A DNA stretch of 64,000 bases, from contig NZ_JASHJC010000001.1 in assembly GCF_030733385.1 (NCBI RefSeq), positions 248,001 through 312,000 of the forward strand, in the 5' to 3' direction. The notes beneath the pieces are model-generated. The model was not told the origin of the DNA, did not search any database, and was given only the letters and a program-made list of their open reading frames with translations. Shown here in pieces: positions 1-64,000 of the stretch. The translations under genes were made by a program, and so were the position numbers. Numbering within the stretch: position 1 is the stretch's first letter; every line of letters starts with the position of its first letter. Source of the DNA: Roseovarius sp. MMSF_3359 (GTDB lineage: Bacteria; Pseudomonadota; Alphaproteobacteria; Rhodobacterales; Rhodobacteraceae).

Positions 1-121
1 CGTCGATCACCATCGCCGCATAGGGCGCTGCTGCCGCACTCAGCGGTACGATTACCAACATCCAGATTGTGGCCAACGCCACCAGGCCCCAACGGACCGG
101 CTGCCTGCTCCGCGCCTTCAT
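1..121 (-). CDS. Probable D-alanyl-D-alanine carboxypeptidase, N-terminal fragment
   Basis: Only the first 40 codons lie in the window. The reading frame opens with ATG at 121 and encodes a basic start (MKARSRQPVRWG), a hydrophobic core (LVALATIWMLVIVPLSA) and then AAAPYAAMVIDA. This is a signal peptide followed by the APYAAMVxDA block that begins mature S11-family penicillin-binding carboxypeptidases, which trim peptidoglycan stem peptides in the periplasm. The SxxK catalytic motif would lie outside the window, so the family call rests on this short block alone. It is transcribed away from the neighbouring transporter operon. Confidence 0.5.
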   Translation of the reverse strand, partial: MKARSRQPVRWGLVALATIWMLVIVPLSAAAAPYAAMVID

Positions 122-332
122 GGAACTACTCTTTTCTGCCTCATGCCGCCGGTTTTCCGACTGGCTTTTGTTATGTCCTCTCAGCGTATCATAGCGATCT
201 TGGTAAATAAAGCGTTCATTCCCAAGGAATTATTGCATGTTGTTACAGTCCCCGATCCAGATGTTGCGGAGCATGGATGCTCGTCCTACCAGAAAAGCGA
301 TTTTGGCGAGAATGCGGCGAAGGTGACGCGAC

Positions 333-359
333 AAAAAAAGGGCGCCGCAACCGGCGCCC
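333..359 (-). terminator. Rho-independent terminator of the pyrimidine operon
   Basis: Read on the minus strand, GGGCGCC-GGTTGC-GGCGCCC forms a GC-rich stem and is followed by seven T. It lies 22 nt beyond the stop of the substrate-binding protein gene, so it should end the long minus-strand operon. Confidence 0.85.
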
Positions 360-381
360 TGATCCATGGTTGGGTATGGCG

Positions 382-1386
382 TCAGTTCAACGCCTTGTCG
401 GTGATCGCATGGGTCCAAGCGGCCTCGCCGGGGTCAGAGGTGATGACCGGGTCCGAGCCGCCCGAGAGGAGCGATTCGACCGTCCGCTGGAAATCCGCGG
501 GGTCCAGCGCGCCGTTCGATCCGGCGGTGAGCTTCGCAATCTCACCCATCATGCGCTTCTGATGCTCTTCGGTCTGGGCGCCGGATGCGTCGTTGTCGAG
601 CACGATCAGTGCTGCCTCATCGGGGTTCTCTTCGGCCCATTTCCACCCCTTCATCGACGCGCGGACGAAGCGCACCATCTTGTCCTCGAAAGCCGGATCG
701 CTCAGGTTTTCTTCGAGCACATACATGCCGTCCTCAAGCGTGGCGACGCCCTGATCCTCGTATTTGAACACGACCAGATCGTCTGAGGTCAGCCCCGCGT
801 CAATGATCTGCCAATACTCGTTATAGGTCATGGTCGAGACGCAGGCCGCCTGACCCTGCAGGATCGGATCGACGTTGAAACCTTGTTTGAGGACCGTCAC
901 GCCGTCATCCCCACCATCGGTCGGAATGCCAAGCTGGCTCATCCAGCTCAGGAACGGGTATTCATTGCCGAAAAACCAGACGCCGAGCGTCTTGCCCTTG
1001 AAATCGTCAGGGCTTTCGATGCCCGCATCCTTGCGGCAGGTCAGCATCATGCCGGACGATTTGAAAGGCTGCGCAATGTTCACGAGCGGCAGGCCCTTCT
1101 CGCGCGAGGCCAGGGCCGAGGGCATCCAGTCCAGCACCACATCGGCGCCGCCACCGGCGATCACCTGCGCGGGCGCGATATCGGGTCCCCCGGGCTTGAT
1201 TGTCACGTTCAGGCCTTCTTCTTCGTAGAACCCTTGATCCTGCGCCACGTAATAGCCCGCGAATTGCGCCTGCGTGACCCATTTGAGCTGTAGCGTGACA
1301 TCATCCGCTGCCTGGGCGCCGGATGCCCCAAGGGCGGCCCATGCCCCCGTCGCGGCAACTCCGATTGCCTTGGTAAACTTGTTCAT
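382..1386 (-). CDS. ABC transporter substrate-binding protein, NMT1/THI5-like
   Basis: This is a 334-residue periplasmic binding protein for an ABC importer. Residues 1-26 form a signal peptide ending in SGAQA-A. The mature protein starts with the NMT1/THI5-like pattern (LQLKWVTQAQFAGYYVAQDQ, then GFYEEEGLNVTI) seen in proteins that bind hydroxymethylpyrimidine and related small substrates. ATG 1386 has a GGGAG ribosome site. It is the last gene of the operon containing two permeases, an ATPase, dihydropyrimidinase and an N-carbamoyl amidohydrolase. A pyrimidine or pyrimidine-derived substrate is therefore likely, but this is inferred from context and family, not from a recognised binding residue. 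Confidence 0.85.
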   Translation of the reverse strand: MNKFTKAIGVAATGAWAALGASGAQAADDVTLQLKWVTQAQFAGYYVAQDQGFYEEEGLNVTIKPGGPDIAPAQVIAGGGADVVLDWMPSALASREKGLPLVNIAQPFKSSGMMLTCRKDAGIESPDDFKGKTLGVWFFGNEYPFLSWMSQLGIPTDGGDDGVTVLKQGFNVDPILQGQAACVSTMTYNEYWQIIDAGLTSDDLVVFKYEDQGVATLEDGMYVLEENLSDPAFEDKMVRFVRASMKGWKWAEENPDEAALIVLDNDASGAQTEEHQKRMMGEIAKLTAGSNGALDPADFQRTVESLLSGGSDPVITSDPGEAAWTHAITDKALN

Positions 1387-1419
1387 CTTTGTTCTCCCTT
1401 ATTGGTTATTGCTTGATGT

Positions 1420-2259
1420 TCAGCGCCTCTGAGATGGGTGCCAGAATGTCATTGTCTTTTCGAGGAGTGCAACCCCGCCGTAGAAGCCCGAGCCGACGAT
1501 GGCCGCAACCACGATCTCGGCCCAGACGAGATCCATCGCCAACTGGCCGACCGAAGTCGAAATCCGAAAGCCCATGCCGCGCACCGGCGAGCCGAAGAAC
1601 TCGGCCACGATGGCCCCGATGAGTGCCAGCGTGGTGGCGATCTTGAGGCCGTTGAAGATAAACGGCATCGCCGCTGGCAGACGGAGTTTCAGCAGTGTTT
1701 TCCAGTAGCCCGCCGCATAGGTTCGCATCAGGTCGCGCTGCATCGCATCGGTGTCCTGAAGCCCCTGCACGGTGTTCACGAGCATCGGGAAGAAGACCAT
1801 TACGACGACCACAGCGGCCTTGGATTGCCAGTCAAACCCGAACCACATGACCAAGATGGGCGCCATCCCGATGATCGGCAGCGCGGCCACGAAGTTTCCG
1901 ATGGGCAGCAACCCGCGCTGCAGGAAGGGGAAGCGGTCGACGGCGATGGCGATCAGGAAGGCAGAACCAGAGCCCAGGATATAGCCGGAAAGCGCACCCT
2001 TCAGCACCGTCTGTACGAAATCCTCCCACAGAATCGCGGTGGAGGCGGCGAAGGTTTGGGCGATCTGCGTGGGCGCGGGCAGCAGGACCGGCGAAATCTC
2101 GAGGCCGCGGACGAGACATTCCCAAATGGCGATGACCGTCACGCCAAAGATGATCGGCACGCCCAGGGCTGTGGCCCGCGTTCGTGGCAGATGCGCCAGC
2201 CAGGAGTTGATCCTCCACCCGACGAGCCAGGCCAGGAAAGCGAAAGAAACCCATCCCAT
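1420..2259 (-). CDS. ABC transporter permease (BPD-type)
   Basis: This 279-residue inner-membrane permease of the nitrate/sulfonate/taurine-like family has about six membrane segments. The EAA loop region (AAGYWKTLLKLRLPAAMPFIFNG) contacts the ATPase. The chosen ATG at 2259 overlaps the stop of the upstream permease (TAATG), which implies translational coupling. A longer frame reaching 2358 is rejected because it lies inside that gene and adds a non-membrane leader. It pairs with the permease at 2259-3134 to form the transmembrane dimer of the putative pyrimidine importer. Confidence 0.88.
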   Translation of the reverse strand: MGWVSFAFLAWLVGWRINSWLAHLPRTRATALGVPIIFGVTVIAIWECLVRGLEISPVLLPAPTQIAQTFAASTAILWEDFVQTVLKGALSGYILGSGSAFLIAIAVDRFPFLQRGLLPIGNFVAALPIIGMAPILVMWFGFDWQSKAAVVVVMVFFPMLVNTVQGLQDTDAMQRDLMRTYAAGYWKTLLKLRLPAAMPFIFNGLKIATTLALIGAIVAEFFGSPVRGMGFRISTSVGQLAMDLVWAEIVVAAIVGSGFYGGVALLEKTMTFWHPSQRR

Positions 2260-3134
2260 TACAGCATCCCCATGCGACGGAGCGTCATGCGTTGCAGCAA
2301 ACCGATCAGTCCGACAAGGATCGCCGCCAGCGTCGCCGCCATAATAAGTGCGCTCCATATCTGGATTGTCTGACCGTAATAGCTCCCGGCCAAGAGCCGC
2401 GCGCCAAGGCCCGCGACGGCGCCGGTGGGCAACTCACCGACGATGGCGCCCACAAGGCTCGCCGCCATGGCGATCTTGAGCGAGGTAAAGAGGTACGGCA
2501 TCGAGGAGGGCAGGCGCAGTCGCCAGAAGGTCTGCGACGGGCTGGCGTTCCAGGTGCGCATCTGGTCAAGCTGCATCCCGCTTGGGCTGCGCAGCCCCTT
2601 GACCATGCCGACCACCACCGGGAAGAAGGACAGGTACATCGAGATCATCGCCTTGGGCAGCAGCCCCGAAATCCCCACCGCGTTGAGGACCACGATGATC
2701 ATCGGCGCGATGGCAAGGATGGGGATGGTCTGACTGGCGATCACCCAGGGCATCACGCTCATGTCGATCGTGCGGTTATAGACAATGCCCACGGCCAGCG
2801 CGATCCCGAGTAGCGTGCCAAGCACGAAGCCCAGCATGGTGGAACTGAAGGTGACCCAACTGTGGTAGAGGAGCGACCGCTTTGAGAAAGCGCGGCCCTT
2901 GGCGACCATCTCGCCGGTGGTCTTCCAAAGCTCGGCCCCGACCTGATGCGGCACGGGCAGTTTCGGCTTCTTCTGGCTCCAGGTGTCGGCGACCAACTCG
3001 TTGAAGGATAGTTCAACACCAGCCCGTTGCGCCTTGTCCAGGGCCCAGGGCTTGTTGAGCTGGATCGCTGCGCCGTACCAAAGCAGGAACAGCGCCGCGA
3101 CAACGGTCAGGATTGGACCAACATTCCGCATCAC
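2259..3134 (-). CDS. ABC transporter permease (BPD-type)
   Basis: This 291-residue integral membrane permease has one N-terminal membrane segment (ILTVVAALFLLWYGAAI), a polar periplasmic stretch, then five or so segments. The EAA-like loop (NASPSQTFWRLRLPSSMPYL) is near residue 200. It is homologous in layout to the next gene, so the importer is a heterodimer of related permeases. It is separated from the upstream ATPase gene by 87 nt holding two GC-rich palindromes, the only sizeable gap in this part of the operon, and is coupled to the downstream permease by a TAATG overlap. Confidence 0.88.
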   Translation of the reverse strand: MMRNVGPILTVVAALFLLWYGAAIQLNKPWALDKAQRAGVELSFNELVADTWSQKKPKLPVPHQVGAELWKTTGEMVAKGRAFSKRSLLYHSWVTFSSTMLGFVLGTLLGIALAVGIVYNRTIDMSVMPWVIASQTIPILAIAPMIIVVLNAVGISGLLPKAMISMYLSFFPVVVGMVKGLRSPSGMQLDQMRTWNASPSQTFWRLRLPSSMPYLFTSLKIAMAASLVGAIVGELPTGAVAGLGARLLAGSYYGQTIQIWSALIMAATLAAILVGLIGLLQRMTLRRMGML

Positions 3135-3144
3135 GCCCCCTCGC

Positions 3145-3205
3145 GCCCCGGCCCCCGAGCCGGGGCCTCCTGGCCAACGCAGAGGTCCCGGGTCAGGCCC
3201 GGGAC
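3145..3205. repeat. Pair of GC-rich palindromes, REP-like
   Basis: Two inverted repeats lie in the 87-nt gap between the ATPase and permease genes. At 3145-3166 GCCCCGGC and GCCGGGGC flank a 6-nt loop. At 3185-3205 GTCCCGGG and CCCGGGAC flank TCAGG. Neither is followed by a T-run, so they resemble dispersed intergenic palindromes of Rhodobacteraceae genomes or mRNA-stabilising hairpins more than a terminator. Confidence 0.6.
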
Positions 3206-3221
3206 GGGTGAGCGAATGTGA

Positions 3222-4004
3222 TCAGACATCATCGCCATGCCCCGCCCTGAGGCCATCACGGACCCGGTGGGCAATCTCGATAAACTCCGGCGTGTCCCGG
3301 ATATCCAGCGGCCGTTCGCGGGGCAGGGTGCTTTCGATTACGTCCGTAATCCGCCCAGGACGCGGCGACATGACCACGATCTTGGTGGAAAGGTACACCG
3401 CTTCGGGGATTGAATGGGTGACAAAGCAGATTGTCTTGTGGGTCGAGTCCCACAGATGCAGCAATTGTTCGTTCAGGTGGTCGCGCACGATCTCGTCAAG
3501 CGCACCAAACGGTTCGTCCATTAGCAGGAGGTCCGCATCAAACGCGAGCGCCCGCGCGATTGAGGCCCGCTGCTGCATCCCGCCCGAAAGCTGCCAGGGG
3601 AATTTCTTCTCGAACCCGGCCAGTTCGACCAGTTCCAGCACGCTCTTGACCCGCTCCTCCTGATCGGCCTTGTCATAGCCCATGATCTCAAGCGGCAGAC
3701 GGATATTCCCGCCAATCGTGCGCCACGGATAGAGCCCAGCGGCCTGGAACACATAGCCATAGGCACGGTTGCGGCGGGCCTCTTCGGGGGTCACACCATT
3801 GACGGTAATCGTCCCCGCCGTCTGCTGTTCGAGGTCGGCCATGACCCGCAGGAACGTCGTCTTGCCGCAGCCCGAAGGGCCGATGAAACTCACGAAATCA
3901 CCCTTGTCGATTTCAAGGTTCACGTCCTTAAGCGCATGCACCGGGCCGTCATTGGTCTGGAAGGTCAGGCTGAGGTCTTCAGCCAGGATCACCGGATCAA
4001 GCAT
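3222..4004 (-). CDS. ABC transporter ATP-binding protein
   Basis: This 260-residue cytoplasmic ATPase energises the importer formed with the two downstream permeases and the binding protein. Walker A is GPSGCGKTT (about 42-50), the Q-loop is at VFQAAGLYPW, the signature is LSGGMQQR (139-146), Walker B is LLLMDEP (159-165) and the switch His is in FVTHSI. It belongs to the nitrate/taurine (SsuB/TauB) branch. ATG 4004 sits 8-9 nt from AGGAG. An ATG two codons earlier, at 4010, is only 3 nt from it. The start overlaps the end of the upstream membrane protein gene. Confidence 0.9.
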   Translation of the reverse strand: MLDPVILAEDLSLTFQTNDGPVHALKDVNLEIDKGDFVSFIGPSGCGKTTFLRVMADLEQQTAGTITVNGVTPEEARRNRAYGYVFQAAGLYPWRTIGGNIRLPLEIMGYDKADQEERVKSVLELVELAGFEKKFPWQLSGGMQQRASIARALAFDADLLLMDEPFGALDEIVRDHLNEQLLHLWDSTHKTICFVTHSIPEAVYLSTKIVVMSPRPGRITDVIESTLPRERPLDIRDTPEFIEIAHRVRDGLRAGHGDDV

Positions 4005-4491
4005 TCGCATGCGCTCCTATCCACATTATGCGTGCTATCGGCAAGGCGACAATTGCTGCGAAAATCCCTAAATCTCGAGAAAATGCATATGCGCCGTGGT
4101 CGGCATTCCAAGAAAAACCAAATGGCGAGAACTCAATCCCAATATGATATGAAACCACGATAGCGACATAAGCTGCGACCGAGGCTGCCAAGGTTGCCGA
4201 GAGTTTCACCTCTAACTTGTATGACAACAACCTGTAGATTGGAAAGAAGCTGAGAGCCCCGGCGATCATTCCGAAGAAAAACATCTTGGCGGCCAAGCCA
4301 AGCCCGAAGAACCATATCAAGAAAACAAATCCCCCAAGATTTCCTGTCGGGTCCGTATGTGAGTTTTGCTTGGCCATCAGAAAAATAGGATACGCAAGAT
4401 AGACCAGAACGAAGGTAAAAGCCGCGGTTCTGGCAAACCTTTCTCCATCCTCCAGGTCCCTGATTTGTTTTTCACTTCGTTTGCGAAACAT
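3997..4491 (-). CDS. Hypothetical inner-membrane protein embedded in the pyrimidine operon
   Basis: I do not recognise this 164-residue protein. It has a charged N-terminus (MFRKRSEKQIRDLEDGERFAR) and then about four hydrophobic segments (near residues 24-42, 53-80, 98-115 and 140-155). Its DNA is visibly richer in A and T than the enzyme genes around it. ATG 4491 overlaps the dihydropyrimidinase stop (TGATG), and its 3' end runs 8 nt into the ATPase gene, so it is tightly coupled inside the operon. A role in transport accessory function is possible. Recent insertion of a foreign gene is equally possible. Confidence 0.7.
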   Translation of the reverse strand: MFRKRSEKQIRDLEDGERFARTAAFTFVLVYLAYPIFLMAKQNSHTDPTGNLGGFVFLIWFFGLGLAAKMFFFGMIAGALSFFPIYRLLSYKLEVKLSATLAASVAAYVAIVVSYHIGIEFSPFGFSWNADHGAYAFSRDLGIFAAIVALPIARIMWIGAHANA

Positions 4492-5954
4492 CAAATCCCC
4501 GATGGAATATTCAACGGATCACGTTCGATCATCTTCGGCGCGGTGAGCTGTTTCCACTTGCTCAGCGCCTCATGGGCCGAAGGGAAGGCCGGGCGGGGGA
4601 CGAAGCGGCCACGGCCCGGTTGCGGTTGCGAATTCTGCCCCCAGGCCCAGATCACTTCGCCCCGTGAGATGGTGTAGCGCGAATTGGCCGTCACCTCGAA
4701 GCCCTCGAACACGTTGTAGTCGAGGATCGAATGGTGATTGGCCGGTGAGATCGTCTTGGTGATTTTCGGATCCCAAACCACGATATCCGCATCCGCGCCT
4801 TCGACAATGGCGCCTTTCTTGGGATAGATGTTGAGGATCTTGGCCACGTTCGTGCTGGTCGCGGCCACGAATTCATTGGGCGTGAGCCGCCCGGTTTCCA
4901 CGCCATGGGTCCAGAGCACCGGCAGGCGTTCTTCGAGCCCGTTCGAACCGTTGGGGATGATCCGGAAATCCTCCCGTCCTGCGCGTTTCTGTTCGGTGTT
5001 GAAGGCCGCATGATCGGTGGCGACCACCTGCAAACTGCCAGCCTGCAATCCGGCCCAAAGGCTGTCCTGATGGTCTTTCGAGCGGAAGGGGGGGGACATC
5101 ACCCGGCGCGCGGCGTGGTCCCAGTCCTTGTCGAAATATTCGCTTTCATCTAGCGTCAGGAACTGCACCAGCGGCTCGCCGTAAACCCGCATGCCTTTTT
5201 GCCGTGCGCGCCGGATTGCTTCATGCGCCTGCTCGCAGCTCACGTGCACGATATAGAGCGGCACACCGGCGGTGTCGGCGATGGTGATGGCGCGGTTGGC
5301 GGCCTCGCCTTCCAGCTCCGGCGGGCGGGAATAGGCGTGGCCCTCGGGGCCAGTGATGCCTTGGTTGAAATACTTCTCCTGCAGCTCGGCCACCAGATCG
5401 CCATTCTCAGCATGGACCATCGGCAGCGCGCCCAGCTCGGCACAGCGCTTGAAGCTGGCGAACATCTCGTCATCCTCGATCATCAGCGCGCCCTTATAGG
5501 CCATGAAATGCTTGAAGGAGTTGACGCCCATGTCGACGGCATCTTTCATCTCGTTAAAGATGCTCTCGTTCCAGCCGGTGATCGCCATGTGATAGCCGAT
5601 ATCGGCGCAGATCTGTGGGGCGGATTTGCGGTGCCACTCGTTGATCGCGTTCTTGATCGACCCGTCAGCGCCGGGCAGGCAGAAATCCACCAGCATCGTG
5701 GTGCCGCCACAAGCCGCGGCCCAGGTGCCTGTCTCGAACGTCTCGGCCGCCGTGGTGCCCATGAAGGGCATTTCCAGATGGGTATGCGGGTCGATGCCGC
5801 CGGGGATCACATAGGCGCCCTCGGCGTCGATATACTCGTCACCCTTCAGGTCCTCGCCAATCTGCTTGATCGTCTCACCCTCGATCAGGACATCGGCTTT
5901 CCAAGTGCGATCTGCTGTGCAAACCGTGCCATTCTTGATGACTTTGGTGGTCAT
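4491..5954 (-). CDS. hydA: Dihydropyrimidinase (D-hydantoinase)
   Basis: This 487-residue cytoplasmic cyclic amidohydrolase opens 5,6-dihydrouracil or dihydrothymine to the N-carbamoyl beta-amino acid, the second step of reductive pyrimidine degradation. All binuclear-metal ligands are visible: HTH (His57, His59), the lysine to be carboxylated in NSFKHFMAYKG (about Lys148), HAENGD (His181), HVSC (His237) and ATDHAAF (Asp314). Length is normal for the family. ATG 5954 follows GGAGGGAG. The PreTA pair (step 1) and the amidohydrolase (step 3) are both in the window, which supports dihydropyrimidinase rather than an unrelated hydantoinase. Confidence 0.95.
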   Translation of the reverse strand: MTTKVIKNGTVCTADRTWKADVLIEGETIKQIGEDLKGDEYIDAEGAYVIPGGIDPHTHLEMPFMGTTAAETFETGTWAAACGGTTMLVDFCLPGADGSIKNAINEWHRKSAPQICADIGYHMAITGWNESIFNEMKDAVDMGVNSFKHFMAYKGALMIEDDEMFASFKRCAELGALPMVHAENGDLVAELQEKYFNQGITGPEGHAYSRPPELEGEAANRAITIADTAGVPLYIVHVSCEQAHEAIRRARQKGMRVYGEPLVQFLTLDESEYFDKDWDHAARRVMSPPFRSKDHQDSLWAGLQAGSLQVVATDHAAFNTEQKRAGREDFRIIPNGSNGLEERLPVLWTHGVETGRLTPNEFVAATSTNVAKILNIYPKKGAIVEGADADIVVWDPKITKTISPANHHSILDYNVFEGFEVTANSRYTISRGEVIWAWGQNSQPQPGRGRFVPRPAFPSAHEALSKWKQLTAPKMIERDPLNIPSGI

Positions 5955-5957
5955 TAT

Positions 5958-6542
5958 TTAGCTCCCTCCGCATCCCTGAAATATCGTATTCGCGACGACT
6001 TCACCGCCGTCCTGTCCAATAGCAGCAACAGCTATTGTGCATGTTTCATTGCCACCGAGATCCCACGTTTTGGGCTGCCCCGGGGATAGTGATTTCAATT
6101 CCGCTCCGAATGTGACGTTCACATACGCTGTGCCTTTGATGGAGAACAAGGCAACCTGGTCAGTTTCGCAGTTTCGGAAGCTTGGTGACGTGTTGCTGAC
6201 TTTGAAGACGTCGCCATTGCCTTTGCAGCCATCCTTGTTGAGAAGTGTCAATTCAGAGCGCATCAGATCCTGCGCCCGGCTGAAATTCTTGTCCTCAACT
6301 TCGCTTATAATGCTTTGTATCAACTCGCGGCTGTCTTTGTCATATTGATCCAAAACCGGAGCCTGGTTTACAATTTCACCATATTTTTCGAGGGCATCAT
6401 AAGCAATCGCCAAGTCACCGCTACCAGCTCGAACACCGCTTTCGTAGGATTGTCTATTTCCCATAACGATGCCGATGGCAAACCCCGCGGCCAGAAATGT
6501 CACAGCGGACGCGATGTTTCCGAATGTCAGGATCTTTTGCAA
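5958..6542 (-). CDS. Hypothetical membrane-anchored protein embedded in the pyrimidine operon
   Basis: I do not recognise this protein. The chosen TTG at 6542 (194 residues) lies 4 nt after the amidohydrolase stop with GGAG 7 nt upstream. An alternative TTG at 6575 would overlap that gene. The sequence has one N-terminal membrane anchor (ASAVTFLAAGFAIGIVMG), a polar and probably helical stretch, then a C-terminal part with four Cys (DGCKGNG, RNCETD, ETCTIA, QGCGGS). The pattern suggests disulfides in a periplasmic domain. Base composition is lower in GC than both flanking enzymes. Its role beside pyrimidine enzymes is unknown. Confidence 0.65.
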   Translation of the reverse strand: MQKILTFGNIASAVTFLAAGFAIGIVMGNRQSYESGVRAGSGDLAIAYDALEKYGEIVNQAPVLDQYDKDSRELIQSIISEVEDKNFSRAQDLMRSELTLLNKDGCKGNGDVFKVSNTSPSFRNCETDQVALFSIKGTAYVNVTFGAELKSLSPGQPKTWDLGGNETCTIAVAAIGQDGGEVVANTIFQGCGGS

Positions 6543-6546
6543 CAGC

Positions 6547-7797
6547 TCACTCCACGATCCCCGCCGTCTCAACAACCGCGTGCATCAGCACATCGGTGCC
6601 CGCCGTAGCCCACTCCTTTGAAATCTCCTCGGCTTCGTTGTGGGAAAGGCCATCAACGCAGGGGCACATCACCATCGCGGTAGGGGCGACGCGGTTGATC
6701 CAGCAGGCGTCGTGGCCCGCGCCCGAGATGATGTTGCGGTGCGAATAGCCAAGCCGTTCGGCGGCGTTGCGGATGGCGGTGACGCAGGTCTCGTCGAAGG
6801 TGACGGGATCGAACCCACCGGCCACTTCGAATTCCACGCCAAGGCCCATGTCATCGCAAATCTCGGTCGCGGCGGTTTTCATGCGGGCCACCATGTCGTT
6901 GATGACGTCGAGGTTGGGCGAGCGGAAATCGACGGTGAAAACCGCTTTGCCGGGGATCACGTTGCGCGAGTTGGGGTAGATGTCGATATGGCCCGCGGCA
7001 CCCACCGCATCGGGGGCGTGGGACAGTGCAATCTCCTCGACTTTCTCCAGCACCCGCGCCATGGCCAGGCCCGCATTCTTGCGCATGGGCATCGGGGTGG
7101 AGCCGGTGTGGCTGTCCTTGCCGGTGATGGTCACTTGCGTCCACGAAAGCCCCTGACCGTGGGTGACGACGCCGATATCTTTGCCTTCGGTCTCAAGGAT
7201 CGGTCCCTGTTCAATGTGGAGTTCGAAGAATGCGTGCATTTTGCGCGCGCCCACAGGTTCGTCGCCGCGCCAGCCGATGCGTTTCAATTCATCGCCGAAC
7301 TTCAGCCCCTCGGCATCTTCGCGGTCATACGCCCAGCTTTCGTCATGAATGCCCGCAAACACGCCGGAGGCCAGCATGGCGGGGGCAAAGCGGGTGCCTT
7401 CCTCGTTGGTCCAGTTGGTCACGACGATCGGGTGTTTGGTCTTGATGTCGAGGTCGTTCAGGGTCCGGATCAGTTCCAGCCCCGCCAGTACGCCCAGAAC
7501 GCCATCGTATTTGCCGCCGGTGGGCTGCGTGTCGAGGTGGGAACCGACATAGACCGGGAGAGCGTCAGGGTCGGTTCCCTCCCGCCGCGCGAACATGTTG
7601 CCCATCGTATCGAGGCCCATGGACATGCCCGCCGCTTCACACCAGGATTGAAAGAGCGCGCGGCCCTCACCGTCTTCGTCGGTCACCGTTTGACGGTTGT
7701 TGCCACCCGCGACGCCGGGGCCGATCTTGGCCATTTCCATCAGGCTGTCCCATAACCGTTCGCCGTTGATCTTGAGGTTCTGTCCGGGGGCTGTCAT
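6547..7797 (-). CDS. Zn-dependent N-carbamoyl amidohydrolase (beta-ureidopropionase type, M20 family)
   Basis: This 416-residue M20/HyuC-family hydrolase probably cleaves N-carbamoyl-beta-alanine or N-carbamoyl-beta-aminoisobutyrate to the beta-amino acid, CO2 and ammonia, the last step of reductive pyrimidine catabolism. Metal-site motifs are GSHLDTQPTGGKYDG (about residue 80), TNWTNEEGTRFAPAML with the paired Glu, ELHIEQGP, and a late GAGHDACW. Related allantoate amidohydrolases share these motifs, so substrate is set by context. ATG 7797 has GGGAGAG upstream. A longer frame reaching 7923 would cross the operators. It is the first gene of the operon. Confidence 0.9.
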   Translation of the reverse strand: MTAPGQNLKINGERLWDSLMEMAKIGPGVAGGNNRQTVTDEDGEGRALFQSWCEAAGMSMGLDTMGNMFARREGTDPDALPVYVGSHLDTQPTGGKYDGVLGVLAGLELIRTLNDLDIKTKHPIVVTNWTNEEGTRFAPAMLASGVFAGIHDESWAYDREDAEGLKFGDELKRIGWRGDEPVGARKMHAFFELHIEQGPILETEGKDIGVVTHGQGLSWTQVTITGKDSHTGSTPMPMRKNAGLAMARVLEKVEEIALSHAPDAVGAAGHIDIYPNSRNVIPGKAVFTVDFRSPNLDVINDMVARMKTAATEICDDMGLGVEFEVAGGFDPVTFDETCVTAIRNAAERLGYSHRNIISGAGHDACWINRVAPTAMVMCPCVDGLSHNEAEEISKEWATAGTDVLMHAVVETAGIVE

Positions 7798-7850
7798 GTT
7801 TCTCTCCCTATGGCGGGGCGTCTGTCGGCCCTCTTGCAATCGGTAGCATC

Positions 7851-7866
7851 CTGACCGTATGGTCAA
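7851..7866. promoter_or_regulatory. RutR-like operator 1
   Basis: CTGACCG-TA-TGGTCAA matches the RutR consensus TTGACCA-NN-TGGTCAA at 14 of 16 positions counting the free spacer. It lies between the divergent amidohydrolase operon (start 7797) and the first TetR regulator gene (start 7923). Confidence 0.75.
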
Positions 7867-7883
7867 GATGAGAGCACCACATC

Positions 7884-7899
7884 CTGACCAACCGGTCAA
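7884..7899. promoter_or_regulatory. RutR-like operator 2
   Basis: CTGACCA-AC-CGGTCAA is a second copy of the same palindrome, centred 33 bp (about three helical turns) from operator 1. It differs from TTGACCA-NN-TGGTCAA at two positions and lies 24 nt before the TetR start, so autoregulation is plausible. Confidence 0.75.
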
Positions 7900-7922
7900 G
7901 AAATTTCTGGACCTGCCGAACA

Positions 7923-8558
7923 ATGCCGCAAAGCGCCCGTCCCTTGAGCAAAAAGGAAATCCGCCAGGAGAATGAGCGGGTCATTCTGGAGGCGGCGGAA
8001 AAAGTCTTTGCAGAGGCGGGGTTTGGCGGGGCGACGATGCAGTTGATCGCCGATGTGGCGGGCCTGCCGAAGGCAAATCTGCATTACTATTTCCCCACCA
8101 AGGAGGCGCTTTACCGCGAAGTGGTGCAGCGGATTTTCCAGGTCTGGTTGCAGGCGGCAGATATATTTGAGGCCGCCCCCGGACCCGTGGAGGGAATCGG
8201 TGCCTATATCGACGCCAAGATGGAGATCAGCCGACGGCACCCGGCGGGCTCCAAGGTCTGGGCGTCGGAGGTGATGCACCGGGCGCCGGTGATCCAGGAT
8301 TACCTTGAAACCACGCTGGTGGAATGGACCGAAGGGCGCATGGCGGTCATTCAAAGATGGATCGACGATGGCAAGATGGATCCGATCAATCCACGCCACC
8401 TGCTTTACATGCTCTGGGCCACGACACAGCACTATGCCGATTTCGGCCATCAGATCGAAACGCTGAACGGTGGCACCCCCCTCAGCGACGATCAATGGGA
8501 AGAGGCCAAGGCATCGGTCAAATCCATTATCCTGAAAGGGATCGGCGCGACGGCGTAG
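7923..8558 (+). CDS. TetR-family regulator, RutR-like (first of a tandem pair)
   Basis: This 211-residue DNA-binding regulator has a TetR helix-turn-helix at about residues 18-65 (ATMQLIADVAGLPKANLHYYF). Its ligand domain is of the YcdC/RutR type (EISRRHPAGSKVWASEVM, INPRHLLYMLWATTQHYADF). E. coli RutR senses uracil and thymine and represses pyrimidine use. The gene diverges from the catabolic operon, with two RutR-like operators between. The ribosome site before ATG 7923 is weak, so a leaderless or weakly translated message is possible. It and the next gene are clear paralogues. Confidence 0.88.
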   Translation: MPQSARPLSKKEIRQENERVILEAAEKVFAEAGFGGATMQLIADVAGLPKANLHYYFPTKEALYREVVQRIFQVWLQAADIFEAAPGPVEGIGAYIDAKMEISRRHPAGSKVWASEVMHRAPVIQDYLETTLVEWTEGRMAVIQRWIDDGKMDPINPRHLLYMLWATTQHYADFGHQIETLNGGTPLSDDQWEEAKASVKSIILKGIGATA

Positions 8559-8637
8559 GCGATTAACGCCTGCATCGGTCTTTTCCCCGCTCGTCAAATG
8601 CCGCATGGTGGTTCGAACCACAGGACCGGATGAACAG

Positions 8638-9258
8638 ATGGCCAGCAGCCCGCGCGAAAAGAAGCCCAGCCGTATCCAGCAGCGGAACCGTTCGTTGATC
8701 CTTGATGCAGCGCTGGAGGTATTTTCGCAGCACGGGTTTCGCGGCGCCACGCTGGATCAGATCGCGGCCCAGGCGGGCCTGAGCAAACCCAACATCCTCT
8801 ATTATTTCGAAGGCAAGGAGGACATCCATGTCACCCTCCTGAACCAGTTGATGGATACCTGGCTCGATCCGCTGCGCGAGTTGAACCCCGACAGCGAACC
8901 GCTTGAGGAAATCATGCGCTATGTGCATCGCAAGCTGGAGATGAGCCAGGAATTCCCCCGCGAAAGCCGCCTCTTCGCCAATGAAATTCTCCAGGGCGCC
9001 CCCCGGATCGGGCCGCATCTGGAAACCGGCCTCAAACCTCTTTTCGATGAAAAGGTCGCAGTAATCGAAGGCTGGGTCGATGCAGGCCACATCGCCCCGA
9101 TCGACCCCCGCCACCTGATCTTTTCGATCTGGGCCATGACCCAGCATTACGCGGATTTCGAAGCGCAGGTCAGTGTGCTCATGGCAGACCGGCAGGCAAC
9201 CGCGGAAGGTGCGGCCCTCTATCTCGATCGGTTTTTCCGCAAGGCGCTCAGCCCGTAA
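8638..9258 (+). CDS. rutR: TetR-family regulator, RutR (second of a tandem pair)
   Basis: This 206-residue regulator is the closer of the two to E. coli RutR. It shares the pattern FSQHGFRGATLDQIAAQAGL-SK-N-LYYF in the helix-turn-helix and, in the ligand domain, EKxAxIxGWV followed by APIDPRHLIFSIWAMTQHYADF. ATG 8638 gives the same spacing to the helix-turn-helix as in RutR. An in-frame ATG at 8605 would add 11 residues. It lies 79 nt after its paralogue on the same strand and probably in one transcript. Its expected ligand is a pyrimidine base, by family. Confidence 0.85.
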   Translation: MASSPREKKPSRIQQRNRSLILDAALEVFSQHGFRGATLDQIAAQAGLSKPNILYYFEGKEDIHVTLLNQLMDTWLDPLRELNPDSEPLEEIMRYVHRKLEMSQEFPRESRLFANEILQGAPRIGPHLETGLKPLFDEKVAVIEGWVDAGHIAPIDPRHLIFSIWAMTQHYADFEAQVSVLMADRQATAEGAALYLDRFFRKALSP

Positions 9259-9284
9259 TCCGCGCCGTCCTGGGCGGCCCGACG

Positions 9285-9299
9285 TTAACCCTTTGTTAG
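9285..9299. promoter_or_regulatory. Possible CtrA-like box
   Basis: On the minus strand CTAA-N7-TTAAC differs from the CtrA consensus TTAA-N7-TTAAC at one position. It lies about 95 nt before the acidic orphan gene at 9392. Weak on its own. Confidence 0.3.
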
Positions 9300-9391
9300 C
9301 AAAAACTACTGAAAACGCTACGTTTCGGATGCCGTTTGCGGTATGTTCTCCGGTGGCAAGGAGGTTTGTAACACAGTTAAACGGAGTAGAT

Positions 9392-9811
9392 ATGTTACAC
9401 GCGATAGAAACTGCCATTCGGCCTGCGGTTTCCTTCACTTCATGGTCAAAGCCAACATCGGTTGAGGCCGCCGACCGGACCGGCGCGACGTCCGGCAGCA
9501 GCGCGGAGCAGGACGCCGTTTACCAGCCATTGCCTGCGACAGACGCCGTATTCCCGTTCTTTGAGCTGGGTTTGCCCCGTGTCGGACCGACGCTTTCGGA
9601 GGGCCCGGATTTCGGCCTACCCGGTGGTCCCTCCTCCGAGGCGGAAAGCGTTTTCGCGGCGCTTGCAGACGGGGTGGATGAGGATGCCGACGGCGGCGAA
9701 GAACTGACCGAGGGGGTGGACTATTCAGGACTTGATGCGTCCTGGAAGGTGATCCCGATGGCGGACTTTGAAGAACCCGCCACCGAAGAGAGGTTCGAAT
9801 TGCTGGTCTGA
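9392..9811 (+). CDS. Hypothetical acidic protein
   Basis: I do not recognise this 139-residue protein. ATG 9392 follows GGAG by 7 nt. The product is rich in Glu, Asp, Pro, Gly and Ser, with long acidic low-complexity runs (ADGVDEDADGGEELTEGVDY). There is no signal peptide or membrane segment, so it is probably intrinsically disordered. The stop lies 7 nt from the stop of the convergent preA gene. A possible CtrA-like box lies upstream. No function is assigned. Confidence 0.6.
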   Translation: MLHAIETAIRPAVSFTSWSKPTSVEAADRTGATSGSSAEQDAVYQPLPATDAVFPFFELGLPRVGPTLSEGPDFGLPGGPSSEAESVFAALADGVDEDADGGEELTEGVDYSGLDASWKVIPMADFEEPATEERFELLV

Positions 9812-9818
9812 GCCAGGT

Positions 9819-11123
9819 TTATTCTGCGGCGCAGGTTCCCGGATTGTTGGGATGCGTCGTCCAGTTGGCGTATTCCTTTTCAACTACCTTGCCGGTACGC
9901 GGGTCGGTCGTGCCGGGGGCCATTTGCTCCATGGTGATGCACCCGTCGACCGGGCAGACATTGACGCAGAGGTTACAGGCCACGCATTCGTCATCCATCA
10001 CTTCGAAAACACGGTCGTCGGACATGGAAATCGCCTGGTGCGAGGTGTCCTCGCAGGCCGCATAGCAGCGTCCGCAATTGATGCAGAGATCCTGATTGAT
10101 CTTGGCCTTGGCCACGTAATTCAGGTTCAGGTGTTGCCAATCGCTGCAATTGGGCACCGCGCGGCGGACAATCTGGCCCGTATCGGTGATGCCTTTTTCA
10201 TCCATCCACTGGCTGAGGCCGGAAATCATCTCCTGGACGACCTTGAATCCATAAGTCATCGCGGCGGTGCAGACCTGCACATTACCCGCACCAAGCGCCA
10301 TGAACTCTGCCGCGTCCCGCCATGTGGTGACGCCGCCAATGCCGCTGATCGGCAGATCGGCCATATCCGGCGAACGCGCGATTTCGGCCACCATGTTGAG
10401 CGCAATCGGCTTGACCGCCGGGCCGCAATAGCCGCCATGCGCACCCTTGCCGTCAATCGTCGGCTCCGGCGCGAAGAGGTCCAGATCGACAGATGTGATC
10501 GAGTTGATCGTGTTGATGAGGCTCACCGCATCCGCACCGCCTTCCATCGCCGCGCGGGCGGGGTTGCGGATATCGGTGATGTTGGGCGTGAGTTTCACGA
10601 TCACCGGCAGGTCGGAATGCTTTTTGCACCAATGCGCCACCTGGCCCACATATTCCGGCACCTGGCCGACGGCACTGCCCATGCCGCGTTCGCTCATACC
10701 GTGGGGGCAGCCGAAATTGAGCTCCACCCCGTCGCAGCCGGTATCCTCCACCCGGTGCAGGATCTCCTTCCACGCATCTTCGTTCACGGGCACCATCAGG
10801 GAGGCAATGAGCGCGCGGTCTGGGTAGTCCTTCTTGACCCGCTTCATCTCCTCAAGGTTCACTTCCAAAGGCCGATCGGTGATAAGCTCGATGTTGTTGA
10901 GCCCCAGAAGCCGCCGATCCGCCCCCCAGATCGCCCCGTAGCGCGGGCCATTGACGTTCACGACGGGCGGACCCGCTTCGCCGAGGGTTTTCCACACGAC
11001 ACCGCCCCATCCGGCCTCAAACGCCCGGCGGACATTGTACTCCTTGTCCGTCGGTGGCGCGGAGGCCAGCCAGAACGGGTTGGGGGATTTGATCCCGATG
11101 AAATTGGATGTCAGATCAGCCAT
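9819..11123 (-). CDS. preA: NAD-dependent dihydropyrimidine dehydrogenase subunit PreA
   Basis: This 434-residue catalytic subunit of bacterial dihydropyrimidine dehydrogenase reduces uracil or thymine with NADH (reversible), step 1 of reductive degradation. The first 310 or so residues form an FMN-binding dihydroorotate-dehydrogenase barrel with the catalytic Cys in ELNFGCPHGMSERGMG. The C-terminus has two [4Fe-4S] motifs, CINCGRCYAAC and CVACNLCVNVCP. It works with PreT, encoded two genes upstream in the same minus-strand operon. A 30-nt gap separates it from the methyltransferase gene. Confidence 0.95.
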   Translation of the reverse strand: MADLTSNFIGIKSPNPFWLASAPPTDKEYNVRRAFEAGWGGVVWKTLGEAGPPVVNVNGPRYGAIWGADRRLLGLNNIELITDRPLEVNLEEMKRVKKDYPDRALIASLMVPVNEDAWKEILHRVEDTGCDGVELNFGCPHGMSERGMGSAVGQVPEYVGQVAHWCKKHSDLPVIVKLTPNITDIRNPARAAMEGGADAVSLINTINSITSVDLDLFAPEPTIDGKGAHGGYCGPAVKPIALNMVAEIARSPDMADLPISGIGGVTTWRDAAEFMALGAGNVQVCTAAMTYGFKVVQEMISGLSQWMDEKGITDTGQIVRRAVPNCSDWQHLNLNYVAKAKINQDLCINCGRCYAACEDTSHQAISMSDDRVFEVMDDECVACNLCVNVCPVDGCITMEQMAPGTTDPRTGKVVEKEYANWTTHPNNPGTCAAE

Positions 11124-11153
11124 CGGCTTTCCTTTCCCTGTTGTCGCGCGCCG

Positions 11154-11990
11154 CTATCCGGGCAGGCGAAAGATCATCTCGGTCGGGGCGATATCCCCGG
11201 CGTGAAGATGCGTGATGTAGTTTTCGATCTTGGTCTTGCCGGTCTCATGCATGAGTAGGTGAATGCCCACGGGGGGTGGCCCGCCGGCCTGGGCGATCCG
11301 GGCAAAGACGCGTTCAAAGAAATCCTTGGCGAAGTCGGAGCGGTCGCGCTCGGCCACCTGTTCGAACCCCGCCGCCTTTGCCGCGGCGCGGTAATCCTCA
11401 GGCGGGCTGACGAATGAGAACGCTGCCTCTTCCGCCCAGGGGAAGGGGTAGGTCAGGGCCGCGTCCGAGCCGCGCATGACGTCGAAAAGCGCGAATGTCC
11501 CGCCGGGGGTCAGGACCCGCGCGGCTTCGCTGAATACGGTTTCCTTGTCTTCGATATTCATGCCGACATGAAACATGAGGGCCAGATCGGCACTGTTTTC
11601 CGGCTCAGGTATGTCCAGTGCGCTGCCCACCTGGAAACTGGTCTGGCCGCTCATGCCGACCAGCTCCGACAGCGCCGCGCCCGTGTCGACGAAATCCGGG
11701 GTCAGGTCGAACCCGCGCACATGTGCCCCTGTCCTTGCCGCCACATGACGGGCCGCCCCGCCAATGCCGCACCCGATGTCCAGAACGCGGGTTTCCGGCG
11801 TAATCTGCAACTGATCCAGCAATGCATCGGTGGCCTCCAACCCGCCGGTGTGGAATTCATCCACCGGTTTGAGATCTTCGATGCCGGGCGCATCGGGGTC
11901 TACGCCAGCCTCTTTCAACGCCGCGCGGATGTTGTCGAGCAGCGTCGCACCGGCGTAGTGATTGGCAACAAGAGTTTCGATATCGGTCAT
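11154..11990 (-). CDS. SAM-dependent class I methyltransferase inside the preT-preA operon
   Basis: This 278-residue cytoplasmic methyltransferase has motif I VLDIGCGIGG (69-78), an acidic post-motif II residue in RGFDLTPDFV and a UbiE/Coq5-like core followed by a short C-terminal extension. ATG 11990 has AGGAA 7 nt upstream. It sits between preT (41 nt upstream) and preA (30 nt downstream), so it is made together with the dehydrogenase. Neither pyrimidine reduction nor ring opening needs a methyl transfer, so its substrate is unknown. A modified pyrimidine or a small detoxification reaction are guesses only. Confidence 0.85.
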   Translation of the reverse strand: MTDIETLVANHYAGATLLDNIRAALKEAGVDPDAPGIEDLKPVDEFHTGGLEATDALLDQLQITPETRVLDIGCGIGGAARHVAARTGAHVRGFDLTPDFVDTGAALSELVGMSGQTSFQVGSALDIPEPENSADLALMFHVGMNIEDKETVFSEAARVLTPGGTFALFDVMRGSDAALTYPFPWAEEAAFSFVSPPEDYRAAAKAAGFEQVAERDRSDFAKDFFERVFARIAQAGGPPPVGIHLLMHETGKTKIENYITHLHAGDIAPTEMIFRLPG

Positions 11991-12031
11991 GGCATAATTC
12001 CTTCGATGCTTTGAAATATGCCCTCAGTCTA

Positions 12032-13354
12032 TCATGAAATCAGGGAGGCGTGGATGTCCTCGGCGGCATCGCGCCCCTCGGCCACCGCCGTGACGGTGAG
12101 GTCATCACCACCAGCAGCGCAATCACCCCCGGCCCAGACGCCCGCCACGCTGGTGCGGCCCGCGCCGGTGACCGAGATCTTGCGCCCGTCAAGATCGGGC
12201 AGGTCATCGCCGGTCAATGTCTGGCCAATGGCCTTGAAGACCTGATCCGCGGCGAGGCGAACGGTTTCGCCGGTGGGGTTCAGGTCATTGTCGGTGTATT
12301 CGAACTCGATTTCGCGAACGGCGCCGTTGCCATGCACCGCCTTGGGCGAGGCGTTGGTGATGATCCGGACGCCCTTGGAGGCCGCGAGATCCTGCTCGAA
12401 TTCGCTGGCGTTCATCCGGTCGCGGCCCCGACGATAGACCAGGCTGACATTGAGCGCCCCCAGAAGTTTGGCCTGCACCGCCGCGTCCACGGCGGTCATG
12501 CCGCCGCCGATCACGACCACATCGCGGCCAATGGGGAGGGTGGCGACGTCGACCGCCTGTCGCAGATCGGCGATGAAATCGACAGCGTCGAGCACACCGT
12601 CCTTGTCGGCCCCCTCGACCCCAAGCGCGTTCACACCGCCAAGGCCGATGCCCAGAAACACCGCGTCGAATTCCGACCTGAGTTGATCCAGGGCCAGCCC
12701 GTCACCAAGGGCCTTGCCTGCTTCAAGCGTGATGCCGCCGATCTGCATCAGCCAATCGACTTCGCGCGCGGCGAAATCATCGACGGATTTGTAGGTGGCG
12801 ATGCCGAATTCATTCAGCCCGCCTGGTTTGGCGTGGCCGTCATAGAGCGTGACGTCATGGCCGCGCATCGCGAGCCGGTGCGCGCAGGACAAGCCCGCAG
12901 GCCCCGCACCCACCACGGCAACGGATTTGCCCGTCGGGGCTGCGCGTTCAAACGGATGGACGCCCTGCGCCATCACCGTATCGGTTGCGTAGCGTTGCAA
13001 TTGTCCGATCAGAACCGGCTTGCCTTCGGCCGCCTCGCGCACGCAGGCCTCTTCGCAAAGCGTCTCGGTTGGGCATACCCGGGCGCACATACCGCCCAGG
13101 ATGTTCTGGTTGAGGATGGTCTGCGCCGCGGCCTCCGGTGTGCCGGTCGCAATCTGGCGGATGAAGAGCGGGATGTCGATATCCGTGGGGCAGGCGGTGA
13201 TGCAGGGCGCATCATGGCAGAAATAGCAGCGATCCGCGGCTACCAGGGCCTCGTGATCGTCCAAAGGCGGGTGCAGATCGGCGAAATTCTCGGCATAGCT
13301 GGCCTGATCCAGCCGTCCGGCAGCGATACCGGGGGTCAGCGCATTATTGGTCAT
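12032..13354 (-). CDS. preT: NAD-dependent dihydropyrimidine dehydrogenase subunit PreT
   Basis: This 440-residue FAD- and Fe-S-containing electron-transfer subunit passes electrons from NADH to PreA. The N-terminal part has the Cys clusters CYFCHDAPCITACP and CARVCPTETLCEEACVR, as in the glutamate synthase small-subunit/DPD family. An FAD fold (VVGAGPAGLSCAHRL, about 148) and a second nucleotide fold (VVIGGGMTAVDAA, about 275) follow. It is first in the operon, and ATG 13354 has AGAGGAAG upstream. A 24-nt near-palindrome lies 50 nt upstream of the start. Confidence 0.93.
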   Translation of the reverse strand: MTNNALTPGIAAGRLDQASYAENFADLHPPLDDHEALVAADRCYFCHDAPCITACPTDIDIPLFIRQIATGTPEAAAQTILNQNILGGMCARVCPTETLCEEACVREAAEGKPVLIGQLQRYATDTVMAQGVHPFERAAPTGKSVAVVGAGPAGLSCAHRLAMRGHDVTLYDGHAKPGGLNEFGIATYKSVDDFAAREVDWLMQIGGITLEAGKALGDGLALDQLRSEFDAVFLGIGLGGVNALGVEGADKDGVLDAVDFIADLRQAVDVATLPIGRDVVVIGGGMTAVDAAVQAKLLGALNVSLVYRRGRDRMNASEFEQDLAASKGVRIITNASPKAVHGNGAVREIEFEYTDNDLNPTGETVRLAADQVFKAIGQTLTGDDLPDLDGRKISVTGAGRTSVAGVWAGGDCAAGGDDLTVTAVAEGRDAAEDIHASLIS

Positions 13355-13403
13355 GGCTTCCTCTTGGGTGGCGTAATGTCGCTACTCAGTGTGCCATATT
13401 TTG

Positions 13404-13427
13404 AAATTTTATCAATTGGTAAAATTT
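13404..13427. promoter_or_regulatory. 24-nt near-perfect palindrome upstream of preT
   Basis: AAATTTTATCAA and TTGGTAAAATTT are reverse complements except at one position. It is strikingly AT-rich in a GC-rich genome and lies 50 nt before the preT start, in the gap that separates preT from the GntR gene. TTGGT half-sites are typical of FadR-type GntR operators, so the neighbouring GntR protein is the natural candidate to bind here. Confidence 0.6.
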
Positions 13428-13535
13428 TTATTCATGAAATTGCGACTCCTTGCTCAGGAGACGGCGCGCCCCGGTGCGGTCGTTGACCTGCAGTTTTTCG
13501 ATTGGAAACGGTGGTTTACGGTGTGTGGCGGGTCT

Positions 13536-14303
13536 CTAACGGGACTGCTCATGCTCGAACCGTTGTCGGGCAACCTCTTCGTTTCGTTCGGCTTTTTGTT
13601 GGTCGGTGAGCGAGGCTTCGACATAGTTGAGATGTTCGGTCACCGCGGCGCGCGCGGCCCCGGGATCACGGGCCTGCAGTGCCGAATTGATCGCGCGATG
13701 TTGGTCGAGCAACATATCGCGGGTCAGGCGCTGTTTGAACATAACCTGCCGGTTATAGAAGACACCTTCGCGCAGAAGCTGGAACATGGAGCGCATCATG
13801 TGCAGCATGACGACGTTATGGCTCGCCTCGATGATGGCCATGTGAAAATCGGCGTCCAGTTGCGCCTCGTCCCGTGGGTTGGGTTTGGCGTGGGCGGTCT
13901 CCATCTTTTCCAGGATCGTCTGGATCACCTTCAGATCCGTGTCCGAGGCGAACCGCGCCGCCCGTTCGGCGGCGAGACCTTCGAGGTCACGGCGAAAGGC
14001 GATGTAATCAATCGCCGCATCGTCATGTTCTGCAAAAAGCTGCACAAGAGCTGGCGAAAACGCATTACCCAGGACATCGGCCACGAAAATGCCCGCGCCC
14101 GCGCGCGCCGCAAGCAGGCCCTTTTCCTGCAATTCTGCCACCGCTTCGCGCAGCGACGGACGCGAGACGCCCAGCCGATCCGCCAGTTCCCGTTCGGCCG
14201 GAAGCCGTTCTCCGGGGCGCAGGATCCCCCGCAGGATCAGTTTTTCGATCTGTCGCGTGACTGCTGTCGAGAGTTTTTCCGGGGTGACTTTCTGGAAGGG
14301 CAT
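13536..14303 (-). CDS. GntR-family (FadR subfamily) transcriptional regulator
   Basis: This 255-residue regulator has a winged helix-turn-helix at about residues 10-75 (ILRPGERLPAERELADRLGV, then SRPSLREAVAELQEKGLL). An all-helical FCD ligand domain carries the metal-binding His/Asp pattern (DADFHMAIIEASHN, LLDQHRAINSALQARD). The PdhR/LldR-like N-terminus suggests an organic-acid or related effector. It lies just upstream of preT on the same strand, with palindromes both upstream and downstream containing TTGGT/ACCA halves. Control of the preT operon is inferred from position. Confidence 0.88.
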   Translation of the reverse strand: MPFQKVTPEKLSTAVTRQIEKLILRGILRPGERLPAERELADRLGVSRPSLREAVAELQEKGLLAARAGAGIFVADVLGNAFSPALVQLFAEHDDAAIDYIAFRRDLEGLAAERAARFASDTDLKVIQTILEKMETAHAKPNPRDEAQLDADFHMAIIEASHNVVMLHMMRSMFQLLREGVFYNRQVMFKQRLTRDMLLDQHRAINSALQARDPGAARAAVTEHLNYVEASLTDQQKAERNEEVARQRFEHEQSR

Positions 14304-14321
14304 CGTGGGCTCCGTGCTGAT

Positions 14322-14340
14322 TGGTCAGATTATATGACCA
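14322..14340. promoter_or_regulatory. Palindromic operator candidate upstream of the GntR gene
   Basis: TGGTCA-N7-TGACCA is a perfect 6-bp inverted repeat starting 19 nt upstream of the GntR start (14303). Its TTGGT half resembles the palindrome upstream of preT, which fits autoregulation by the GntR protein. Confidence 0.5.
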
Positions 14341-14418
14341 CCGAGTCGCCGGAACAAGCTCAGCTTTGGCGGAAAGTTGATCGTATGATGAACGGCTGCT
14401 TTGTCCGCAAAGTAGACC

Positions 14419-14781
14419 TCACACGGCCCGCCACGTATCGCCCTGGAACGGCAGGAAGGCCTCGACCGCCGCCGTGGCGATGACAAGCGTTTCGCCATTG
14501 TCGGGGTTGGTCACGTTCTGCCCGCCCTTGACGGCGCTGACACTGACGGTCCCGCGCGGCAGCATCTGGGCCATGGCGTCGGTATCAATCTGCGCAGGGT
14601 CTTGCACGCCCACCGTCACCTGCACGCGCATATCGCGGTGATCGAGGCCGGTGGCCCCGAAAATTGGCAAGGTGGAGTGGCGAAACGCGTCTTCGATCGC
14701 CCGGCGCGCAGCCTTTTGGTAGTCCATCCCGTGTAGGTCGTTGCCCATGCCCATTTCGATGATGAAACGCTGATCGTTCAT
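14419..14781 (-). CDS. Lin0512 family protein (second of a pair)
   Basis: This 120-residue protein resembles the Lin0512 family of unknown function, with the family opening RFIIEMGMGNDLHGMDYQKAA and the following ARRAIEDAFRHSTLP. ATG 14781 overlaps the stop of the paralogue upstream (ATGA), so the two are co-translated and may form a heteromer. There is no signal peptide or catalytic motif I can name. It is placed beyond the GntR gene at the end of the pyrimidine region. Confidence 0.75.
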   Translation of the reverse strand: MNDQRFIIEMGMGNDLHGMDYQKAARRAIEDAFRHSTLPIFGATGLDHRDMRVQVTVGVQDPAQIDTDAMAQMLPRGTVSVSAVKGGQNVTNPDNGETLVIATAAVEAFLPFQGDTWRAV

Positions 14782-15125
14782 GTCCGTCTCTCCATGTCAA
14801 AACTCACCGAAATGGCGGCATTGGCAATGACCGTCGGCTTGCCGACCGGGCGCGGGATGTCGAGGCCGCCGTGATGTGCAGTCACACTGATCTGGCCATA
14901 GGGGAAGACGGATTTGAGCGCCTCGGTATCCACCTGGTCCGGCTGCTGCACGGCGATTTCCACGTCGATCAGCATCGCCTCCTTCTCGAAACCGAAAAGC
15001 TCGGCCATGTTGATCGAATTATGCCAAAGCGCATCCTTGAGCGCCCGTTTCGCGGCTTCGGTGTAATCCTGGCGGCGCAGGCTGCTGCCCATACCGAACT
15101 CGGTCAATACGCGGTGCTTGGGCAT
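14778..15125 (-). CDS. Lin0512 family protein (first of a pair)
   Basis: This 115-residue paralogue of the next gene shows the same layout: HRVLTEFGMGSSLRRQDYTE, AAKRALKDALWHNSI, then a beta-rich part and the closing GKPTVIANAAISVSF. ATG 15125 has GGGAGGAC upstream. A longer frame reaching 15644 overlaps a lipoprotein gene and is rejected. Family function is not established. The pair in an ATGA overlap suggests an obligate two-component complex, which is inference. Confidence 0.75.
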   Translation of the reverse strand: MPKHRVLTEFGMGSSLRRQDYTEAAKRALKDALWHNSINMAELFGFEKEAMLIDVEIAVQQPDQVDTEALKSVFPYGQISVTAHHGGLDIPRPVGKPTVIANAAISVSFDMERRT

Positions 15126-15202
15126 CTTGTCCTCCCTGCCTGCGGCGACTTTGGGCAGAGAGATAGGGAGGTGCAAGCGCAAACGCCCGCCCGCCAAGAC
15201 GC

Positions 15203-15218
15203 AATAAGGATTTGTTAA
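15203..15218 (+). promoter_or_regulatory. Possible CtrA-like box
   Basis: ATAA-N7-TTAAC differs at one base from TTAA-N7-TTAAC and ends 24 nt before the start of the lipoprotein gene at 15243. Confidence 0.35.
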
Positions 15219-15242
15219 CACTGATCGCGCCACTCTGTCGTC

Positions 15243-15623
15243 ATGAAGAAGCTGACGGCGGTGATGGCGATAGGTCTGCTCGGGTGCGATGCGCCGGGGC
15301 TGGAGTTTCGCGATGTGCCCGCCACCCGCATCCATGTCGCGCGGAGTACCTTTGACGTCCGCATCAAGGGCAAACGCGCCGAGGCGATCCGTCTCAACGC
15401 CGAAAATGCGCCGCGGCTGGCGGCGGTGGCACCGCGGGGTGTCTATGCCATCGAAAAGGTCAGTGGCTGCCGGGTACGCAAGCTGGTTGGCGATGCGGCG
15501 GTCATGCAGGCGTGGCTCGATTGCGGCGGATGGCTGGAGCCGTTGCCACGGGACGTCGAATTCGAATGTTCGATTGATGTCATCTATGACAGTTTTGCCG
15601 ATCTGACCTGCGAACCGGTTTAG
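15243..15623 (+). CDS. Small predicted lipoprotein
   Basis: This 126-residue protein starts MKKLTAVMAIGLLGC. The LLGC sequence with Cys15 is a good lipobox, so it is probably an envelope lipoprotein. The rest contains two further Cys pairs (SGCRVRKL, LDCGGW, FECSID, LTCEPV) that could form disulfides in the periplasm. I recognise no named family. The stop TAG overlaps the stop of the convergent GFA gene by 4 nt. Confidence 0.7.
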   Translation: MKKLTAVMAIGLLGCDAPGLEFRDVPATRIHVARSTFDVRIKGKRAEAIRLNAENAPRLAAVAPRGVYAIEKVSGCRVRKLVGDAAVMQAWLDCGGWLEPLPRDVEFECSIDVIYDSFADLTCEPV

Positions 15624-15989
15624 GTCTTGGGGTCGAGATCCCAAAGCAACCGTTCGTCATCGTGGAACACCTCCGTCGGGGTCAGGGCATCCGGGTTTTC
15701 CAGAAGGGCCGCGTGGAAATGGAACTCGTCGGGGTACCTGTCGGAGGAATAGGCTACGGACGCCCCGCATTTGGGACAGAAGTAACGGTAGTTTCCGGGC
15801 GACGATATGAAGCGCGCCGGCGTCTCGCCCGTCCATCGCCATTGGCCGTTGGGATGGCCGATAAACGTCACTGCGGGGGCGCCGGCACTGCGGCGGCAAC
15901 TGTCGCAATGGCAGGTGCCAACCCAGTTATGCGGGCCGGAGAGCTCGAAGCGCACAGACTGGCAAAGACAGTGGCCGTGTAGGCTCATG
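15620..15989 (-). CDS. GFA-family (CENP-V/GFA domain) zinc protein
   Basis: This protein of about 122 residues has the glutathione-dependent formaldehyde-activating fold. Zn-binding motifs CLCQSVRF, CHCDSCRR and FCPKCGA are in the family order. The first helix-strand unit GHCLCQSVRFEL follows directly from the chosen ATG 15989. An ATG at 16032 has a slightly better ribosome site (AAGG) and would add 14 residues. The true enzyme reaction of most members is unknown, and binding of glutathione adducts is the family expectation. Confidence 0.85.
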
Positions 15990-16068
15990 ACATCATCTTT
16001 CGATGGTTGGTCTGCTTTCCTCACCTGAGACATCTTGCCTTGGTCACACGTGGTTAGTTGGAGGTAGT

Positions 16069-16521
16069 TCAACCAAGCGGCTTTTCCATGAAAACGCTAA
16101 AGGCATTGGGACGGTAGTCGCCGAAAACCCCGCAGCGCCGGAAATCGTGCCGCTCGTAAAGGCGGACCGCTTCGGCCAGCTCGTCCCCGGTTTCAAGCCG
16201 GAGATAGGGGAGTTTCAACTGCCTCGCCTGGTCTTCAAGCTGACGCAGAAGGGCCGCTGCCACGCCTTTGCCGCGGGCCTCAGGAGCGGTGAACATGGAT
16301 TTTACTTCGCCATAACCCTCACGAACCGCCAAGGCCCCGGTGCCAAGGGTTTCACCATTCTCACGGGCCGCAAAGAAATAGATGCCGGGCGCGCAAAGCT
16401 CTTCGATATCAAGGGCATAGTTTTCCTCAGGCGGATAAAGCGCCTGCATCAACGCGTGGCTTGAGCGGAGCAGGGCGCTGGGTCCGGGGCTTCGGGGGTC
16501 GGCGGGTTCGATCAGGATCAT
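16069..16521 (-). CDS. GNAT-family N-acetyltransferase
   Basis: This 150-residue acetyl-CoA-dependent transferase has motif A VKSMFTAPEARGKGVAAALL, with the R/Q-x-x-G-x-G/A acetyl-CoA loop as ARGKGVA, and the closing LRLETGDELAEAVRLYERHDF. ATG 16521 gives a normal GNAT length. A frame extending to 16599 would run into the neighbouring gene. The substrate is not predictable from sequence. The ETG-x-x-x-EAVRLYE pattern resembles PanZ/YafP-like small-molecule acetyltransferases. Confidence 0.85.
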   Translation of the reverse strand: MILIEPADPRSPGPSALLRSSHALMQALYPPEENYALDIEELCAPGIYFFAARENGETLGTGALAVREGYGEVKSMFTAPEARGKGVAAALLRQLEDQARQLKLPYLRLETGDELAEAVRLYERHDFRRCGVFGDYRPNAFSVFMEKPLG

Positions 16522-16531
16522 GGGTGGGGCT

Positions 16532-17008
16532 TCATTCGATGGTGACCTCAAGGCTGGCATCAATCGGGGCGCCGTCACGGGCCAGTTGCGCGTGGTCATT
16601 GGCGTTTAGCGTCACACGGATCACATGACGGCCTTTGGGCAAGGCGTCCAGATGCACCCAAGGGCCATAGGCGCGCGCGAACTTGATGTCATTGACATAA
16701 ACATGCGCATGCCCTTCGCCCGGCACATGGGCGCCATTCACCGCCTCGGGCGCAAAAGTGAAACCGGTCACCTTCAAGTGCAGGTTGCGGCTTTGTGGGC
16801 CGTCCGGATGCAGGGAGAGCGCAAGTGTCGGTGCGTCACCCTCGACCTCGGTGAGAGTCGCGTGGTGCATCCCTCCGCCGTGGTCATGGGCAGAGTGATC
16901 GTGAACCGGATTGGCCTTTTCCTCCATGCCGGACCCGGCGGCGATCAAGAAGCCGAGACCCGCGCCAAAGAGGACGCCAATGGCAAGCAGAACGATGGAT
17001 CTGGTCAT
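16532..17008 (-). CDS. Membrane-anchored histidine-rich protein
   Basis: I do not recognise the family of this 158-residue protein. It has an N-terminal anchor (SIVLLAIGVLFGAGLGFLIA), then a His cluster (HDHSAHDHGGGMHH) that suggests metal binding in the periplasm. A beta domain follows with GEGHAHVYVNDIKFARAYGP and a later LNANDH. ATG 17008 is preferred over GTG 17017 because it directly precedes the basic and hydrophobic signal anchor. It is 10 nt upstream of the GNAT gene on the same strand. Copper or other metal handling is inferred from the His-rich stretch. Confidence 0.65.
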   Translation of the reverse strand: MTRSIVLLAIGVLFGAGLGFLIAAGSGMEEKANPVHDHSAHDHGGGMHHATLTEVEGDAPTLALSLHPDGPQSRNLHLKVTGFTFAPEAVNGAHVPGEGHAHVYVNDIKFARAYGPWVHLDALPKGRHVIRVTLNANDHAQLARDGAPIDASLEVTIE

Positions 17009-17228
17009 GAAATTCACACTTTTTTCGGTGATTTGCGCAGGATGTTAACAAGGATGTGCGGGCGGGCCAATGCGATACACCGCAGGGTTAACACTTTCGG
17101 CGCGCGCCGCAATATCTTGTGGATAAGTGGTGTTGTTTTGCCATATCGTGGGGTTTGCCGTTGACAGATGGCTTTTGTGGCCCGCACATTTAGGGTCAAT
17201 CGGAATCATCTGTCCAAGGCGACCCTTT

Positions 17229-20200
17229 TTGCAATTTTCCAAGCTCAGACTGACCGGCTTCAAGAGCTTCGTGGACCCGACCGATCTCTTTATCGCGGAT
17301 GGGCTGACGGGCGTTGTGGGGCCGAATGGCTGCGGCAAGTCGAACTTGCTGGAGGCGCTGCGCTGGGTCATGGGGGAAAACCGGCCCAAGGCGATGCGCG
17401 GCGGCGGTATGGAGGATGTGATCTTTGCCGGCGCGGCCACGCGGCCCGCGCGCAACTTTGCCGAGGTCAGCGTGCATATCGACAATGCCGACCGGCTGGC
17501 ACCGGCGGGGTTCAACGATGCCGATCATATCGAGATTGTGCGCCGGATCACCCGCGACGTCGGCAGCGCCTATAAGGTCAACGGCAAGGACGTGCGGGCG
17601 CGCGATGTGCAGATGCTCTTCGCCGATGCCTCGACCGGGGCGCATAGCCCGGCGCTGGTCCGGCAGGGGCAGATTTCGGAGCTTATCAACGCAAAGCCAA
17701 AGGCGCGGCGGCGTATCCTCGAAGAGGCGGCGGGTATTTCCGGCCTCTATCAGCGGCGGCACGAGGCGGAGTTGAAGCTCAAAGGGGCCGAGACCAACCT
17801 GACCCGCGTCGATGACGTGATTGAACAATTGGCGGGCCAGTTGGCGCAATTGGCGCGGCAGGCCCGGCAGGCGGCCCGGTATCGGGCGATCGGTGAGGAT
17901 CTCCGACGGGCCGAGGGGTTGTTGCTTTACCGGCGCTGGAAAGAGGCCGATGAGGCCTGTGCACGGGCGGAGGCGGAGTTGCGCGAGCGGACGACAACCG
18001 CGTCCCAGAGCGAAAGTGCCGCGCGCGAGGCCGCCAAGCTGCGGGCGAAAACCGAGGAATCCTTGCCGCCGCTCCGCGAGGAAGAGGCCATTGCCGCGGC
18101 GATCCTGCAACGGCTTCAGGTGCAGCGTGATACGCTAAACGAACAGGAAGCGAGCGCCCGCGACCGTATCGAGACCCTGCAGCACCGGATTGAACAACTG
18201 GCGCATGACATTGATCGGGAATCGGGCCTGAACCGCGATGCGGGCGAGACGATCGGACGGCTGGAATGGGAAGCGCAGGAACTTGCCAAGGCCAGCGAGG
18301 GTCACGAGGCGCGGCTTGAAGCAGCGTCGGAAGAGGCGCGCGATGCGGCCAGCATCCTTCAGGAGCGGGAAAACGACCTGAGCCAACTGACCGAAGACGT
18401 GGCGCGACTGGCGGCACGGCACCAATCGGCGCAACGCCTGCTGAGCGACAGTCAAAAGACACTGGAGCGGTCAGAGGCCGAAGCGACCCGGGCGCGCGAC
18501 GCGGTGGCCAGTTCGCAAGAGGCGCTGGAGACGTCCCGCGCAGATCATGACGCTGCCTACACGGCAGAGAAAGAAGCTGTTGCGGCCGCTCAAGCCGCAG
18601 AGGCCGCCCTGATCGCGGCTGACGATGCCCGCGCCGATACCCAGGCCAAGGAGGTCGAAGCCCGTGCCGAACGCTCCGAGGCCGAGGGTGAGGTCAACGC
18701 CCTGCGCGCCGAGGTTTCCGCCCTGGCCAAGCTGGTCGAACGGGACACTGCCGAGGGCGGGCAGATCATGGATCGGCTCAAGGTCGAAACCGGGTATGAA
18801 AAGGCGCTTGGGGCGGCACTTGCCGACGACCTGCGCGCGCCCGAGGTCAGTGGCGATGGTCCTTCGGGGTGGGTGACGCTTGCAGGCTACGCCCAGGCGC
18901 AACCGCTGCCCGATGGGGTCAAGGCGCTGTCGAATTATGTGTCGGTCCCTGAGGTTCTTGCCCGGCGCATGGGGCAGATCGGGCTCGTGGACGCGGATGA
19001 TGGGCCGCGGTTGCAGGCCGCGTTGAAGCCTGGCCAGCGGCTGGTGAGCACGCAGGGCGATCTGTGGCGTTGGGACGGGTTTCGTGCCTGGGCCGAGGAC
19101 GCGCCGAGCGCCGCGGCGCTCAGATTGCAGCAGTTGAACCGTCTTGAGGTCCTCAAGCAGGAGCTTGAGCATGCAACCGCCCGGGCAGACGGCGCGCGGC
19201 TGGCCCATGAGACGTTGACCGCCAAGCTGGCCGAGGTCACCAAAGCTGATGCCGATGCGCGGCAGGCCCGGCGCGCGGCGGACGTGGCCGTGAATGAGGC
19301 CAACCGGGCGCTTTCCAAGGCGGAGGCGGATCGCAACCTCGCGCAATCGCGGCTGGAGTCGCTTGGCCTTGCGGTGACCCGGCACGAAGAAGAGGCGATG
19401 GGCGCGCGCAAGCAGTTGGCCGAGGCCGAGAAGGGACTTGCCGACCTGGGCGATCTGGACGCTGCGCGGGCGGGGGTCGAGGACGTCAAGATGACGGTCG
19501 AAGCCTCGCGCATGACGATGATGGCGCGCCGGTCGGCCCATGACGAGCTGCGCCGCGAAGGCGAGGCGCGCACCAAACGCAGCCAGGAAGTCACCAAGGA
19601 GCTGAGCGGCTGGCGGCACCGTTTGGAAACGGCAGAAAAACGCAGTGCCGAACTGGCCGAGCGCAAGGACGCATCCGAGCTGGAGCTTGCGCAGGCAATG
19701 GCGGCCCCCGAGGAGATTGCCGCAAAACGTACCGAGTTGAGCGCCGAGATCGACAAGGCCGAGGCCCGCCGGGCCGAAGCCGCCGATGCGCTGTCGACCG
19801 GGGAAGGTGCGGCCCGTCAGGCGGTTGAGGCCGAACGCGATGCGGAACGTACTGCGAGTGAGGCGCGCGAGGCGCGGGCGCGTTCAGAGGCCCGGTCAGA
19901 GGCCGCGCGCGACACCCGCAATCACGCCGCCGAGCGGATCACCGAAGATCAGGAGACGACACCCGAAAAGCTGCTGGAATCGCTGGATGCGGATCCCGAA
20001 AACATGCCGGCGGCAGATGCAATCGAAGCGGATGTGAACCGGCTCAAGCGGCAGCGCGATGCCCTGGGCGCGGTCAACCTGCGGGCCGAGGAGGACGCCC
20101 GCGAGGTCGAGGAAGAACACACCACGCTTCTGGCGGAAAAGACCGACCTCGAGGAGGCGATCAAGACCCTGCGCAGCGGCATTGCCAGCCTCAATCGCGA

Positions 20201-20684
20201 GGGGCGTGAACGGCTTTTGACCGCGTTCGAGCAGGTCAACAGCAACTTCTCGCTGCTCTTCAAGCATCTCTTTGGTGGCGGTGAGGCGAACCTCGTGATG
20301 GTCGAAAGCGATGATCCGCTCGATGCCGGGCTTGAGATCATGTGCCAGCCACCGGGCAAGAAACTCGCCACGCTGAGCCTGCTTTCTGGGGGCGAGCAGA
20401 CCCTGACCGCGTTGGCGCTCATCTTTGCCGTCTTCCTCGCCAATCCGGCGCCGATCTGTGTGCTCGACGAGGTCGACGCACCGCTCGACGATGCCAATGT
20501 CACGCGCTTCTGCGACCTACTGGACGAGATGTGCCGCCGGACCGAAACGCGGTTCCTGATAATCACCCACCATGCGGTCACGATGAGCCGGATGGACCGC
20601 CTGTTCGGGGTGACCATGGCTGAACAAGGGGTCAGCCAGTTGGTCAGCGTTGACCTGAAGAAAGCCGAGCAAATGGTCGCCTGA
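17229..20684 (+). CDS. smc: Chromosome segregation protein SMC
   Basis: This 1151-residue condensin ATPase organises and separates replicated chromosomes. The N-terminal head has Walker A GPNGCGKSN (about 32-40) and the Q-loop region. Long coiled coils fill about 170-500 and 660-980. The hinge domain starts near YEKALGAALADDL. The C-terminal head has the ABC signature LSGGEQTLTALALIFA and Walker B ICVLDEVDAPLDD. Start TTG 17229 (MQFSKLRLTGFKSF) has AAGG 8 nt upstream and matches the usual family N-terminus. A frame extending to 17127 adds an unrelated leader. ScpA and ScpB are not in the window. Confidence 0.96.
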   Translation: MQFSKLRLTGFKSFVDPTDLFIADGLTGVVGPNGCGKSNLLEALRWVMGENRPKAMRGGGMEDVIFAGAATRPARNFAEVSVHIDNADRLAPAGFNDADHIEIVRRITRDVGSAYKVNGKDVRARDVQMLFADASTGAHSPALVRQGQISELINAKPKARRRILEEAAGISGLYQRRHEAELKLKGAETNLTRVDDVIEQLAGQLAQLARQARQAARYRAIGEDLRRAEGLLLYRRWKEADEACARAEAELRERTTTASQSESAAREAAKLRAKTEESLPPLREEEAIAAAILQRLQVQRDTLNEQEASARDRIETLQHRIEQLAHDIDRESGLNRDAGETIGRLEWEAQELAKASEGHEARLEAASEEARDAASILQERENDLSQLTEDVARLAARHQSAQRLLSDSQKTLERSEAEATRARDAVASSQEALETSRADHDAAYTAEKEAVAAAQAAEAALIAADDARADTQAKEVEARAERSEAEGEVNALRAEVSALAKLVERDTAEGGQIMDRLKVETGYEKALGAALADDLRAPEVSGDGPSGWVTLAGYAQAQPLPDGVKALSNYVSVPEVLARRMGQIGLVDADDGPRLQAALKPGQRLVSTQGDLWRWDGFRAWAEDAPSAAALRLQQLNRLEVLKQELEHATARADGARLAHETLTAKLAEVTKADADARQARRAADVAVNEANRALSKAEADRNLAQSRLESLGLAVTRHEEEAMGARKQLAEAEKGLADLGDLDAARAGVEDVKMTVEASRMTMMARRSAHDELRREGEARTKRSQEVTKELSGWRHRLETAEKRSAELAERKDASELELAQAMAAPEEIAAKRTELSAEIDKAEARRAEAADALSTGEGAARQAVEAERDAERTASEAREARARSEARSEAARDTRNHAAERITEDQETTPEKLLESLDADPENMPAADAIEADVNRLKRQRDALGAVNLRAEEDAREVEEEHTTLLAEKTDLEEAIKTLRSGIASLNREGRERLLTAFEQVNSNFSLLFKHLFGGGEANLVMVESDDPLDAGLEIMCQPPGKKLATLSLLSGGEQTLTALALIFAVFLANPAPICVLDEVDAPLDDANVTRFCDLLDEMCRRTETRFLIITHHAVTMSRMDRLFGVTMAEQGVSQLVSVDLKKAEQMVA

Positions 20685-20735
20685 GCGGCCTCAGGTCGAA
20701 TTCAACACATCTGCTCCGGGGTCATCCGGTGCGCC

Positions 20736-21944
20736 CTAACATCGACCGTGTAGCCGGTGACGGTTGAGCGCACGATGATGTCCGGGTGGGCGGGCCGATA
20801 ACGGTCCTGCCCGACCCTCCGCGCTTGGGCGGCGTTCCCCTGGAGGAGGGGCGTACAACGCTTGCGGCGCAAAGGGCCGGACCGCCACATGGCTCTGCAT
20901 CCATCCCGCACTCTCCCACTGGGGACGGAGGATTGCCATATGATCCTTGGGTTGGTTCTCGGCTTGGTCGCTGGCATGCCGACCGAAATGACCGATCGCG
21001 ATGGCCAGCAGGATGATCGCCGCACCGGGGATCAGGCCAGGGCCGGGATCTTCGCCCAGAAGCGCCATCGCGATCAGGATCGCGGCCAGCGGAGAAAACG
21101 ACGTGGCCAGTGCAACGTCACCGGCACGCGCGTGTTTCAGCCCGTAGTTCCACGCGATCTGGCCCAGAACGATGATGAGGATGGCGTAGACCCAGACCCA
21201 CTGCCAGACGATCGGTTCGAAAACGCCCTCGAAGCTATCGAGACCGAAGAAACCTGCCACGAGGACAAAATAGAGGCTAGCGCCGAGGCCGGTGCGGAAG
21301 ACGGCGAAGATGCCGATTGGGACGTCGCGCAGCCCCACGCGGGTCACGATGGTCGATGCGATGAACGAGAGCGTGGCCGCGACGGTGGCGACCTCGCCCT
21401 TGCCAAGCGTGAGCATACCGGCGTTGCTGCCCGTCCCGATCACCACGATTGCCCCTGTCAAAGCGGTCAACCCGGCCAGCATTGCCCAGGGGTTCAACCG
21501 CTCGCGCAGGAAAAACCACGTGGCCAATAGGAACAGCGGTGGCTCGATCCGGCCCACCAGCACGATGTTGGTGACTGTCGTATGTTCGAGCGCATAGAAG
21601 AAAAGCCCCGGCGTGAGGACCGAGGACAGCACAGCCGAAATGCCGAGCAAGCGCCACTGATGCGGGGTCAGGCGCCTGAGGTTGGCACGCGTCAGGTCAC
21701 GGCGATAGAGCAGGGCCATCGGCAGGAGCGAGATCAGTGATCCCAACAGGTAGAGGTTGGTATAGGTGATGGCATTGACACCTCCAGAGATCGGATTGGC
21801 CTCACCGATGCCAACGAGTAGCGTCACGATGGAGTTCGACGCGGCATAGATCACTACGGCCACCCAGGCCGCAAGCGCGCCAAGCGTCGCCGTGGACGGG
21901 GCCGTGAAGCCAAACCGCCGGGCGATCCCCGAGTGCACTTGCAT
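20736..21944 (-). CDS. DMT/EamA-family transporter with an atypical C-terminal tail
   Basis: This 402-residue inner-membrane protein has ten hydrophobic segments in two EamA repeats, the layout of drug/metabolite exporters. Membrane segments end near GAAIILLAIAIGHFGRH. The last 80 or so residues (from SDQAENQPKDHM) are polar, rich in Pro, Arg and Gly, and unlike a normal family C-terminus. The underlying DNA (20736-20940) also has open frames on other phases. Loss of the original stop and read-through into intergenic repeat-like DNA is likely. ATG 21944 has TAGGAAA upstream. ATG 21974 is the alternative. Confidence 0.82.
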   Translation of the reverse strand: MQVHSGIARRFGFTAPSTATLGALAAWVAVVIYAASNSIVTLLVGIGEANPISGGVNAITYTNLYLLGSLISLLPMALLYRRDLTRANLRRLTPHQWRLLGISAVLSSVLTPGLFFYALEHTTVTNIVLVGRIEPPLFLLATWFFLRERLNPWAMLAGLTALTGAIVVIGTGSNAGMLTLGKGEVATVAATLSFIASTIVTRVGLRDVPIGIFAVFRTGLGASLYFVLVAGFFGLDSFEGVFEPIVWQWVWVYAILIIVLGQIAWNYGLKHARAGDVALATSFSPLAAILIAMALLGEDPGPGLIPGAAIILLAIAIGHFGRHASDQAENQPKDHMAILRPQWESAGWMQSHVAVRPFAPQALYAPPPGERRPSAEGRAGPLSARPPGHHRALNRHRLHGRC

Positions 21945-22194
21945 TGTGCCGTTTCCTAACATCATTCGAACCATCGGGCGCGCGCCCGTTCCTTTGCCTT
22001 GTTCGACACAGATACGGTCGCGGGCAGGAAATGGTTCTATGCTGTTGATAAAATTCGGGTCACACGCGCGTGATGCGAGTATTTTGATTATAAAACAATT
22101 ACTTGAAGTAAATGACAGATGATCACAGACGCGCGAAAACTATTTCAAATCGCTCCGATGGATCGGGTTCGGAATGGGTCGTCCGGTCCGCGGG

Positions 22195-23361
22195 TCAGAG
22201 TTTTGAAAGCAAGCCCCTGGTGGGCCAGGCATCGGCAGGCAGGCCCAGCTCGACCTGAACGGCCTGCACAGCCGCGCGGGTTCCGGCCCCAAGGATGCCG
22301 TCGATTTCACCGACGTCATATCCCCGCGCTGCCAGTTTGCGTTGCAGCTGCTTCATCTCGTCACCCGTCAGGCCGGGATCCGGGTTGCCTGCGGTGAAGA
22401 CCGGTGAGCCCTGCAGGCGATTGGCGAAATAGGCGGCCGTCAGAACATATGTAAAGCTCTGGTTCCACTCGAAATAGACGCGGAAATTCGGATAGGCGAG
22501 GAAGGCCGGCCCGTTGCGTCCCTGCGGCAGGATAAGGCTTGCAGGCAGGGAGCCGGCGATGTCGCCATCGCGGGACTTGATCCCCATGGCGGCCCATTCG
22601 GCACCGGGTTTCGTCGTGCGCAGCCCGCTTTGTGACCAGTCCATCTTCCTTGGAACGGAAACCTCCTGCAGCCACGGCTCGTGCGGACGCCAGCCCAGAT
22701 GCGAGAGCATCTTGGCGCCCGAGAGCAGGGCATCGGGTGCGGATGTCTTCAGGTTGACCTTGCCGTCCCCGTCACCATCGACCCCGTTGTCGAGTATGTC
22801 TTGCGGCAGCATCTGGACCATGCCGATCTCACCGGCCCAGGCGCCGGTAGTGCGGACCGGATCGAAGTCGCCCCGCTCGTAAAGCTCCAGCGCGGCAAAG
22901 ACCTGCGGTCGGAAAAGGTCGGGGCGGCGACAATCATGGGCCAGGGTGACAAGGGCGTTAAGCGTGTTGAAATCGCCCTGGAACGACCCGTAATCGGTCT
23001 CGAACGCCCAGAAGGCCAGAAGCACACCGGGCGACACGCCATATTCGTCGATGATCCTTTTGAACGTGCTCTCGAACTCCTGCACCTTGGCGCCGCCGGT
23101 ATTGAAACGGTTCCGGCTGATCAGGCGTCGTGCGAAATCGGTGAAGTTGAGTTGAAAGACCCCCTGCCGCCGGTCGGCCTTGATGACATTCGGGTCGGGC
23201 TGGACCGCGGCAAAGAAACGATCGACACTGCCGGGCGCGTGGCCCCGCGACACGGCCTCTTCTTTCATTGCGCTGACGAAGCTGGTGAAATTGCCGCCGC
23301 AACTGGCAGAGGCGGCAAGAGGGGCCAGACCGATGGCCAAGGCAAAACTAAGAACGCGCAT
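22195..23361 (-). CDS. Lytic murein transglycosylase (MltB type) with peptidoglycan-binding domain
   Basis: This 388-residue periplasmic enzyme cleaves peptidoglycan glycan strands to 1,6-anhydro muropeptides. A signal peptide (MRVLSFALAIGLAPLAASA) is followed by an SLT_2 domain. The catalytic Glu is in AFWAFETDYGSFQGDFNTL, and GEIGMVQMLPQD and NLKTSAPDALLSGAKML are family blocks. The C-terminal 60 residues form a PG_binding_1 domain (MKQLQRKLAARGYDVGEIDG). ATG 23361 has GGAGAG upstream. A longer frame to 23682 overlaps cobD and is rejected. Confidence 0.92.
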   Translation of the reverse strand: MRVLSFALAIGLAPLAASASCGGNFTSFVSAMKEEAVSRGHAPGSVDRFFAAVQPDPNVIKADRRQGVFQLNFTDFARRLISRNRFNTGGAKVQEFESTFKRIIDEYGVSPGVLLAFWAFETDYGSFQGDFNTLNALVTLAHDCRRPDLFRPQVFAALELYERGDFDPVRTTGAWAGEIGMVQMLPQDILDNGVDGDGDGKVNLKTSAPDALLSGAKMLSHLGWRPHEPWLQEVSVPRKMDWSQSGLRTTKPGAEWAAMGIKSRDGDIAGSLPASLILPQGRNGPAFLAYPNFRVYFEWNQSFTYVLTAAYFANRLQGSPVFTAGNPDPGLTGDEMKQLQRKLAARGYDVGEIDGILGAGTRAAVQAVQVELGLPADAWPTRGLLSKL

Positions 23362-23404
23362 GATCTCTCCGGGTCTTTTCAATCCGGCCAAACTAGGGAT
23401 GTGA

Positions 23405-24319
23405 TCACGCCGTGACAACCGCGAGGGCCAGAATTGCCGCAAGGGCTGTGGCCCAACTGCGCCACAGGGCTGCGCAGGTCGCATCGACCGCATCGGCCCC
23501 GATATCGCGCGCACCCGACCCGTTGACATAGGCGAAGTCGCGCATCTCGCCGTCATAGGATCGTGGGCCCGAGAGGGCGACGCCCAGTGCGCGTGACATG
23601 GCGGCCTCGGGCCAGCCCGCATTGGGCGACCGGTGAAGGCGCGCATCGGTCGCGATGGCCCGCCATGTCCCAAGGATGCCATGGCTGAGCGCGATCAGGA
23701 GGGCGGTTCCCCGTGCCGGGACCAGGTTCAGCAGGTCATCGAACCGCGCGGCGGCCCATCCGAATTCCGCGTGGCGTTCGGTGCGGTAGCCGATCATGCT
23801 GTCGGCGGTGTTGGTGATCTTGTAGAGGAGCAGCCCCGGCAATCCGCCGACCAGGTACCAAAAAGCCGGTGCGATCACGCCATCTGACAGGTTCTCGGCG
23901 GCGGATTCGATGGCCCCGCGGGCAATGGCCGAGGCATCCATCCCGGCCGTATCGCGCCCCACGATCATTGCGACCGCGTGGCGACCATCCCCGAGGGAGA
24001 CCCTGAGCGCATCCGCCACGGCGCGCACATGCTCGACCAGCGATTTCTGCGCGAGCAGCACCGCCACGACCAGCATTTCGACCAGGCCGCCAAACCACGA
24101 AAGCACGCAGCCCAACAGGAGCGCACCGAGCGCCAGCAGGATCATCGCGATGATGCCCTTCGCCTTGCGGGCGCTGCCATGATTGAACCGCTGATCGACA
24201 ATACCCACCGCACGCCCCATCAGAACCGCGGGATGCGCCACGCGCGACCACAGCCACCGCGGCTCTCCAAAGAGCGCGTCCAGCACCATGGCAAACCCGA
24301 GGATGAGGGCGTTGCTCAC
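23405..24319 (-). CDS. cobD: Adenosylcobinamide-phosphate synthase CobD/CbiB
   Basis: This 304-residue membrane protein attaches the aminopropanol-phosphate arm to adenosylcobyric acid in cobalamin synthesis. Family motifs are [20 protein letters not shown] near the N-terminus, [20 protein letters not shown] and [32 protein letters not shown]. Several membrane segments lie between them. The start GTG 24319 overlaps the CobC stop (GTGA), so the two genes are translationally coupled and their products act in successive steps. Confidence 0.93.
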
Positions 24320-25251
24320 AATGCCGCCTCCAGCCAGGACCAGTCCTTTGCACCCGGCAGGCCAAGGCGGATCAGTTCATCCGAATAAGGAAAGACGCGC
24401 GTCCAGATGTGATGCCGGGCCAACCGGTCCTGCCATGCGGCGGCGTTGTCCACGCGGTAGAGCCGGAAAAGAGGGGTACCACCGGTGACCTCGGCCCCCG
24501 CAGTTGTCATGATCCGGTCGAGCCGCCCGGCATCCCGGGTCAACCGGTCCCGCGTCGTACGGGCCCAGGCCAGATCGGTCAGGGCCGCGGTTGCCACACT
24601 CTGCGCCGGTCCGGAAACGGGCCACGGCCCCAGCATCTGCGACAGCCTGTCGATGAGTTCCTGCGGCCCGATGGCAAATCCCAGGCGCAGCCCCGCCAGA
24701 CCCCAGAACTTGCCAAAACTCTTCAGGACGATACGGCCGGGCTGATCCGCGATGCCGATCATCGACCGTGAAGGGTCGACATCGGCGAAACTCTCATCAA
24801 TCACCATGAACGGGGCGGTGAGATCCTCGAGTGTGTACCAGTGACCCGTTGGATTGTTGGGATGCACGATGACCTTCGCGGTGGCGTTTCGCGATGCTTG
24901 GGCCCAGCCATGGGCCGTAAAGGCGGCGGCATGTTCGTTATATGTTGGTGTCGGAATATCGACGATGCCCGGGTCAAGCAGCCCGGGAATGCGGGCAATC
25001 AGCGCCGATGCGCCGGGGGCTGCAAGTACCGCGCACCTCTCCGGGATTTGCCAGAAGCGTCGTGCGGCGACCTCCAAGGCTTGGCTGGCGGCCCGGTCGG
25101 GCAAGGCATTCCACGCCTGTGCGGGGATCTCCGGCAGCGGGTAGGGGACGGGGTTGATGCCGGTCGACAGGTCGATCCATTCCGACCTTGTTCCGCCATA
25201 GGTCGCGATGGCCGCATCGACGCCACCGCCATGATCTCTTGCCGCCGTCAT
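24316..25251 (-). CDS. cobC: Threonine-phosphate decarboxylase CobC
   Basis: This 311-residue PLP enzyme of the class I/II aminotransferase fold makes (R)-1-amino-2-propanol phosphate for the cobalamin side arm from L-threonine phosphate. The N-terminal block is [20 protein letters not shown]. The substrate loop is HPNNPTG, and the Schiff-base lysine is in [17 protein letters not shown] longer frame to 25338 adds an unrelated leader. A cobalamin riboswitch was looked for upstream and not found. cobL lies 2 kb away in divergent orientation. Confidence 0.92.
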
Positions 25252-25505
25252 GTCAGGAAAGCCTTCCGGCCGGGGATCGGCCAAGGCGCAGGTCAGGTTG
25301 CGGCCGGTTGCAGGCGATACCTGTCGAGTGAAAGCCACGTCTCATCGGTCAGATTTCCGGTCGAATCTGCGCCCAGACATAGGCGGCAATAACAAGGTCA
25401 TCGACCGGTTTTTTCCTGCAAACATGGTTAATTAAGCCCATTTCAAGCGGAAACCCGCGCAATTCACAACCATCGGCGCCCGGTGACGAACACATTCTGT
25501 AACCG

Positions 25506-25521
25506 TTAATCATTTGTTAAC
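25506..25521 (+). promoter_or_regulatory. CtrA-type box
   Basis: TTAA-TCATTTG-TTAAC is a perfect match to the CtrA consensus TTAA-N7-TTAAC, located 84 nt before the receiver-domain gene at 25605 in an intergenic region. Confidence 0.65.
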
Positions 25522-25604
25522 GAATGACGTCAATCACGGAAGGGTATTGGTGCAAGTATTTTAGCTCGAATATTGGTAGTTTGAATAGATCGAACGGAGC
25601 GAGC

Positions 25605-25964
25605 ATGAGAGTATTGATTGTTGAAAGTCAGCCGGATCTGGGCGCTTTGTGGAAACGTCACATGGAGCGTCAGGGGATGGATGTGCGTCTGGAGCTGAGC
25701 CAGGCAGGAGCCATCAGCGCCCTGCAAACACAGCAGTTTGACATTATCGTCCTGGACCTGGTCCTGCCCCATGGCAGCGCCTTTGCCATATCGGACCTGG
25801 CCAGTTACCGCTATCCCAAGACGCAGGTGATCTTCGTGACCGACACGTCCTTTTTCTCGGACGGGTCGATCTTTAACCTCAGCGCAAATGCCTGCGCCTA
25901 TCTGCAGACCGACACGCCGCCAGAGGACCTGACGGCGATGGTGGAGCATTACGGCCGCGCATAA
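25605..25964 (+). CDS. Single-domain response-regulator receiver protein
   Basis: This 119-residue stand-alone receiver domain has the phosphoacceptor Asp in DIIVLDLVLPHGSA and the switch Thr in VIFVTDTSF. The acidic pocket has only VESQPD, and the usual lysine of the KP motif is absent (AYLQTDTPPED), so signalling chemistry may be altered. ATG 25605 has GGAG 5 nt upstream. A frame from 25524 would place the leader across the promoter. A perfect CtrA box upstream suggests cell-cycle or motility-linked control. No output domain is present. Confidence 0.85.
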   Translation: MRVLIVESQPDLGALWKRHMERQGMDVRLELSQAGAISALQTQQFDIIVLDLVLPHGSAFAISDLASYRYPKTQVIFVTDTSFFSDGSIFNLSANACAYLQTDTPPEDLTAMVEHYGRA

Positions 25965-25967
25965 GCG

Positions 25968-26942
25968 TTAACCGCGCCCATGCGGGGCGTTGAGATCAAG
26001 AACAGGGTTAATCGGGATGATGCGGTGCGGGTTCACCGTATCGTGGCTGTAGTGATAGTGCCGCACGATGTGATCGAGGTTCACGGTGCCTGCCACGCCG
26101 GGCCATTGATAGAGTTCCCTGAGATAGCCCCAGAGGTTGGGATAATCGACTATCCGCGCGCGGTTGCACTTGAAGTGCAGGTGATAGACCGGATCGAAAC
26201 GGATCAGCGTCGTGAAAAGCCGCCAGTCGGCTTCGGTGATGCGGTCGCCCAGCAGGTAGCGGTTTTCGCTCAACCGGCTCTCCAGCCAGTCCAGACTGTC
26301 GAAGAGCGGCCCAACAGCGGCGTCATAGGCATCCTGCGAGGTGGCGAAACCGGCCTTGTAGACGCCGTTATTCACCGTGTCGTAGATACGCGCGTTGATC
26401 GGTTCGATCGCATCGCGCAGCTCTTCGGGCCAATAATCGTCGGTGTTGCCGGTCAACCCGTCGAAGGCAGAATTCAGCATGCGAATGATCTCGGCGCTTT
26501 CGTTGGAAACAATGGTCTCCCGCTCCTTGTCCCAAAGGATTGGCACCGTCACCCGGCCCGAAATATTGGGATCGGCCCTGAGATAGATGTCGCGGGCGAA
26601 GGGCAAGCCATACAGCGTGTCGCCAGTGGCGCCTTCGTAGTCGTCGTCGAAGGTCCATCCGTCGGATATCATGTCGGGATGCACGACAGAGACGCCAATG
26701 TGGTCGGTGAGGTCCTTCAAGGCGCGAAAGACAAGCGTTCGGTGCGCCCAGGGGCAGGCGAGCGAGACATAGAGGTGGTAGCGTCCCGATTGGGCCGGAA
26801 AGCCGCCTTCGCCAGAGGGTCCCGGCGCGCCATCTGCGGTGATCCAGTTGCGGAATTTTGCGGTGGAGCGAACGAATTTGCCGCCCGAGGATTTTGTGTC
26901 GTACCAGCTATCTTCCCAGACGCCGTCTACCAGTTGGCCCAT
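25968..26942 (-). CDS. Glutathionyl-hydroquinone reductase (Xi-class glutathione transferase)
   Basis: This 324-residue cytoplasmic enzyme removes glutathione from glutathionyl-hydroquinones. The thioredoxin-fold domain has the catalytic Cys in SLACPWAHRTLVF. The omega/Xi-type blocks GRVTVPILWDKERETIVSNE and NARIYDTVNNGVYKAGFAT are present, followed by an all-helical C-terminal domain. ATG 26942 has AAAGGAG 8 nt upstream. The stop lies 3 nt from the stop of the convergent receiver gene. A longer frame to 27059 is rejected. Confidence 0.92.
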   Translation of the reverse strand: MGQLVDGVWEDSWYDTKSSGGKFVRSTAKFRNWITADGAPGPSGEGGFPAQSGRYHLYVSLACPWAHRTLVFRALKDLTDHIGVSVVHPDMISDGWTFDDDYEGATGDTLYGLPFARDIYLRADPNISGRVTVPILWDKERETIVSNESAEIIRMLNSAFDGLTGNTDDYWPEELRDAIEPINARIYDTVNNGVYKAGFATSQDAYDAAVGPLFDSLDWLESRLSENRYLLGDRITEADWRLFTTLIRFDPVYHLHFKCNRARIVDYPNLWGYLRELYQWPGVAGTVNLDHIVRHYHYSHDTVNPHRIIPINPVLDLNAPHGRG

Positions 26943-27146
26943 AATGTGATCTCCTTTGGCAGGGAACCTAACGCCCCGTGCACATTCGAAAACGCCGATG
27001 GCCGCGCAGGACTGGTGCATCCGCGCACAATTCCGATTGCGGAGGCAAAGGCGTTTCACCGGCTTCCATCGGAATTCGAACCCCTATAGAGGAAAACTGC
27101 GGTGCGTTCTTGCACCCGCGAAAGAGTTTCAAGGGGAGCGTGTCCG

Positions 27147-28340
27147 ATGCCGGATACCTGGTTGCATGTGGTCGGTATTGGCGAAGACGGTTTGCACGGG
27201 CTGCAACCGGCGACCCGCGCGGTGGTCGAGGCCGCAGAAGTCATCATCGGTGGTGACCGGCACGAAGGTCTCGCCGATGCGCTCTCTGCCGAGCACCTGG
27301 ACTGGCCCGAGAGGTTCGAAGATCTGATGGCGCTGCTTGAGGGTCTGAAACCAAGACGTGTCGTGATGTTGGCCACGGGCGACCCGCTTTGGTTTTCCAT
27401 CGGGGCACGGATCGGGCGGGCGATGGACCCGGCCGAGATCACCTATCACCCGCAGTTGAGTGCGTTTCAATTGGCGGCGGCGCGCATGGGCTGGTCGATG
27501 GCTGACCTGGAGACGCTGACTGTGCATGGCCGCCCGGTTGAGCAGATGATCGCCTTCATCCAGCCCCATGCGCGGCTTCTGATCCTGACCACGGGCGCAG
27601 AGACACCGGCCCGCATCGCGCGGTTCCTGACCGAACGCGGGTTTGGCCGGTCACCGATGAGCGTTCTTGCCGCGATGGGGGGTGAAGAGGAGGTGCGGTT
27701 CGACGGGCTGGCCGAGAGTTGGGATCATACGGTTCCCGCGTTCAACACCCTGGCGGTGGAATGTGTCGCCGCGCGGGATGCGGCCCTTCTGCCGCGGGTG
27801 CCAGGGCTGTCCGATGCGCTGTTCCAAAGCGATGAGACCCTGACGCCGCAGGAGGTGCGCGCCGTCACCCTGTCCAAGCTGATGCCGATGCGCGGTGCGC
27901 TCCTGTGGGACATCGGGACCGGCTGCGGCTCGGTCGCGATCGAATGGATGCGCGGCGCCCGGTATACCCGCGCGGTGGGCATCGACCCGCGCGCCGACCG
28001 GCGGGCGATGGCGGCAGCGAATGCGCTTGCCCTCGGTGTGCCGCGGCTGATGCTCGTCGATGGCGAAGTTCCCGGCGCCCTTGACGGGTTAGAGGCGCCC
28101 GATGCCGTATTCATAGGGGGCGGGCTGTCGCGGGATACGTTTAACCTTGCCTGGGCGGCGCTGCGTCCGTTGGGTCGCATGGTGTGCAACGCGGTAACGT
28201 CGGAAGACGAGGCGCTGTTGCAGGAGATACACGGGCAGCAGGACGGACAGCTGGTGCGGCTCTCGGTTGAACGGGCAGACGACACAGGCGACTGGCGCAG
28301 GCTGGACCCGGTCTTGCAATGGAGCCATATCAAACGCTGA
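27147..28340 (+). CDS. cobL: Precorrin-6Y C5,15-methyltransferase (decarboxylating) CobL
   Basis: This 397-residue bifunctional enzyme of aerobic cobalamin synthesis methylates precorrin-6B at C-5 and C-15 and decarboxylates the acetate side chain. The N-terminal half is the CbiE-type tetrapyrrole methylase (VVGIGEDGLHGL, VVMLATGDPLWFSIGARIG). The C-terminal half is the CbiT-type domain with the SAM motif LLWDIGTGCGSVAIEWMRG. ATG 27147 has AGGGGAG upstream. It is divergent from the hydroquinone reductase gene. With cobC and cobD nearby, the organism appears to make B12. Confidence 0.94.
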   Translation: MPDTWLHVVGIGEDGLHGLQPATRAVVEAAEVIIGGDRHEGLADALSAEHLDWPERFEDLMALLEGLKPRRVVMLATGDPLWFSIGARIGRAMDPAEITYHPQLSAFQLAAARMGWSMADLETLTVHGRPVEQMIAFIQPHARLLILTTGAETPARIARFLTERGFGRSPMSVLAAMGGEEEVRFDGLAESWDHTVPAFNTLAVECVAARDAALLPRVPGLSDALFQSDETLTPQEVRAVTLSKLMPMRGALLWDIGTGCGSVAIEWMRGARYTRAVGIDPRADRRAMAAANALALGVPRLMLVDGEVPGALDGLEAPDAVFIGGGLSRDTFNLAWAALRPLGRMVCNAVTSEDEALLQEIHGQQDGQLVRLSVERADDTGDWRRLDPVLQWSHIKR

Positions 28341-28376
28341 GCGCGCCCATAGACGAGATGGCAGGAAGGGATGAGA

Positions 28377-28889
28377 ATGAGAGATTTTCTGGCTGAATTC
28401 GTGAACCGCAAGGCGGATCAGGGAGCGAAATCCATCCCGAAAAACTACAAGAAACTCAGCCGCGAGGCCAAGGACTATGTGGCGGAGGTGAGCGCGAAAA
28501 ACGTCGTCCCGGATGCGTCCGGCTTTGAGTTCGACCTTGAGACTGGTGATCTGACATTGAAGATTGACGGGCATCCTGATCTGGCGCTGTCAGCGCAGGT
28601 TGCAGGGACGTTTTCCGATGACGGGTCGTTCATGTGGGGATGGGGGCACCCTTCGGTCCCACAGCCTCTGCAGCAGGCGGCCTGGGCGGCGCAGCGTTAC
28701 GGGGATCGGCAGGAAATCGAGGATTTGTTGACCCGGGGTGGCAAGGCCACGCGCAAGAAGGCCGAGGAATATACCGCCATCGCGGCCTATCTTGCCCATG
28801 CAGACGGGGTTTTCATCGGTGATCACGGCGGTGGCGGCTCTGTCTGTCTCGTCTGGTTTTACCCCGAAAACACAAAGCCTTACGAATAG
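28377..28889 (+). CDS. DUF6882-like protein of unknown function
   Basis: This 170-residue cytoplasmic protein has blocks GTFSDDGSFMWGWGHPSVP and AIAAYLAHADGVFIGDHGGG resembling the DUF6882 family. The match is from memory of the pattern and not certain. ATG 28377 has AAGG at ideal spacing, while ATG 28371 overlaps the ribosome site. It follows cobL by 36 nt and could be co-transcribed, but nothing links it to cobalamin chemistry. Confidence 0.6.
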   Translation: MRDFLAEFVNRKADQGAKSIPKNYKKLSREAKDYVAEVSAKNVVPDASGFEFDLETGDLTLKIDGHPDLALSAQVAGTFSDDGSFMWGWGHPSVPQPLQQAAWAAQRYGDRQEIEDLLTRGGKATRKKAEEYTAIAAYLAHADGVFIGDHGGGGSVCLVWFYPENTKPYE

Positions 28890-29063
28890 GTGGGCCGATT
28901 TTGTGCGGTCTGGAAACAATCCTCGGGCCACGCCTTGATCATCCCATGTTGTACGGCAGTGCGTCGCCGAAACGGTCCTAAATAACGGCATTCCCGATAT
29001 TTAACGTGACCGTTACGATCCCGTGCGACATTCTTTTCGGGTACTGGTTAAGGGAATCACCCG

Positions 29064-29408
29064 ATGTCGACTTTTTTGTCCCCCGAAGTGCAAGCCGGCC
29101 TTGATGCTGCTCGCAAACGCGCCCTCAAGAAAAGCAGCCGCCTGAATGTCCAGGCGGGCGACCGGACTTATCGGATCCTGCGCAGTTGGCATAATGGATT
29201 TTCTCTCGACGCGGATGAAGCGCCGCATTTGCGCGGGCTGGTGGACATGTTCGATGGTACGCGGCACCTGTCGCGCTGCCTGATCGTGGCCAGCGGCGAA
29301 GAAGGTGACGAGATCGAGTTCGAGTACAAACGCACGTCTGAGGCGGTGGACCGCCAACCGCTCGATTTCTACCGTGCCCCCGATGCACCAATCGCGCTGC
29401 TCGAATAA
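29064..29408 (+). CDS. Conserved hypothetical protein
   Basis: This 114-residue soluble protein of unknown function starts MSTFLSPEVQAGLDAARKRALKK and contains YRILRSWHNGFSLDADEAPHL, then GLVDMFDGTRHLSRCLIVAS, and FEYKRTSEAVDRQPLDFY. The beta-rich middle is a familiar look for a Rhodobacteraceae-restricted orphan, but I cannot name a family. There is no signal peptide. Codon use is like that of its neighbours. Confidence 0.7.
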   Translation: MSTFLSPEVQAGLDAARKRALKKSSRLNVQAGDRTYRILRSWHNGFSLDADEAPHLRGLVDMFDGTRHLSRCLIVASGEEGDEIEFEYKRTSEAVDRQPLDFYRAPDAPIALLE

Positions 29409-29505
29409 AACCCTACAGCTGTCGCGGACATATCCAATGTGACGAATTATGCCCTGCCGATGCGAGAGGCAGCGCAACCTGCCTCAATGTGATTTGGCGA
29501 TGTGA

Positions 29506-30099
29506 TTACTGCCCGGTGATGGCATTCGGTTGTTGCATCGCGCTGGGCGACATCTGCGTAAAGACACGGATGTAGTCGCCAGGTGTTGACGCCGCCCACC
29601 GCACCCAAAGGCGATTGGGGTGGTCACGATCCAGCTTCACGCTGTCGCCTTCTTCGAGGCCGCGCAGTTCTGCGCTGATGTACCGGACAGACGTATTGGC
29701 GAGAAAATCCGTGGCCGCCATCGTCCGCTCGGTGGTCGCAACGCCAAGGATGGGCGCGTCGAAATCGACATACCCGTACTGAGGCCGCAGGTTGCGGCCC
29801 CAACTGTCAAAGAACACATAGTGGCTTGCAATGATGGTGCCGCGAGGGATGGTTCCATTGGTGCCGCCGATATCGACCCGCAGCGGTGTGTCGACCAGGA
29901 TGTTCTGGTCTTCGTCGAAGGCATAGAGGTTGTCGTCGTTGAAATTATCCGCCCCGACTGAAAACGGAGTTGTCGTTTCAAGCTTCACGAACTTTCCCGT
30001 GCCGACTTGTTCAAGGATCTTACCGTCCAGAACCGTCGCGGGGACGGGCATGGCTAGGACAAGGCAGCATGCAGTCGAACAGAAAAGTCGTTTCGCCAC
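29506..30099 (-). CDS. Hypothetical exported protein
   Basis: I do not recognise this 197-residue protein. GTG 30099 is chosen because GGGGGA lies 7 nt upstream and the product then starts with a signal peptide (AKRLFCSTACCLVLAMPVPA). A longer frame to 30207 hides the signal inside. The mature part is rich in Asp, Asn and Thr (NFNDDNLYAFDEDQNILVDT) with GTIIASHYVFFDSWGR and a late GDYIRVFTQMSPSAMQ, suggesting a beta-sandwich. It stands alone on the minus strand. Confidence 0.6.
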   Translation of the reverse strand: MAKRLFCSTACCLVLAMPVPATVLDGKILEQVGTGKFVKLETTTPFSVGADNFNDDNLYAFDEDQNILVDTPLRVDIGGTNGTIPRGTIIASHYVFFDSWGRNLRPQYGYVDFDAPILGVATTERTMAATDFLANTSVRYISAELRGLEEGDSVKLDRDHPNRLWVRWAASTPGDYIRVFTQMSPSAMQQPNAITGQ

Positions 30100-30608
30100 C
30101 CGTTCGTCCCCCGTTGCTTCTGAATTGGTTGTCTTGCTGGAGTGTCGATGAGTCAAGCGGTACATTGGTGAAAGACCTTGGCTGCTCGCAACGATTTGGC
30201 CACGCAATTGGCGGATAAAGACCGAGGTCGTTCAAGACCGTGGATGGTGCCAGTTGGTGTCGCAGCACGTACATCCAATTCCGCCTTTCGTCGTGAGCGT
30301 GCTGTTAGCGGCAACGGCACCTCACGAAATGTGACGGCGATCACGGGCAGGAATCGCGGAAAACATGAGATTCAGGCCAAAAAATGAGACAGCGAAAATG
30401 GTGCAAACGGTCGCAGGCTGGTCAAGCATTTGAAAACAAATAAAATTCGCATTTTTAGCAGTTAATCTAAGCGGCTTGCGAGGTCCGCACACCTCTGTTA
30501 CACCCACGCCGAATTTCGATGCTTTTCAAAAAACATCGTCGGGAAACGCCCCCGGAGGTCGCCAACGCGCCACCGACAAACCGGGGCCAGATTATCGGAA
30601 GGGTGGAC
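30100..30608. other. Intergenic region upstream of the ATP synthase operon
   Basis: No convincing gene is seen in these 509 nt. The 30380-30480 part is AT-rich and must hold the atp promoter, but no clear -35/-10 pair stands out. Short open frames here have neither ribosome sites nor typical codon use. Confidence 0.5.
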
Positions 30609-31169
30609 GTGTCCGAACCAGCTTCGATTTCTTCCGGCATTGCCGAGCGCTATGCCACCGCCATCTTCGAGATTTCGAAAGAGGGCAAATCCCTCAAAAA
30701 ACTCGAGGCAAATCTCAACGATCTGGGCACCGCGCTGGCCGATAGCGCCGATCTGCGCGATCTTATCAGCAGCCCTGTCGTGTCGCGTGCCGATCAAGGC
30801 GCCGCGATTGCCGCCATCGGCGAGAAGATGGGCCTTGAGAAAGTCCTGCAAAACGGTCTTGGTCTGATGGCAGAGAAGCGCCGCCTGTTCGTTTTGCCGC
30901 AGCTTGTCGCGCAACTGCAGGACATGATCGCCGAGGACAAGGGCGAGATGACCGCAGACGTGACCAGTGCCAAGGAACTGACCAAGGCGCAGTCCGACAA
31001 GCTGGCCAAGACGCTGAAGTCCCGCATGGGCAAAGCCGTGAAAATCAATGCGACCGTGGATGAAAGCCTCATCGGCGGTCTTGTCGTTAAGGTGGGCTCG
31101 AAAATGATCGACACGTCGATCCGTTCGCGCCTGAACTCCCTCCAGTATGCAATGAAAGAGGTCGGATAA
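30609..31169 (+). CDS. atpH: F0F1 ATP synthase subunit delta
   Basis: This 186-residue stalk subunit links F1 to the membrane sector. Family blocks are [17 protein letters not shown] at the N-terminus and, at the C-terminus, [28 protein letters not shown] 30609 is chosen with AAGG 6 nt upstream and gives the normal length. A frame from 30519 adds a non-family leader. It is the first gene of atpHAGDC. The F0 genes are not in the window, as is usual in alphaproteobacteria where they lie in a separate operon. Confidence 0.95.
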
Positions 31170-32708
31170 ATGGGTATCCAAGCTGCAGAGATTTCTGCGA
31201 TCCTGAAGGACCAGATCAAGAACTTTGGCGAAGAAGCCGAAGTCACAGAGGTGGGCCGCGTGCTGTCGGTTGGTGACGGTATCGCGCGTGTGCACGGTCT
31301 GGACAACGTGCAGGCCGGTGAGCTTGTGGAGTTCCCCGGCTCGATCATGGGCATGGCGCTGAACCTCGAAAGCGACAACGTCGGCGTCGTGATCTTCGGT
31401 TCCGACCGCGACATTAAAGAAGGCGACACCGTCAAGCGGACCAAGTCGATCGTGGACGTGCCGATTGGTGACGAGCTTCTGGGCCGTGTTGTGGACGCCC
31501 TGGGCAACCCGCTGGACGGCAAGGGTCCGATCAAGACCAAGAAACGCGGCCTGGCCGACGTCAAGGCGCCGGGCATCATCCCGCGTAAGTCGGTGCATGA
31601 GCCGATGGCAACCGGCCTCAAGTCGGTTGACGCGATGATCCCGATTGGCCGTGGTCAGCGGGAGCTGATCATTGGTGACCGTCAGACCGGCAAAACCGCT
31701 GTCGCTCTGGACACCATGCTGAACCAGAAGAGCTACAACGAAGCGGCGGGCGACGACGAGTCCAAGAAACTCTACTGCGTCTACGTGGCCGTGGGTCAGA
31801 AACGCTCGACCGTGGCGCAGCTGGTGAAAAAGCTGGAAGAAGCCGGGTCGATGGAATACTCGATCGTTGTGGCCGCAACCGCCTCGGACCCCGCGCCGAT
31901 GCAGTTCCTCGCGCCCTATTCAGCGACCGCGATGGCCGAGCACTTCCGTGACAACGGCCGCCACGCGCTGATCGTGTATGATGACCTGTCGAAACAGGCC
32001 GTGTCCTATCGTCAGATGTCGCTGCTGCTGCGTCGTCCGCCCGGACGTGAAGCCTATCCCGGTGACGTTTTCTACCTCCACTCCCGTCTGCTGGAGCGTT
32101 CGGCCAAGCTGAACGAAGACAATGGCGCTGGCTCGCTGACGGCTCTGCCGATCATCGAAACCCAAGGTGGCGACGTTTCGGCCTTTATTCCGACCAACGT
32201 GATCTCGATCACCGACGGTCAGATCTTCCTTGAAACGGAACTCTTCTACCAGGGCATCCGCCCCGCGGTGAACACCGGTCTGTCGGTGTCTCGTGTGGGC
32301 TCCTCGGCCCAGACCAACGCGATGAAATCCGTCGCCGGTCCGGTGAAACTGTCGCTGGCTCAGTACCGCGAAATGGCCGCCTTTGCGCAGTTCGGTTCTG
32401 ACCTTGACGCCGCGACACAGCAGCTTCTTGCTCGTGGTGCGCGTCTGACCGAACTGATGAAGCAGCCGCAGTATTCACCGCTGACCAACGCGGAAATCGT
32501 CTGCCTGATCTACGCCGGTGTGAACGGCTACCTCGACAAGATCGAAGTCAACCAGATCGGCCGTTTCGAAGAAGGTCTGCTGGGTCACCTGCGTGGCAAG
32601 CATTCCAAACTTCTCGACATGATCACCAAGGAAGACCCGAAGATCAAAGGCGATGCCGAAGATCAGATCAAGGCCGCGCTGGACGAATACGCAGCCGACT
32701 TCGCTTAA
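31170..32708 (+). CDS. atpA: F0F1 ATP synthase subunit alpha
   Basis: This 512-residue nucleotide-binding, non-catalytic subunit of F1 has P-loop [13 protein letters not shown], the alpha signature block [17 protein letters not shown] and [17 protein letters not shown] near the C-terminus. ATG 31170 directly abuts the atpH stop, so translation is coupled. It lies 18 nt before atpG. Confidence 0.98.
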
Positions 32709-32726
32709 GGGAAAGGTGATTGGCCT

Positions 32727-33602
32727 ATGCCAAGTCTAAAGGACCTTAAAACACGGATCGAGTCGGTCAAATCGACCCGCAAGATCACCAAGGCCATGCA
32801 GATGGTTGCCGCGGCGAAACTTCGCCGCGCGCAGGAAAAGGCCGAGATGTCGCGCCCCTATGCCGAGCGGTTCAACGCCGTGATGGCAAAGTTGGCGGCG
32901 TCGGTCGGATCCTCGGATAATGCACCCAAGCTCTTGAGCGGGACCGGGAGCGATCAGACCCATCTGCTGGTTGTGATGACTGCCGAACGCGGCCTGTGTG
33001 GCGGCTTCAACGGCAACATCGCCAAGCTGGCCAAGGCCGAGGCACAGAAGCTTCTGGCCGAGGGCAAGACCGTCAAGATCATCACCGTCGGCAAGAAGGG
33101 CCGGGACGCGATCAAGCGCGACCTGGGCGATCACTTCATCCACCACGTGGATCTGACCGAGGTCAAGAATGTGGGCTATGGTGACGCGCAAGGCATTGCC
33201 GCGGGCATTCTTGACCGGTTCGAAGCGGGCGAGTTCGACGTGGCCAAGATCTTCTATGCGAAGTTCGAGAACGTCGTCAGCCAGATCCCGACCATGCAAC
33301 AGGTCATCCCCGCGTCCTTCGAGGCCGAAGAGGGCGAAAGTGACAACACTTTCTACGACTTCGAGCCCGACGAGCAGGCGATCCTGTCGGATCTGCTGCC
33401 ACGCGGTGTGGCCACGGCGATCTTCAGCGCGCTTCTGGAAAACGGCGCGTCGGAACAGGGTGCACGGATGTCCGCGATGGACAACGCGACACGCAACGCG
33501 GGCGAGATGATCGACAAGCTGACGATCCAGTTCAACCGCTCGCGTCAGGCCGTGATCACCAACGAGCTTATTGAAATCATTTCGGGCGCGGAAGCGCTCT
33601 AG
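32727..33602 (+). CDS. atpG: F0F1 ATP synthase subunit gamma
   Basis: This 291-residue rotating central shaft of F1 has N-terminal [20 protein letters not shown] and C-terminal [20 protein letters not shown], which form the antiparallel coiled coil inside the alpha-beta ring. [14 protein letters not shown] is the conserved Rossmann-like middle. It sits between atpA and atpD, as in all operons of this type. Confidence 0.97.
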
Positions 33603-35045
<1,443 letters not shown>

Positions 35046-35106
35046 TCACACGTTTGCCAATCCGGGGTCGCTAGAGGCCCCGGGGCGGCCAGACAAGGAG
35101 GCCTAA

Positions 35107-35532
35107 ATGGCTGACACAGTGCAATTCGATCTGGTTTCACCCGAACGCCTGCTGGCGTCGGTCGATGCCAAGGAAGTGCAGATCCCGGGTGCCGAAGGTG
35201 ACATGACCGCGCTGCCCGATCACGCGCCGCTGATCACCACATTGCGCCCCGGCGTGCTGAAGGTGACAAGCAGCGAAGGCGCGGCGGAATACGTCGTGAC
35301 CGGCGGTTTTGCCGAGATCAGCCCAGCGGGAATCTCGGTCTTGGCCGAACGCGCGGTGCCCAAGGGCGACATGACACAGGAAGCCTTCAACGCGATGGTG
35401 GACGAGGCCAAGGAAAAGCTCGCCAAGGCGCAGGAAACCTTCGTCAATGAGCCCGGCCCCGTGGATGACGCCGCCAAACTGCTGGCCGATATGGTCGCAA
35501 TGGGTAGCGAAATCGGCCTCGGCGCCAACTGA
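35107..35532 (+). CDS. atpC: F0F1 ATP synthase subunit epsilon
   Basis: This 141-residue rotor subunit, which inhibits ATP hydrolysis, has an N-terminal beta domain ([40 protein letters not shown]) and a C-terminal helical hairpin. ATG 35107 has AAGGAGG upstream. It is the last gene of the operon, 61 nt after atpD and just before a strong terminator. Confidence 0.96.
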
Positions 35533-35559
35533 TCTGCCGTGCAGATTTGACCGGGATTT

Positions 35560-35592
35560 GGGGGCCTTTTGAGGCCCCTTTTTCTTTTTTCT
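35560..35592 (+). terminator. Rho-independent terminator of atpHAGDC
   Basis: GGGGCC-TTTTGA-GGCCCC is followed by a T-rich tract (TTTTTCTTTTTTC). It starts 28 nt after the atpC stop. Confidence 0.9.
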
Positions 35593-35651
35593 TTCTCAAT
35601 TTCGTCGAAAAGCACTGGTAAGGCTGCCGCGATGTGTTGAGTGTGTGACCG

Positions 35652-36002
35652 ATGAAAAAGTTTTTGAAACAAGCGATTGGCGTCGATCAGGGCGAAGACG
35701 TGCTGTTCTCGGATTACGAGGACGGGGGTGAGATGTGGACGGGTAACGGCCCGCGCGAACGCCGCCACGCCCTGACCTTCAAAGAGCCGTTCAAGGCGCC
35801 GCCCGTCGTGCATGTCGCCCTGTCGATGTGGGACATGGACAGCGCCACCAACGCGCGCGCCGATATCTCGGCGGAGAACATCACCGCCAAGGGGTTTGAC
35901 ATGGTGTTCAAAACCTGGGGCGACAGCCGCGTGGCCCGCGCCCGCGCCCGCTGGATGGCAATCGGTGCGGTTTCCCATGACGATGATTGGGAACTCTATT
36001 AG
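35652..36002 (+). CDS. H-type lectin domain protein
   Basis: This 116-residue protein matches the H-type lectin/discoidin C-terminal pattern: HALTFKEPFKAPPVVHVALS, then WDMDSATNARADISAENITA, KGFDMVFKTWGDSRVARARARWMAIG. These folds bind GalNAc-type sugars in eukaryotes. The bacterial role is unknown. There is no signal peptide, so it is predicted to stay in the cytoplasm unless exported by another route. Its first 30 residues (GEDVLFSDYEDGGEMWTGNG) resemble a short adaptor found before such domains. It has its own spacing from the terminated atp operon. Confidence 0.75.
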   Translation: MKKFLKQAIGVDQGEDVLFSDYEDGGEMWTGNGPRERRHALTFKEPFKAPPVVHVALSMWDMDSATNARADISAENITAKGFDMVFKTWGDSRVARARARWMAIGAVSHDDDWELY

Positions 36003-36105
36003 CGCCCACCAGTATCTGCTTGGGGCAGTGTTTTAACGGGCGCGGTCGACAATAAAAACAGGTTTTCGCAACTCAGATGCCGCTGCGGATCAGCTTGGCA
36101 TAATC

Positions 36106-36131
36106 AAAAGCCCCGCGCAGGGCGCAGGGCT
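36106..36131 (-). terminator. Rho-independent terminator of the pyrophosphatase gene
   Basis: On the minus strand AGCCCTGCGC-CCT-GCGCGGGGCT, with one G-T pair, is followed by TTTTGA. It lies 23 nt beyond the pyrophosphatase stop. Confidence 0.75.
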
Positions 36132-36153
36132 TCGATGTCTATAGGACGTCGGT

Positions 36154-37074
36154 TCAGACCGCCAGGTTCGGAATGATCTGTTTCTTGCGGCTCATGACGC
36201 CGGGAAGGACAACCGTGTCACCGGCGACCGAGGCACCAAAGCTCTTTTCGGCAACTGTCTTCACCAGGTCGTTCGGCACGAGAAGCGTGGCCTCTTCGTT
36301 CAGGATGTCGACGACGAAAAGCAATACCTGGTCTACCCCGTCTTCGGAGGCAACGGCGGTCATGCTGTCCATCAGGCTGGCCTTGCGGTCGAGGACGGTG
36401 GCGGGCGCGGTTGTCTCCAGGACGCTCACGCGGAAGGTTGTGTCGCCCACGCCATACTCCTTGCTGTCCATGCGCAGAAGCTCGGCATCCGAAAACGCGC
36501 TGACGTCCGATTTCGCGGCAAACATCTCGGCGGCATAGTCGCTGATGTTGATGCCCAGATCGGCGGCCAGTTTCTCAGCCACGGCACGGTCATGCGGGGT
36601 GGTTGTCGGGCTGCGGAATTCCAGCGTATCGCTGAGGATGCAGGTCAGGGCCGCGCCCTTGGCCCAATCTGGCATCCGCGCGGCGTCGTCACCCATCAGG
36701 TCGACCATGATTGTTGCGGTGCAGGCCAGCGGGCGCACGGTGATGTCGATCGGCCCCTTTGTTTCCAGCCCGCCGACCAGCTTGTGATGGTCGATGATCG
36801 CCTGCACATCCGCGCCGTTGATGTTCTCGGGCAATTCGGCAGGGTTGTTGGTATCCACGATCACGCAGGGTTGATCGGTATCGACATCCGCGATGATGCG
36901 CGGTTTGGGCAAGTCCCAGCGGGAGAGCATGAACGCGGCTTCGGTATTCGGCTCACCCAGCAGAACGGCCTCCGCATCGCCGCCTTTTACCTCGTTGAGA
37001 TACCAGGCCCAAAGGATCGGAGAGCCGGTCGAATCGGTGTCGGGGGATTTGTGGCCGAAAACAAGAGTTGTCAT
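36154..37074 (-). CDS. ppaC: Manganese-dependent inorganic pyrophosphatase (family II)
   Basis: This 306-residue cytoplasmic DHH-family phosphatase hydrolyses pyrophosphate. Metal-site motifs are FGHKSPDTDST (His and two Asp), the DHH motif in AIIDHHKLVGG, and CVIVDTNNPAELP. The C-terminal DHHA2 domain ends with the SRKKQI substrate-binding motif. ATG 37074 has AGGAA upstream. Family II enzymes are less usual in Gram-negatives than family I, so it may replace or supplement Ppa. It is monocistronic by its terminator. Confidence 0.94.
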   Translation of the reverse strand: MTTLVFGHKSPDTDSTGSPILWAWYLNEVKGGDAEAVLLGEPNTEAAFMLSRWDLPKPRIIADVDTDQPCVIVDTNNPAELPENINGADVQAIIDHHKLVGGLETKGPIDITVRPLACTATIMVDLMGDDAARMPDWAKGAALTCILSDTLEFRSPTTTPHDRAVAEKLAADLGINISDYAAEMFAAKSDVSAFSDAELLRMDSKEYGVGDTTFRVSVLETTAPATVLDRKASLMDSMTAVASEDGVDQVLLFVVDILNEEATLLVPNDLVKTVAEKSFGASVAGDTVVLPGVMSRKKQIIPNLAV

Positions 37075-37317
37075 GGTGGGGTTCCTGTTAAAATCCAAAG
37101 TTTGGAGGCCTTATAGGGTGCTCGGTCCCGCTTGTCACCCACTGATGCTGCAATGCAGCATTGCGGGGGGGATGGAGAGCGGAAAGGCCCGCCTGCGACG
37201 ATCTGATTGTGACCTTTCCGGGCCAGTATCACGGAGAAAAATCCACCGCTATCGACAGGCTTTTGGCAGAGCACTAGGGTGCAGGCGGAGGGCGCAGGAC
37301 GAAACGGGAGCGCAGCA

Positions 37318-37701
37318 TTGGGAAACCAGCCATTGAAAGGTGTCGCGCGCCTGATCGCGGCTTTCCATAACTCTGTCGCGGGTTTCGGCGATGTGTGGCG
37401 GGGCGAAGAAGCGTTCCGGCTTGAAGTCATCATCTTCGTGCTGTCCATCCCGGCAGCCTTCTGGCTCGGGAGCAGCATCTTTTCGGTGGTGCTCCTCATC
37501 GTTTCGGTTCTGCTTGTGGTGATCGTCGAAGTGCTGAACAGCGCGATCGAAGCCGTTGTGGATCGCATCGGGCCGGAACGCCACGAATTGTCACGCGTCG
37601 CCAAGGATCTGGGGTCTCTCGCGGTGCTGTTGTCGATGCTGGTGCCGGGCATCGTGTGGTCCGGCGCGCTTTATGCCAAGCTCTCAGGGCAGGCATTCTA
37701 A
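37318..37701 (+). CDS. dgkA: Diacylglycerol kinase DgkA
   Basis: This 127-residue trimeric inner-membrane kinase recycles diacylglycerol to phosphatidate. Three membrane segments and the family signature EVLNSAIEAVVDRIGPERHE followed by SRVAKDLGSLAVLLS are present. Start TTG 37318 has GGGAG 7 nt upstream and gives the usual length. A GTG at 37279 would add 13 polar residues. It is divergent from the pyrophosphatase gene. Confidence 0.9.
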   Translation: MGNQPLKGVARLIAAFHNSVAGFGDVWRGEEAFRLEVIIFVLSIPAAFWLGSSIFSVVLLIVSVLLVVIVEVLNSAIEAVVDRIGPERHELSRVAKDLGSLAVLLSMLVPGIVWSGALYAKLSGQAF

Positions 37702-37910
37702 CGCCACTTTTGCGATCACCGGTCGTGTCCGGGCGAGGGCCGACCCATACCCCAAGCTCAAACCGCCAAAAGATGACCCAAGGTAAGGGAAACCTGACTA
37801 ACCCTCCGCGACGTTTCCTCTTAGGCTAAATTTATTCTCCCGGGCTCCGCCAGAGGGGATGCCAGGGATTGCTGGTACCGGCGGGGACGGATTTTTCGAA
37901 GGGGTTATTA

Positions 37911-38333
37911 ATGCAGTCTGTTATCGAGTTCATCCGGGCGTATCCCGACCTTGCCGAGTTCATTGGTGTCATTGGTTTCATGCTCTATATTGGTGGTTTT
38001 TTCTCAGTTCAGAGTGGTATTCTGTGCGGCAACGGCATCACCTTTCCGGTGCTGCAGGTCTGTGCTGCGAGCTGTGTGCTCGTCAGCCTGAGCAGCGCCT
38101 ATAATCTGCCGTCCTTCATGATCCAGACGAGCTACATCGCGATCGGCCTTTTCGGGATTGCGTTGCGCCTGCGTCGTGTCCGCAGCAACCGGTTCCGGGG
38201 GAATGGGCGGCCGATCCTGCCGGCCAATGTCGAACCGATCAGTTTCGATGCCGATTGTCATCAACCTGCAACACTGTTTCGGCATACCCCTGAGCAGAGC
38301 GATCCCCCCAAATCCCCGGCGCTCTGTCCCTGA
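37911..38333 (+). CDS. Small membrane protein, CBU_0592-like
   Basis: This 140-residue protein has three hydrophobic segments (about 14-33, 45-65 and 70-88) and a polar C-terminal tail of about 50 residues. The core (EFIGVIGFMLYIGGFFSVQS, ASCVLVSLSSAYNLPSFMIQ) resembles small membrane proteins of the CBU_0592 type, whose function is unknown. ATG 37911 has GGGG 8 nt upstream. It lies alone between dgkA and the terminator of the convergent gcv operon. Confidence 0.65.
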   Translation: MQSVIEFIRAYPDLAEFIGVIGFMLYIGGFFSVQSGILCGNGITFPVLQVCAASCVLVSLSSAYNLPSFMIQTSYIAIGLFGIALRLRRVRSNRFRGNGRPILPANVEPISFDADCHQPATLFRHTPEQSDPPKSPALCP

Positions 38334-38357
38334 ATTTCAGAAATCTATTTTAGCACG

Positions 38358-38387
38358 AAAAAAGGGCGGCCCGTCAAAAGGCCGCCC
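38358..38387 (-). terminator. Rho-independent terminator of the gcv operon
   Basis: On the minus strand GGGCGGCC-N8-GGCCGCCC is followed by six T. It lies 23 nt beyond the gcvP stop. Confidence 0.85.
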
Positions 38388-38409
38388 TGTTACGTTTCTC
38401 GCGTGCTAA

Positions 38410-41259
38410 TTACTCCGCTGCTTCGGCATATTCGTCCATCGGCGGGCAGGTGCAGACAAGATGCCGGTCGCCATAGACGTTGTCGACGCGGTTCACCGGC
38501 GGCCAGTATTTGTCGACCCGGAACGACCCCGGCGGGAAGCACCCTTGTTCGCGGCTATAGGGCCGGTCCCAGTCACCCACGAGGTCATTGACCGTGTGGG
38601 GCGCGTGTTTCAGCGGGTTATTGTCGGCGTCGATCTTGCCGTCCTCGATGGCGCGGATCTCTTCGCGGATGGCGAGCATCGCGTCGCAGAACCGGTCGAG
38701 CTCGGCCTTGGTCTCGCTCTCGGTCGGCTCGACCATCAGCGTGCCCGCCACGGGCCAGCTCATCGTCGGCGCGTGAAAACCACTGTCGACCAGACGTTTG
38801 GCGATATCGTCGACGGTGACATGGGCGCTCTCGGCAAAGGGGCGCGTATCGAGGATGCACTCATGCGCCACCCGGCCGCCGCGACCGCGGTAGAGCACCT
38901 TGTAAGACCCTTCGAGCCGCTTGGCGATGTAGTTGGCGTTAAGGATCGCCACGCGCGTTGCCTGCGTCAGGCCCTCGCCGCCCATCATCAGGATATAGGC
39001 CCAAGAGATCGGCAGGATCGAGGGTGACCCGAAAGGTGCCGCCGAAACCGGCCCCTGTTCGCCGCCGGTTTCCGGATGGCCCGGCAGATGCGGGATCAGG
39101 TGTGCCTTGACGCCAATCGGTCCCATGCCGGGGCCGCCGCCCCCATGAGGGATGCAGAAGGTCTTGTGCAGGTTGAGGTGGCTTACGTCACCGCCCAGAT
39201 CGCCGGGACGGCTCAGACCCACCATCGCGTTCATGTTGGCGCCGTCGATATAGACCTGCCCGCCATGGTCATGGACCAGCTTGCAGACGTCCTTGACGGT
39301 CTCCTCGAACACGCCGTGAGTCGACGGATAGGTGATCATGCAACCCGCGAGGTTCTCGGAATGCTCCTCGACCTTGGCCTGGAAATCCTCCACGTCGATA
39401 TCGCCGTTTTCCTTTGACTGGATCGGCACCACCTTCCAGCCGACCATCATCGCGCTCGCGGGATTGGTGCCATGGGCTGACATCGGAATGAGGCAGATGT
39501 TGCGGTGCCCTTCGCCATTGGCCCGGTGATAGGCCGCGATGGTCAGAAGCCCAGCATATTCGCCCTGCGCGCCCGAGTTGGGCTGCATCGACAGGCCATC
39601 GTAGCCGGTGATCGTGCAGAGCTTGGCGCTCAGATCATCAATCAACTCCTTGTAGCCTTCGGCCTGATTGGCCGGAACAAACGGGTGCATCCGCGAAAAC
39701 TCCCGCCAGCTCACCGGCATCATCTCCGCAGCGGAGTTGAGCTTCATGGTGCAGCTTCCGAGAGGGATCATCGCCCGATCAAGCGCCAGGTCACGATCCG
39801 CCAGGCGGCGCATGTAGCGCATCATCTCTGTCTCGGCCCGGTTCATGTGGAAGATCGGGTGCGTCAGGTACTCGGTCTTGCGGTGCATGTTTTCCGGCAC
39901 GCGGTATTTGGGTTCGAAATCATCGTCGTTCTTGACGATCCCAAAGGCGCGCCAGACGGATTCGATGTTTTCCGGCCGGGTGCACTCGTCAAGGCTGATG
40001 CCGACGCGGGTTTCGCCCACTTTGCGCAGGTTGATCTTTTCATCCACGGCCGATTTCATCACGGCCGCCTGGAGCGGTCCGACATCGACGGTAATCGTGT
40101 CGAAAAATGCCTTGGGATCGACCTTGAAGCCCGCGTTTTCCAAACCTTCGGCAAGGCGCACTGTCTTGCGGTGGATGCGCTGCGCGATGGCCTTGAGGCC
40201 CTTGGGTCCGTGGAACACCGCGTACATCGACGCCATCACCGCCAGCAGGGCCTGCGCGGTACAGACGTTCGACATCGCCTTCTCGCGGCGGATATGCTGC
40301 TCGCGGGTTTGCAGTGACAGGCGATAGGCGCGGTTGCCGTTGGCGTCGATGCTGACGCCGATGATCCGCCCGGGCATGGAGCGTTTATAGGCGTCCTTGC
40401 AGGCCATGTAGGCCGCGTGCGGTCCGCCATAGCCAAGCGGCACGCCAAAGCGTTGCGTGCTGCCCACGGCAATATCGGCGCCCATTTGACCGGGCTCCTT
40501 GAGCAGCGTCAGCGCCAGCGGATCGGCCACCACGATGCCGATGGCCTTGTGCTCATGCAGCTTGGTGATGTGATCGGTGAAATCGCGCACATGGCCATAG
40601 GTGCCCGGATATTGGAAGATGGCGCCGAAAACCTGTTCGGGGTCCAGCTTGTCGGGGTTGCCGACGATCACCTCGATCCCCAGAGGCTCCGCACGGGTCT
40701 TGATGACGGCGATGTTCTGCGGGTGACAATCGCGATCGACGAAGAACGCCATTTGTTTGGATTTCGACACCCGCTGCGCCATGGTCATGGCCTCGGCGCA
40801 GGCGGTGGATTCGTCCAGGAGTGAGGCATTGGCGATCTCGAGCCCGGTGAGGTCGCTGACCATGGTCTGGTAGTTCAGGAGCGCCTCAAGGCGGCCTTGC
40901 GAAATCTCCGGCTGATAAGGCGTGTAGGCCGTGTACCAGGCCGGGTTTTCCAGGATGTTGCGCTGGATCGCGGGCGGGGTCACGGTGCCGTGGTAGCCTT
41001 GCCCGATGAGCGACGTCAGAACCTTGTTCTTGCCCGCAGTCAGGCGCATGTGGTGCAAGAGTTCACGCTCCGACATGGGCCGCCCGAAATCCAGGGGCTC
41101 TTCCTGACGGATCGCTTTCGGAACCGTTTGGTCGATCAGCTCATCAAGGCTTTCCACGCCCAGTTCGGCCAGCATTTCGTCCATTTCCTCGGGGGAGGGG
41201 CCGATATGACGCCGGTTGGCAAAGTCGTACGGAAGATAGTTGGTTGGTTCAAAAGCCAT
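38410..41259 (-). CDS. gcvP: Glycine dehydrogenase (decarboxylating), P protein
   Basis: This 949-residue single-chain P protein of the glycine cleavage system is PLP-dependent. It releases CO2 from glycine and loads the aminomethyl group on GcvH. The N-terminal half holds [14 protein letters not shown] and [20 protein letters not shown]. The C-terminal half has the Schiff-base Lys in [23 protein letters not shown] 41259 has GGAG 6 nt upstream. It is last in the gcvT-gcvH-gcvP order under the glycine riboswitch. Confidence 0.97.
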
Positions 41260-41338
41260 TCCACACTCCATCAGGTAAGAGGCAGACCCGCATCGGACGG
41301 GTCCGCGAAGTTTGCAATTTTTTCAAGCGGTTGAAGCG

Positions 41339-41698
41339 TTAGCCGATAAACTTCTTATAGGCCGCTTCGTCCATGTAGTCGTCCATCTGACCGGGATCGC
41401 TGGCCTTGATCTTGAAGAACCACGCATCACCCTCCGGGTCCTCGTTGACCTTGCCGGGTTCATCGGCCAGGGCTTCGTTCACTTCGACGATCTCACCGTC
41501 GATCGGGGCCAGGATATCGCTGGCGGCCTTCACGGATTCGATCACGACGGCATCATCGTCCTTGGTCACTTCGGTGCCGACCTCGGGCAGTTCGACAAAG
41601 ACCACATCGCCCAACTGCTCGCTGGCATGGGCGGTAATGCCCACCACCACAACATCATCCTCGACGCGCAGCCATTCGTGTTCTTCGGTGTATTTCAT
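41339..41698 (-). CDS. gcvH: Glycine cleavage system H protein
   Basis: This 119-residue lipoyl carrier shuttles the aminomethyl intermediate between GcvP, GcvT and lipoamide dehydrogenase. The lipoyl lysine is in [15 protein letters not shown] (about Lys63). The N-terminal block is [13 protein letters not shown]. It lies 21 nt after gcvT and 79 nt before gcvP on the minus strand. Confidence 0.97.
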
Positions 41699-41719
41699 CT
41701 GGGTCTCTCCCTTGGTTGA

Positions 41720-42844
41720 TCAGCGTTTGAAATTGGCGGGGGTGAAGGGCATGGCGGTCACCGTCACCGGCTGGCGTTTACCGCGAACCTCCCCGAAAAG
41801 CTGCGTGCCTTCTGCGGCTAGGTCGGACGTGACATAGGCCATCGACATTGGCCCTTCGATCGTCGGGCCAAACGCGCCCGAGGTGACATGGCCGATCTGC
41901 TCACCACCCTCGGCGCCGGCAAAAAGCGGCGTGCCGTCGCGCATCGGTGCGCGGCCTTCGGGGCGCAGGCCCACACGGGTGCGGGAGGCACCATTTTCCA
42001 GCTCGCCCAGGATGCGGTCGGCCCCGGGGAAGCCCCCCTCGCGCTCACCGCCCTTGCGGCGTACCTTCTGAATGGCCCAGGTCAGCGCGGCCTCGACCGG
42101 CGTGGTGCCGGTGTCGATGTCATTGCCATAAAGGCAAAGTCCGCCCTCAAGCCGCAGGCTGTCGCGGGCGCCAAGGCCGATGGGTTCCACGTCGTCATGC
42201 GCGAGCAGCGCCTTGGCCAGGGCAACGGCGTTTTCGTTCAGAACGGAAATCTCGTATCCGTCCTCACCGGTATAACCCGAGCGCGAGATCCAAAGCTCGT
42301 CAAAATCCGAGCTGAAGATGCCCACATCCATGAATTTCATGTCGGCCACCCCGGGAACAAGCGCCTCCAGCACCGCTTCGGCGGCGGGACCTTGCAGCGC
42401 CATCAACGCCCGTTCGGTGATCTCGTCAACGGAACATCCTTCAAGGCTTTCGCGCATATGCGCGATGTCCGCTTCCTTGCAGGCGGCATTGACCACGACG
42501 AACATGTGGTCGCCGCGATTGGCCAGCATCAGATCGTCGAGGATGCCGCCATGGTCATTCGTGAAGAACCCATAGCGTTGGCGATTTGTGCCCAGCCCGG
42601 CCAGGTTCACCGGCACCAGCTTTTCCATGGCAAGTGCGGCGGCTTCATACCCATCGGCGGAATAGACGATGACCTGACCCATGTGGCTGACGTCAAAAAG
42701 CCCGGCCTTGGCGCGGGTGTGCAGATGTTCCTTCATCACGCCAAGCGGATATTGCACCGGCATTTCATAGCCTGCGAAGGGTACCATCTTGCCGCCCAGC
42801 TCGACATGCAGGTCATGCAACGGAGTCGTCTTCAGATCGCTCAT
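41720..42844 (-). CDS. gcvT: Glycine cleavage system aminomethyltransferase, T protein
   Basis: This 374-residue enzyme transfers the aminomethyl carbon from GcvH to tetrahydrofolate and releases ammonia. Motifs are GYEMPVQYPLGVMKEHLHTR, FDVSHMGQ and the folate-site acid in GYTGEDGYEI. ATG 42844 has GGGAGG upstream. It is the first gene after the tandem glycine riboswitch, whose 3' edge lies about 85 nt from the start codon. Confidence 0.96.
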   Translation of the reverse strand: MSDLKTTPLHDLHVELGGKMVPFAGYEMPVQYPLGVMKEHLHTRAKAGLFDVSHMGQVIVYSADGYEAAALAMEKLVPVNLAGLGTNRQRYGFFTNDHGGILDDLMLANRGDHMFVVVNAACKEADIAHMRESLEGCSVDEITERALMALQGPAAEAVLEALVPGVADMKFMDVGIFSSDFDELWISRSGYTGEDGYEISVLNENAVALAKALLAHDDVEPIGLGARDSLRLEGGLCLYGNDIDTGTTPVEAALTWAIQKVRRKGGEREGGFPGADRILGELENGASRTRVGLRPEGRAPMRDGTPLFAGAEGGEQIGHVTSGAFGPTIEGPMSMAYVTSDLAAEGTQLFGEVRGKRQPVTVTAMPFTPANFKR

Positions 42845-42927
42845 CGCTTTCCTCCCAATCTCTCGCCGGGGAAAATCTGTCGATCCGTCCGGCATCGGTT
42901 ACGCAAGCTCAGCGGCTTGCCACGATG

Positions 42928-43078
42928 CCCCCTCTGTCCTTTCGCCTGAGATCGCTATCCCTTCGGCGGGTGCAGCTTGCACCACTCTCCAGAGTTTATC
43001 AATCTGATCGGTCCTGAGGGCCTGAGAGTTTCCGGGGCGGTTGCTCCTTCGGCACCGGCATTGCCGGTTCTCCCGTTC
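42928..43078 (-). promoter_or_regulatory. Tandem glycine riboswitch
   Basis: Read on the minus strand, two aptamers follow each other. The first has GGGAGA, GCCGAAGGAGCAA and AAACTCTCAGGC. The second has CTCTGGAGAG, CGCCGAAGGG, ATCTCAGGC and GGACAGAGGGG. These are the canonical conserved blocks of the gcvT motif. The element precedes gcvTHP, where glycine binding normally turns expression on. Confidence 0.95.
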
Positions 43079-43176
43079 AGATTTGTGCATGCTTTAGTGT
43101 ACAAAGTGAGTCGGGGCAAGGTGGTTTCTCAATCCAGCATAGCCTTTGCCGGTTGGCGGGCGCAATTATTTGATAT

Positions 43177-43947
43177 CTATTGGTAATTTTTTGCCAATGA
43201 TCGCAGAGCCACCTCTGATGCGGTATCCGCGGGAAAGAAAAGTTCGATTCTCAGATCATCCAGTAACAGGTCTTCGGGCGTCCCGAACTGTGCGATGGTA
43301 GCAAAGAGCGCGAGGCGCAGATCACCCGCCCGGTAGATTGCTGGCACTACTGGACCAAGGGTTGGCGTGTCCGGTTCGGGGACGCGCGACAGATGATCTG
43401 CAACCCGATCCAGTGCCGGTATGCCACCCTGTGCCGCGCTTTCCGTCCGCAATCGTCGCGCGGTGTGATGAGCGACCTCGGGCCAGTTTTCGATCACTTC
43501 GGACAATTCTTCGGCGACGAGAAGATCAAGCAAACTGTCGCCTTCGCCGATGCCCATCAGACCAAACAGGTTTTCGGCGGGGGTATTCATCCGAACCAGC
43601 GACCAGAGCCGGTCAAGTGCAATCGCGGGGTAGGGTGCATGGCAATCAAGCATGTGATCGATGGCGCCGCGGATGGGGGCCATCTCGGCATCGTCCCAGG
43701 CCCGCTGGGGATAGCGCGCGGCAAATCCCGCATGGGTCAGCATCTGGTTGCGCGCGTCCAGTGGCAATTCCAGCGCATCACCCAGACGCCCGATCATGTC
43801 GCGGCTTGGCCGGGCGCGCCCGGTTTCGAGAAAGGAGATATGGCGGGCCGACACATCGGCCTCAAGCGCGAGGTCAAGCTGGCTGAACCGACGTGCCTTG
43901 CGCCAGGTCTTCAGGGAATGGGGAAATCCGGTCATGCCCCCATCCAT
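43177..43947 (-). CDS. XRE-family regulator with MmyB-like ligand domain
   Basis: This 256-residue regulator has an N-terminal helix-turn-helix (LKTWRKARRFSQLDLALEAD, VSARHISFLETGRARPS, residues 11-65). The MmyB-like domain (RYPQRAWDDAEMAPIRGAID, PYPAIALDRLWSLVRMNTPA) is of the type that may bind fatty acids or similar ligands. ATG 43947 has GAGG 5 nt upstream, with ATG 43935 as the alternative. A perfect TTACCT-GCG-AGGTAA palindrome lies 25 nt upstream in the divergent promoter region, a probable autoregulatory operator. Confidence 0.87.
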   Translation of the reverse strand: MDGGMTGFPHSLKTWRKARRFSQLDLALEADVSARHISFLETGRARPSRDMIGRLGDALELPLDARNQMLTHAGFAARYPQRAWDDAEMAPIRGAIDHMLDCHAPYPAIALDRLWSLVRMNTPAENLFGLMGIGEGDSLLDLLVAEELSEVIENWPEVAHHTARRLRTESAAQGGIPALDRVADHLSRVPEPDTPTLGPVVPAIYRAGDLRLALFATIAQFGTPEDLLLDDLRIELFFPADTASEVALRSLAKNYQ

Positions 43948-43971
43948 ACCTCATGATGCGGCGCAGGTCAG

Positions 43972-43986
43972 TTACCTGCGAGGTAA
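43972..43986. promoter_or_regulatory. Palindromic operator candidate TTACCT-N3-AGGTAA
   Basis: A perfect 6-bp inverted repeat around GCG lies between the divergent XRE regulator (start 43947) and the small membrane protein gene (start 44069). Its position suits control of both by the XRE regulator. Confidence 0.65.
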
Positions 43987-44068
43987 TTGTTTTGCGAATG
44001 GAGGGGCCGATAAACAGCAAGGCAAGCCCCGAGAAGGGCGTAACGAACACCGATGGAGACCCCTTCAC

Positions 44069-44422
44069 ATGACCTTTCTGCGCAATTTCACCCTCGTGCT
44101 CTTCCTCGCGATCACGGCCCATACGCTTTACACCGGCATCGTTTACGGCTGGAATTTCGTCTCCGTTTTCCTTGCGGTCCTCTTCAGCCTTACCTGGCAG
44201 GGGCAGTTTGCTTTGGATTTCCTGTGTTACCTGATGCTGTCAGGGCTTTGGGTCGCCTGGCGCGGGGGCTTCACCGGGGCTTCTATCGCCTTGGGCCTGT
44301 TGGCGTCGGTGATGGGGATGCTGGTCTTTGCCGTTCTGATCCTGATCTTCATCAGGCAATCGAGCGGGGATATGCGCAAGCTGCTTCTGGGCGTGCACGG
44401 GGACCCCGATAAGCCGTCATAA
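44069..44422 (+). CDS. Small integral membrane protein
   Basis: This 117-residue protein has about four hydrophobic segments (TLVLFLAITAHTLYTGIVYG, FVSVFLAVLFSLTWQGQFAL, LCYLMLSGLWVAWRGGF, LGLLASVMGMLVFAVLILIF) and a short basic cytoplasmic tail. I do not recognise the family. ATG 44069 has GGAG 10 nt upstream. Its promoter region is shared with the XRE regulator and contains the TTACCT palindrome, so it is the likely regulated partner. Confidence 0.7.
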   Translation: MTFLRNFTLVLFLAITAHTLYTGIVYGWNFVSVFLAVLFSLTWQGQFALDFLCYLMLSGLWVAWRGGFTGASIALGLLASVMGMLVFAVLILIFIRQSSGDMRKLLLGVHGDPDKPS

Positions 44423-44518
44423 GAGCAAAGGCATTTGCACCGGTCTACCGGCCGCGATTGCCGTGTTTGGCTGGCGCCATACCAGGCACCCTGTTCGGGC
44501 CAATGATCCCGCGCGACT

Positions 44519-44929
44519 TCAACTCAGTTTCGGCACGCCACCCGGCAGTTTGTCTCGGTCCACGACAGCCGCCCGCAAACTGCGGCCGATACGGTGCGCC
44601 AAGGCCGACCAAGCATCGGCCTGCTGCGGCGTCAACTCGGCCCTGAGGGTCTTGTCAAACAGCGCCAGCCAGCTTTCGAACATGCCCGGACGCACATTGC
44701 CTGCGTTGACATGGGCACTGACCGGGCTGCCCTCATAGCTGCGTTCGTGCAGGATCGTATTGGCCCAGAAATCGGCCACCTTGGCCTCATGCGACGGCCA
44801 GTCATCGACATGCACGGCGAAAATCGGTCCCAACCCCGGGTGCTGGCGAATGGCCTCGTAGAACGCGGCGACAACCCGCTCGATTTCCGGGCGGGTCACA
44901 TCAAATCGTGGGGGCAAAACCGGTGCCAT
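44519..44929 (-). CDS. Group III truncated haemoglobin
   Basis: This 136-residue haem protein of the truncated 2/2 globin class has the B-helix Tyr in VVAAFYEAIRQHPGLGPIF, the E-helix HEAKVADFWANTILH, and the likely proximal His in GSPVSAHVNAGNVRPGMF. The G-helix Trp is in ESWLALF, the group III pattern also seen in Campylobacter Ctb. Oxygen or nitric oxide chemistry is the family expectation. The reading frame has no partner gene close by. Confidence 0.9.
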   Translation of the reverse strand: MAPVLPPRFDVTRPEIERVVAAFYEAIRQHPGLGPIFAVHVDDWPSHEAKVADFWANTILHERSYEGSPVSAHVNAGNVRPGMFESWLALFDKTLRAELTPQQADAWSALAHRIGRSLRAAVVDRDKLPGGVPKLS

Positions 44930-45054
44930 GCTTTTCTATTGGCGCAGGACGGCACGGCATGCAATGGCGTTGTCGCGTGGGGTGGATGACAGGCGGCGCC
45001 GCTGCGCTATGTTAGGCGAAAGGAGCCAAATGCGCGCAACAGGGGAGATCGGCA

Positions 45055-46665
45055 ATGGAGAGCCTGGCTGGAGATCTGCGGGAAATGCAGCGAACACCGC
45101 TGCATGATAATCACGTCGAGGCGCTTAAAAAGGCGGGCGAAATCAAGACCTTTTCCGCGGGTACAATCGTGGGTGAAATCGGCGAACCGATGGACCATTT
45201 CATCTATGTGCTCGAGGGAGAGATCGTCGTGCTCGACGCGATGACCCGCAAACCCTACCTGCCGCATTCCCTTGGTCCGACGCAGTTCATGGGTGACATT
45301 TCGTTCCTGAACGGTGGGACGTTCAAGCTGCCGATGCAGGCATCGCAAGAGACACGGGTCATTTGTGTGCCCCGCAAGGTGATGCTCGAGTTGATGGCGA
45401 AAGTCCCGGAGATGAGCGATATCGTCATCACCGTTTTTGCCGCGCGCCATCGCCGTCAGGTCGAGGACCGCGACAGTGGCATCACCCTGATTGGCGCCGA
45501 AAGTGATCGCAACATCCGCCGCATCGCCTCCTTTGCGTCGCGTAACCGCATCCCCGTGCGGATGCTTGAGTTGCAGACCGAAGAGGCCGAGGTAGAGGCC
45601 AAGGAATGTGCCATCGCGCTCAACCGGCCCGCTGTGATCTTCGGCAAGCATGATGTGATCGAGGACCCGACACCGGCCAGCATTGCCGAAAGGCTGGGCA
45701 TGGGATTGGAGGTCTGTCGGGATGAGGTTCTGGACGTCCTGATTGTCGGTGGCGGCCCTGCCGGTGTTGCGGCGGCGGTTTATGCCGGCGCCGAAGGCTT
45801 GAGCGCGCTGGTGATCGAGGACACGGCCATCGGCGGGCAGGCTGGCACCTCAAGTCGGATCGAGAACTACATGGGCTTTCCCACAGGTATATCCGGGGGT
45901 GACCTGGTCTGGCGCGGTGAGGTGCAGGCGATGAAATTCGGCACCCGTTTCGCCATGCCCCTGCGCGTGGTCTCCCTGGAAAAGCGTGAGGATGGGCTTT
46001 TCTGCGCGACGCTGGATGACGAGACAGAGCTTTGCGCCAAGGCAATCGTCGTCGCGACCGGTGTGCAGTACCGCCGGCTGCCGATCAACCGGCTCGAGGC
46101 GCTGGAAGGCGCGGGGGTCTATTACGCCGCCACCGAGACCGAGGCGCGGTATTGTCGCGACAGCGAGGTCTTTGTCGTCGGCGGTGGCAATTCCGCGGGG
46201 CAGGCGGCGATGTATCTCTGTCGCAGCGCGCGACATGTGCATGTACTGATCCGCGGTAACTCGCTTGCCGCGTCGATGTCGGATTACCTGTCGAGCCGCC
46301 TCGATGCGGACCCATCTGTCACTGTGCATTTCGGCGCGCAAGTGTTTGAGCTGCACGGGGGTGACACGCTCGAAGCAATCACCGTGACCGGCCCCGATGG
46401 CCCGCGCAAATGCGAGACAAGCGGCCTTTTTATCATGGCGGGTGCCGCGCCTAATACCGGTTGGCTGTCCGACCTGATCGCGTTGGACGACAAGGGGTTC
46501 GTCAAGACCGGCGATGCCGTCGGTCAAAGCTCGCCCTTTGCCACTTCCGAGCCAGGCATTTTCGCGGTGGGCGATGTGCGCGCCGGATCGGTCAAGCGCG
46601 TGGCCTCTGCCGTGGGCGAAGGATCGGTGGTGATTTCAAGGGTCTGGGAACATGTGAACGCCTGA
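45055..46665 (+). CDS. Cyclic-nucleotide-binding domain fused to a thioredoxin-reductase-like flavoprotein
   Basis: This 536-residue fusion has three parts. Residues 1-125 form a cNMP-binding beta barrel (VGEIGEPMDHFIYVLEGEIV). Residues 140-215 are thioredoxin-fold-like. The C-terminal 310 residues resemble thioredoxin reductase, with FAD site VLIVGGGPAGVAAAVYAG, GGQAGTSSRIENYMGFP, NAD site FVVGGGNSAGQAAMYL and closing IFAVGDVRAGSVKR. The usual redox CxxC is replaced by YYAATETEARYC, so it is not a classical thioredoxin reductase. The electron acceptor is unknown. The barrel may respond to a nucleotide ligand. Confidence 0.85.
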   Translation: MESLAGDLREMQRTPLHDNHVEALKKAGEIKTFSAGTIVGEIGEPMDHFIYVLEGEIVVLDAMTRKPYLPHSLGPTQFMGDISFLNGGTFKLPMQASQETRVICVPRKVMLELMAKVPEMSDIVITVFAARHRRQVEDRDSGITLIGAESDRNIRRIASFASRNRIPVRMLELQTEEAEVEAKECAIALNRPAVIFGKHDVIEDPTPASIAERLGMGLEVCRDEVLDVLIVGGGPAGVAAAVYAGAEGLSALVIEDTAIGGQAGTSSRIENYMGFPTGISGGDLVWRGEVQAMKFGTRFAMPLRVVSLEKREDGLFCATLDDETELCAKAIVVATGVQYRRLPINRLEALEGAGVYYAATETEARYCRDSEVFVVGGGNSAGQAAMYLCRSARHVHVLIRGNSLAASMSDYLSSRLDADPSVTVHFGAQVFELHGGDTLEAITVTGPDGPRKCETSGLFIMAGAAPNTGWLSDLIALDDKGFVKTGDAVGQSSPFATSEPGIFAVGDVRAGSVKRVASAVGEGSVVISRVWEHVNA

Positions 46666-46669
46666 GGCG

Positions 46670-47302
46670 TCATTCGTCGTAAAGCCGCTTTTCGTCGTTA
46701 TGCCTGAGCCGTGCGGCCAGGTCGGCAATGTCCTCGGTCAACTCGCCATGGGCCATCAACGCCTCGGCATAGGTCGGCAGGGCATCGACCGGCAATTGCG
46801 CATCCGGATGCCAGAGCCGTGAGCGGATGATCGACTTGCCGCAATGATAAAACGCCTCTTCGACCCGTACGATCACGGCGAAGTCGGGAACGCGCCCCTT
46901 GATCGCGCATTGCTCCCGCACGGCCATATCCTCGACCACAACGGCGCTGCCATTCACGCGCACCACCTCGTTGCGGTTCGGCACCAGGAAAACCAGCCCC
47001 ACGCGCCCCGTCTCCATGATGTTGCGAAACCCGTCGTAGCGGTGATTGCCGGGCCGGTCGGGGATGGCCAATGTCTTGGGGTCCAGCACTTTGACAAACC
47101 CCGCCGGGTCGCCCTTGGGCGAGATATCCATGTTGCCCGCCCTGTCCACCGTGGCCATCGTCAGGAAGGTCGAATGTTCGATCCAGATGCGGCAGAGATC
47201 GTCAATGTGGTCGATGAATTTCTGTGTCTGGCTCTCGTAGGGCTGACGTTGATTTGCATAGACCTGCTCGATCGAGGTCAGCACATCCTTGGGCTCGTAC
47301 AT
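46670..47302 (-). CDS. PPOX-type FMN-dependent flavoprotein (MSMEG_1061-like)
   Basis: This 210-residue split-beta-barrel flavoprotein is of the pyridoxamine-phosphate-oxidase-like superfamily. Blocks are FLTMATVDRAGNMDISPKGD, then AGFVKVLDPKTLAIPDRPGN, HRYDGFRNIMETGRVGLVFL and the late FYHCGKSIIRSRLW. They fit the MSMEG_1061-type group, whose substrates are mostly unknown. ATG 47302 has AGGAAAG upstream. The stop lies 4 nt from the stop of the convergent fusion flavoprotein gene. Confidence 0.87.
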   Translation of the reverse strand: MYEPKDVLTSIEQVYANQRQPYESQTQKFIDHIDDLCRIWIEHSTFLTMATVDRAGNMDISPKGDPAGFVKVLDPKTLAIPDRPGNHRYDGFRNIMETGRVGLVFLVPNRNEVVRVNGSAVVVEDMAVREQCAIKGRVPDFAVIVRVEEAFYHCGKSIIRSRLWHPDAQLPVDALPTYAEALMAHGELTEDIADLAARLRHNDEKRLYDE

Positions 47303-47531
47303 GGGTGTTCTTTCCTGTTGTCACGCCAAGCCTAGCAGATCAACGCGCCCTACGTCTTGTGCCTGTGTTCTCGGGTGCCTATAAGGCCCACGATGACATG
47401 GGATTTGGCGATCATTATTCGAATTATATGCCCGGCGCTCTGAGACGATCGAGCCGCCGGGACAAGGCGTATGTGAGACCCCGCGCCGCCCCCACAATCC
47501 CCAAGTTACCCGCATATGAAGGACGCCACCA

Positions 47532-50500
47532 ATGTGCGCCGAGACACCTGACTACAAAGACACCCTGAACCTGCCCAAGACGGATTTTCCGATGCGCGCG
47601 GGCCTGCCCAAGCGCGAGCCGGAATGGCTGGAGCGGTGGAACAATCTGCGCATCTATACCCGTCTGCGCGACAAGGCCGCCGCCGAGGGGAACCGCACGC
47701 CCTTCACCCTGCATGATGGTCCGCCCTACGCCAACGGGCACCTGCATATCGGCCACGCGCTCAACAAGATCCTCAAGGATATGGTTGTCCGCTCGCAACA
47801 GATGATGGGTCGCGACGCGCGGTATATCCCCGGCTGGGACTGCCATGGTTTGCCGATCGAATGGAAGATCGAGGAGCAGTACCGCAAGAAGGGCCGCAAC
47901 AAGGACGAGGTCGATATCGTCGACTTCCGCCAGGAATGCCGCAAGTTTGCCGAGGGCTGGATCGACATCCAGCGCGACGAATTCAAGCGACTTGGTGTGA
48001 CCGGGAAATGGTCCAAGCCCTACCTGACGATGGATTTCCGCTCTGAGCGGATCATCGCGGAAGAGTTCCAGAAATTCCTGATGAACGGGACGCTCTATCA
48101 GGGGTCCAAACCGGTCATGTGGTCGCCCATCGAACAAACCGCGCTGGCCGAGGCCGAGGTGGAGTATCACGACAAGGAAAGCTTTACGATCTGGGTGAAG
48201 TTTCGTGTTGAGGTGCTTGCCGAAGAGGAATTCTTTGTTTCTGGTTTGCCTGACCATGTAGTCGAGGCTTTGGCAGATGGGGTATCAGCTTCGGATGTAG
48301 ATAAAGCCTCGCAAGAACTATATGTGAAAGCCAAAGAGCTGGAAAACGCCCACGTCGTCATCTGGACCACGACCCCCTGGACCATCCCGTCCAACAAGGC
48401 CGTGGTCTATGGCGAGAACTTCTCTTACGGGCTCTACGAAGTCACCGGCACACCCGACGAATGCTGGGCGTCGGTGGGCGACCGTTTCATCCTCGCCGAT
48501 AAGCTCGCTGGAGACGTGCTGGGCCGTGCGCGGCTGACCGAAGACCAGTGGACGCGCGTTCGCGATGTGACGGCTGCGGAACTCTCAAGCCTCTCGCTGC
48601 AACACCCGCTGGCGGGCGCCGAGGGCGGCAATGGCGAGTGGGACGACCTGCGCGACTTCCGCGCTGCCGAGTTTGTGACCGATGAGGAAGGCACCGGGTT
48701 TGTTCACTGTGCGCCCAGCCACGGGATGGAGGAATACGAGCTCTACCGTGATCTGGGCATGCTTGATCAGGTCATCACCTATAACGTGCTGGACGATGGC
48801 TCTTTCCGGCCTGACCTCCCGTTCTTCGGTGGCACATACATCCTTAGCCGCAAGGGCGGGGAGGGCGACGCCAACAAGGCCGTGATCGACAAACTGGTCG
48901 AGGTTGGCGGCCTTCTGGCGCGTGGAAAGATCAAGCACAGTTATCCGCATAGCTGGCGGTCCAAGGCACCGGTGATCTATCGCAACACACCGCAGTGGTT
49001 CGCCGCGATCGACAAACCGGTGGGCGACGGGCAGGATACCCATGGCACGACCATCCGTGAACGCGCCCTGACCGAAATCGACAACGTGACCTGGACGCCG
49101 AAGACCGGACGCAACCGGCTCTATGCGATGATGGAGGCGCGGCCCGACTGGGTGCTCAGCCGCCAGCGCGCCTGGGGTGTGCCGCTCACCTGCTTCGTCA
49201 AGGCGGGGGCGCTCCCGACCGATCCGAATTTCCTGCTGCGCGACGAGACAGTCAATGCGCGCATCCTTGAGGCGTTCGAAGCCGAGGGTGCCGATGCCTG
49301 GTACAAAGACGGCGCCAAGGAGCGGTTCCTCGGCAATGATTACGCCCATGATGAATGGGAAAAGGTCGATGACATCCTTGATGTGTGGTTCGATAGCGGC
49401 TCCACCCATGCCTTCGTGTTGCGCGACCGCGAGGACGGCTCCGAGGATGGGCTTGCCGATCTCTACCTCGAAGGCACGGATCAACACCGCGGGTGGTTCC
49501 ACTCGTCGCTTCTGCAAAGCTGTGGCACCCAAGGTTGTGCGCCCTATCGCGGGGTGCTGACCCACGGTTTCACGCTGGACGAGAAGGGCAACAAGATGTC
49601 CAAATCGCTCGGCAACACGATCGTGCCGGACGAGGTCGTCAAACAATATGGTGCCGATATCCTGCGCCTCTGGGTGGCGCAGGTGGATTATACCGGGGAT
49701 CAGCGGATCGGGCCGGAAATCCTCAAAGGGACCGCCGACAGTTACCGCCGTCTGCGCAACACCATGCGCTTCATGCTGGGTGCCTTGGCGCATTTCGACG
49801 AGGCTGATCGGGTGGACCCCGCGGATATGCCGGAGCTGGAACGCTGGGTGTTGCACCGGATGGCCGAGTTGGATCACAAGGTGCGTACCGGCTATGCCGC
49901 CTATGATTTCCAAGGCGTTTTCCAGGCGCTCTTTAACTTCGCCACGGTCGAACTTAGTGCGTTCTACTTCGATATCCGCAAGGACGTGCTTTATTGCGAT
50001 GGGGATACACCGCGTCGCCGCGCCGCGCGCACGGTGCTGGACCTCCTGTTCCACCGCCTGACCACCTGGCTGGCGCCGGTGCTGGTCTTCACGATGGAAG
50101 AGGTCTGGCTCGAACGGTTCCCGGGCGAGGAAAGCTCGGTCCATCTGACGGATATCCCCGCCACCCCCGCCGACTGGCTGGACGAACCGCTCGCCGCGAA
50201 ATGGGCGCAGGTGCGCCAGGCCCGGCGGGTGGTCACCGCCGCACTTGAAGTGCAACGGACGGATAAAGTGATCGGTGCCTCACTTGAGGCCGCCCCGGTT
50301 GTCCATGTCCGCGACGCCGAGATGTTGAGCGTACTGAAATCGGTGAATTTCGAGGACATCTGCATCACCTCCGACATCTCGCTCAACGGCGATCCCAGCC
50401 CGGCCGAGGCGTTTCGCCTGCCGGAAGTGGATGGTGTCACGGTTGTCTTCGAGAAGGCCGAGGGCGAGAAATGCCAACGCTGCTGGAAAATCCTGCCCGA

Positions 50501-50558
50501 TGTCGGCAATCACGCGCATCCCGGCACCTGCGGACGCTGCAACGAGGCGCTTGGGTAA
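47532..50558 (+). CDS. ileS: Isoleucyl-tRNA synthetase with a low-GC insertion
   Basis: This 1008-residue class I synthetase charges tRNA-Ile. The HIGH motif is in NGHLHIGHALNKIL (about 75), KMSKS in KGNKMSKSLGNT (about 690), and the editing domain starts at VVIWTTTPWTIPSNKAVVYG. The C-terminal zinc ribbon is CQRCWK and CGRC. ATG 47532 has AAGGA 8 nt upstream. The protein is longer than typical bacterial IleS (about 930-970) because of about 45 residues before the editing domain (48205-48347), encoded by DNA visibly poorer in GC than the rest of the gene. Confidence 0.97.
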   Translation: MCAETPDYKDTLNLPKTDFPMRAGLPKREPEWLERWNNLRIYTRLRDKAAAEGNRTPFTLHDGPPYANGHLHIGHALNKILKDMVVRSQQMMGRDARYIPGWDCHGLPIEWKIEEQYRKKGRNKDEVDIVDFRQECRKFAEGWIDIQRDEFKRLGVTGKWSKPYLTMDFRSERIIAEEFQKFLMNGTLYQGSKPVMWSPIEQTALAEAEVEYHDKESFTIWVKFRVEVLAEEEFFVSGLPDHVVEALADGVSASDVDKASQELYVKAKELENAHVVIWTTTPWTIPSNKAVVYGENFSYGLYEVTGTPDECWASVGDRFILADKLAGDVLGRARLTEDQWTRVRDVTAAELSSLSLQHPLAGAEGGNGEWDDLRDFRAAEFVTDEEGTGFVHCAPSHGMEEYELYRDLGMLDQVITYNVLDDGSFRPDLPFFGGTYILSRKGGEGDANKAVIDKLVEVGGLLARGKIKHSYPHSWRSKAPVIYRNTPQWFAAIDKPVGDGQDTHGTTIRERALTEIDNVTWTPKTGRNRLYAMMEARPDWVLSRQRAWGVPLTCFVKAGALPTDPNFLLRDETVNARILEAFEAEGADAWYKDGAKERFLGNDYAHDEWEKVDDILDVWFDSGSTHAFVLRDREDGSEDGLADLYLEGTDQHRGWFHSSLLQSCGTQGCAPYRGVLTHGFTLDEKGNKMSKSLGNTIVPDEVVKQYGADILRLWVAQVDYTGDQRIGPEILKGTADSYRRLRNTMRFMLGALAHFDEADRVDPADMPELERWVLHRMAELDHKVRTGYAAYDFQGVFQALFNFATVELSAFYFDIRKDVLYCDGDTPRRRAARTVLDLLFHRLTTWLAPVLVFTMEEVWLERFPGEESSVHLTDIPATPADWLDEPLAAKWAQVRQARRVVTAALEVQRTDKVIGASLEAAPVVHVRDAEMLSVLKSVNFEDICITSDISLNGDPSPAEAFRLPEVDGVTVVFEKAEGEKCQRCWKILPDVGNHAHPGTCGRCNEALG

Positions 50559-50588
50559 GGCGCGGGCCAGCGATATCAGATCAACGGG

Positions 50589-50606
50589 CGGGGCGGTTGC
50601 GCCCCG
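50589..50606 (+). terminator. Hairpin after ileS
   Basis: CGGGGCG-GTTG-CGCCCCG is followed by TCTTGCTTTTC. The T-run is interrupted, so termination may be partial. It lies 31 nt after the ileS stop. Confidence 0.55.
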
Positions 50607-50634
50607 TCTTGCTTTTCAAACACCCCCCTGCTGC

Positions 50635-50663
50635 TTGACACCCGGTCCGATGCTGCTCATGTA
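50635..50663 (+). promoter_or_regulatory. Possible sigma70-type promoter of lepB-rnc
   Basis: A perfect TTGACA -35 hexamer lies at 50635-50640. The -10 at 17-18 nt (CATGTA) is poor. It lies after the ileS hairpin and 33 nt before lepB. Confidence 0.35.
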
Positions 50664-50695
50664 GCGCCCCAGACCCTGACACCCGGAGGCGCCAC

Positions 50696-51532
50696 ATGGC
50701 CGCGGAAGAAAAAGAGAAGAACTCGATCATCGAGACCATCAAGACGATTGTCTATGCGTTGCTGATCGCGGGCATCTTCCGGACAGTTTTCTTTCAACCC
50801 TTCTGGATCCCGTCCGGGTCAATGAAAGACACATTGCTGATCGGGGATTTCCTCTTCGTCAACAAGATGGCCTATGGCTATTCCTATGCGTCGTGCCCCT
50901 CGATCCGCATTCAACGTCTGGGCATCGACATTGATGCGGCGGATATCTGCGGTTTCCTCGACGGAGACAACACCCGCATCCTGGGGTCCGAGCCGGAACG
51001 GGGCGACATCATCGTCTTTCGCCACCCCGTGACGGGGACGGATTTCATCAAGCGGGTGGTTGGCCTGCCCGGTGACACGATCCAGATGAAAAACGCGGTG
51101 CTGCATATCAACGGATCGCCGGTCAAACTCGAAGATGCAGGCGTGTTTGAAGAGGTGTTCGGCCCGCAAGGACCGCTGCGCAATCGCCCGCGTTGTGAAA
51201 ACGGCGTGGTGGGCGAGGGTGCGATCTGCAAAAAGTCGCGCCAGACCGAAACACTGCCCAATGGCCGCTCACACAGCATCCTGAACATCGCGCAGCAGCG
51301 CCATGACAATACCGGTGTCTATACCGTGCCGCCGGGGCATTACTTCTTCATGGGCGACAACCGCGATAACTCGACCGACTCGCGCGTGCCTCCCGCGGCC
51401 GCTGGTGTGGGCTATGTGCCGTTTGAAAACCTGATCGGTCGGGCGGATCGCGTCATGTTCTCCTCCGCGGGCCGGTCGATGCTGTTCTTCTGGACCTGGC
51501 GCGGGGATCGCTTCTTCAAGGGGCTGGATTGA
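50696..51532 (+). CDS. lepB: Signal peptidase I
   Basis: This 278-residue inner-membrane protease removes signal peptides from exported proteins. One N-terminal membrane segment ([16 protein letters not shown]) is followed by the catalytic Ser in [15 protein letters not shown] and the general-base Lys in [13 protein letters not shown]. The closing [11 protein letters not shown] is box E. ATG 50696 has CGGAGG upstream. The stop overlaps the rnc start (TTGA), so the two are translated in one unit. Confidence 0.95.
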
Positions 51533-52212
51533 AGCTCGGGGCCGAGTTGAAGGCGCTTGAGGCGCGGTTGGGTCACCAGTTTTCCGACCCCGAACTTTTG
51601 GTGCGCGCGGTCACGCATTCCTCCATGTCGTCGCCCACCCGCGAGGATAATCAGCGGCTGGAGTTTCTTGGTGACCGGGTGTTGGGCCTGGTGATGGCGC
51701 AAGCCGTGCTGGAGCATGACAGGTCCGCATCCGAGGGTCAGCTTGCGCCGCGGTTCAATGCGCTCGTGCGCAAGGAAACCTGCGCCGATGTAGCCCGTGC
51801 GGTCGATATCGGGGCGGTCCTGAAACTGGGCCGGTCCGAGATGGTGTCGGGCGGACGCCGCAAGCAGGCGCTTCTGGGCGACGCGATGGAGGCGGTGATT
51901 GCCGCGGTCTATCTAGATGCGGGATTTGACGCGGCGCAAGCCATGATCCTGCGGCTTTGGGGAGATCGCATCCGCACCGTCAAGGCAGATGCCCGGGACG
52001 CCAAGACGGCATTGCAGGAATGGGCGCAGGCACGCGGGCTTCAACCCCCGCGCTATGTCGAAACCGACCGGTCCGGCCCTGACCATGCGCCCCAATTCAC
52101 CATTGAGGCGCAACTGGATGGCCAAGACCCCGAAGCTGCCACTGCCGGGTCCAAGCGCCTCGCGGAGCAGGCGGCGGCCAAGGCGCTCTTGGCGCGGGTG
52201 GAGCAACAATAA
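51529..52212 (+). CDS. rnc: Ribonuclease III
   Basis: This 227-residue double-strand-specific endoribonuclease matures rRNA and processes mRNA. The nuclease signature is [16 protein letters not shown], with the second metal site in [14 protein letters not shown]. The C-terminal 70 residues form a dsRNA-binding domain ([17 protein letters not shown]). Start TTG 51529 overlaps the lepB stop and has AAGGGG upstream. The usual next gene, era, is absent; a stress-type promoter and mscS follow. Confidence 0.95.
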
Positions 52213-52375
52213 CGGCGCGATCGGCCTGAGATCTTTGCAGGGAATCGCCGTTTTGCGGGACGGCCTTAGGTCCCGGCGCAGGCATCATCCGCAAAAGGGC
52301 CGCCCAGAGAGAATCCGGCACCATCGAAGGTCATCCCGCCCCGGTAACCATCCTCCTTGAAGACCTGTCTTTTTT

Positions 52376-52400
52376 GGAACTCACGCGAAACTCGCGCGTT
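52376..52400 (+). promoter_or_regulatory. EcfG-type promoter of mscS
   Basis: GGAAC-N16-CGTT is a perfect match to the general stress response sigma factor consensus. It ends 34 nt before the mscS start codon, a distance shared by the other promoters of this type nearby. Confidence 0.85.
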
Positions 52401-52434
52401 AAAGCACTGAAAAATGCAGATTTCGAGGTTTGAA

Positions 52435-53373
52435 ATGGAAAATTTGGAATCCGTGGCTGAAGACGCCACAAACTGGATGTCGTCGATGTGGACGACCGAC
52501 CTTTTTGACGGCAAATCAATGGCCGATATGCTGACGCTGGAGGCGATTTTGAGCCTCGCGGGCAACATCATCGGTGCAATTGTCATAATTCTCCTGGGTT
52601 TCACGATCTCGGGCATTCTGAAACGGCGCATCCAGCGTCTTGCCGAAAAGCATGCACGGCTTGATGATACGCTCTTCAACTTCCTGTCCAACCTTGCAGG
52701 CTATGGCGTTCTGGCCTTCACCGCGCTCTTTGTGCTGAACACGTTCGGGGTGCAGACCACTTCCATCGTTGCGGTGATTGGTGCCGCGGGACTGGCCGTC
52801 GGTCTGGCGCTGCAAGGTACGTTGTCGAATATCGCCGCGGGTGTGATGATCATCCTGTTCCGTCCGCTGAAAATCGGCGATTTTGTCGAAATTGATGGTG
52901 TCATGGGTACCGTGAAGGATATTGCGCTGAACTACACCGAGCTTGCCGATATGGGCAATGTGAAGGTTATCGTGCCGAATTCCGAGGTCTGGGGGAACAC
53001 GATCCACAATTATTCGGTCTACTCGACCCGCCGGGCCGAATGGACATTCGGCGTGGGGTATGGCGTCAATCTTGGCAAGGCCGAAGAAGTGATCCGCGAG
53101 ACGATCATGGCGGATGACCGTTCGCATACCGACCCCGAGCCGTTTATCCAGGTCAACAACCTGGGCAGCAGCAGCGTGGATTTCCTCGTGCGGGTGTGGT
53201 GCGATTCTTCGGAATACTTCCAGTATCAGGCCGATATGAAGCGCAAGGTGAAAGAGGCGCTTGACCAGGCCGACATCGACATTCCCTTCCCGACGCGGAC
53301 ACTGGTGCATGACACACCTGCGGTCAGGTTGGTGGCGGATGACGACGAACCAAACCTGGTCGCGGCGGAGTAG
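52435..53373 (+). CDS. Small-conductance mechanosensitive channel (MscS family)
   Basis: This 312-residue inner-membrane channel opens on osmotic downshock. A membrane segment (IIGAIVIILLGFTISGIL) and a second (AGYGVLAFTALFVLNTFG) are followed by the pore helix VAVIGAAGLAVGLALQGTLS. The beta domain follows (IGDFVEIDGVMGTVKDIAL, NYTELADMGNVKVIVPNSEV). ATG 52435 has GAGG 6 nt upstream. A perfect EcfG promoter places it in the stress regulon encoded 6 kb downstream. Confidence 0.93.
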   Translation: MENLESVAEDATNWMSSMWTTDLFDGKSMADMLTLEAILSLAGNIIGAIVIILLGFTISGILKRRIQRLAEKHARLDDTLFNFLSNLAGYGVLAFTALFVLNTFGVQTTSIVAVIGAAGLAVGLALQGTLSNIAAGVMIILFRPLKIGDFVEIDGVMGTVKDIALNYTELADMGNVKVIVPNSEVWGNTIHNYSVYSTRRAEWTFGVGYGVNLGKAEEVIRETIMADDRSHTDPEPFIQVNNLGSSSVDFLVRVWCDSSEYFQYQADMKRKVKEALDQADIDIPFPTRTLVHDTPAVRLVADDDEPNLVAAE

Positions 53374-53384
53374 GCGCGGCGCTT

Positions 53385-53410
53385 GGAACAATACCGCCCA
53401 CCTGGGCGTT
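53385..53410 (+). promoter_or_regulatory. EcfG-type promoter of the PLDc_N gene
   Basis: GGAAC-N17-CGTT begins 12 nt after the mscS stop and ends 36 nt before the start codon of the small PLDc_N gene. Confidence 0.82.
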
Positions 53411-53446
53411 ACCCCAACAATGCAACCGTAAACACGGAGAAAAACA

Positions 53447-53635
53447 ATGGAATATGCTGGCATAGGTGGATTTTTGGTCTTGGTCCTGAATGTATGGGCG
53501 ATCGTGTCGATCATCGGATCTGGTGCGTCGACCGGCGGCAAAGTCCTGTGGACGCTGCTCGTTCTGGTCCTGCCCGTCATTGGCTTCATCGTTTGGCTTC
53601 TCGCAGGGCCGAAATCCGCCAAGAGCGTCGCCTGA
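53447..53635 (+). CDS. Small PLDc_N-domain membrane peptide
   Basis: This 62-residue protein has two membrane segments (GGFLVLVLNVWAIVSIIG and KVLWTLLVLVLPVIGFIVWL) joined by a short loop, ending in GPKSAKSVA. This is the PLDc_N hairpin otherwise seen at the N-terminus of cardiolipin synthases, here without any phospholipase domain. Stand-alone copies are common among alphaproteobacterial stress genes. It has its own EcfG promoter and a strong terminator, so it is monocistronic. Confidence 0.85.
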   Translation: MEYAGIGGFLVLVLNVWAIVSIIGSGASTGGKVLWTLLVLVLPVIGFIVWLLAGPKSAKSVA

Positions 53636-53656
53636 GACCAAAATGCAATGATGAGG

Positions 53657-53689
53657 AAAAGCGCGTAGCCGGGGGCTGCGCGCTTTTTC
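53657..53689 (+). terminator. Rho-independent terminator after the PLDc_N gene
   Basis: AAAAGCGCG and CGCGCTTTTT flank a 15-nt inner region that pairs further (AGCC/GGCT). A T-run follows. The A-run on the other side could allow use from both directions. Confidence 0.85.
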
Positions 53690-53791
53690 TTTGCCGCTAA
53701 CCTTTATCGGGTGGTGTGCCCGGTATGCGTCAACCGAGGCTCTCTGCACGGCAAGTGGTACCGACGTAGACAGGTTGCCGTAGCGTCAGTG

Positions 53792-53816
53792 GGAACCTTG
53801 AGCATGAGTGTGCGTT
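53792..53816 (+). promoter_or_regulatory. EcfG-type promoter with no gene behind it
   Basis: GGAAC-N16-CGTT is a perfect match inside a 354-nt gene-free stretch (53636-53989). No start codon with ribosome site follows at the usual 31-37 nt. Two strong stem-loops follow instead, so it may drive a small RNA. Confidence 0.75.
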
Positions 53817-53823
53817 TGCTTCT

Positions 53824-53960
53824 CAGCGGCCAGCTTGACCAATTCCTGGCCGCTGCTAGGGGTTGCAGCCATAAAGATGTCCCAACATTGGTGAGACCCT
53901 CCGCATCCCAAGCGTCCCAGGGATGCTGTACCCCCACCAGTTCACTGGCGGGGGTACGTC
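53824..53960 (+). ncRNA. Candidate stress-induced small RNA
   Basis: The end points are inferred. Transcription from the EcfG promoter at 53792-53816 should start near 53824. The predicted RNA opens with a perfect 10-bp stem-loop (CAGCGGCCAG / CTGGCCGCTG, 53826-53857, 12-nt loop) and has an unstructured middle. It closes with a 13-bp hairpin (53928-53957, one mismatch, loop TTCA). No T-run follows the last hairpin, so it may be a processed or Rho-linked 3' end. The Caulobacter GsrN RNA is a precedent for a small RNA under this sigma factor. A short open frame from 53805 starts before the expected +1 and runs antisense into the next gene. Confidence 0.45.
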
Positions 53961-53989
53961 GTTCTGTGCAATCATTTGTGGTTTTGTGC

Positions 53990-55039
53990 TCAGGCGGATT
54001 CTGTCGGTTCTTCCGAGAGGTTAAGCATCACCAGTGCGATCACGAGGATGGGGATAGCGATAATCCCGCCGACCGGACCCCAGAGCCACAACCAGAACAG
54101 CAGCGAGACAAAAACCAGCAGCGGGTTGACCGAAATGTGTTTGCCGATCGTGCTTGGCGTGACCAGTTGGGATTCGATGATGTTGAGCGTGAGGAAGATC
54201 AGCATCGGCACCACCACCATCGCCCCGCTGAACGCCACGAGCCCCGCGAGCAGGAGGCCAAGGCTCAGCACAAGTGGCCCCAGGTACAGCACGAAATTGA
54301 GCAGGGTTGCAGCCACGCCCCAGACAAACGGTGCGGGCAGACCGATCAGCCATAGAAGCAAGGCAAGCGTGACCCCAAGGCCCAGGTTGATGATCGAGAT
54401 GGTCAGCACGTAGCGCGATACCATCTTTTCGGCGCAGCGGACGCGGCTTATGAAGTGCCCTTCTTCTTGATCGCCCTCCAGAAACCGGGAAATCCAGTCG
54501 TAGATGCCCTGTCGGGTGAGCAGAAAAAAGAAGAGCGACCCCGCGAAGATCAGGAAATGTGCCACAAGAACCGGCGCCAGGAAAAGCGCATCGGTGACCG
54601 TGGGCATCGCGGTTTCGTCTGTGGCGGCTGGTGCGGCTTCGCTCTCATTGACCGCGCCTAGGACTTCTTCGACCTCCTTGTTGACCTCATCCAGACCCTG
54701 GATGATGCCGCGAAACTCGGCGATCAGGTTGCTGATCTCCCATTTGAGCTTTGGCAACTCGTCCACGATGCGCCAGATGAGCGGTTCCGCCGCCAGCGCC
54801 AGGCCCGCGATGGAGATGACCCCGATGGCCAGTACCGAGATCGCGGCAAGGGCCACAGGCAGGCCGGCACGCTGCAACAGATCGGTGAAGGGGCCGAGTA
54901 TGACCCCCGTGACGAGGGCGAGGATCAGCGGCGCGAAGACGTCCTGCCCCAGTTTCAGGGCTATGAAGGTCAGGATTGTGGCCATGAGAAAAATGGCGAC
55001 CCGAACTGCGGGATCAATCATCACTTGGCGATCGGACAT
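53990..55039 (-). CDS. AI-2E/PerM-family transporter
   Basis: This 349-residue inner-membrane protein has the family's eight or so membrane segments. Paired segments (VAIFLMATILTFIALKLGQD, VFAPLILALVTGVILGPFTD) come first, then a long central loop with helices (about 95-150). The conserved block LLWLIGLPAPFVWGVAATLLNFVLYLGPL is in the C-terminal half. Members export small molecules such as AI-2, but substrates vary. It follows the Crp-type regulator gene by 63 nt on the same strand and may be co-transcribed with it. Confidence 0.9.
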   Translation of the reverse strand: MSDRQVMIDPAVRVAIFLMATILTFIALKLGQDVFAPLILALVTGVILGPFTDLLQRAGLPVALAAISVLAIGVISIAGLALAAEPLIWRIVDELPKLKWEISNLIAEFRGIIQGLDEVNKEVEEVLGAVNESEAAPAATDETAMPTVTDALFLAPVLVAHFLIFAGSLFFFLLTRQGIYDWISRFLEGDQEEGHFISRVRCAEKMVSRYVLTISIINLGLGVTLALLLWLIGLPAPFVWGVAATLLNFVLYLGPLVLSLGLLLAGLVAFSGAMVVVPMLIFLTLNIIESQLVTPSTIGKHISVNPLLVFVSLLFWLWLWGPVGGIIAIPILVIALVMLNLSEEPTESA

Positions 55040-55102
55040 GGAATTCAGCCTCTTTTGTCGGGTCTGTCGGTTTGGGCTTGGTGCACGGCGGGAAGGTGGG
55101 CC

Positions 55103-55834
55103 TTAAAGCAGCGGGCGGATAATCGGCTCGCGGGTGGGGCTAAGCTGCGCGATGTCGCAAAGGCGGTCGTAATTGATCACCTCAAGTCGGCCATTGGACC
55201 AGTTGGCCACCGACTGATCGCGTAGTTTTCGTAACGTCTTGTTGGTGTGAACCAGCGACAGGCCCAGGGCGTCCGCAAGATCCTGTTGCCGGAAAGGCAG
55301 CGGAATGAACGCGCCCTTTTTCAGATCGAGCGCATCGCAGCGGTCGTTCAACCGAACGAAGGCGCGCGCCACCCGTTCGATCCCACTCATCTGGCCCAGG
55401 ATCGCCAGGCTTTCGCCCAACAAGTGCTCTTCAACCGCGGCGAGCCATGTCAGATCGAAGGCGCGTTCCGGATGGCTTTCAAAGAGGTGCCAGAGTGACT
55501 TTCTGTCGAACACGCACAAAAGCATGTCGGTGCTGGCCTCGACGGTATGCTGCATCTCTTGCATGACACCCGCCTGCAGCCCAAGAAAATCGCCGGGCAG
55601 GATGAAGTTGATCACTTGGCGGTCGCCGTCTTCGAGGGTTTTGTAACGCAGGCCCATCCCCTCCAGCACGGTAAAGAGCTGCGGGCTGTTCGAGCCTTCC
55701 ATCATCAGCGTCGTGCCAGCCTCGACCCGCAATTCGCCGGCCTTGAACTCCTGCATGAACCGGACTTCATCGGTCGTCATCTTGTCGAACAACGTCTTCT
55801 TCCGCAGTGGACAGTGCTTGCATTTCACTGGCAT
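55103..55834 (-). CDS. Crp/Fnr-family transcriptional regulator
   Basis: This 243-residue regulator starts with an FNR-like Cys pair (MPVKCKHCPLRKKTLFDKM), then a cNMP-binding-type barrel (LRVEAGTTLMMEGSNSPQLF) and a dimer helix. The C-terminal helix-turn-helix is LADALGLSLVHTNKTLRKLR. A full FNR four-Cys cluster is not visible, so oxygen sensing is unsure. ATG 55834 has GAGGGGG upstream. A longer frame to 56032 overlaps the divergent gene. A perfect TTGTCCAA palindrome lies in the divergent promoter. Confidence 0.88.
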   Translation of the reverse strand: MPVKCKHCPLRKKTLFDKMTTDEVRFMQEFKAGELRVEAGTTLMMEGSNSPQLFTVLEGMGLRYKTLEDGDRQVINFILPGDFLGLQAGVMQEMQHTVEASTDMLLCVFDRKSLWHLFESHPERAFDLTWLAAVEEHLLGESLAILGQMSGIERVARAFVRLNDRCDALDLKKGAFIPLPFRQQDLADALGLSLVHTNKTLRKLRDQSVANWSNGRLEVINYDRLCDIAQLSPTREPIIRPLL

Positions 55835-55862
55835 TTTCGCCCCCTCGCATATGTCATAGTTT

Positions 55863-55887
55863 AATGCGCGGGCTCGGGTTTTGTTCC
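55863..55887 (-). promoter_or_regulatory. Weak EcfG-like promoter of the Crp/Fnr gene
   Basis: On the minus strand GGAAC-N16-CATT differs from the consensus at one -10 base. It ends 28 nt before the regulator start codon. Confidence 0.4.
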
Positions 55888-55890
55888 ATG

Positions 55891-55911
55891 TTGTCCAAAA
55901 GAATTGGACAA
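55891..55911. promoter_or_regulatory. Palindromic operator candidate TTGTCCAA-N5-TTGGACAA
   Basis: A perfect 8-bp inverted repeat lies between the divergent Crp/Fnr regulator and pseudo-receiver genes. It differs from the FNR box TTGAT-N4-ATCAA in its half-site. It overlaps the weak ribosome site of the gene at 55917. Confidence 0.6.
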
Positions 55912-55916
55912 ATCCT

Positions 55917-56321
55917 ATGGATTCGAGCCTGAAACCGCCCCTTGATTCAGTGACCAGAATGAACGGCCACCCTGTTTTCCTGCTATTGGAAAGTAACCCG
56001 ATTATCGCGGCGGACATGGTGGGTACGCTCAAGGCCTGCTGCGATTGTCATGTGGTGCATGTCGTCACGAGTGACGAGATGGCGGAGGCGCTCTCTTGGA
56101 TACCCGCCCTGACGGCGGCGTTCCTCGAGATGAGCTTTCCCAAACTTGATGGAAGTGAACTGCATGTGGCCCTGAACCAGAGCGGTGCCAGGATCGTCCT
56201 GACGCAAGGAGAGATGCACGAGGACGAGGTGCGCCAACGAGGTTGGCACATGCTGGTCAGGCCGTTTTCCGATGAAATGGTGCGCGATATACTCAAAAAA
56301 ATGCAGCTCCCGCTGGCGTGA
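55917..56321 (+). CDS. Degenerate (pseudo-) receiver domain protein
   Basis: This 134-residue stand-alone receiver fold has several key residues changed. The phosphoacceptor Asp is Glu (TAAFLEMSFPKLDGSE), the acidic pocket is only LLLESNPI, and the Lys of the KP motif is Arg (LVRPFSDEM). The Glu may mimic constant phosphorylation. ATG 55917 has GGA 8 nt upstream inside the palindrome; ATG 55956 is the alternative. It is divergent from a Crp/Fnr gene in the stress island. Confidence 0.8.
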   Translation: MDSSLKPPLDSVTRMNGHPVFLLLESNPIIAADMVGTLKACCDCHVVHVVTSDEMAEALSWIPALTAAFLEMSFPKLDGSELHVALNQSGARIVLTQGEMHEDEVRQRGWHMLVRPFSDEMVRDILKKMQLPLA

Positions 56322-56330
56322 CGGGAGCTG
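56304..56330. terminator. Hairpin at the end of the pseudo-receiver gene
   Basis: CAGCTCCCG and CGGGAGCTG form a perfect 9-bp stem overlapping the stop codon. No T-run follows on either strand, so termination is uncertain. Confidence 0.4.
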
Positions 56331-56356
56331 GTGGTTTGGCAAATTCGTAAGTGCGG

Positions 56357-56734
56357 TTACGGCGACCGTGCGGAACGGCCCGCCTGCAACCCCATCGCAA
56401 ACCCTTCGGCCATCTGCAGAAAAGGCTCGCGTGGCGTGTTGGCAGCTTCCTGGCCTTGGCTGCGCCCGCTGCTGAATTCATAACTGTCCGTGGTGGTGTG
56501 CTTTCGACCCTTCAGCCCAACGGCCAGAAGGATGAACCCGAACGCACAATAGAGCGCCCCGATGACGGTTGCGGCGAAAAGCGCGCTTTCAACGCTGACC
56601 AGAAGCAGCCAGAGGGCAAGGGTCAGAAACCCGGTGCCGACAAGCGCGAAGAAACCGCCTAGCGTCGAGAAAAGGGCCGCACGTGCGGTGGCACGCGCGG
56701 TATCCTTGACGTCGTTTGCGATCCGCTGCAGCAT
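56357..56734 (-). CDS. Phage-holin-like (holin superfamily III) membrane protein
   Basis: This 125-residue protein has an amphipathic basic N-terminus (LQRIANDVKDTARATARAAL) and two long membrane segments (LGGFFALVGTGFLTLALWLL, ALFAATVIGALYCAFGFILLAVGL), the pattern of the actinobacterial holin-X/YqjE group. Despite the name there are no phage genes nearby. The gene directly abuts the DUF883 gene upstream (56735) and shares its EcfG promoter, the usual YqjD-YqjE pairing of stress-membrane proteins. Confidence 0.85.
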   Translation of the reverse strand: MLQRIANDVKDTARATARAALFSTLGGFFALVGTGFLTLALWLLLVSVESALFAATVIGALYCAFGFILLAVGLKGRKHTTTDSYEFSSGRSQGQEAANTPREPFLQMAEGFAMGLQAGRSARSP

Positions 56735-57064
56735 TTACTTACGCCCGCTGAGAAAGCCCAGGAGGAAGCCCACACCAACGGCAATCCCGACGGCGGTGGC
56801 CGGTTGGTTGCGCACTGCATCGCCGGTGCGATTGGCGATCTCTTCGGCTTTGCCTTGCATCTCCTGCAGGCGTTTTTCGCTGCTTGTCTTGAGATGCGCG
56901 ACCTTTTCCGAGGCGTCATTGACCACCGCATCACGGCGAGCCGATCCCATTTCGACCAGTGTCTTGGAAATCGTTGCAATATCGTCCTTCAGCGCGTCGA
57001 TCTGAGCCGACAATTGTTCGGTTTCCGAGGCGCTTGCTTTCGTCGCGGATTTTGACTGTGCCAT
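56735..57064 (-). CDS. DUF883 (ElaB/YqjD-like) membrane-anchored protein
   Basis: This 109-residue protein has a helical N-terminal two-thirds (QLSAQIDALKDDIATISKTL, EMQGKAEEIANRTGDAVRNQ) and a C-terminal tail anchor with a glycine zipper (AVGIAVGVGFLLGFLSGRK). E. coli relatives tether ribosomes to the membrane in stationary phase. ATG 57064 has AGGAG upstream. A perfect EcfG promoter (57096-57121) lies 31 nt upstream, so it and the holin-like gene are stress-induced. Confidence 0.9.
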   Translation of the reverse strand: MAQSKSATKASASETEQLSAQIDALKDDIATISKTLVEMGSARRDAVVNDASEKVAHLKTSSEKRLQEMQGKAEEIANRTGDAVRNQPATAVGIAVGVGFLLGFLSGRK

Positions 57065-57095
57065 TTGAAACTCCTTTCATTTGGTTCAAATCCCC

Positions 57096-57121
57096 AACGT
57101 CCCTTCGCCAGCAGTTGTTCC
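57096..57121 (-). promoter_or_regulatory. EcfG-type promoter of the DUF883/holin-like operon
   Basis: On the minus strand GGAAC-N17-CGTT is a perfect match and ends 31 nt before the DUF883 start. It lies back to back with the DUF1328 promoter at 57155. Confidence 0.85.
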
Positions 57122-57154
57122 AAAGAACCGAAAATTTCTTTTTTCACTGCTTTT

Positions 57155-57179
57155 GGAACCGAACGGCGACCGGGGCGTT
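57155..57179 (+). promoter_or_regulatory. EcfG-type promoter of the DUF1328 gene
   Basis: GGAAC-N16-CGTT is a perfect match ending 34 nt before the DUF1328 start. Read-through of the hairpin at 57415 would also reach dps. Confidence 0.87.
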
Positions 57180-57213
57180 GATCTGCCAGCAAACGACATG
57201 AAAGGAAAACGAA

Positions 57214-57384
57214 ATGCTTAGTTGGGCACTTACATTCTTGGTTGTCGCCATCATCGCGGCTGTTTTCGGATTTGGCGGCATCGCATCCGCATCTGCCGGG
57301 ATCGCGCAGATCCTGTTTTTCATCTTCATCGTACTCTTCGTGCTGGCGATGGTGATGCGGGCGCTCAAGGGCCGAACACCCTGA
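57214..57384 (+). CDS. DUF1328 small membrane protein
   Basis: This 56-residue peptide has two membrane segments ([40 protein letters not shown]) and ends RALKGRTP, the DUF1328/YtjA pattern. ATG 57214 has AAGGAAA upstream. It is induced from a perfect EcfG promoter. Peptides of this type are frequent in alphaproteobacterial stress regulons, but their role is unknown. Confidence 0.9.
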
Positions 57385-57414
57385 CCCTGGCGAACGACCA
57401 CGGCAAACAAAATT

Positions 57415-57439
57415 TGCGCTCCCTTGGAGCGCATTTTTT
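57415..57439 (+). terminator. Hairpin with T-run between the DUF1328 gene and dps
   Basis: TGCGCTCC-CTT-GGAGCGCA is followed by six T, a textbook intrinsic terminator. It ends only 24 nt before the dps start, so dps needs read-through or a promoter inside this gap. Confidence 0.8.
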
Positions 57440-57463
57440 CATCCACTTAACGCAGAGGACGAA

Positions 57464-57961
57464 ATGCAAGACATGCTACAAGCACAGATGCAACGAACCG
57501 AGACCGACACCGGCGTCCGTAACACCAAGGCCGTAGCGGAGGGATTGACCAATATACTGGCCGATACCTATCGCCTTGTGTTCAAGACGCATGCGTATCA
57601 CTGGAACGTAACCGGACCGATGTTCTATTCGATCCACAAGCTGACCGAAGAGCACTACGAGGACATGTTCAAGGCGGCCGACACCCTCGCCGAACGTATT
57701 CGCGCCCTGGGAGAGATCGCACCGATGACCCTGTCGACCGTGACCGGCAATTCGGTCATCGGCGATAAAGGTGGCCACCTCACCGCGCGGCAGATGGTGG
57801 TTGACCTGGCGGACGATCACGAACGGATCGCGCACCGGCTTCATGATTTGATCGAAATGGCCGGTGAGCAACGCGACCCGGTGACCGAAGATCTGGCAAC
57901 GGCGCGTGCGGCCTTCCATGAAGAGGCCACGTGGATGCTACGGGCCATCGCGGCTGAATAG
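57464..57961 (+). CDS. dps: Dps-family DNA-protecting ferritin
   Basis: This 165-residue four-helix ferritin-like protein oxidises and stores iron and shields DNA under oxidative or starvation stress. Ferroxidase-site residues are in KTHAYHWNVTGPMFYSIHKL and EEHYEDMFKAADTLAERIRA. ATG 57464 has AGAGGA upstream. It follows the EcfG-controlled DUF1328 gene, separated by an intrinsic-terminator-like hairpin that may tune its level. A bidirectional terminator follows and separates it from phyR. Confidence 0.92.
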   Translation: MQDMLQAQMQRTETDTGVRNTKAVAEGLTNILADTYRLVFKTHAYHWNVTGPMFYSIHKLTEEHYEDMFKAADTLAERIRALGEIAPMTLSTVTGNSVIGDKGGHLTARQMVVDLADDHERIAHRLHDLIEMAGEQRDPVTEDLATARAAFHEEATWMLRAIAAE

Positions 57962-57980
57962 CGCGATCTGCCAGCACAAC

Positions 57981-58016
57981 AAAAAACCCCCGTCCGGGAT
58001 CACCGGGCGGGGGTTT
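57981..58016. terminator. Bidirectional Rho-independent terminator
   Basis: AAAACCCCCG-TCCGG and CCGGGCGGGGGTTTT pair around GATCA, with an A-run on one side and a T-run on the other. It serves both the convergent dps and phyR genes. Confidence 0.88.
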
Positions 58017-58029
58017 TCGTTTGCGTTGT

Positions 58030-58848
58030 TCAGGTTTCGATTTCTTCCGAACTGGCGAAGAACATGGCTTGGCTGACTGCCGATTGCACCTGATCTTCTG
58101 TGTAGGGCTTGGTGATCAGGAAGGCGGGTTCGGGCCGTTCGCCGGTCAGCAGGCGTTCAGGGAAAGCGGTGATGAAAACCACCGGCACTTCGCCCATTTC
58201 GGAGAAGATGTGATTGACCGCGTCAATCCCCGACGATTTGTCCGCCAACTGAATGTCCGCAAGGATCATGTCCGGCGGCTGCTTGCGCGCCAGATCGACC
58301 GCGGCATCGCGGGTGCGGGCAATGCCGGTCACCTCGTGGCCCATCTCTTCGACGATCCCCGAGATGTCCATGGCGATGATGGCCTCGTCTTCGATGACCA
58401 TGATGCGCCCATGGATGTGTTGCTGCATCTCTTTGCGCGCGATGTCGAGAAGTTCGCCCGCTTCGGCTTCATCTATTTCCATGATCTGCGCGACCTGGGG
58501 CACGGTGAAGCGTTCAATACTGTGCAAAAGCAAGGCTTCGCGGGTATTGTCGGTCAATTCCGAAAGCAGCTTTTGCGCCCGCGCTTCTTTTTCGGACATG
58601 TCCGTCGGGCCGGCGATCTGCGCACCGGAGGATTTCCAGATGGAATTGAAGGCTTTGAACAGCGCCTCCTTAACCGGCATCCCGGTCGAGATCACATCGG
58701 TGTCCTCAAGGATCGCTTCGAGTGTGGCCAATGCGTAGGTGTCACCGCTGCTTTGGCTACCGGTCAGCGCACGCGCATAGCGGCGCAGATAGGGCAGTTC
58801 CGCACTGATCGCGGATGACAGATCGCCCTGGTTTTGCATGTCGTTCAT
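58030..58848 (-). CDS. phyR: General stress response anti-anti-sigma regulator PhyR
   Basis: This 272-residue protein has an EcfG-like sigma domain (about 1-135, ELPYLRRYARALTGSQSSGD, LLLHSIERFTVPQVAQIMEI) joined to a C-terminal receiver (GRIMVIEDEAIIAMDISGIV, phosphoacceptor Asp in DMILADIQLAD, FLITKPY). When phosphorylated it binds NepR and frees EcfG. It is divergent from nepR-ecfG, and the shared gap has EcfG-type promoters in both directions, giving positive feedback. Confidence 0.96.
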   Translation of the reverse strand: MNDMQNQGDLSSAISAELPYLRRYARALTGSQSSGDTYALATLEAILEDTDVISTGMPVKEALFKAFNSIWKSSGAQIAGPTDMSEKEARAQKLLSELTDNTREALLLHSIERFTVPQVAQIMEIDEAEAGELLDIARKEMQQHIHGRIMVIEDEAIIAMDISGIVEEMGHEVTGIARTRDAAVDLARKQPPDMILADIQLADKSSGIDAVNHIFSEMGEVPVVFITAFPERLLTGERPEPAFLITKPYTEDQVQSAVSQAMFFASSEEIET

Positions 58849-58878
58849 CTCGTCCCCTCAAAAAAATTCCGATGTTTC

Positions 58879-58904
58879 GGAACCTAACGCCTTGAGCCGG
58901 AGTT
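58879..58904 (+). promoter_or_regulatory. Probable EcfG-type promoter of nepR-ecfG
   Basis: GGAAC-N17-AGTT differs from the consensus at one -10 base. It overlaps the minus-strand phyR promoter and ends 59 nt before nepR. Confidence 0.55.
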
Positions 58905-58911
58905 GGGTTCC
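58886..58911 (-). promoter_or_regulatory. EcfG-type promoter of phyR
   Basis: On the minus strand GGAAC-N17-CGTT is a perfect match and ends 37 nt before the phyR start codon. Confidence 0.85.
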
Positions 58912-58963
58912 AAGCAGATAGTGTGTTAAGTGACCATTTTAGTGTGACAGAGCCGCGAGTGCG

Positions 58964-59137
58964 ATGACAAAAAAACGCAGGAATCCCCAAGTGGACCAAC
59001 AAATCGACGAAAATCTCCGCCGCGTCTACTCGGAAGCGGCAAATGAACCCGTGCCGGACCGGTTTACGCAACTGCTTGACCAGCTGCGGCAGCAGGAGAA
59101 GTCGAAGACCGCCGATCAGGACGGATCGGACTCGTGA
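58964..59137 (+). CDS. nepR: Anti-sigma factor NepR
   Basis: This 57-residue protein holds EcfG inactive until phosphorylated PhyR removes it. The NepR core is visible as IDENLRRVYSEAANEPVPDR followed by FTQLLDQLR, after a basic N-terminus. The stop overlaps the ecfG start (GTGA), the normal coupling of anti-sigma and sigma factor. The gene is short and easily missed. Confidence 0.93.
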   Translation: MTKKRRNPQVDQQIDENLRRVYSEAANEPVPDRFTQLLDQLRQQEKSKTADQDGSDS

Positions 59138-59688
59138 CAGCGCATTCCGATCCCAAAGAGGAACTGGTCGAACACCTGCCGGCCATGCGGGCCTTTGCGC
59201 TCAGCCTGACGCGGAACGCTGCGACCGCGGATGACCTCGTGCAGGAAACGGTCGTCAAGGCGTGGGGTAATCTCGACAAGTTCCAGGAAGGGACAAACCT
59301 GCGGGCCTGGCTCTTCACGATCCTGCGGAACACCTTCTATTCGCTGCACCGCAAGCGCCGTCGCGAGGTCGAGGACCCCGAAGGCGTCATGGCCGATTCG
59401 CTTTCCGAGAAGCCGCATCATGATGGTCGTCTGGCGATGAACGACTTCCGCGAGGCGTTTGCCCAACTGACCGATGAACAGCGCGAGGCACTGGTTTTGG
59501 TCGGCGCCGAGGGGTTTTCGTATGAAGACGCCGCAGAGATGTGCGGTTGTGCCATCGGTACGATCAAAAGTCGCACGAACCGGGCGCGAAAGCGGCTGGC
59601 GGAGCTGATGCACCTCAACGACGAAGAAGACCTGGAATTGACGGATCCCGCAACGCTTGCGGTTGTGACGGGGCAGCCTGCTGCATGA
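59134..59688 (+). CDS. ecfG: General stress response sigma factor EcfG (ECF15)
   Basis: This 184-residue ECF sigma factor has region 2 (LPAMRAFALSLTRNAATADD, LVQETVVKAWGNLDKFQEGT, NLRAWLFTILRNTFYSLHRK) and region 4 (LTDEQREALVLVGAEGFSYE, DAAEMCGCAIGTIKSRTNRA). It recognises GGAAC-N16/17-CGTT, of which several copies lie within 7 kb. GTG 59134 overlaps the nepR stop, and its own stop overlaps the kinase start. Confidence 0.95.
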   Translation: MTAHSDPKEELVEHLPAMRAFALSLTRNAATADDLVQETVVKAWGNLDKFQEGTNLRAWLFTILRNTFYSLHRKRRREVEDPEGVMADSLSEKPHHDGRLAMNDFREAFAQLTDEQREALVLVGAEGFSYEDAAEMCGCAIGTIKSRTNRARKRLAELMHLNDEEDLELTDPATLAVVTGQPAA

Positions 59689-61433
59689 ACGGGTCCGAGC
59701 GGCGCGGCGGCAGCGCAAGATCTCGTCTTGCACTGCAATTGATCGCCGTTTTGTCCGTTGCAGTGCTCCCGCTTGGCCTGATCTCGATTTACCAGACGTC
59801 CAAGGTACTCGAAGAATCCCGCGCCTTGTCCGAAATCGCACTTCTGGACCGGACGCGCCGGGCCGCCTCAGAGGAGCGGGAACTGATCCAATCCGCCTTC
59901 GGGGCGGTCGAGGCGATCAGTGCCGCCGCCCGGGTATTCCAGGGACAGTTGGAAGGCTGCGACAAGGTCCTGGAGCAGTTGATCGAAGTGGATCCGCGCT
60001 ACACCTTTGCCGGCTTCGTCGATCTCGACGGTCAGATGACGTGTTCCTCGACCCGCGAACGCATCGACATGAGCGCCTCGCCGTTTTTCCACAACCTTGT
60101 CACGCTGCCCGAGCGCAGGGTGGATGCCCACCCGCTGGCGGCGCTGGATGGCCGCATCGCATTGAATGTCAGTGTGCCGGTAACAAATGACACCGGCACT
60201 ATGGGCTATGTCTGGATTTCGATCCCCTTCAAGCTGGCCAACGCGCTGCTGCGCGAGGGGGAAGATGCGAGTGATCTTATCGTCTTCAACAACGAGGGGG
60301 ACATCCTTGCTTCCGAAGGGTTTCAGGATGACCGCCGCGCCATTCTGCCCCAGGATCGTTCATTGGAAGAGCTGTCGCAGGACAGTCGTCAGACGTTCCG
60401 GGGCATCAACCGCCGCGGCGAGGTGCGTGATTTTGCGGTTGTGCCGATTGTCGATGAAACCGTCTTTGTGCTGGGAAGTTGGGAGCCGCGCAACCAACGC
60501 TCCTTGACCGGGCGGGGGGAATCCGCGGCGCTGTACTTTCCGCTGCTCATGTGGATTGCGGCCATGGCCGTGGCGTATTTCGGTGTGAACCGGCTGGTTG
60601 TCAGGCATGTGCACCGCCTGCGGCACTGGATGCGGCTCTATGCCGGTGGCAAGACCGACTTCGACGCCGAAAAACTCGAAAATGCGCCCGAGGAGTTGGA
60701 AATCGTCGCGGAGGCGTTCCGGTCGATGACCCACAAGCTCGCCCAACAGGACCGGTTGCTCAAGGAAGATCTCGAGGAAAAGACGACCCTGCTGCGCGAG
60801 GTGCACCACCGCGTCAAAAACAATCTGCAGCTCATTTCCAGCATCATGAACATCCAGATCCGCAATACCGGAAGCGATGAGGCCAAACATCTCCTCCGGC
60901 GGGTGCAGGATCGCGTGATGGCGCTCTCGGCCATTCACCGTTACCTCTATCTTTCGCGCAAATTGTCGATGGTGCGGGCAGATCAGTTGCTCGACGACAT
61001 CATCAAGCAGCTTGTGGTGGTCGGAAGCATCGACGAGCCCGAAAACCGGGTGCGTATTTCCACCGATCTGAGCCCTGTCGAGATCACACCGGATCAATCC
61101 GTTCCCCTGACCTTGCTCGCGACCGAGGCAGCGATCAACGCGGTCAAATACTGCAGCGCAGCGCCGGGGAGCGATCCCTGGATCAACATCGTGCTGCGCG
61201 ATCTCGGGGAAAATCGCGTCGGCCTCAGCATCGTCAATTCGCATGACCCGGAAAGGTCATTCGAAGATCAGGACGATGCAAAAGGCTCTGGTCTCGGCTC
61301 GCGTCTGATCGATTCTTTCGTGTCGCAACTGGATGGGTCGATGGAGGTAAACCGCCTGCCGGACCGCTACGAGCTTCACCTGGCCTTCACCCGGCTTGAA
61401 GAAGACGCCGACGAAGAGTTCGCGGTGCAATAA
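59685..61433 (+). CDS. Membrane sensor histidine kinase (HisKA_2/HWE type) of the stress response
   Basis: This 582-residue kinase has one membrane segment near the N-terminus (about 17-37), a periplasmic dCache-like sensor of about 245 residues, and a second membrane segment (about 285-303). A HAMP-like linker follows, then the HisKA_2 phospho-His region (LREVHHRVKNNLQLISSIMN) and an ATPase domain (LATEAAINAVKYCSAAPG, GSGLGSRLIDSFV). ATG 59685 overlaps the ecfG stop. The natural partner is PhyR. Sensor ligand unknown. Confidence 0.93.
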   Translation: MNGSERRGGSARSRLALQLIAVLSVAVLPLGLISIYQTSKVLEESRALSEIALLDRTRRAASEERELIQSAFGAVEAISAAARVFQGQLEGCDKVLEQLIEVDPRYTFAGFVDLDGQMTCSSTRERIDMSASPFFHNLVTLPERRVDAHPLAALDGRIALNVSVPVTNDTGTMGYVWISIPFKLANALLREGEDASDLIVFNNEGDILASEGFQDDRRAILPQDRSLEELSQDSRQTFRGINRRGEVRDFAVVPIVDETVFVLGSWEPRNQRSLTGRGESAALYFPLLMWIAAMAVAYFGVNRLVVRHVHRLRHWMRLYAGGKTDFDAEKLENAPEELEIVAEAFRSMTHKLAQQDRLLKEDLEEKTTLLREVHHRVKNNLQLISSIMNIQIRNTGSDEAKHLLRRVQDRVMALSAIHRYLYLSRKLSMVRADQLLDDIIKQLVVVGSIDEPENRVRISTDLSPVEITPDQSVPLTLLATEAAINAVKYCSAAPGSDPWINIVLRDLGENRVGLSIVNSHDPERSFEDQDDAKGSGLGSRLIDSFVSQLDGSMEVNRLPDRYELHLAFTRLEEDADEEFAVQ

Positions 61434-61456
61434 TCCGCCCCGGTTCGAAATTTTTT

Positions 61457-61481
61457 GGAACCCATAGCCGCACGAGGCGTT
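61457..61481 (+). promoter_or_regulatory. EcfG-type promoter of the entericidin-like gene
   Basis: GGAAC-N16-CGTT is a perfect match ending 33 nt before the start codon of the small lipoprotein gene. Confidence 0.87.
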
Positions 61482-61514
61482 TCTATTCCACAACAAGGCA
61501 AATGGAGTGTGAAT

Positions 61515-61646
61515 ATGACACGTCTCAAAACAGTTACTCTGTCACTTGTCGCCATCATGGGTCTGACAGCATGTGAAACAGTCGAAGGCGCAGGGCGCGA
61601 TATCTCGAGCGCCGGTGAAGCCATCAGCGAAGCCGCTGAAGAGTAA
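61515..61646 (+). CDS. Entericidin EcnA/B-family small lipoprotein
   Basis: This 43-residue lipoprotein has a signal peptide with lipobox LTAC (VTLSLVAIMGLTAC) and a short mature part ETVEGAGRDISSAGEAISEA typical of entericidins, small envelope lipoproteins linked to stress and stationary phase. ATG 61515 has GGAG 7 nt upstream. A perfect EcfG promoter lies just upstream. No antidote gene is adjacent. Confidence 0.9.
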   Translation: MTRLKTVTLSLVAIMGLTACETVEGAGRDISSAGEAISEAAEE

Positions 61647-61840
61647 TTCGACCAGCTCTGACCGATGCCCGCGGGGGCCGGACCTCTGTTCAGGAGGGAA
61701 CCGGCTGAACACCGCACCGGGCTAATGTTCCGAACAACTTATGAAATCCGAATTCGGGGATCTGATGATCGCACGGCATCCCAAGGCTTTTTTCGCGGTA
61801 TGCGTTGACGAGTGGCCTTGACGAAAGAAGGAGATGAAAC

Positions 61841-62365
61841 ATGAAACTGATGCAAACCACCGCACTTGTCGTCGCGTCCGTCGCCGCAACAACCGCCTGG
61901 GCTGCGCAGGACGTGAGCCTCAATGACGTTGAAGTCCGCGCGGAACTGAGCGACTTTTCTGACAGCAACGCCCTGAAATACTGGCCCAATCTGGAGGCTG
62001 ACCTGCAACGTGCGATCGTAGACCGTGTCGAGTTGTCAGGGGCCGCCGAAGATCCGCGGATCGAGGTTGAGATCAGCAAGATCAGCGTCGATGGTGATAC
62101 TTTCCTGCCCGACAGCGGTGAGTTCAACGAGCTCGAAGGTGTCGTCAAGTTCTACGAAGGCGATTCCGCCGTATCGGTTCAGGGGAAAGCCACGTCGGAC
62201 CAGAACCTGCCCGATTCAAGCTACCCCCTGCGCCTGAGCGCCCGCAGCCCCGAAGGCAATCCGCCGGAAGGCTGGGTAATGGTGCCGCCGTCGCAGGATG
62301 ATTTCTACAACGTGATGGTCGAAGCCTTCGCCGATGAGATCGTCGAAGACATCGAACAGCAATAA
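61841..62365 (+). CDS. Hypothetical exported protein
   Basis: This 174-residue protein has a signal peptide (KLMQTTALVVASVAATTAWA, cut before AQD) and an acidic mature domain (LSDFSDSNALKYWPNLEADL, DPRIEVEISKISVDGDTFLP). I do not recognise the family. ATG 61841 has AAGGAG 8 nt upstream. No clear EcfG promoter precedes it, although GGAAC occurs at 61697 without a proper -10. It is closed by its own terminator. Confidence 0.65.
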   Translation: MKLMQTTALVVASVAATTAWAAQDVSLNDVEVRAELSDFSDSNALKYWPNLEADLQRAIVDRVELSGAAEDPRIEVEISKISVDGDTFLPDSGEFNELEGVVKFYEGDSAVSVQGKATSDQNLPDSSYPLRLSARSPEGNPPEGWVMVPPSQDDFYNVMVEAFADEIVEDIEQQ

Positions 62366-62390
62366 TCCGTTGTCGAAGACATGCGAAAAG

Positions 62391-62421
62391 ATGCGTCGGG
62401 CGATGTCCCGGCGCATTTTTT
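62391..62421 (+). terminator. Rho-independent terminator
   Basis: ATGCGTCGGG-N6-CCCGGCGCAT is followed by a T-run. One G-T pair occurs in the stem. It ends the exported-protein gene at 62365. Confidence 0.85.
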
Positions 62422-62507
62422 GTGTTTGAGTTTCGAGTGCCGTTTCACGAAGATGAGAGGCACCAATTTCCATCACCCTCGGCAGACCAAGTGAGCGGCC
62501 CTGAGAC

Positions 62508-63476
62508 ATGAACCTGGCAATTTCCATCCTGTTCTGGCTTTTGACCGCCGCGGTACTATTCACGACGCTCGCCCCGATGACCGGTAGCGTCCAGTGGTGG
62601 ATCCGCGGCTGGGATTTTCCAAGGGTGCACATCACTGTCCTGGCCCTTGCAACGGCGGTGGTGGGCCTCTGGTTATTCACGCCCACCGCGTTGTTCTTCA
62701 GCGCCGCGATGCTTGCCTGCGCCGCCTATCAGCTCACGTGGATTTACCCCTACACGCCGCTTTCGCACAAGGAAATCGCTTATGAAGAGGACGTCGCGGC
62801 AGACACGACCGTGTCGCTTCTATCGGTGAATGTCCTCAAGGAGAACGAAGATCACCACTCCTTGCTGGACCTGATCGACCGCGAAGATCCCGATGTGCTG
62901 CTGCTGATGGAGGTGGACAGCGTCTGGGAAGCGGCATTGGCCGAGCAACTGGACCGCTACCCGACGGTCGTACGCCATCCGAAGTCTGACCACTACGGGA
63001 TGGTTTTCGCCACGCGGCTCAAGGCTCACGACGCCAAAACCGTGTTCCTCAGCGAGGACGATACGCCGACCCTCCTGGCGGATCTTGGCGGGCCGACGGG
63101 CCGGTTTTTCTTCGTGGGGTTACACCCGCAACCGCCGGTACCCGGGACCGATACCGAAGCGCGGGACAAACAGATCAAGAAAGCGGCGCTTCTGGCCGAT
63201 CGGACGGTGCTGCCGGTCGTGGCGATGGGGGATTTCAACGATGTCGCCTGGTCGTGGAGTTCCGCGCGGTTCAAGGAATACGGTGATTTCCGCGACCCGC
63301 GGGCCGGACGCGGTATTCTGCCCAGTTTCGACGCGACATCCTGGCTGATGCGCTTCCCTATAGATCAGCTTTACCTTACCGATGGCCTGGGCCTTGTGTC
63401 TTTCGAAAGGCTCGAAGATATCGGTTCGGACCACTATCCGATGAAAGCGGTCATCACGGTCAAACCGGCCAAATGA
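62508..63476 (+). CDS. Endonuclease/exonuclease/phosphatase-family membrane protein
   Basis: This 322-residue protein has three N-terminal membrane segments (about 5-24, 40-60 and 63-82) and then an EEP-fold domain. Visible family blocks are LLSVNVLKENEDH, PDVLLLMEVDSVW, VVAMGDFNDVAWSW and the closing GSDHYPMKAVI. The catalytic Asp, Asn and His are in place. The domain probably faces the periplasm, so a lipid or sugar phosphate is as likely a substrate as nucleic acid. Confidence 0.88.
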   Translation: MNLAISILFWLLTAAVLFTTLAPMTGSVQWWIRGWDFPRVHITVLALATAVVGLWLFTPTALFFSAAMLACAAYQLTWIYPYTPLSHKEIAYEEDVAADTTVSLLSVNVLKENEDHHSLLDLIDREDPDVLLLMEVDSVWEAALAEQLDRYPTVVRHPKSDHYGMVFATRLKAHDAKTVFLSEDDTPTLLADLGGPTGRFFFVGLHPQPPVPGTDTEARDKQIKKAALLADRTVLPVVAMGDFNDVAWSWSSARFKEYGDFRDPRAGRGILPSFDATSWLMRFPIDQLYLTDGLGLVSFERLEDIGSDHYPMKAVITVKPAK

Positions 63477-63558
63477 GGCCCTACGCGCGATCTTCGACCG
63501 ACGGACCGGGCACGCGAATTGCCTTTATAGCAACCCGCAAAGGGCGGAACGGTACGCC

Positions 63559-64000
63559 ATGACAAAACAGCAAATTCACCGGCTTCGGCCCGGCGACGAG
63601 AGATGGTTCGAGGGAATGCTCGATCTGTTCGCCGCCGCATTCGAAGATAACCAAAGCTACACGGCCGCCCGGCCCGGTCGCAGGTATCGGACCGATCTTC
63701 TGAACCGCAGGGACGTGATCGCGCTTGTCGCAATTGAGGGTGAAGAGGTGGCCGGTGCAGCGGTGGCCTATGAGCTACCAAAGCTGGAGCAGGAGCGGTC
63801 GGAGATGTACCTCTACGATCTGGCCGTAGCCTTGCCCTACCGCCGCCAAGGCGTTGCGACCGCCCTCATCGAAACGTTGCGAAAGATCGCGCGGGAGCAG
63901 GGTGCCTGGGTCTTATTCGTCCAGGCTGATTACGGTGACGATCCCGCCGTCGCGCTCTACACGAAGCTGGGACAGCGAGAGGATGTCATGCATTTTGACA
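63559..64000 (+). CDS. AAC(3)-I-like aminoglycoside N-acetyltransferase, cut by window edge
   Basis: This GNAT-family protein shows 147 residues and is cut probably within a few residues of its end. It has the AAC(3)-I subfamily pattern: VAYELPKLEQERSEMYLYDL, then AVALPYRRQGVATALIETLR and VQADYGDDPAVALYTKLGQR followed by EDVMHFD. The acetyl-CoA loop is RRQGVA. Members acetylate the 3-amino group of aminoglycosides such as gentamicin, but chromosomal environmental copies may have another natural substrate. No mobile element or integron signs are nearby. Confidence 0.87.
   Translation, partial: MTKQQIHRLRPGDERWFEGMLDLFAAAFEDNQSYTAARPGRRYRTDLLNRRDVIALVAIEGEEVAGAAVAYELPKLEQERSEMYLYDLAVALPYRRQGVATALIETLRKIAREQGAWVLFVQADYGDDPAVALYTKLGQREDVMHFD

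Follow-up and report, generated by a model that had tools for sequence, protein, structure and literature searches.

What would a perfect sigma-EcfG promoter transcribe where no gene follows it? In the 64,000-nt stretch of Roseovarius sp. MMSF_3359 DNA analysed here (the window), the motif GGAAC-N16-CGTT is present, as the initial annotation had stated, in a gene-free gap of 354 nt (53636-53989) between the stop codons of a PLDc_N protein gene (53635) and a convergent AI-2E family transporter gene (53990). The annotation had proposed a stress-induced RNA of about 135 nt, and comparison with relatives supports this proposal, with a predicted length of ~140 nt here, an EcfG promoter and a conserved structure. 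The locus is very probably best explained as the gene for a general-stress small RNA, driven by EcfG and pairing through C-rich loops with target mRNAs. As far as comparative analysis goes, the locus is a non-coding RNA gene that is conserved together with its EcfG promoter. The features of the locus are collected in the table below.

Table. The predicted small RNA gene and its neighbourhood, in window coordinates
Feature	Position	Strand	Remarks
Sigma-EcfG promoter GGAAC-N16-CGTT	53792..53816	+	-35 at 53792-53796, -10 at 53813-53816
Predicted small RNA, ~140 nt	53822..53966	+	Start at ~53822-53824 inferred from promoter spacing
Hairpin 1	53824..53855	+	10 bp, 12-nt loop, z -4.0
Hairpin 2	53859..53900	+	Apical AUGUCCCAACAU (C-rich loop 1); z -1.2, weak by itself; homologues support it
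Hairpin 3	53903..53926	+	7 bp, loop AAGCGUCCCA (C-rich loop 2), z -3.7
Hairpin 4, probable terminator	53927..53966	+	13 bp, one mismatch, weak U-tract (GUCGUUCUG), z -5.1
PLDc_N (PF13396) protein gene, 62 aa, upstream neighbour	53447..53635	+	Own EcfG promoter at 53385
Intrinsic terminator of the PLDc_N gene	53655..53695	+	-27.3 kcal/mol, z -4.5, T-rich tail
AI-2E family transporter gene (PF01594), downstream, convergent	53990..55039	-	
phyR, ~4.2 kb from the RNA gene	58030..58848	-	PF22029, PF22233, PF00072
ecfG-type sigma factor gene	59134..59688	+	PF04542, PF08281, PF22029

The promoter class is enriched in the window, where GGAAC-CGTT with spacers of 15-18 nt occurs exactly 10 times against an average of 2.5 in shuffled sequence (0 of 100 shuffles reached 10); any single site could be chance. 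Six other promoters had been described as lying 28-37 nt before a start codon. Among the eight exact matches in 40001-64000, an ATG 34-37 nt downstream was confirmed for four (52376, 53385, 57155 and, on the minus strand, 58886) and not for six, and the promoter at 52376 has another in-frame ATG just 13 nt downstream. The PLDc_N gene has a strong terminator of its own, found by folding and absent from the list of a separate scan, and the promoter at 53792 thus heads a separate transcription unit. No sigma-70 promoter was found in 53300-54100.

phyR and the ecfG-type sigma factor gene, the latter named from its position beside phyR, lie 4-6 kb from the RNA gene. A small frame at 58964-59137 (ATGACAAAAAAACGC...) overlaps the start of ecfG and is probably nepR, also named from its position. 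The gap between phyR and nepR (58879-58911) holds overlapping EcfG-like promoters on both strands within an inverted repeat, perfect on the minus strand and GGAAC-N17-AGTT on the plus strand; the same gap in the sister genome (L121/L040) has perfect EcfG promoters on both strands. By their sequence, these paired promoters suggest self-activation of both transcripts. The AI-2E protein of the window is 81-82% identical to that of an uncultured Roseovarius and 62-63% identical to that of R. lutimaris. In many Roseovarius (L122, L125, L126 and others) the AI-2E gene has an EcfG promoter just 8-9 nt before its ATG, and the mRNA may there be nearly leaderless; the AI-2E start in the window has no exact EcfG promoter match.

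Folding of the 144 nt from 53822 yielded -68.2 kcal/mol (z -5.0), a value that none of 200 shuffles equalled. The 10-bp hairpin noticed earlier at the expected 5' end and the 13-bp hairpin about 100 nt later are both present, the latter with one mismatch and a stem-loop proper that spans 53927-53958. The count of two hairpins was too low: the fold gives four, hairpins 2 and 3 having been missed. A search for second copies in the strain's own genome returned only short matches besides the locus itself.

A BLAST search with the DNA of the gap against 60 genomes recovered just the window's own sequence, the RNA being too diverged for such a search, which alone would suggest that it is not conserved. 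Relatives were instead located through synteny and promoter spacing. At the same place, R. lutimaris (L041/L122) has a perfect EcfG promoter, then a 5' hairpin and, at the end, a canonical terminator. Regions of at most 20 kb surrounding phyR or AI-2E were compared, 56 in all, from genomes of the genus. In 12 of them (L122, L125-L131, L133 and L171-L173) an EcfG promoter behind PLDc_N precedes a structured RNA whose end resembles a terminator; L176 has a similar RNA at another place and L123 one with an 8/9 promoter. In these relatives the predicted unit opens with an EcfG promoter and a 5' hairpin; a second hairpin with UCCC in its loop and a third with (U)GUCCC come next, and a GC-rich terminator closes it. 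More than 1.6 kb separates the RNA from AI-2E in R. mucosus and several others, and antisense action on AI-2E was therefore rejected as its conserved role.

A covariance model, R1, was built from 12 relatives first picked by an EcfG promoter or its variant. It runs from the hairpin 2 loop to the terminator and leaves out the window, R. lutimaris and all promoters. R1 matches the window at 53874-53963 with 35 bits (E 1.6e-8; the next best match there has 11.2 bits), and this is its sole match at E 0.01 in the window's genome. Across 84 genomes of the genus it gave 78 matches at E 0.01 or better, in 46 genomes: 26 with a promoter, 51 without and one on the reverse strand of a member. A promoter was counted as present when 8 or 9 of its 9 letters were found 42-57 nt upstream; the 51 have at most 7. 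Twelve promoter-bearing matches belong to the model and 14 do not; of the latter, 12 were found by R1 alone, and it was the promoter that had first drawn attention to the other two, the window and R. lutimaris. All 23 matches with E 1.1e-6 or better are among the promoter-bearing 26, and each of the 11 non-model matches at this level has the promoter at 45-57 nt, while random positions drawn from L121-L176 reach 8/9 at 40-60 nt in 1.0% of 20,000 draws. Seven weak promoterless matches were inspected and resemble ordinary GC-rich terminators. The covariance search that the initial annotation had recommended has in this way found the RNA again in other Roseovarius, close to their general-stress genes and at a constant distance from an EcfG promoter.

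Beyond the genus, R1 matched at E 1e-5 in 7 of 394 family genomes; besides the window, a promoter (8/9) was present only in L207, from another genus, with L208-L212 having none. At 74 other AI-2E loci, 23 matches up to E 0.5 were obtained (best 24.4 bits), and among the 13 inspected only L056, an RNA of the Salipiger type described below, had a promoter. The family appears from these searches to be absent from Rfam: against Rfam 15, the sole match in the window at gathering score was a glycine riboswitch at 42999-43085, and the best match on the RNA in six member loci had 20.1 bits (E 0.94) against a cut-off of 49.5. The riboswitch (RF00504) scores 57 bits and lies on the minus strand.

The RNA was found in 24 of 49 genomes of the genus with a PhyR match at E 1e-30 and in none of the 35 PhyR-negative ones (Fisher p 1.7e-7, with phylogeny ignored), 8 of which have weak R1 matches, all without a promoter; in the other 25 PhyR-positive genomes no RNA was found. 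The distance to phyR is 2.5-7.7 kb in 21 of the 24 genomes and 4.2 kb in the window. Two diverged copies, one near phyR and one beside PLDc_N, occur in G096 (L171, L137) and in G016 (L172, L135), and G103 may have a second copy too (L131, with a perfect promoter beside PLDc_N and no model match). In the nearest relative of the window (G014/L121, the same as L040), the gap behind PLDc_N holds hairpin 1 and a promoter in register with two mismatches, GGTAC-N16-CGTG. This genome has no R1 match and therefore does without the RNA; judged from its sequence, it is a natural loss in which a degenerate copy is left.

The conservation was followed in 26 members, from promoter to tail, comprising 25 loci of the genus (two of them second copies) and L207. 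L143, a near copy of L142, and L147 (promoter 6/9) were dropped, and since L147 was dropped for its promoter, promoter presence helped define the 26. L131, beside PLDc_N in G103 and with a perfect promoter, was left out, having no R1 match up to E 0.5. In an arm-swap test on 17 members less than 75% identical, each sequence's own arms were set against swapped arms, and the mean for own arms was reached in 0, 0 and 2 of 20,000 permutations for hairpins 1, 2 and 3, respectively. For hairpins 3 and 4 a model-fitted alignment of 23 members, which leans towards structure and whose shuffles do not keep relatedness, has 97.7% paired cells and changes on both sides in 7 of 15 pairs, neither value being reached in 500 shuffles; further pair types in this alignment were not above shuffles (94/500).

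The conserved letters are those of the C-rich loops, rather than of the stems in hairpins 1 and 2. UCCC is found in the hairpin 2 region of 25 of the 26 members, GUCCC and UGUCCC in the hairpin 3 region of 24 and 23. The exposure of the loop in hairpin 2 is predicted. The window's own loops read AUGUCCCA and GCGUCCCA, the second having GCGUCCC and not the common UGUCCC. In the subgroup L132 and L134, GUCCC of hairpin 3 is replaced by GAUACCA and the hairpin 2 loop has CUGUCCCC, a pattern that looks as if one loop suffices; L131 appears similar. The run of T after the last hairpin, whose weakness had been pointed out before, is indeed poor, with T at 4 of 8 positions; hairpin 4 is followed by 5 or more T in 8 nt in 17 of 26 members, and the R. 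mucosus group has 3. Codon-like substitution or a lack of conserved stems had been named as grounds for abandoning the RNA; instead the stems covary, the loops are conserved and no coding pattern was seen.

RNAs of a second type were found in other genera. At the 74 AI-2E loci outside the genus, an EcfG-like promoter is followed within 140 nt by at least two GUCCC at 11 sites. Eight of these clearly belong to a single type of RNA, found in Salipiger and Alloyangia, and in four of the eight it occupies the position behind AI-2E that the RNA has in the window. Of the remaining double-GUCCC sites, L053 and L095 are plausible and L078 is doubtful. The eight loci (L048:7090-7206, L059:7131-7246 and six similar ones) have a fixed loop containing CCUGUCCC and a covarying stem, and in six of the eight promoters the first letter of CGTT is not C. 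Both-side changes occur in 8 of 23 stem pairs (1 of 500 shuffles as high), and further pair types are not above shuffles (384/500). A covariance model of these eight RNAs, R2, finds a ninth, L065, with an 8/9 promoter. Among the 394 family genomes it gave 16 matches at E 0.001, two of them with a perfect promoter (L222 and L236) and 14 without, and among 195 genomes of the order three strong matches, all in one genus. Since the filters of the genome scans were strict and only a few candidates were scored in each genome, absences are weak evidence. In 58 Roseovarius and window sources R2 gave 10 weak matches up to E 0.5 (best 22.6 bits), 7 of which are loci of R1-type RNAs, two being near copies of each other. 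R2 does not match the window's RNA; a relationship between the two types is therefore probable, but not certain.

The combined results suggest a model of how the RNA may act. Under stress, PhyR would take NepR off sigma-EcfG and so free the sigma factor, and RNA polymerase would start at ~53822 and stop at hairpin 4, giving a four-hairpin RNA of ~140 nt. The first and last hairpins would protect the ends of the RNA, and its working parts would be the C-rich loops of hairpins 2 and 3 with their core GUCCC. Base pairing of these loops with G-rich segments (core GGGAC) in target mRNAs, probably close to ribosome-binding sites, could change the translation or stability of these mRNAs. Expression, termination in this strain, pairing in trans and the targets are what we infer here from promoter, structure and loops.

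An RNA that is real and EcfG-driven might do something other than pair with mRNAs, and use its two C-rich loops to bind a protein or sequester a different small RNA. A short motif that recurs in two separate loops would suit a titrating RNA, and the target searches found no target: in 25 stress regions, GGGACA occurs close to start codons at 18 sites, with no common gene (largest cluster 3 of 25, at phyR), and pairing with the katG leader, assessed for 8 RNA-katG pairs in 8 genomes by a rough duplex test with simple shuffles, gave no consistent signal, the best pair being equalled by 11 of 200 shuffles and the others by 58-170 of 200. Nevertheless, the fixed C-rich loops seen here, and the good U-tract terminators of 17 of 26 members, are usual features of base-pairing RNAs. 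GsrN uses a loop of this kind to pair with katG (PMC5869019). We consider the titrating or protein-binding role unlikely, and mRNA pairing is retained as the preferred reading.

It is less likely still that the window holds a decaying copy, in which promoter and stems stay while termination or function is failing. The sister locus is degenerate, and the window has a weak U-tract and a variant loop 2. All four stems are intact, however, the promoter is perfect and the R1 match reaches 35 bits, and the R. mucosus group, with a still weaker U-tract (3 T in 8 nt), is otherwise well conserved. That the hairpins are only terminators of the convergent neighbours, behind a chance promoter match, is very improbable. 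Hairpin 4 ends ~31 nt before the AI-2E stop on the plus strand and could terminate both ways, and ~2.5 promoter matches are expected in the window by chance; but the PLDc_N gene has its own terminator, the RNA is remote from AI-2E in R. mucosus and several others, and the promoter stands at 45-57 nt in 11 of the 11 best non-model matches, compared with 1.0% of random positions. A gene for a short protein, or the beginning of a longer frame, is hardly credible, for although long frames cross the region (e.g. one of 214 aa at 53711-54355) and an ATG frame of at least 26 codons lies in or runs out of the transcript in 18 of 26 members, one-base indels separate three of eight close pairs that are 87-96% identical (L128/L129, L126/L127 and L132/L134, 87-94% identical; none in the other five), which argues against coding, as do the covarying stems, the absence of ATG from 3 of 26 members and a longest ATG frame in the window of 15 codons, starting in hairpin 3.

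A small RNA acting on mRNAs would place the locus in a wider setting. The work on GsrN revealed a post-transcriptional arm of the general stress response in alphaproteobacteria; in that study, sequence homologues were confined to one family (PMC5869019). With a conserved RNA near phyR in the Rhodobacteraceae, the question whether the response generally includes such an RNA can be put to a direct test. Marine Roseovarius probably make this structured RNA under stress, if promoter and conservation are a guide; an abundant marine group thereby gains a concrete, small target for genetics, and the fixed loops indicate which bases to test. With moderate confidence, we incline to the broader view that a family of general-stress RNAs peculiar to the Rhodobacteraceae, in which a pair of GUCCC loops is fixed and the stems drift freely, is common to Roseovarius and Salipiger and forms a post-transcriptional arm of PhyR-NepR-EcfG encoded near phyR. 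The family would then be either a deep relative of GsrN, preserved by its position, or an independent invention of a like solution, and its targets would be mRNAs with GGGAC sites, not katG.

How does the RNA compare with known systems? CcsR/cuckoo RNAs have CCUCCUCCC hairpin loops, are under RpoH control, are linked to stress and occur in Rhodobacteraceae and Rhizobiales. They share C-rich hairpin loops and the stress link with the RNA of the window, which differs in its motif (GUCCC) and its promoter class (EcfG); CCUCCUCCC is absent from the window RNA and from the other 25 members. Among the matches listed, no such RNA was found in the open-licence literature on GsrN, EcfG stress sRNAs, Roseovarius, Rhodobacteraceae/CcsR and cuckoo RNAs, nor in the excerpts matched from that on Ruegeria sRNAs and Rhodobacterales EcfG sRNAs (R. 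sphaeroides PhyR). The main text of PMC5869019 has no word beginning 'Rhodobacter'.

GsrN of Caulobacter crescentus, according to Tien et al. 2018 (PMC5869019), is a non-coding RNA of ~100 nt at full length with a sigma-EcfG/SigT promoter, a C-rich exposed loop, through which it pairs with katG, and an intrinsic terminator. Its BLASTn homologues are limited to the Caulobacteraceae; predicted homologues are typically near ecfG-nepR-phyR, while gsrN of C. crescentus itself is distal to the stress locus. The same paper reports GsrN-like RNAs proposed in Rhizobiaceae, Rhodopseudomonas and Bradyrhizobium, several with transcript evidence, on the basis of a near-consensus EcfG site, an intergenic position and proximity to the stress locus, with a C-rich loop near the 5' end in Rhizobiaceae (PMC5869019). 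The window's RNA, compared with these by description, likewise has the EcfG site, the intergenic position and the proximity to the stress locus. The GsrN-like control that had been proposed for it is borne out by the EcfG promoter, and also by the location near phyR and the C-rich loops, as far as these can be read from sequence. The likeness to GsrN, drawn from the features described, extends to the promoter, a similar size, a C-rich loop in the 5' part (with predicted exposure), a terminator and proximity to ecfG-nepR-phyR; what is expected of a sigma-EcfG-dependent small RNA, a promoter directly upstream by sequence and spacing and a conserved non-coding structure, is also seen. Unlike GsrN, the window RNA has two C-rich loops with the core GUCCC, in hairpins 2 and 3, and katG pairing was not found in the genomes analysed. 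The kind of system is known, and the conserved, probably EcfG-driven small RNA described here, of a family not in Rfam, is a new member of it.
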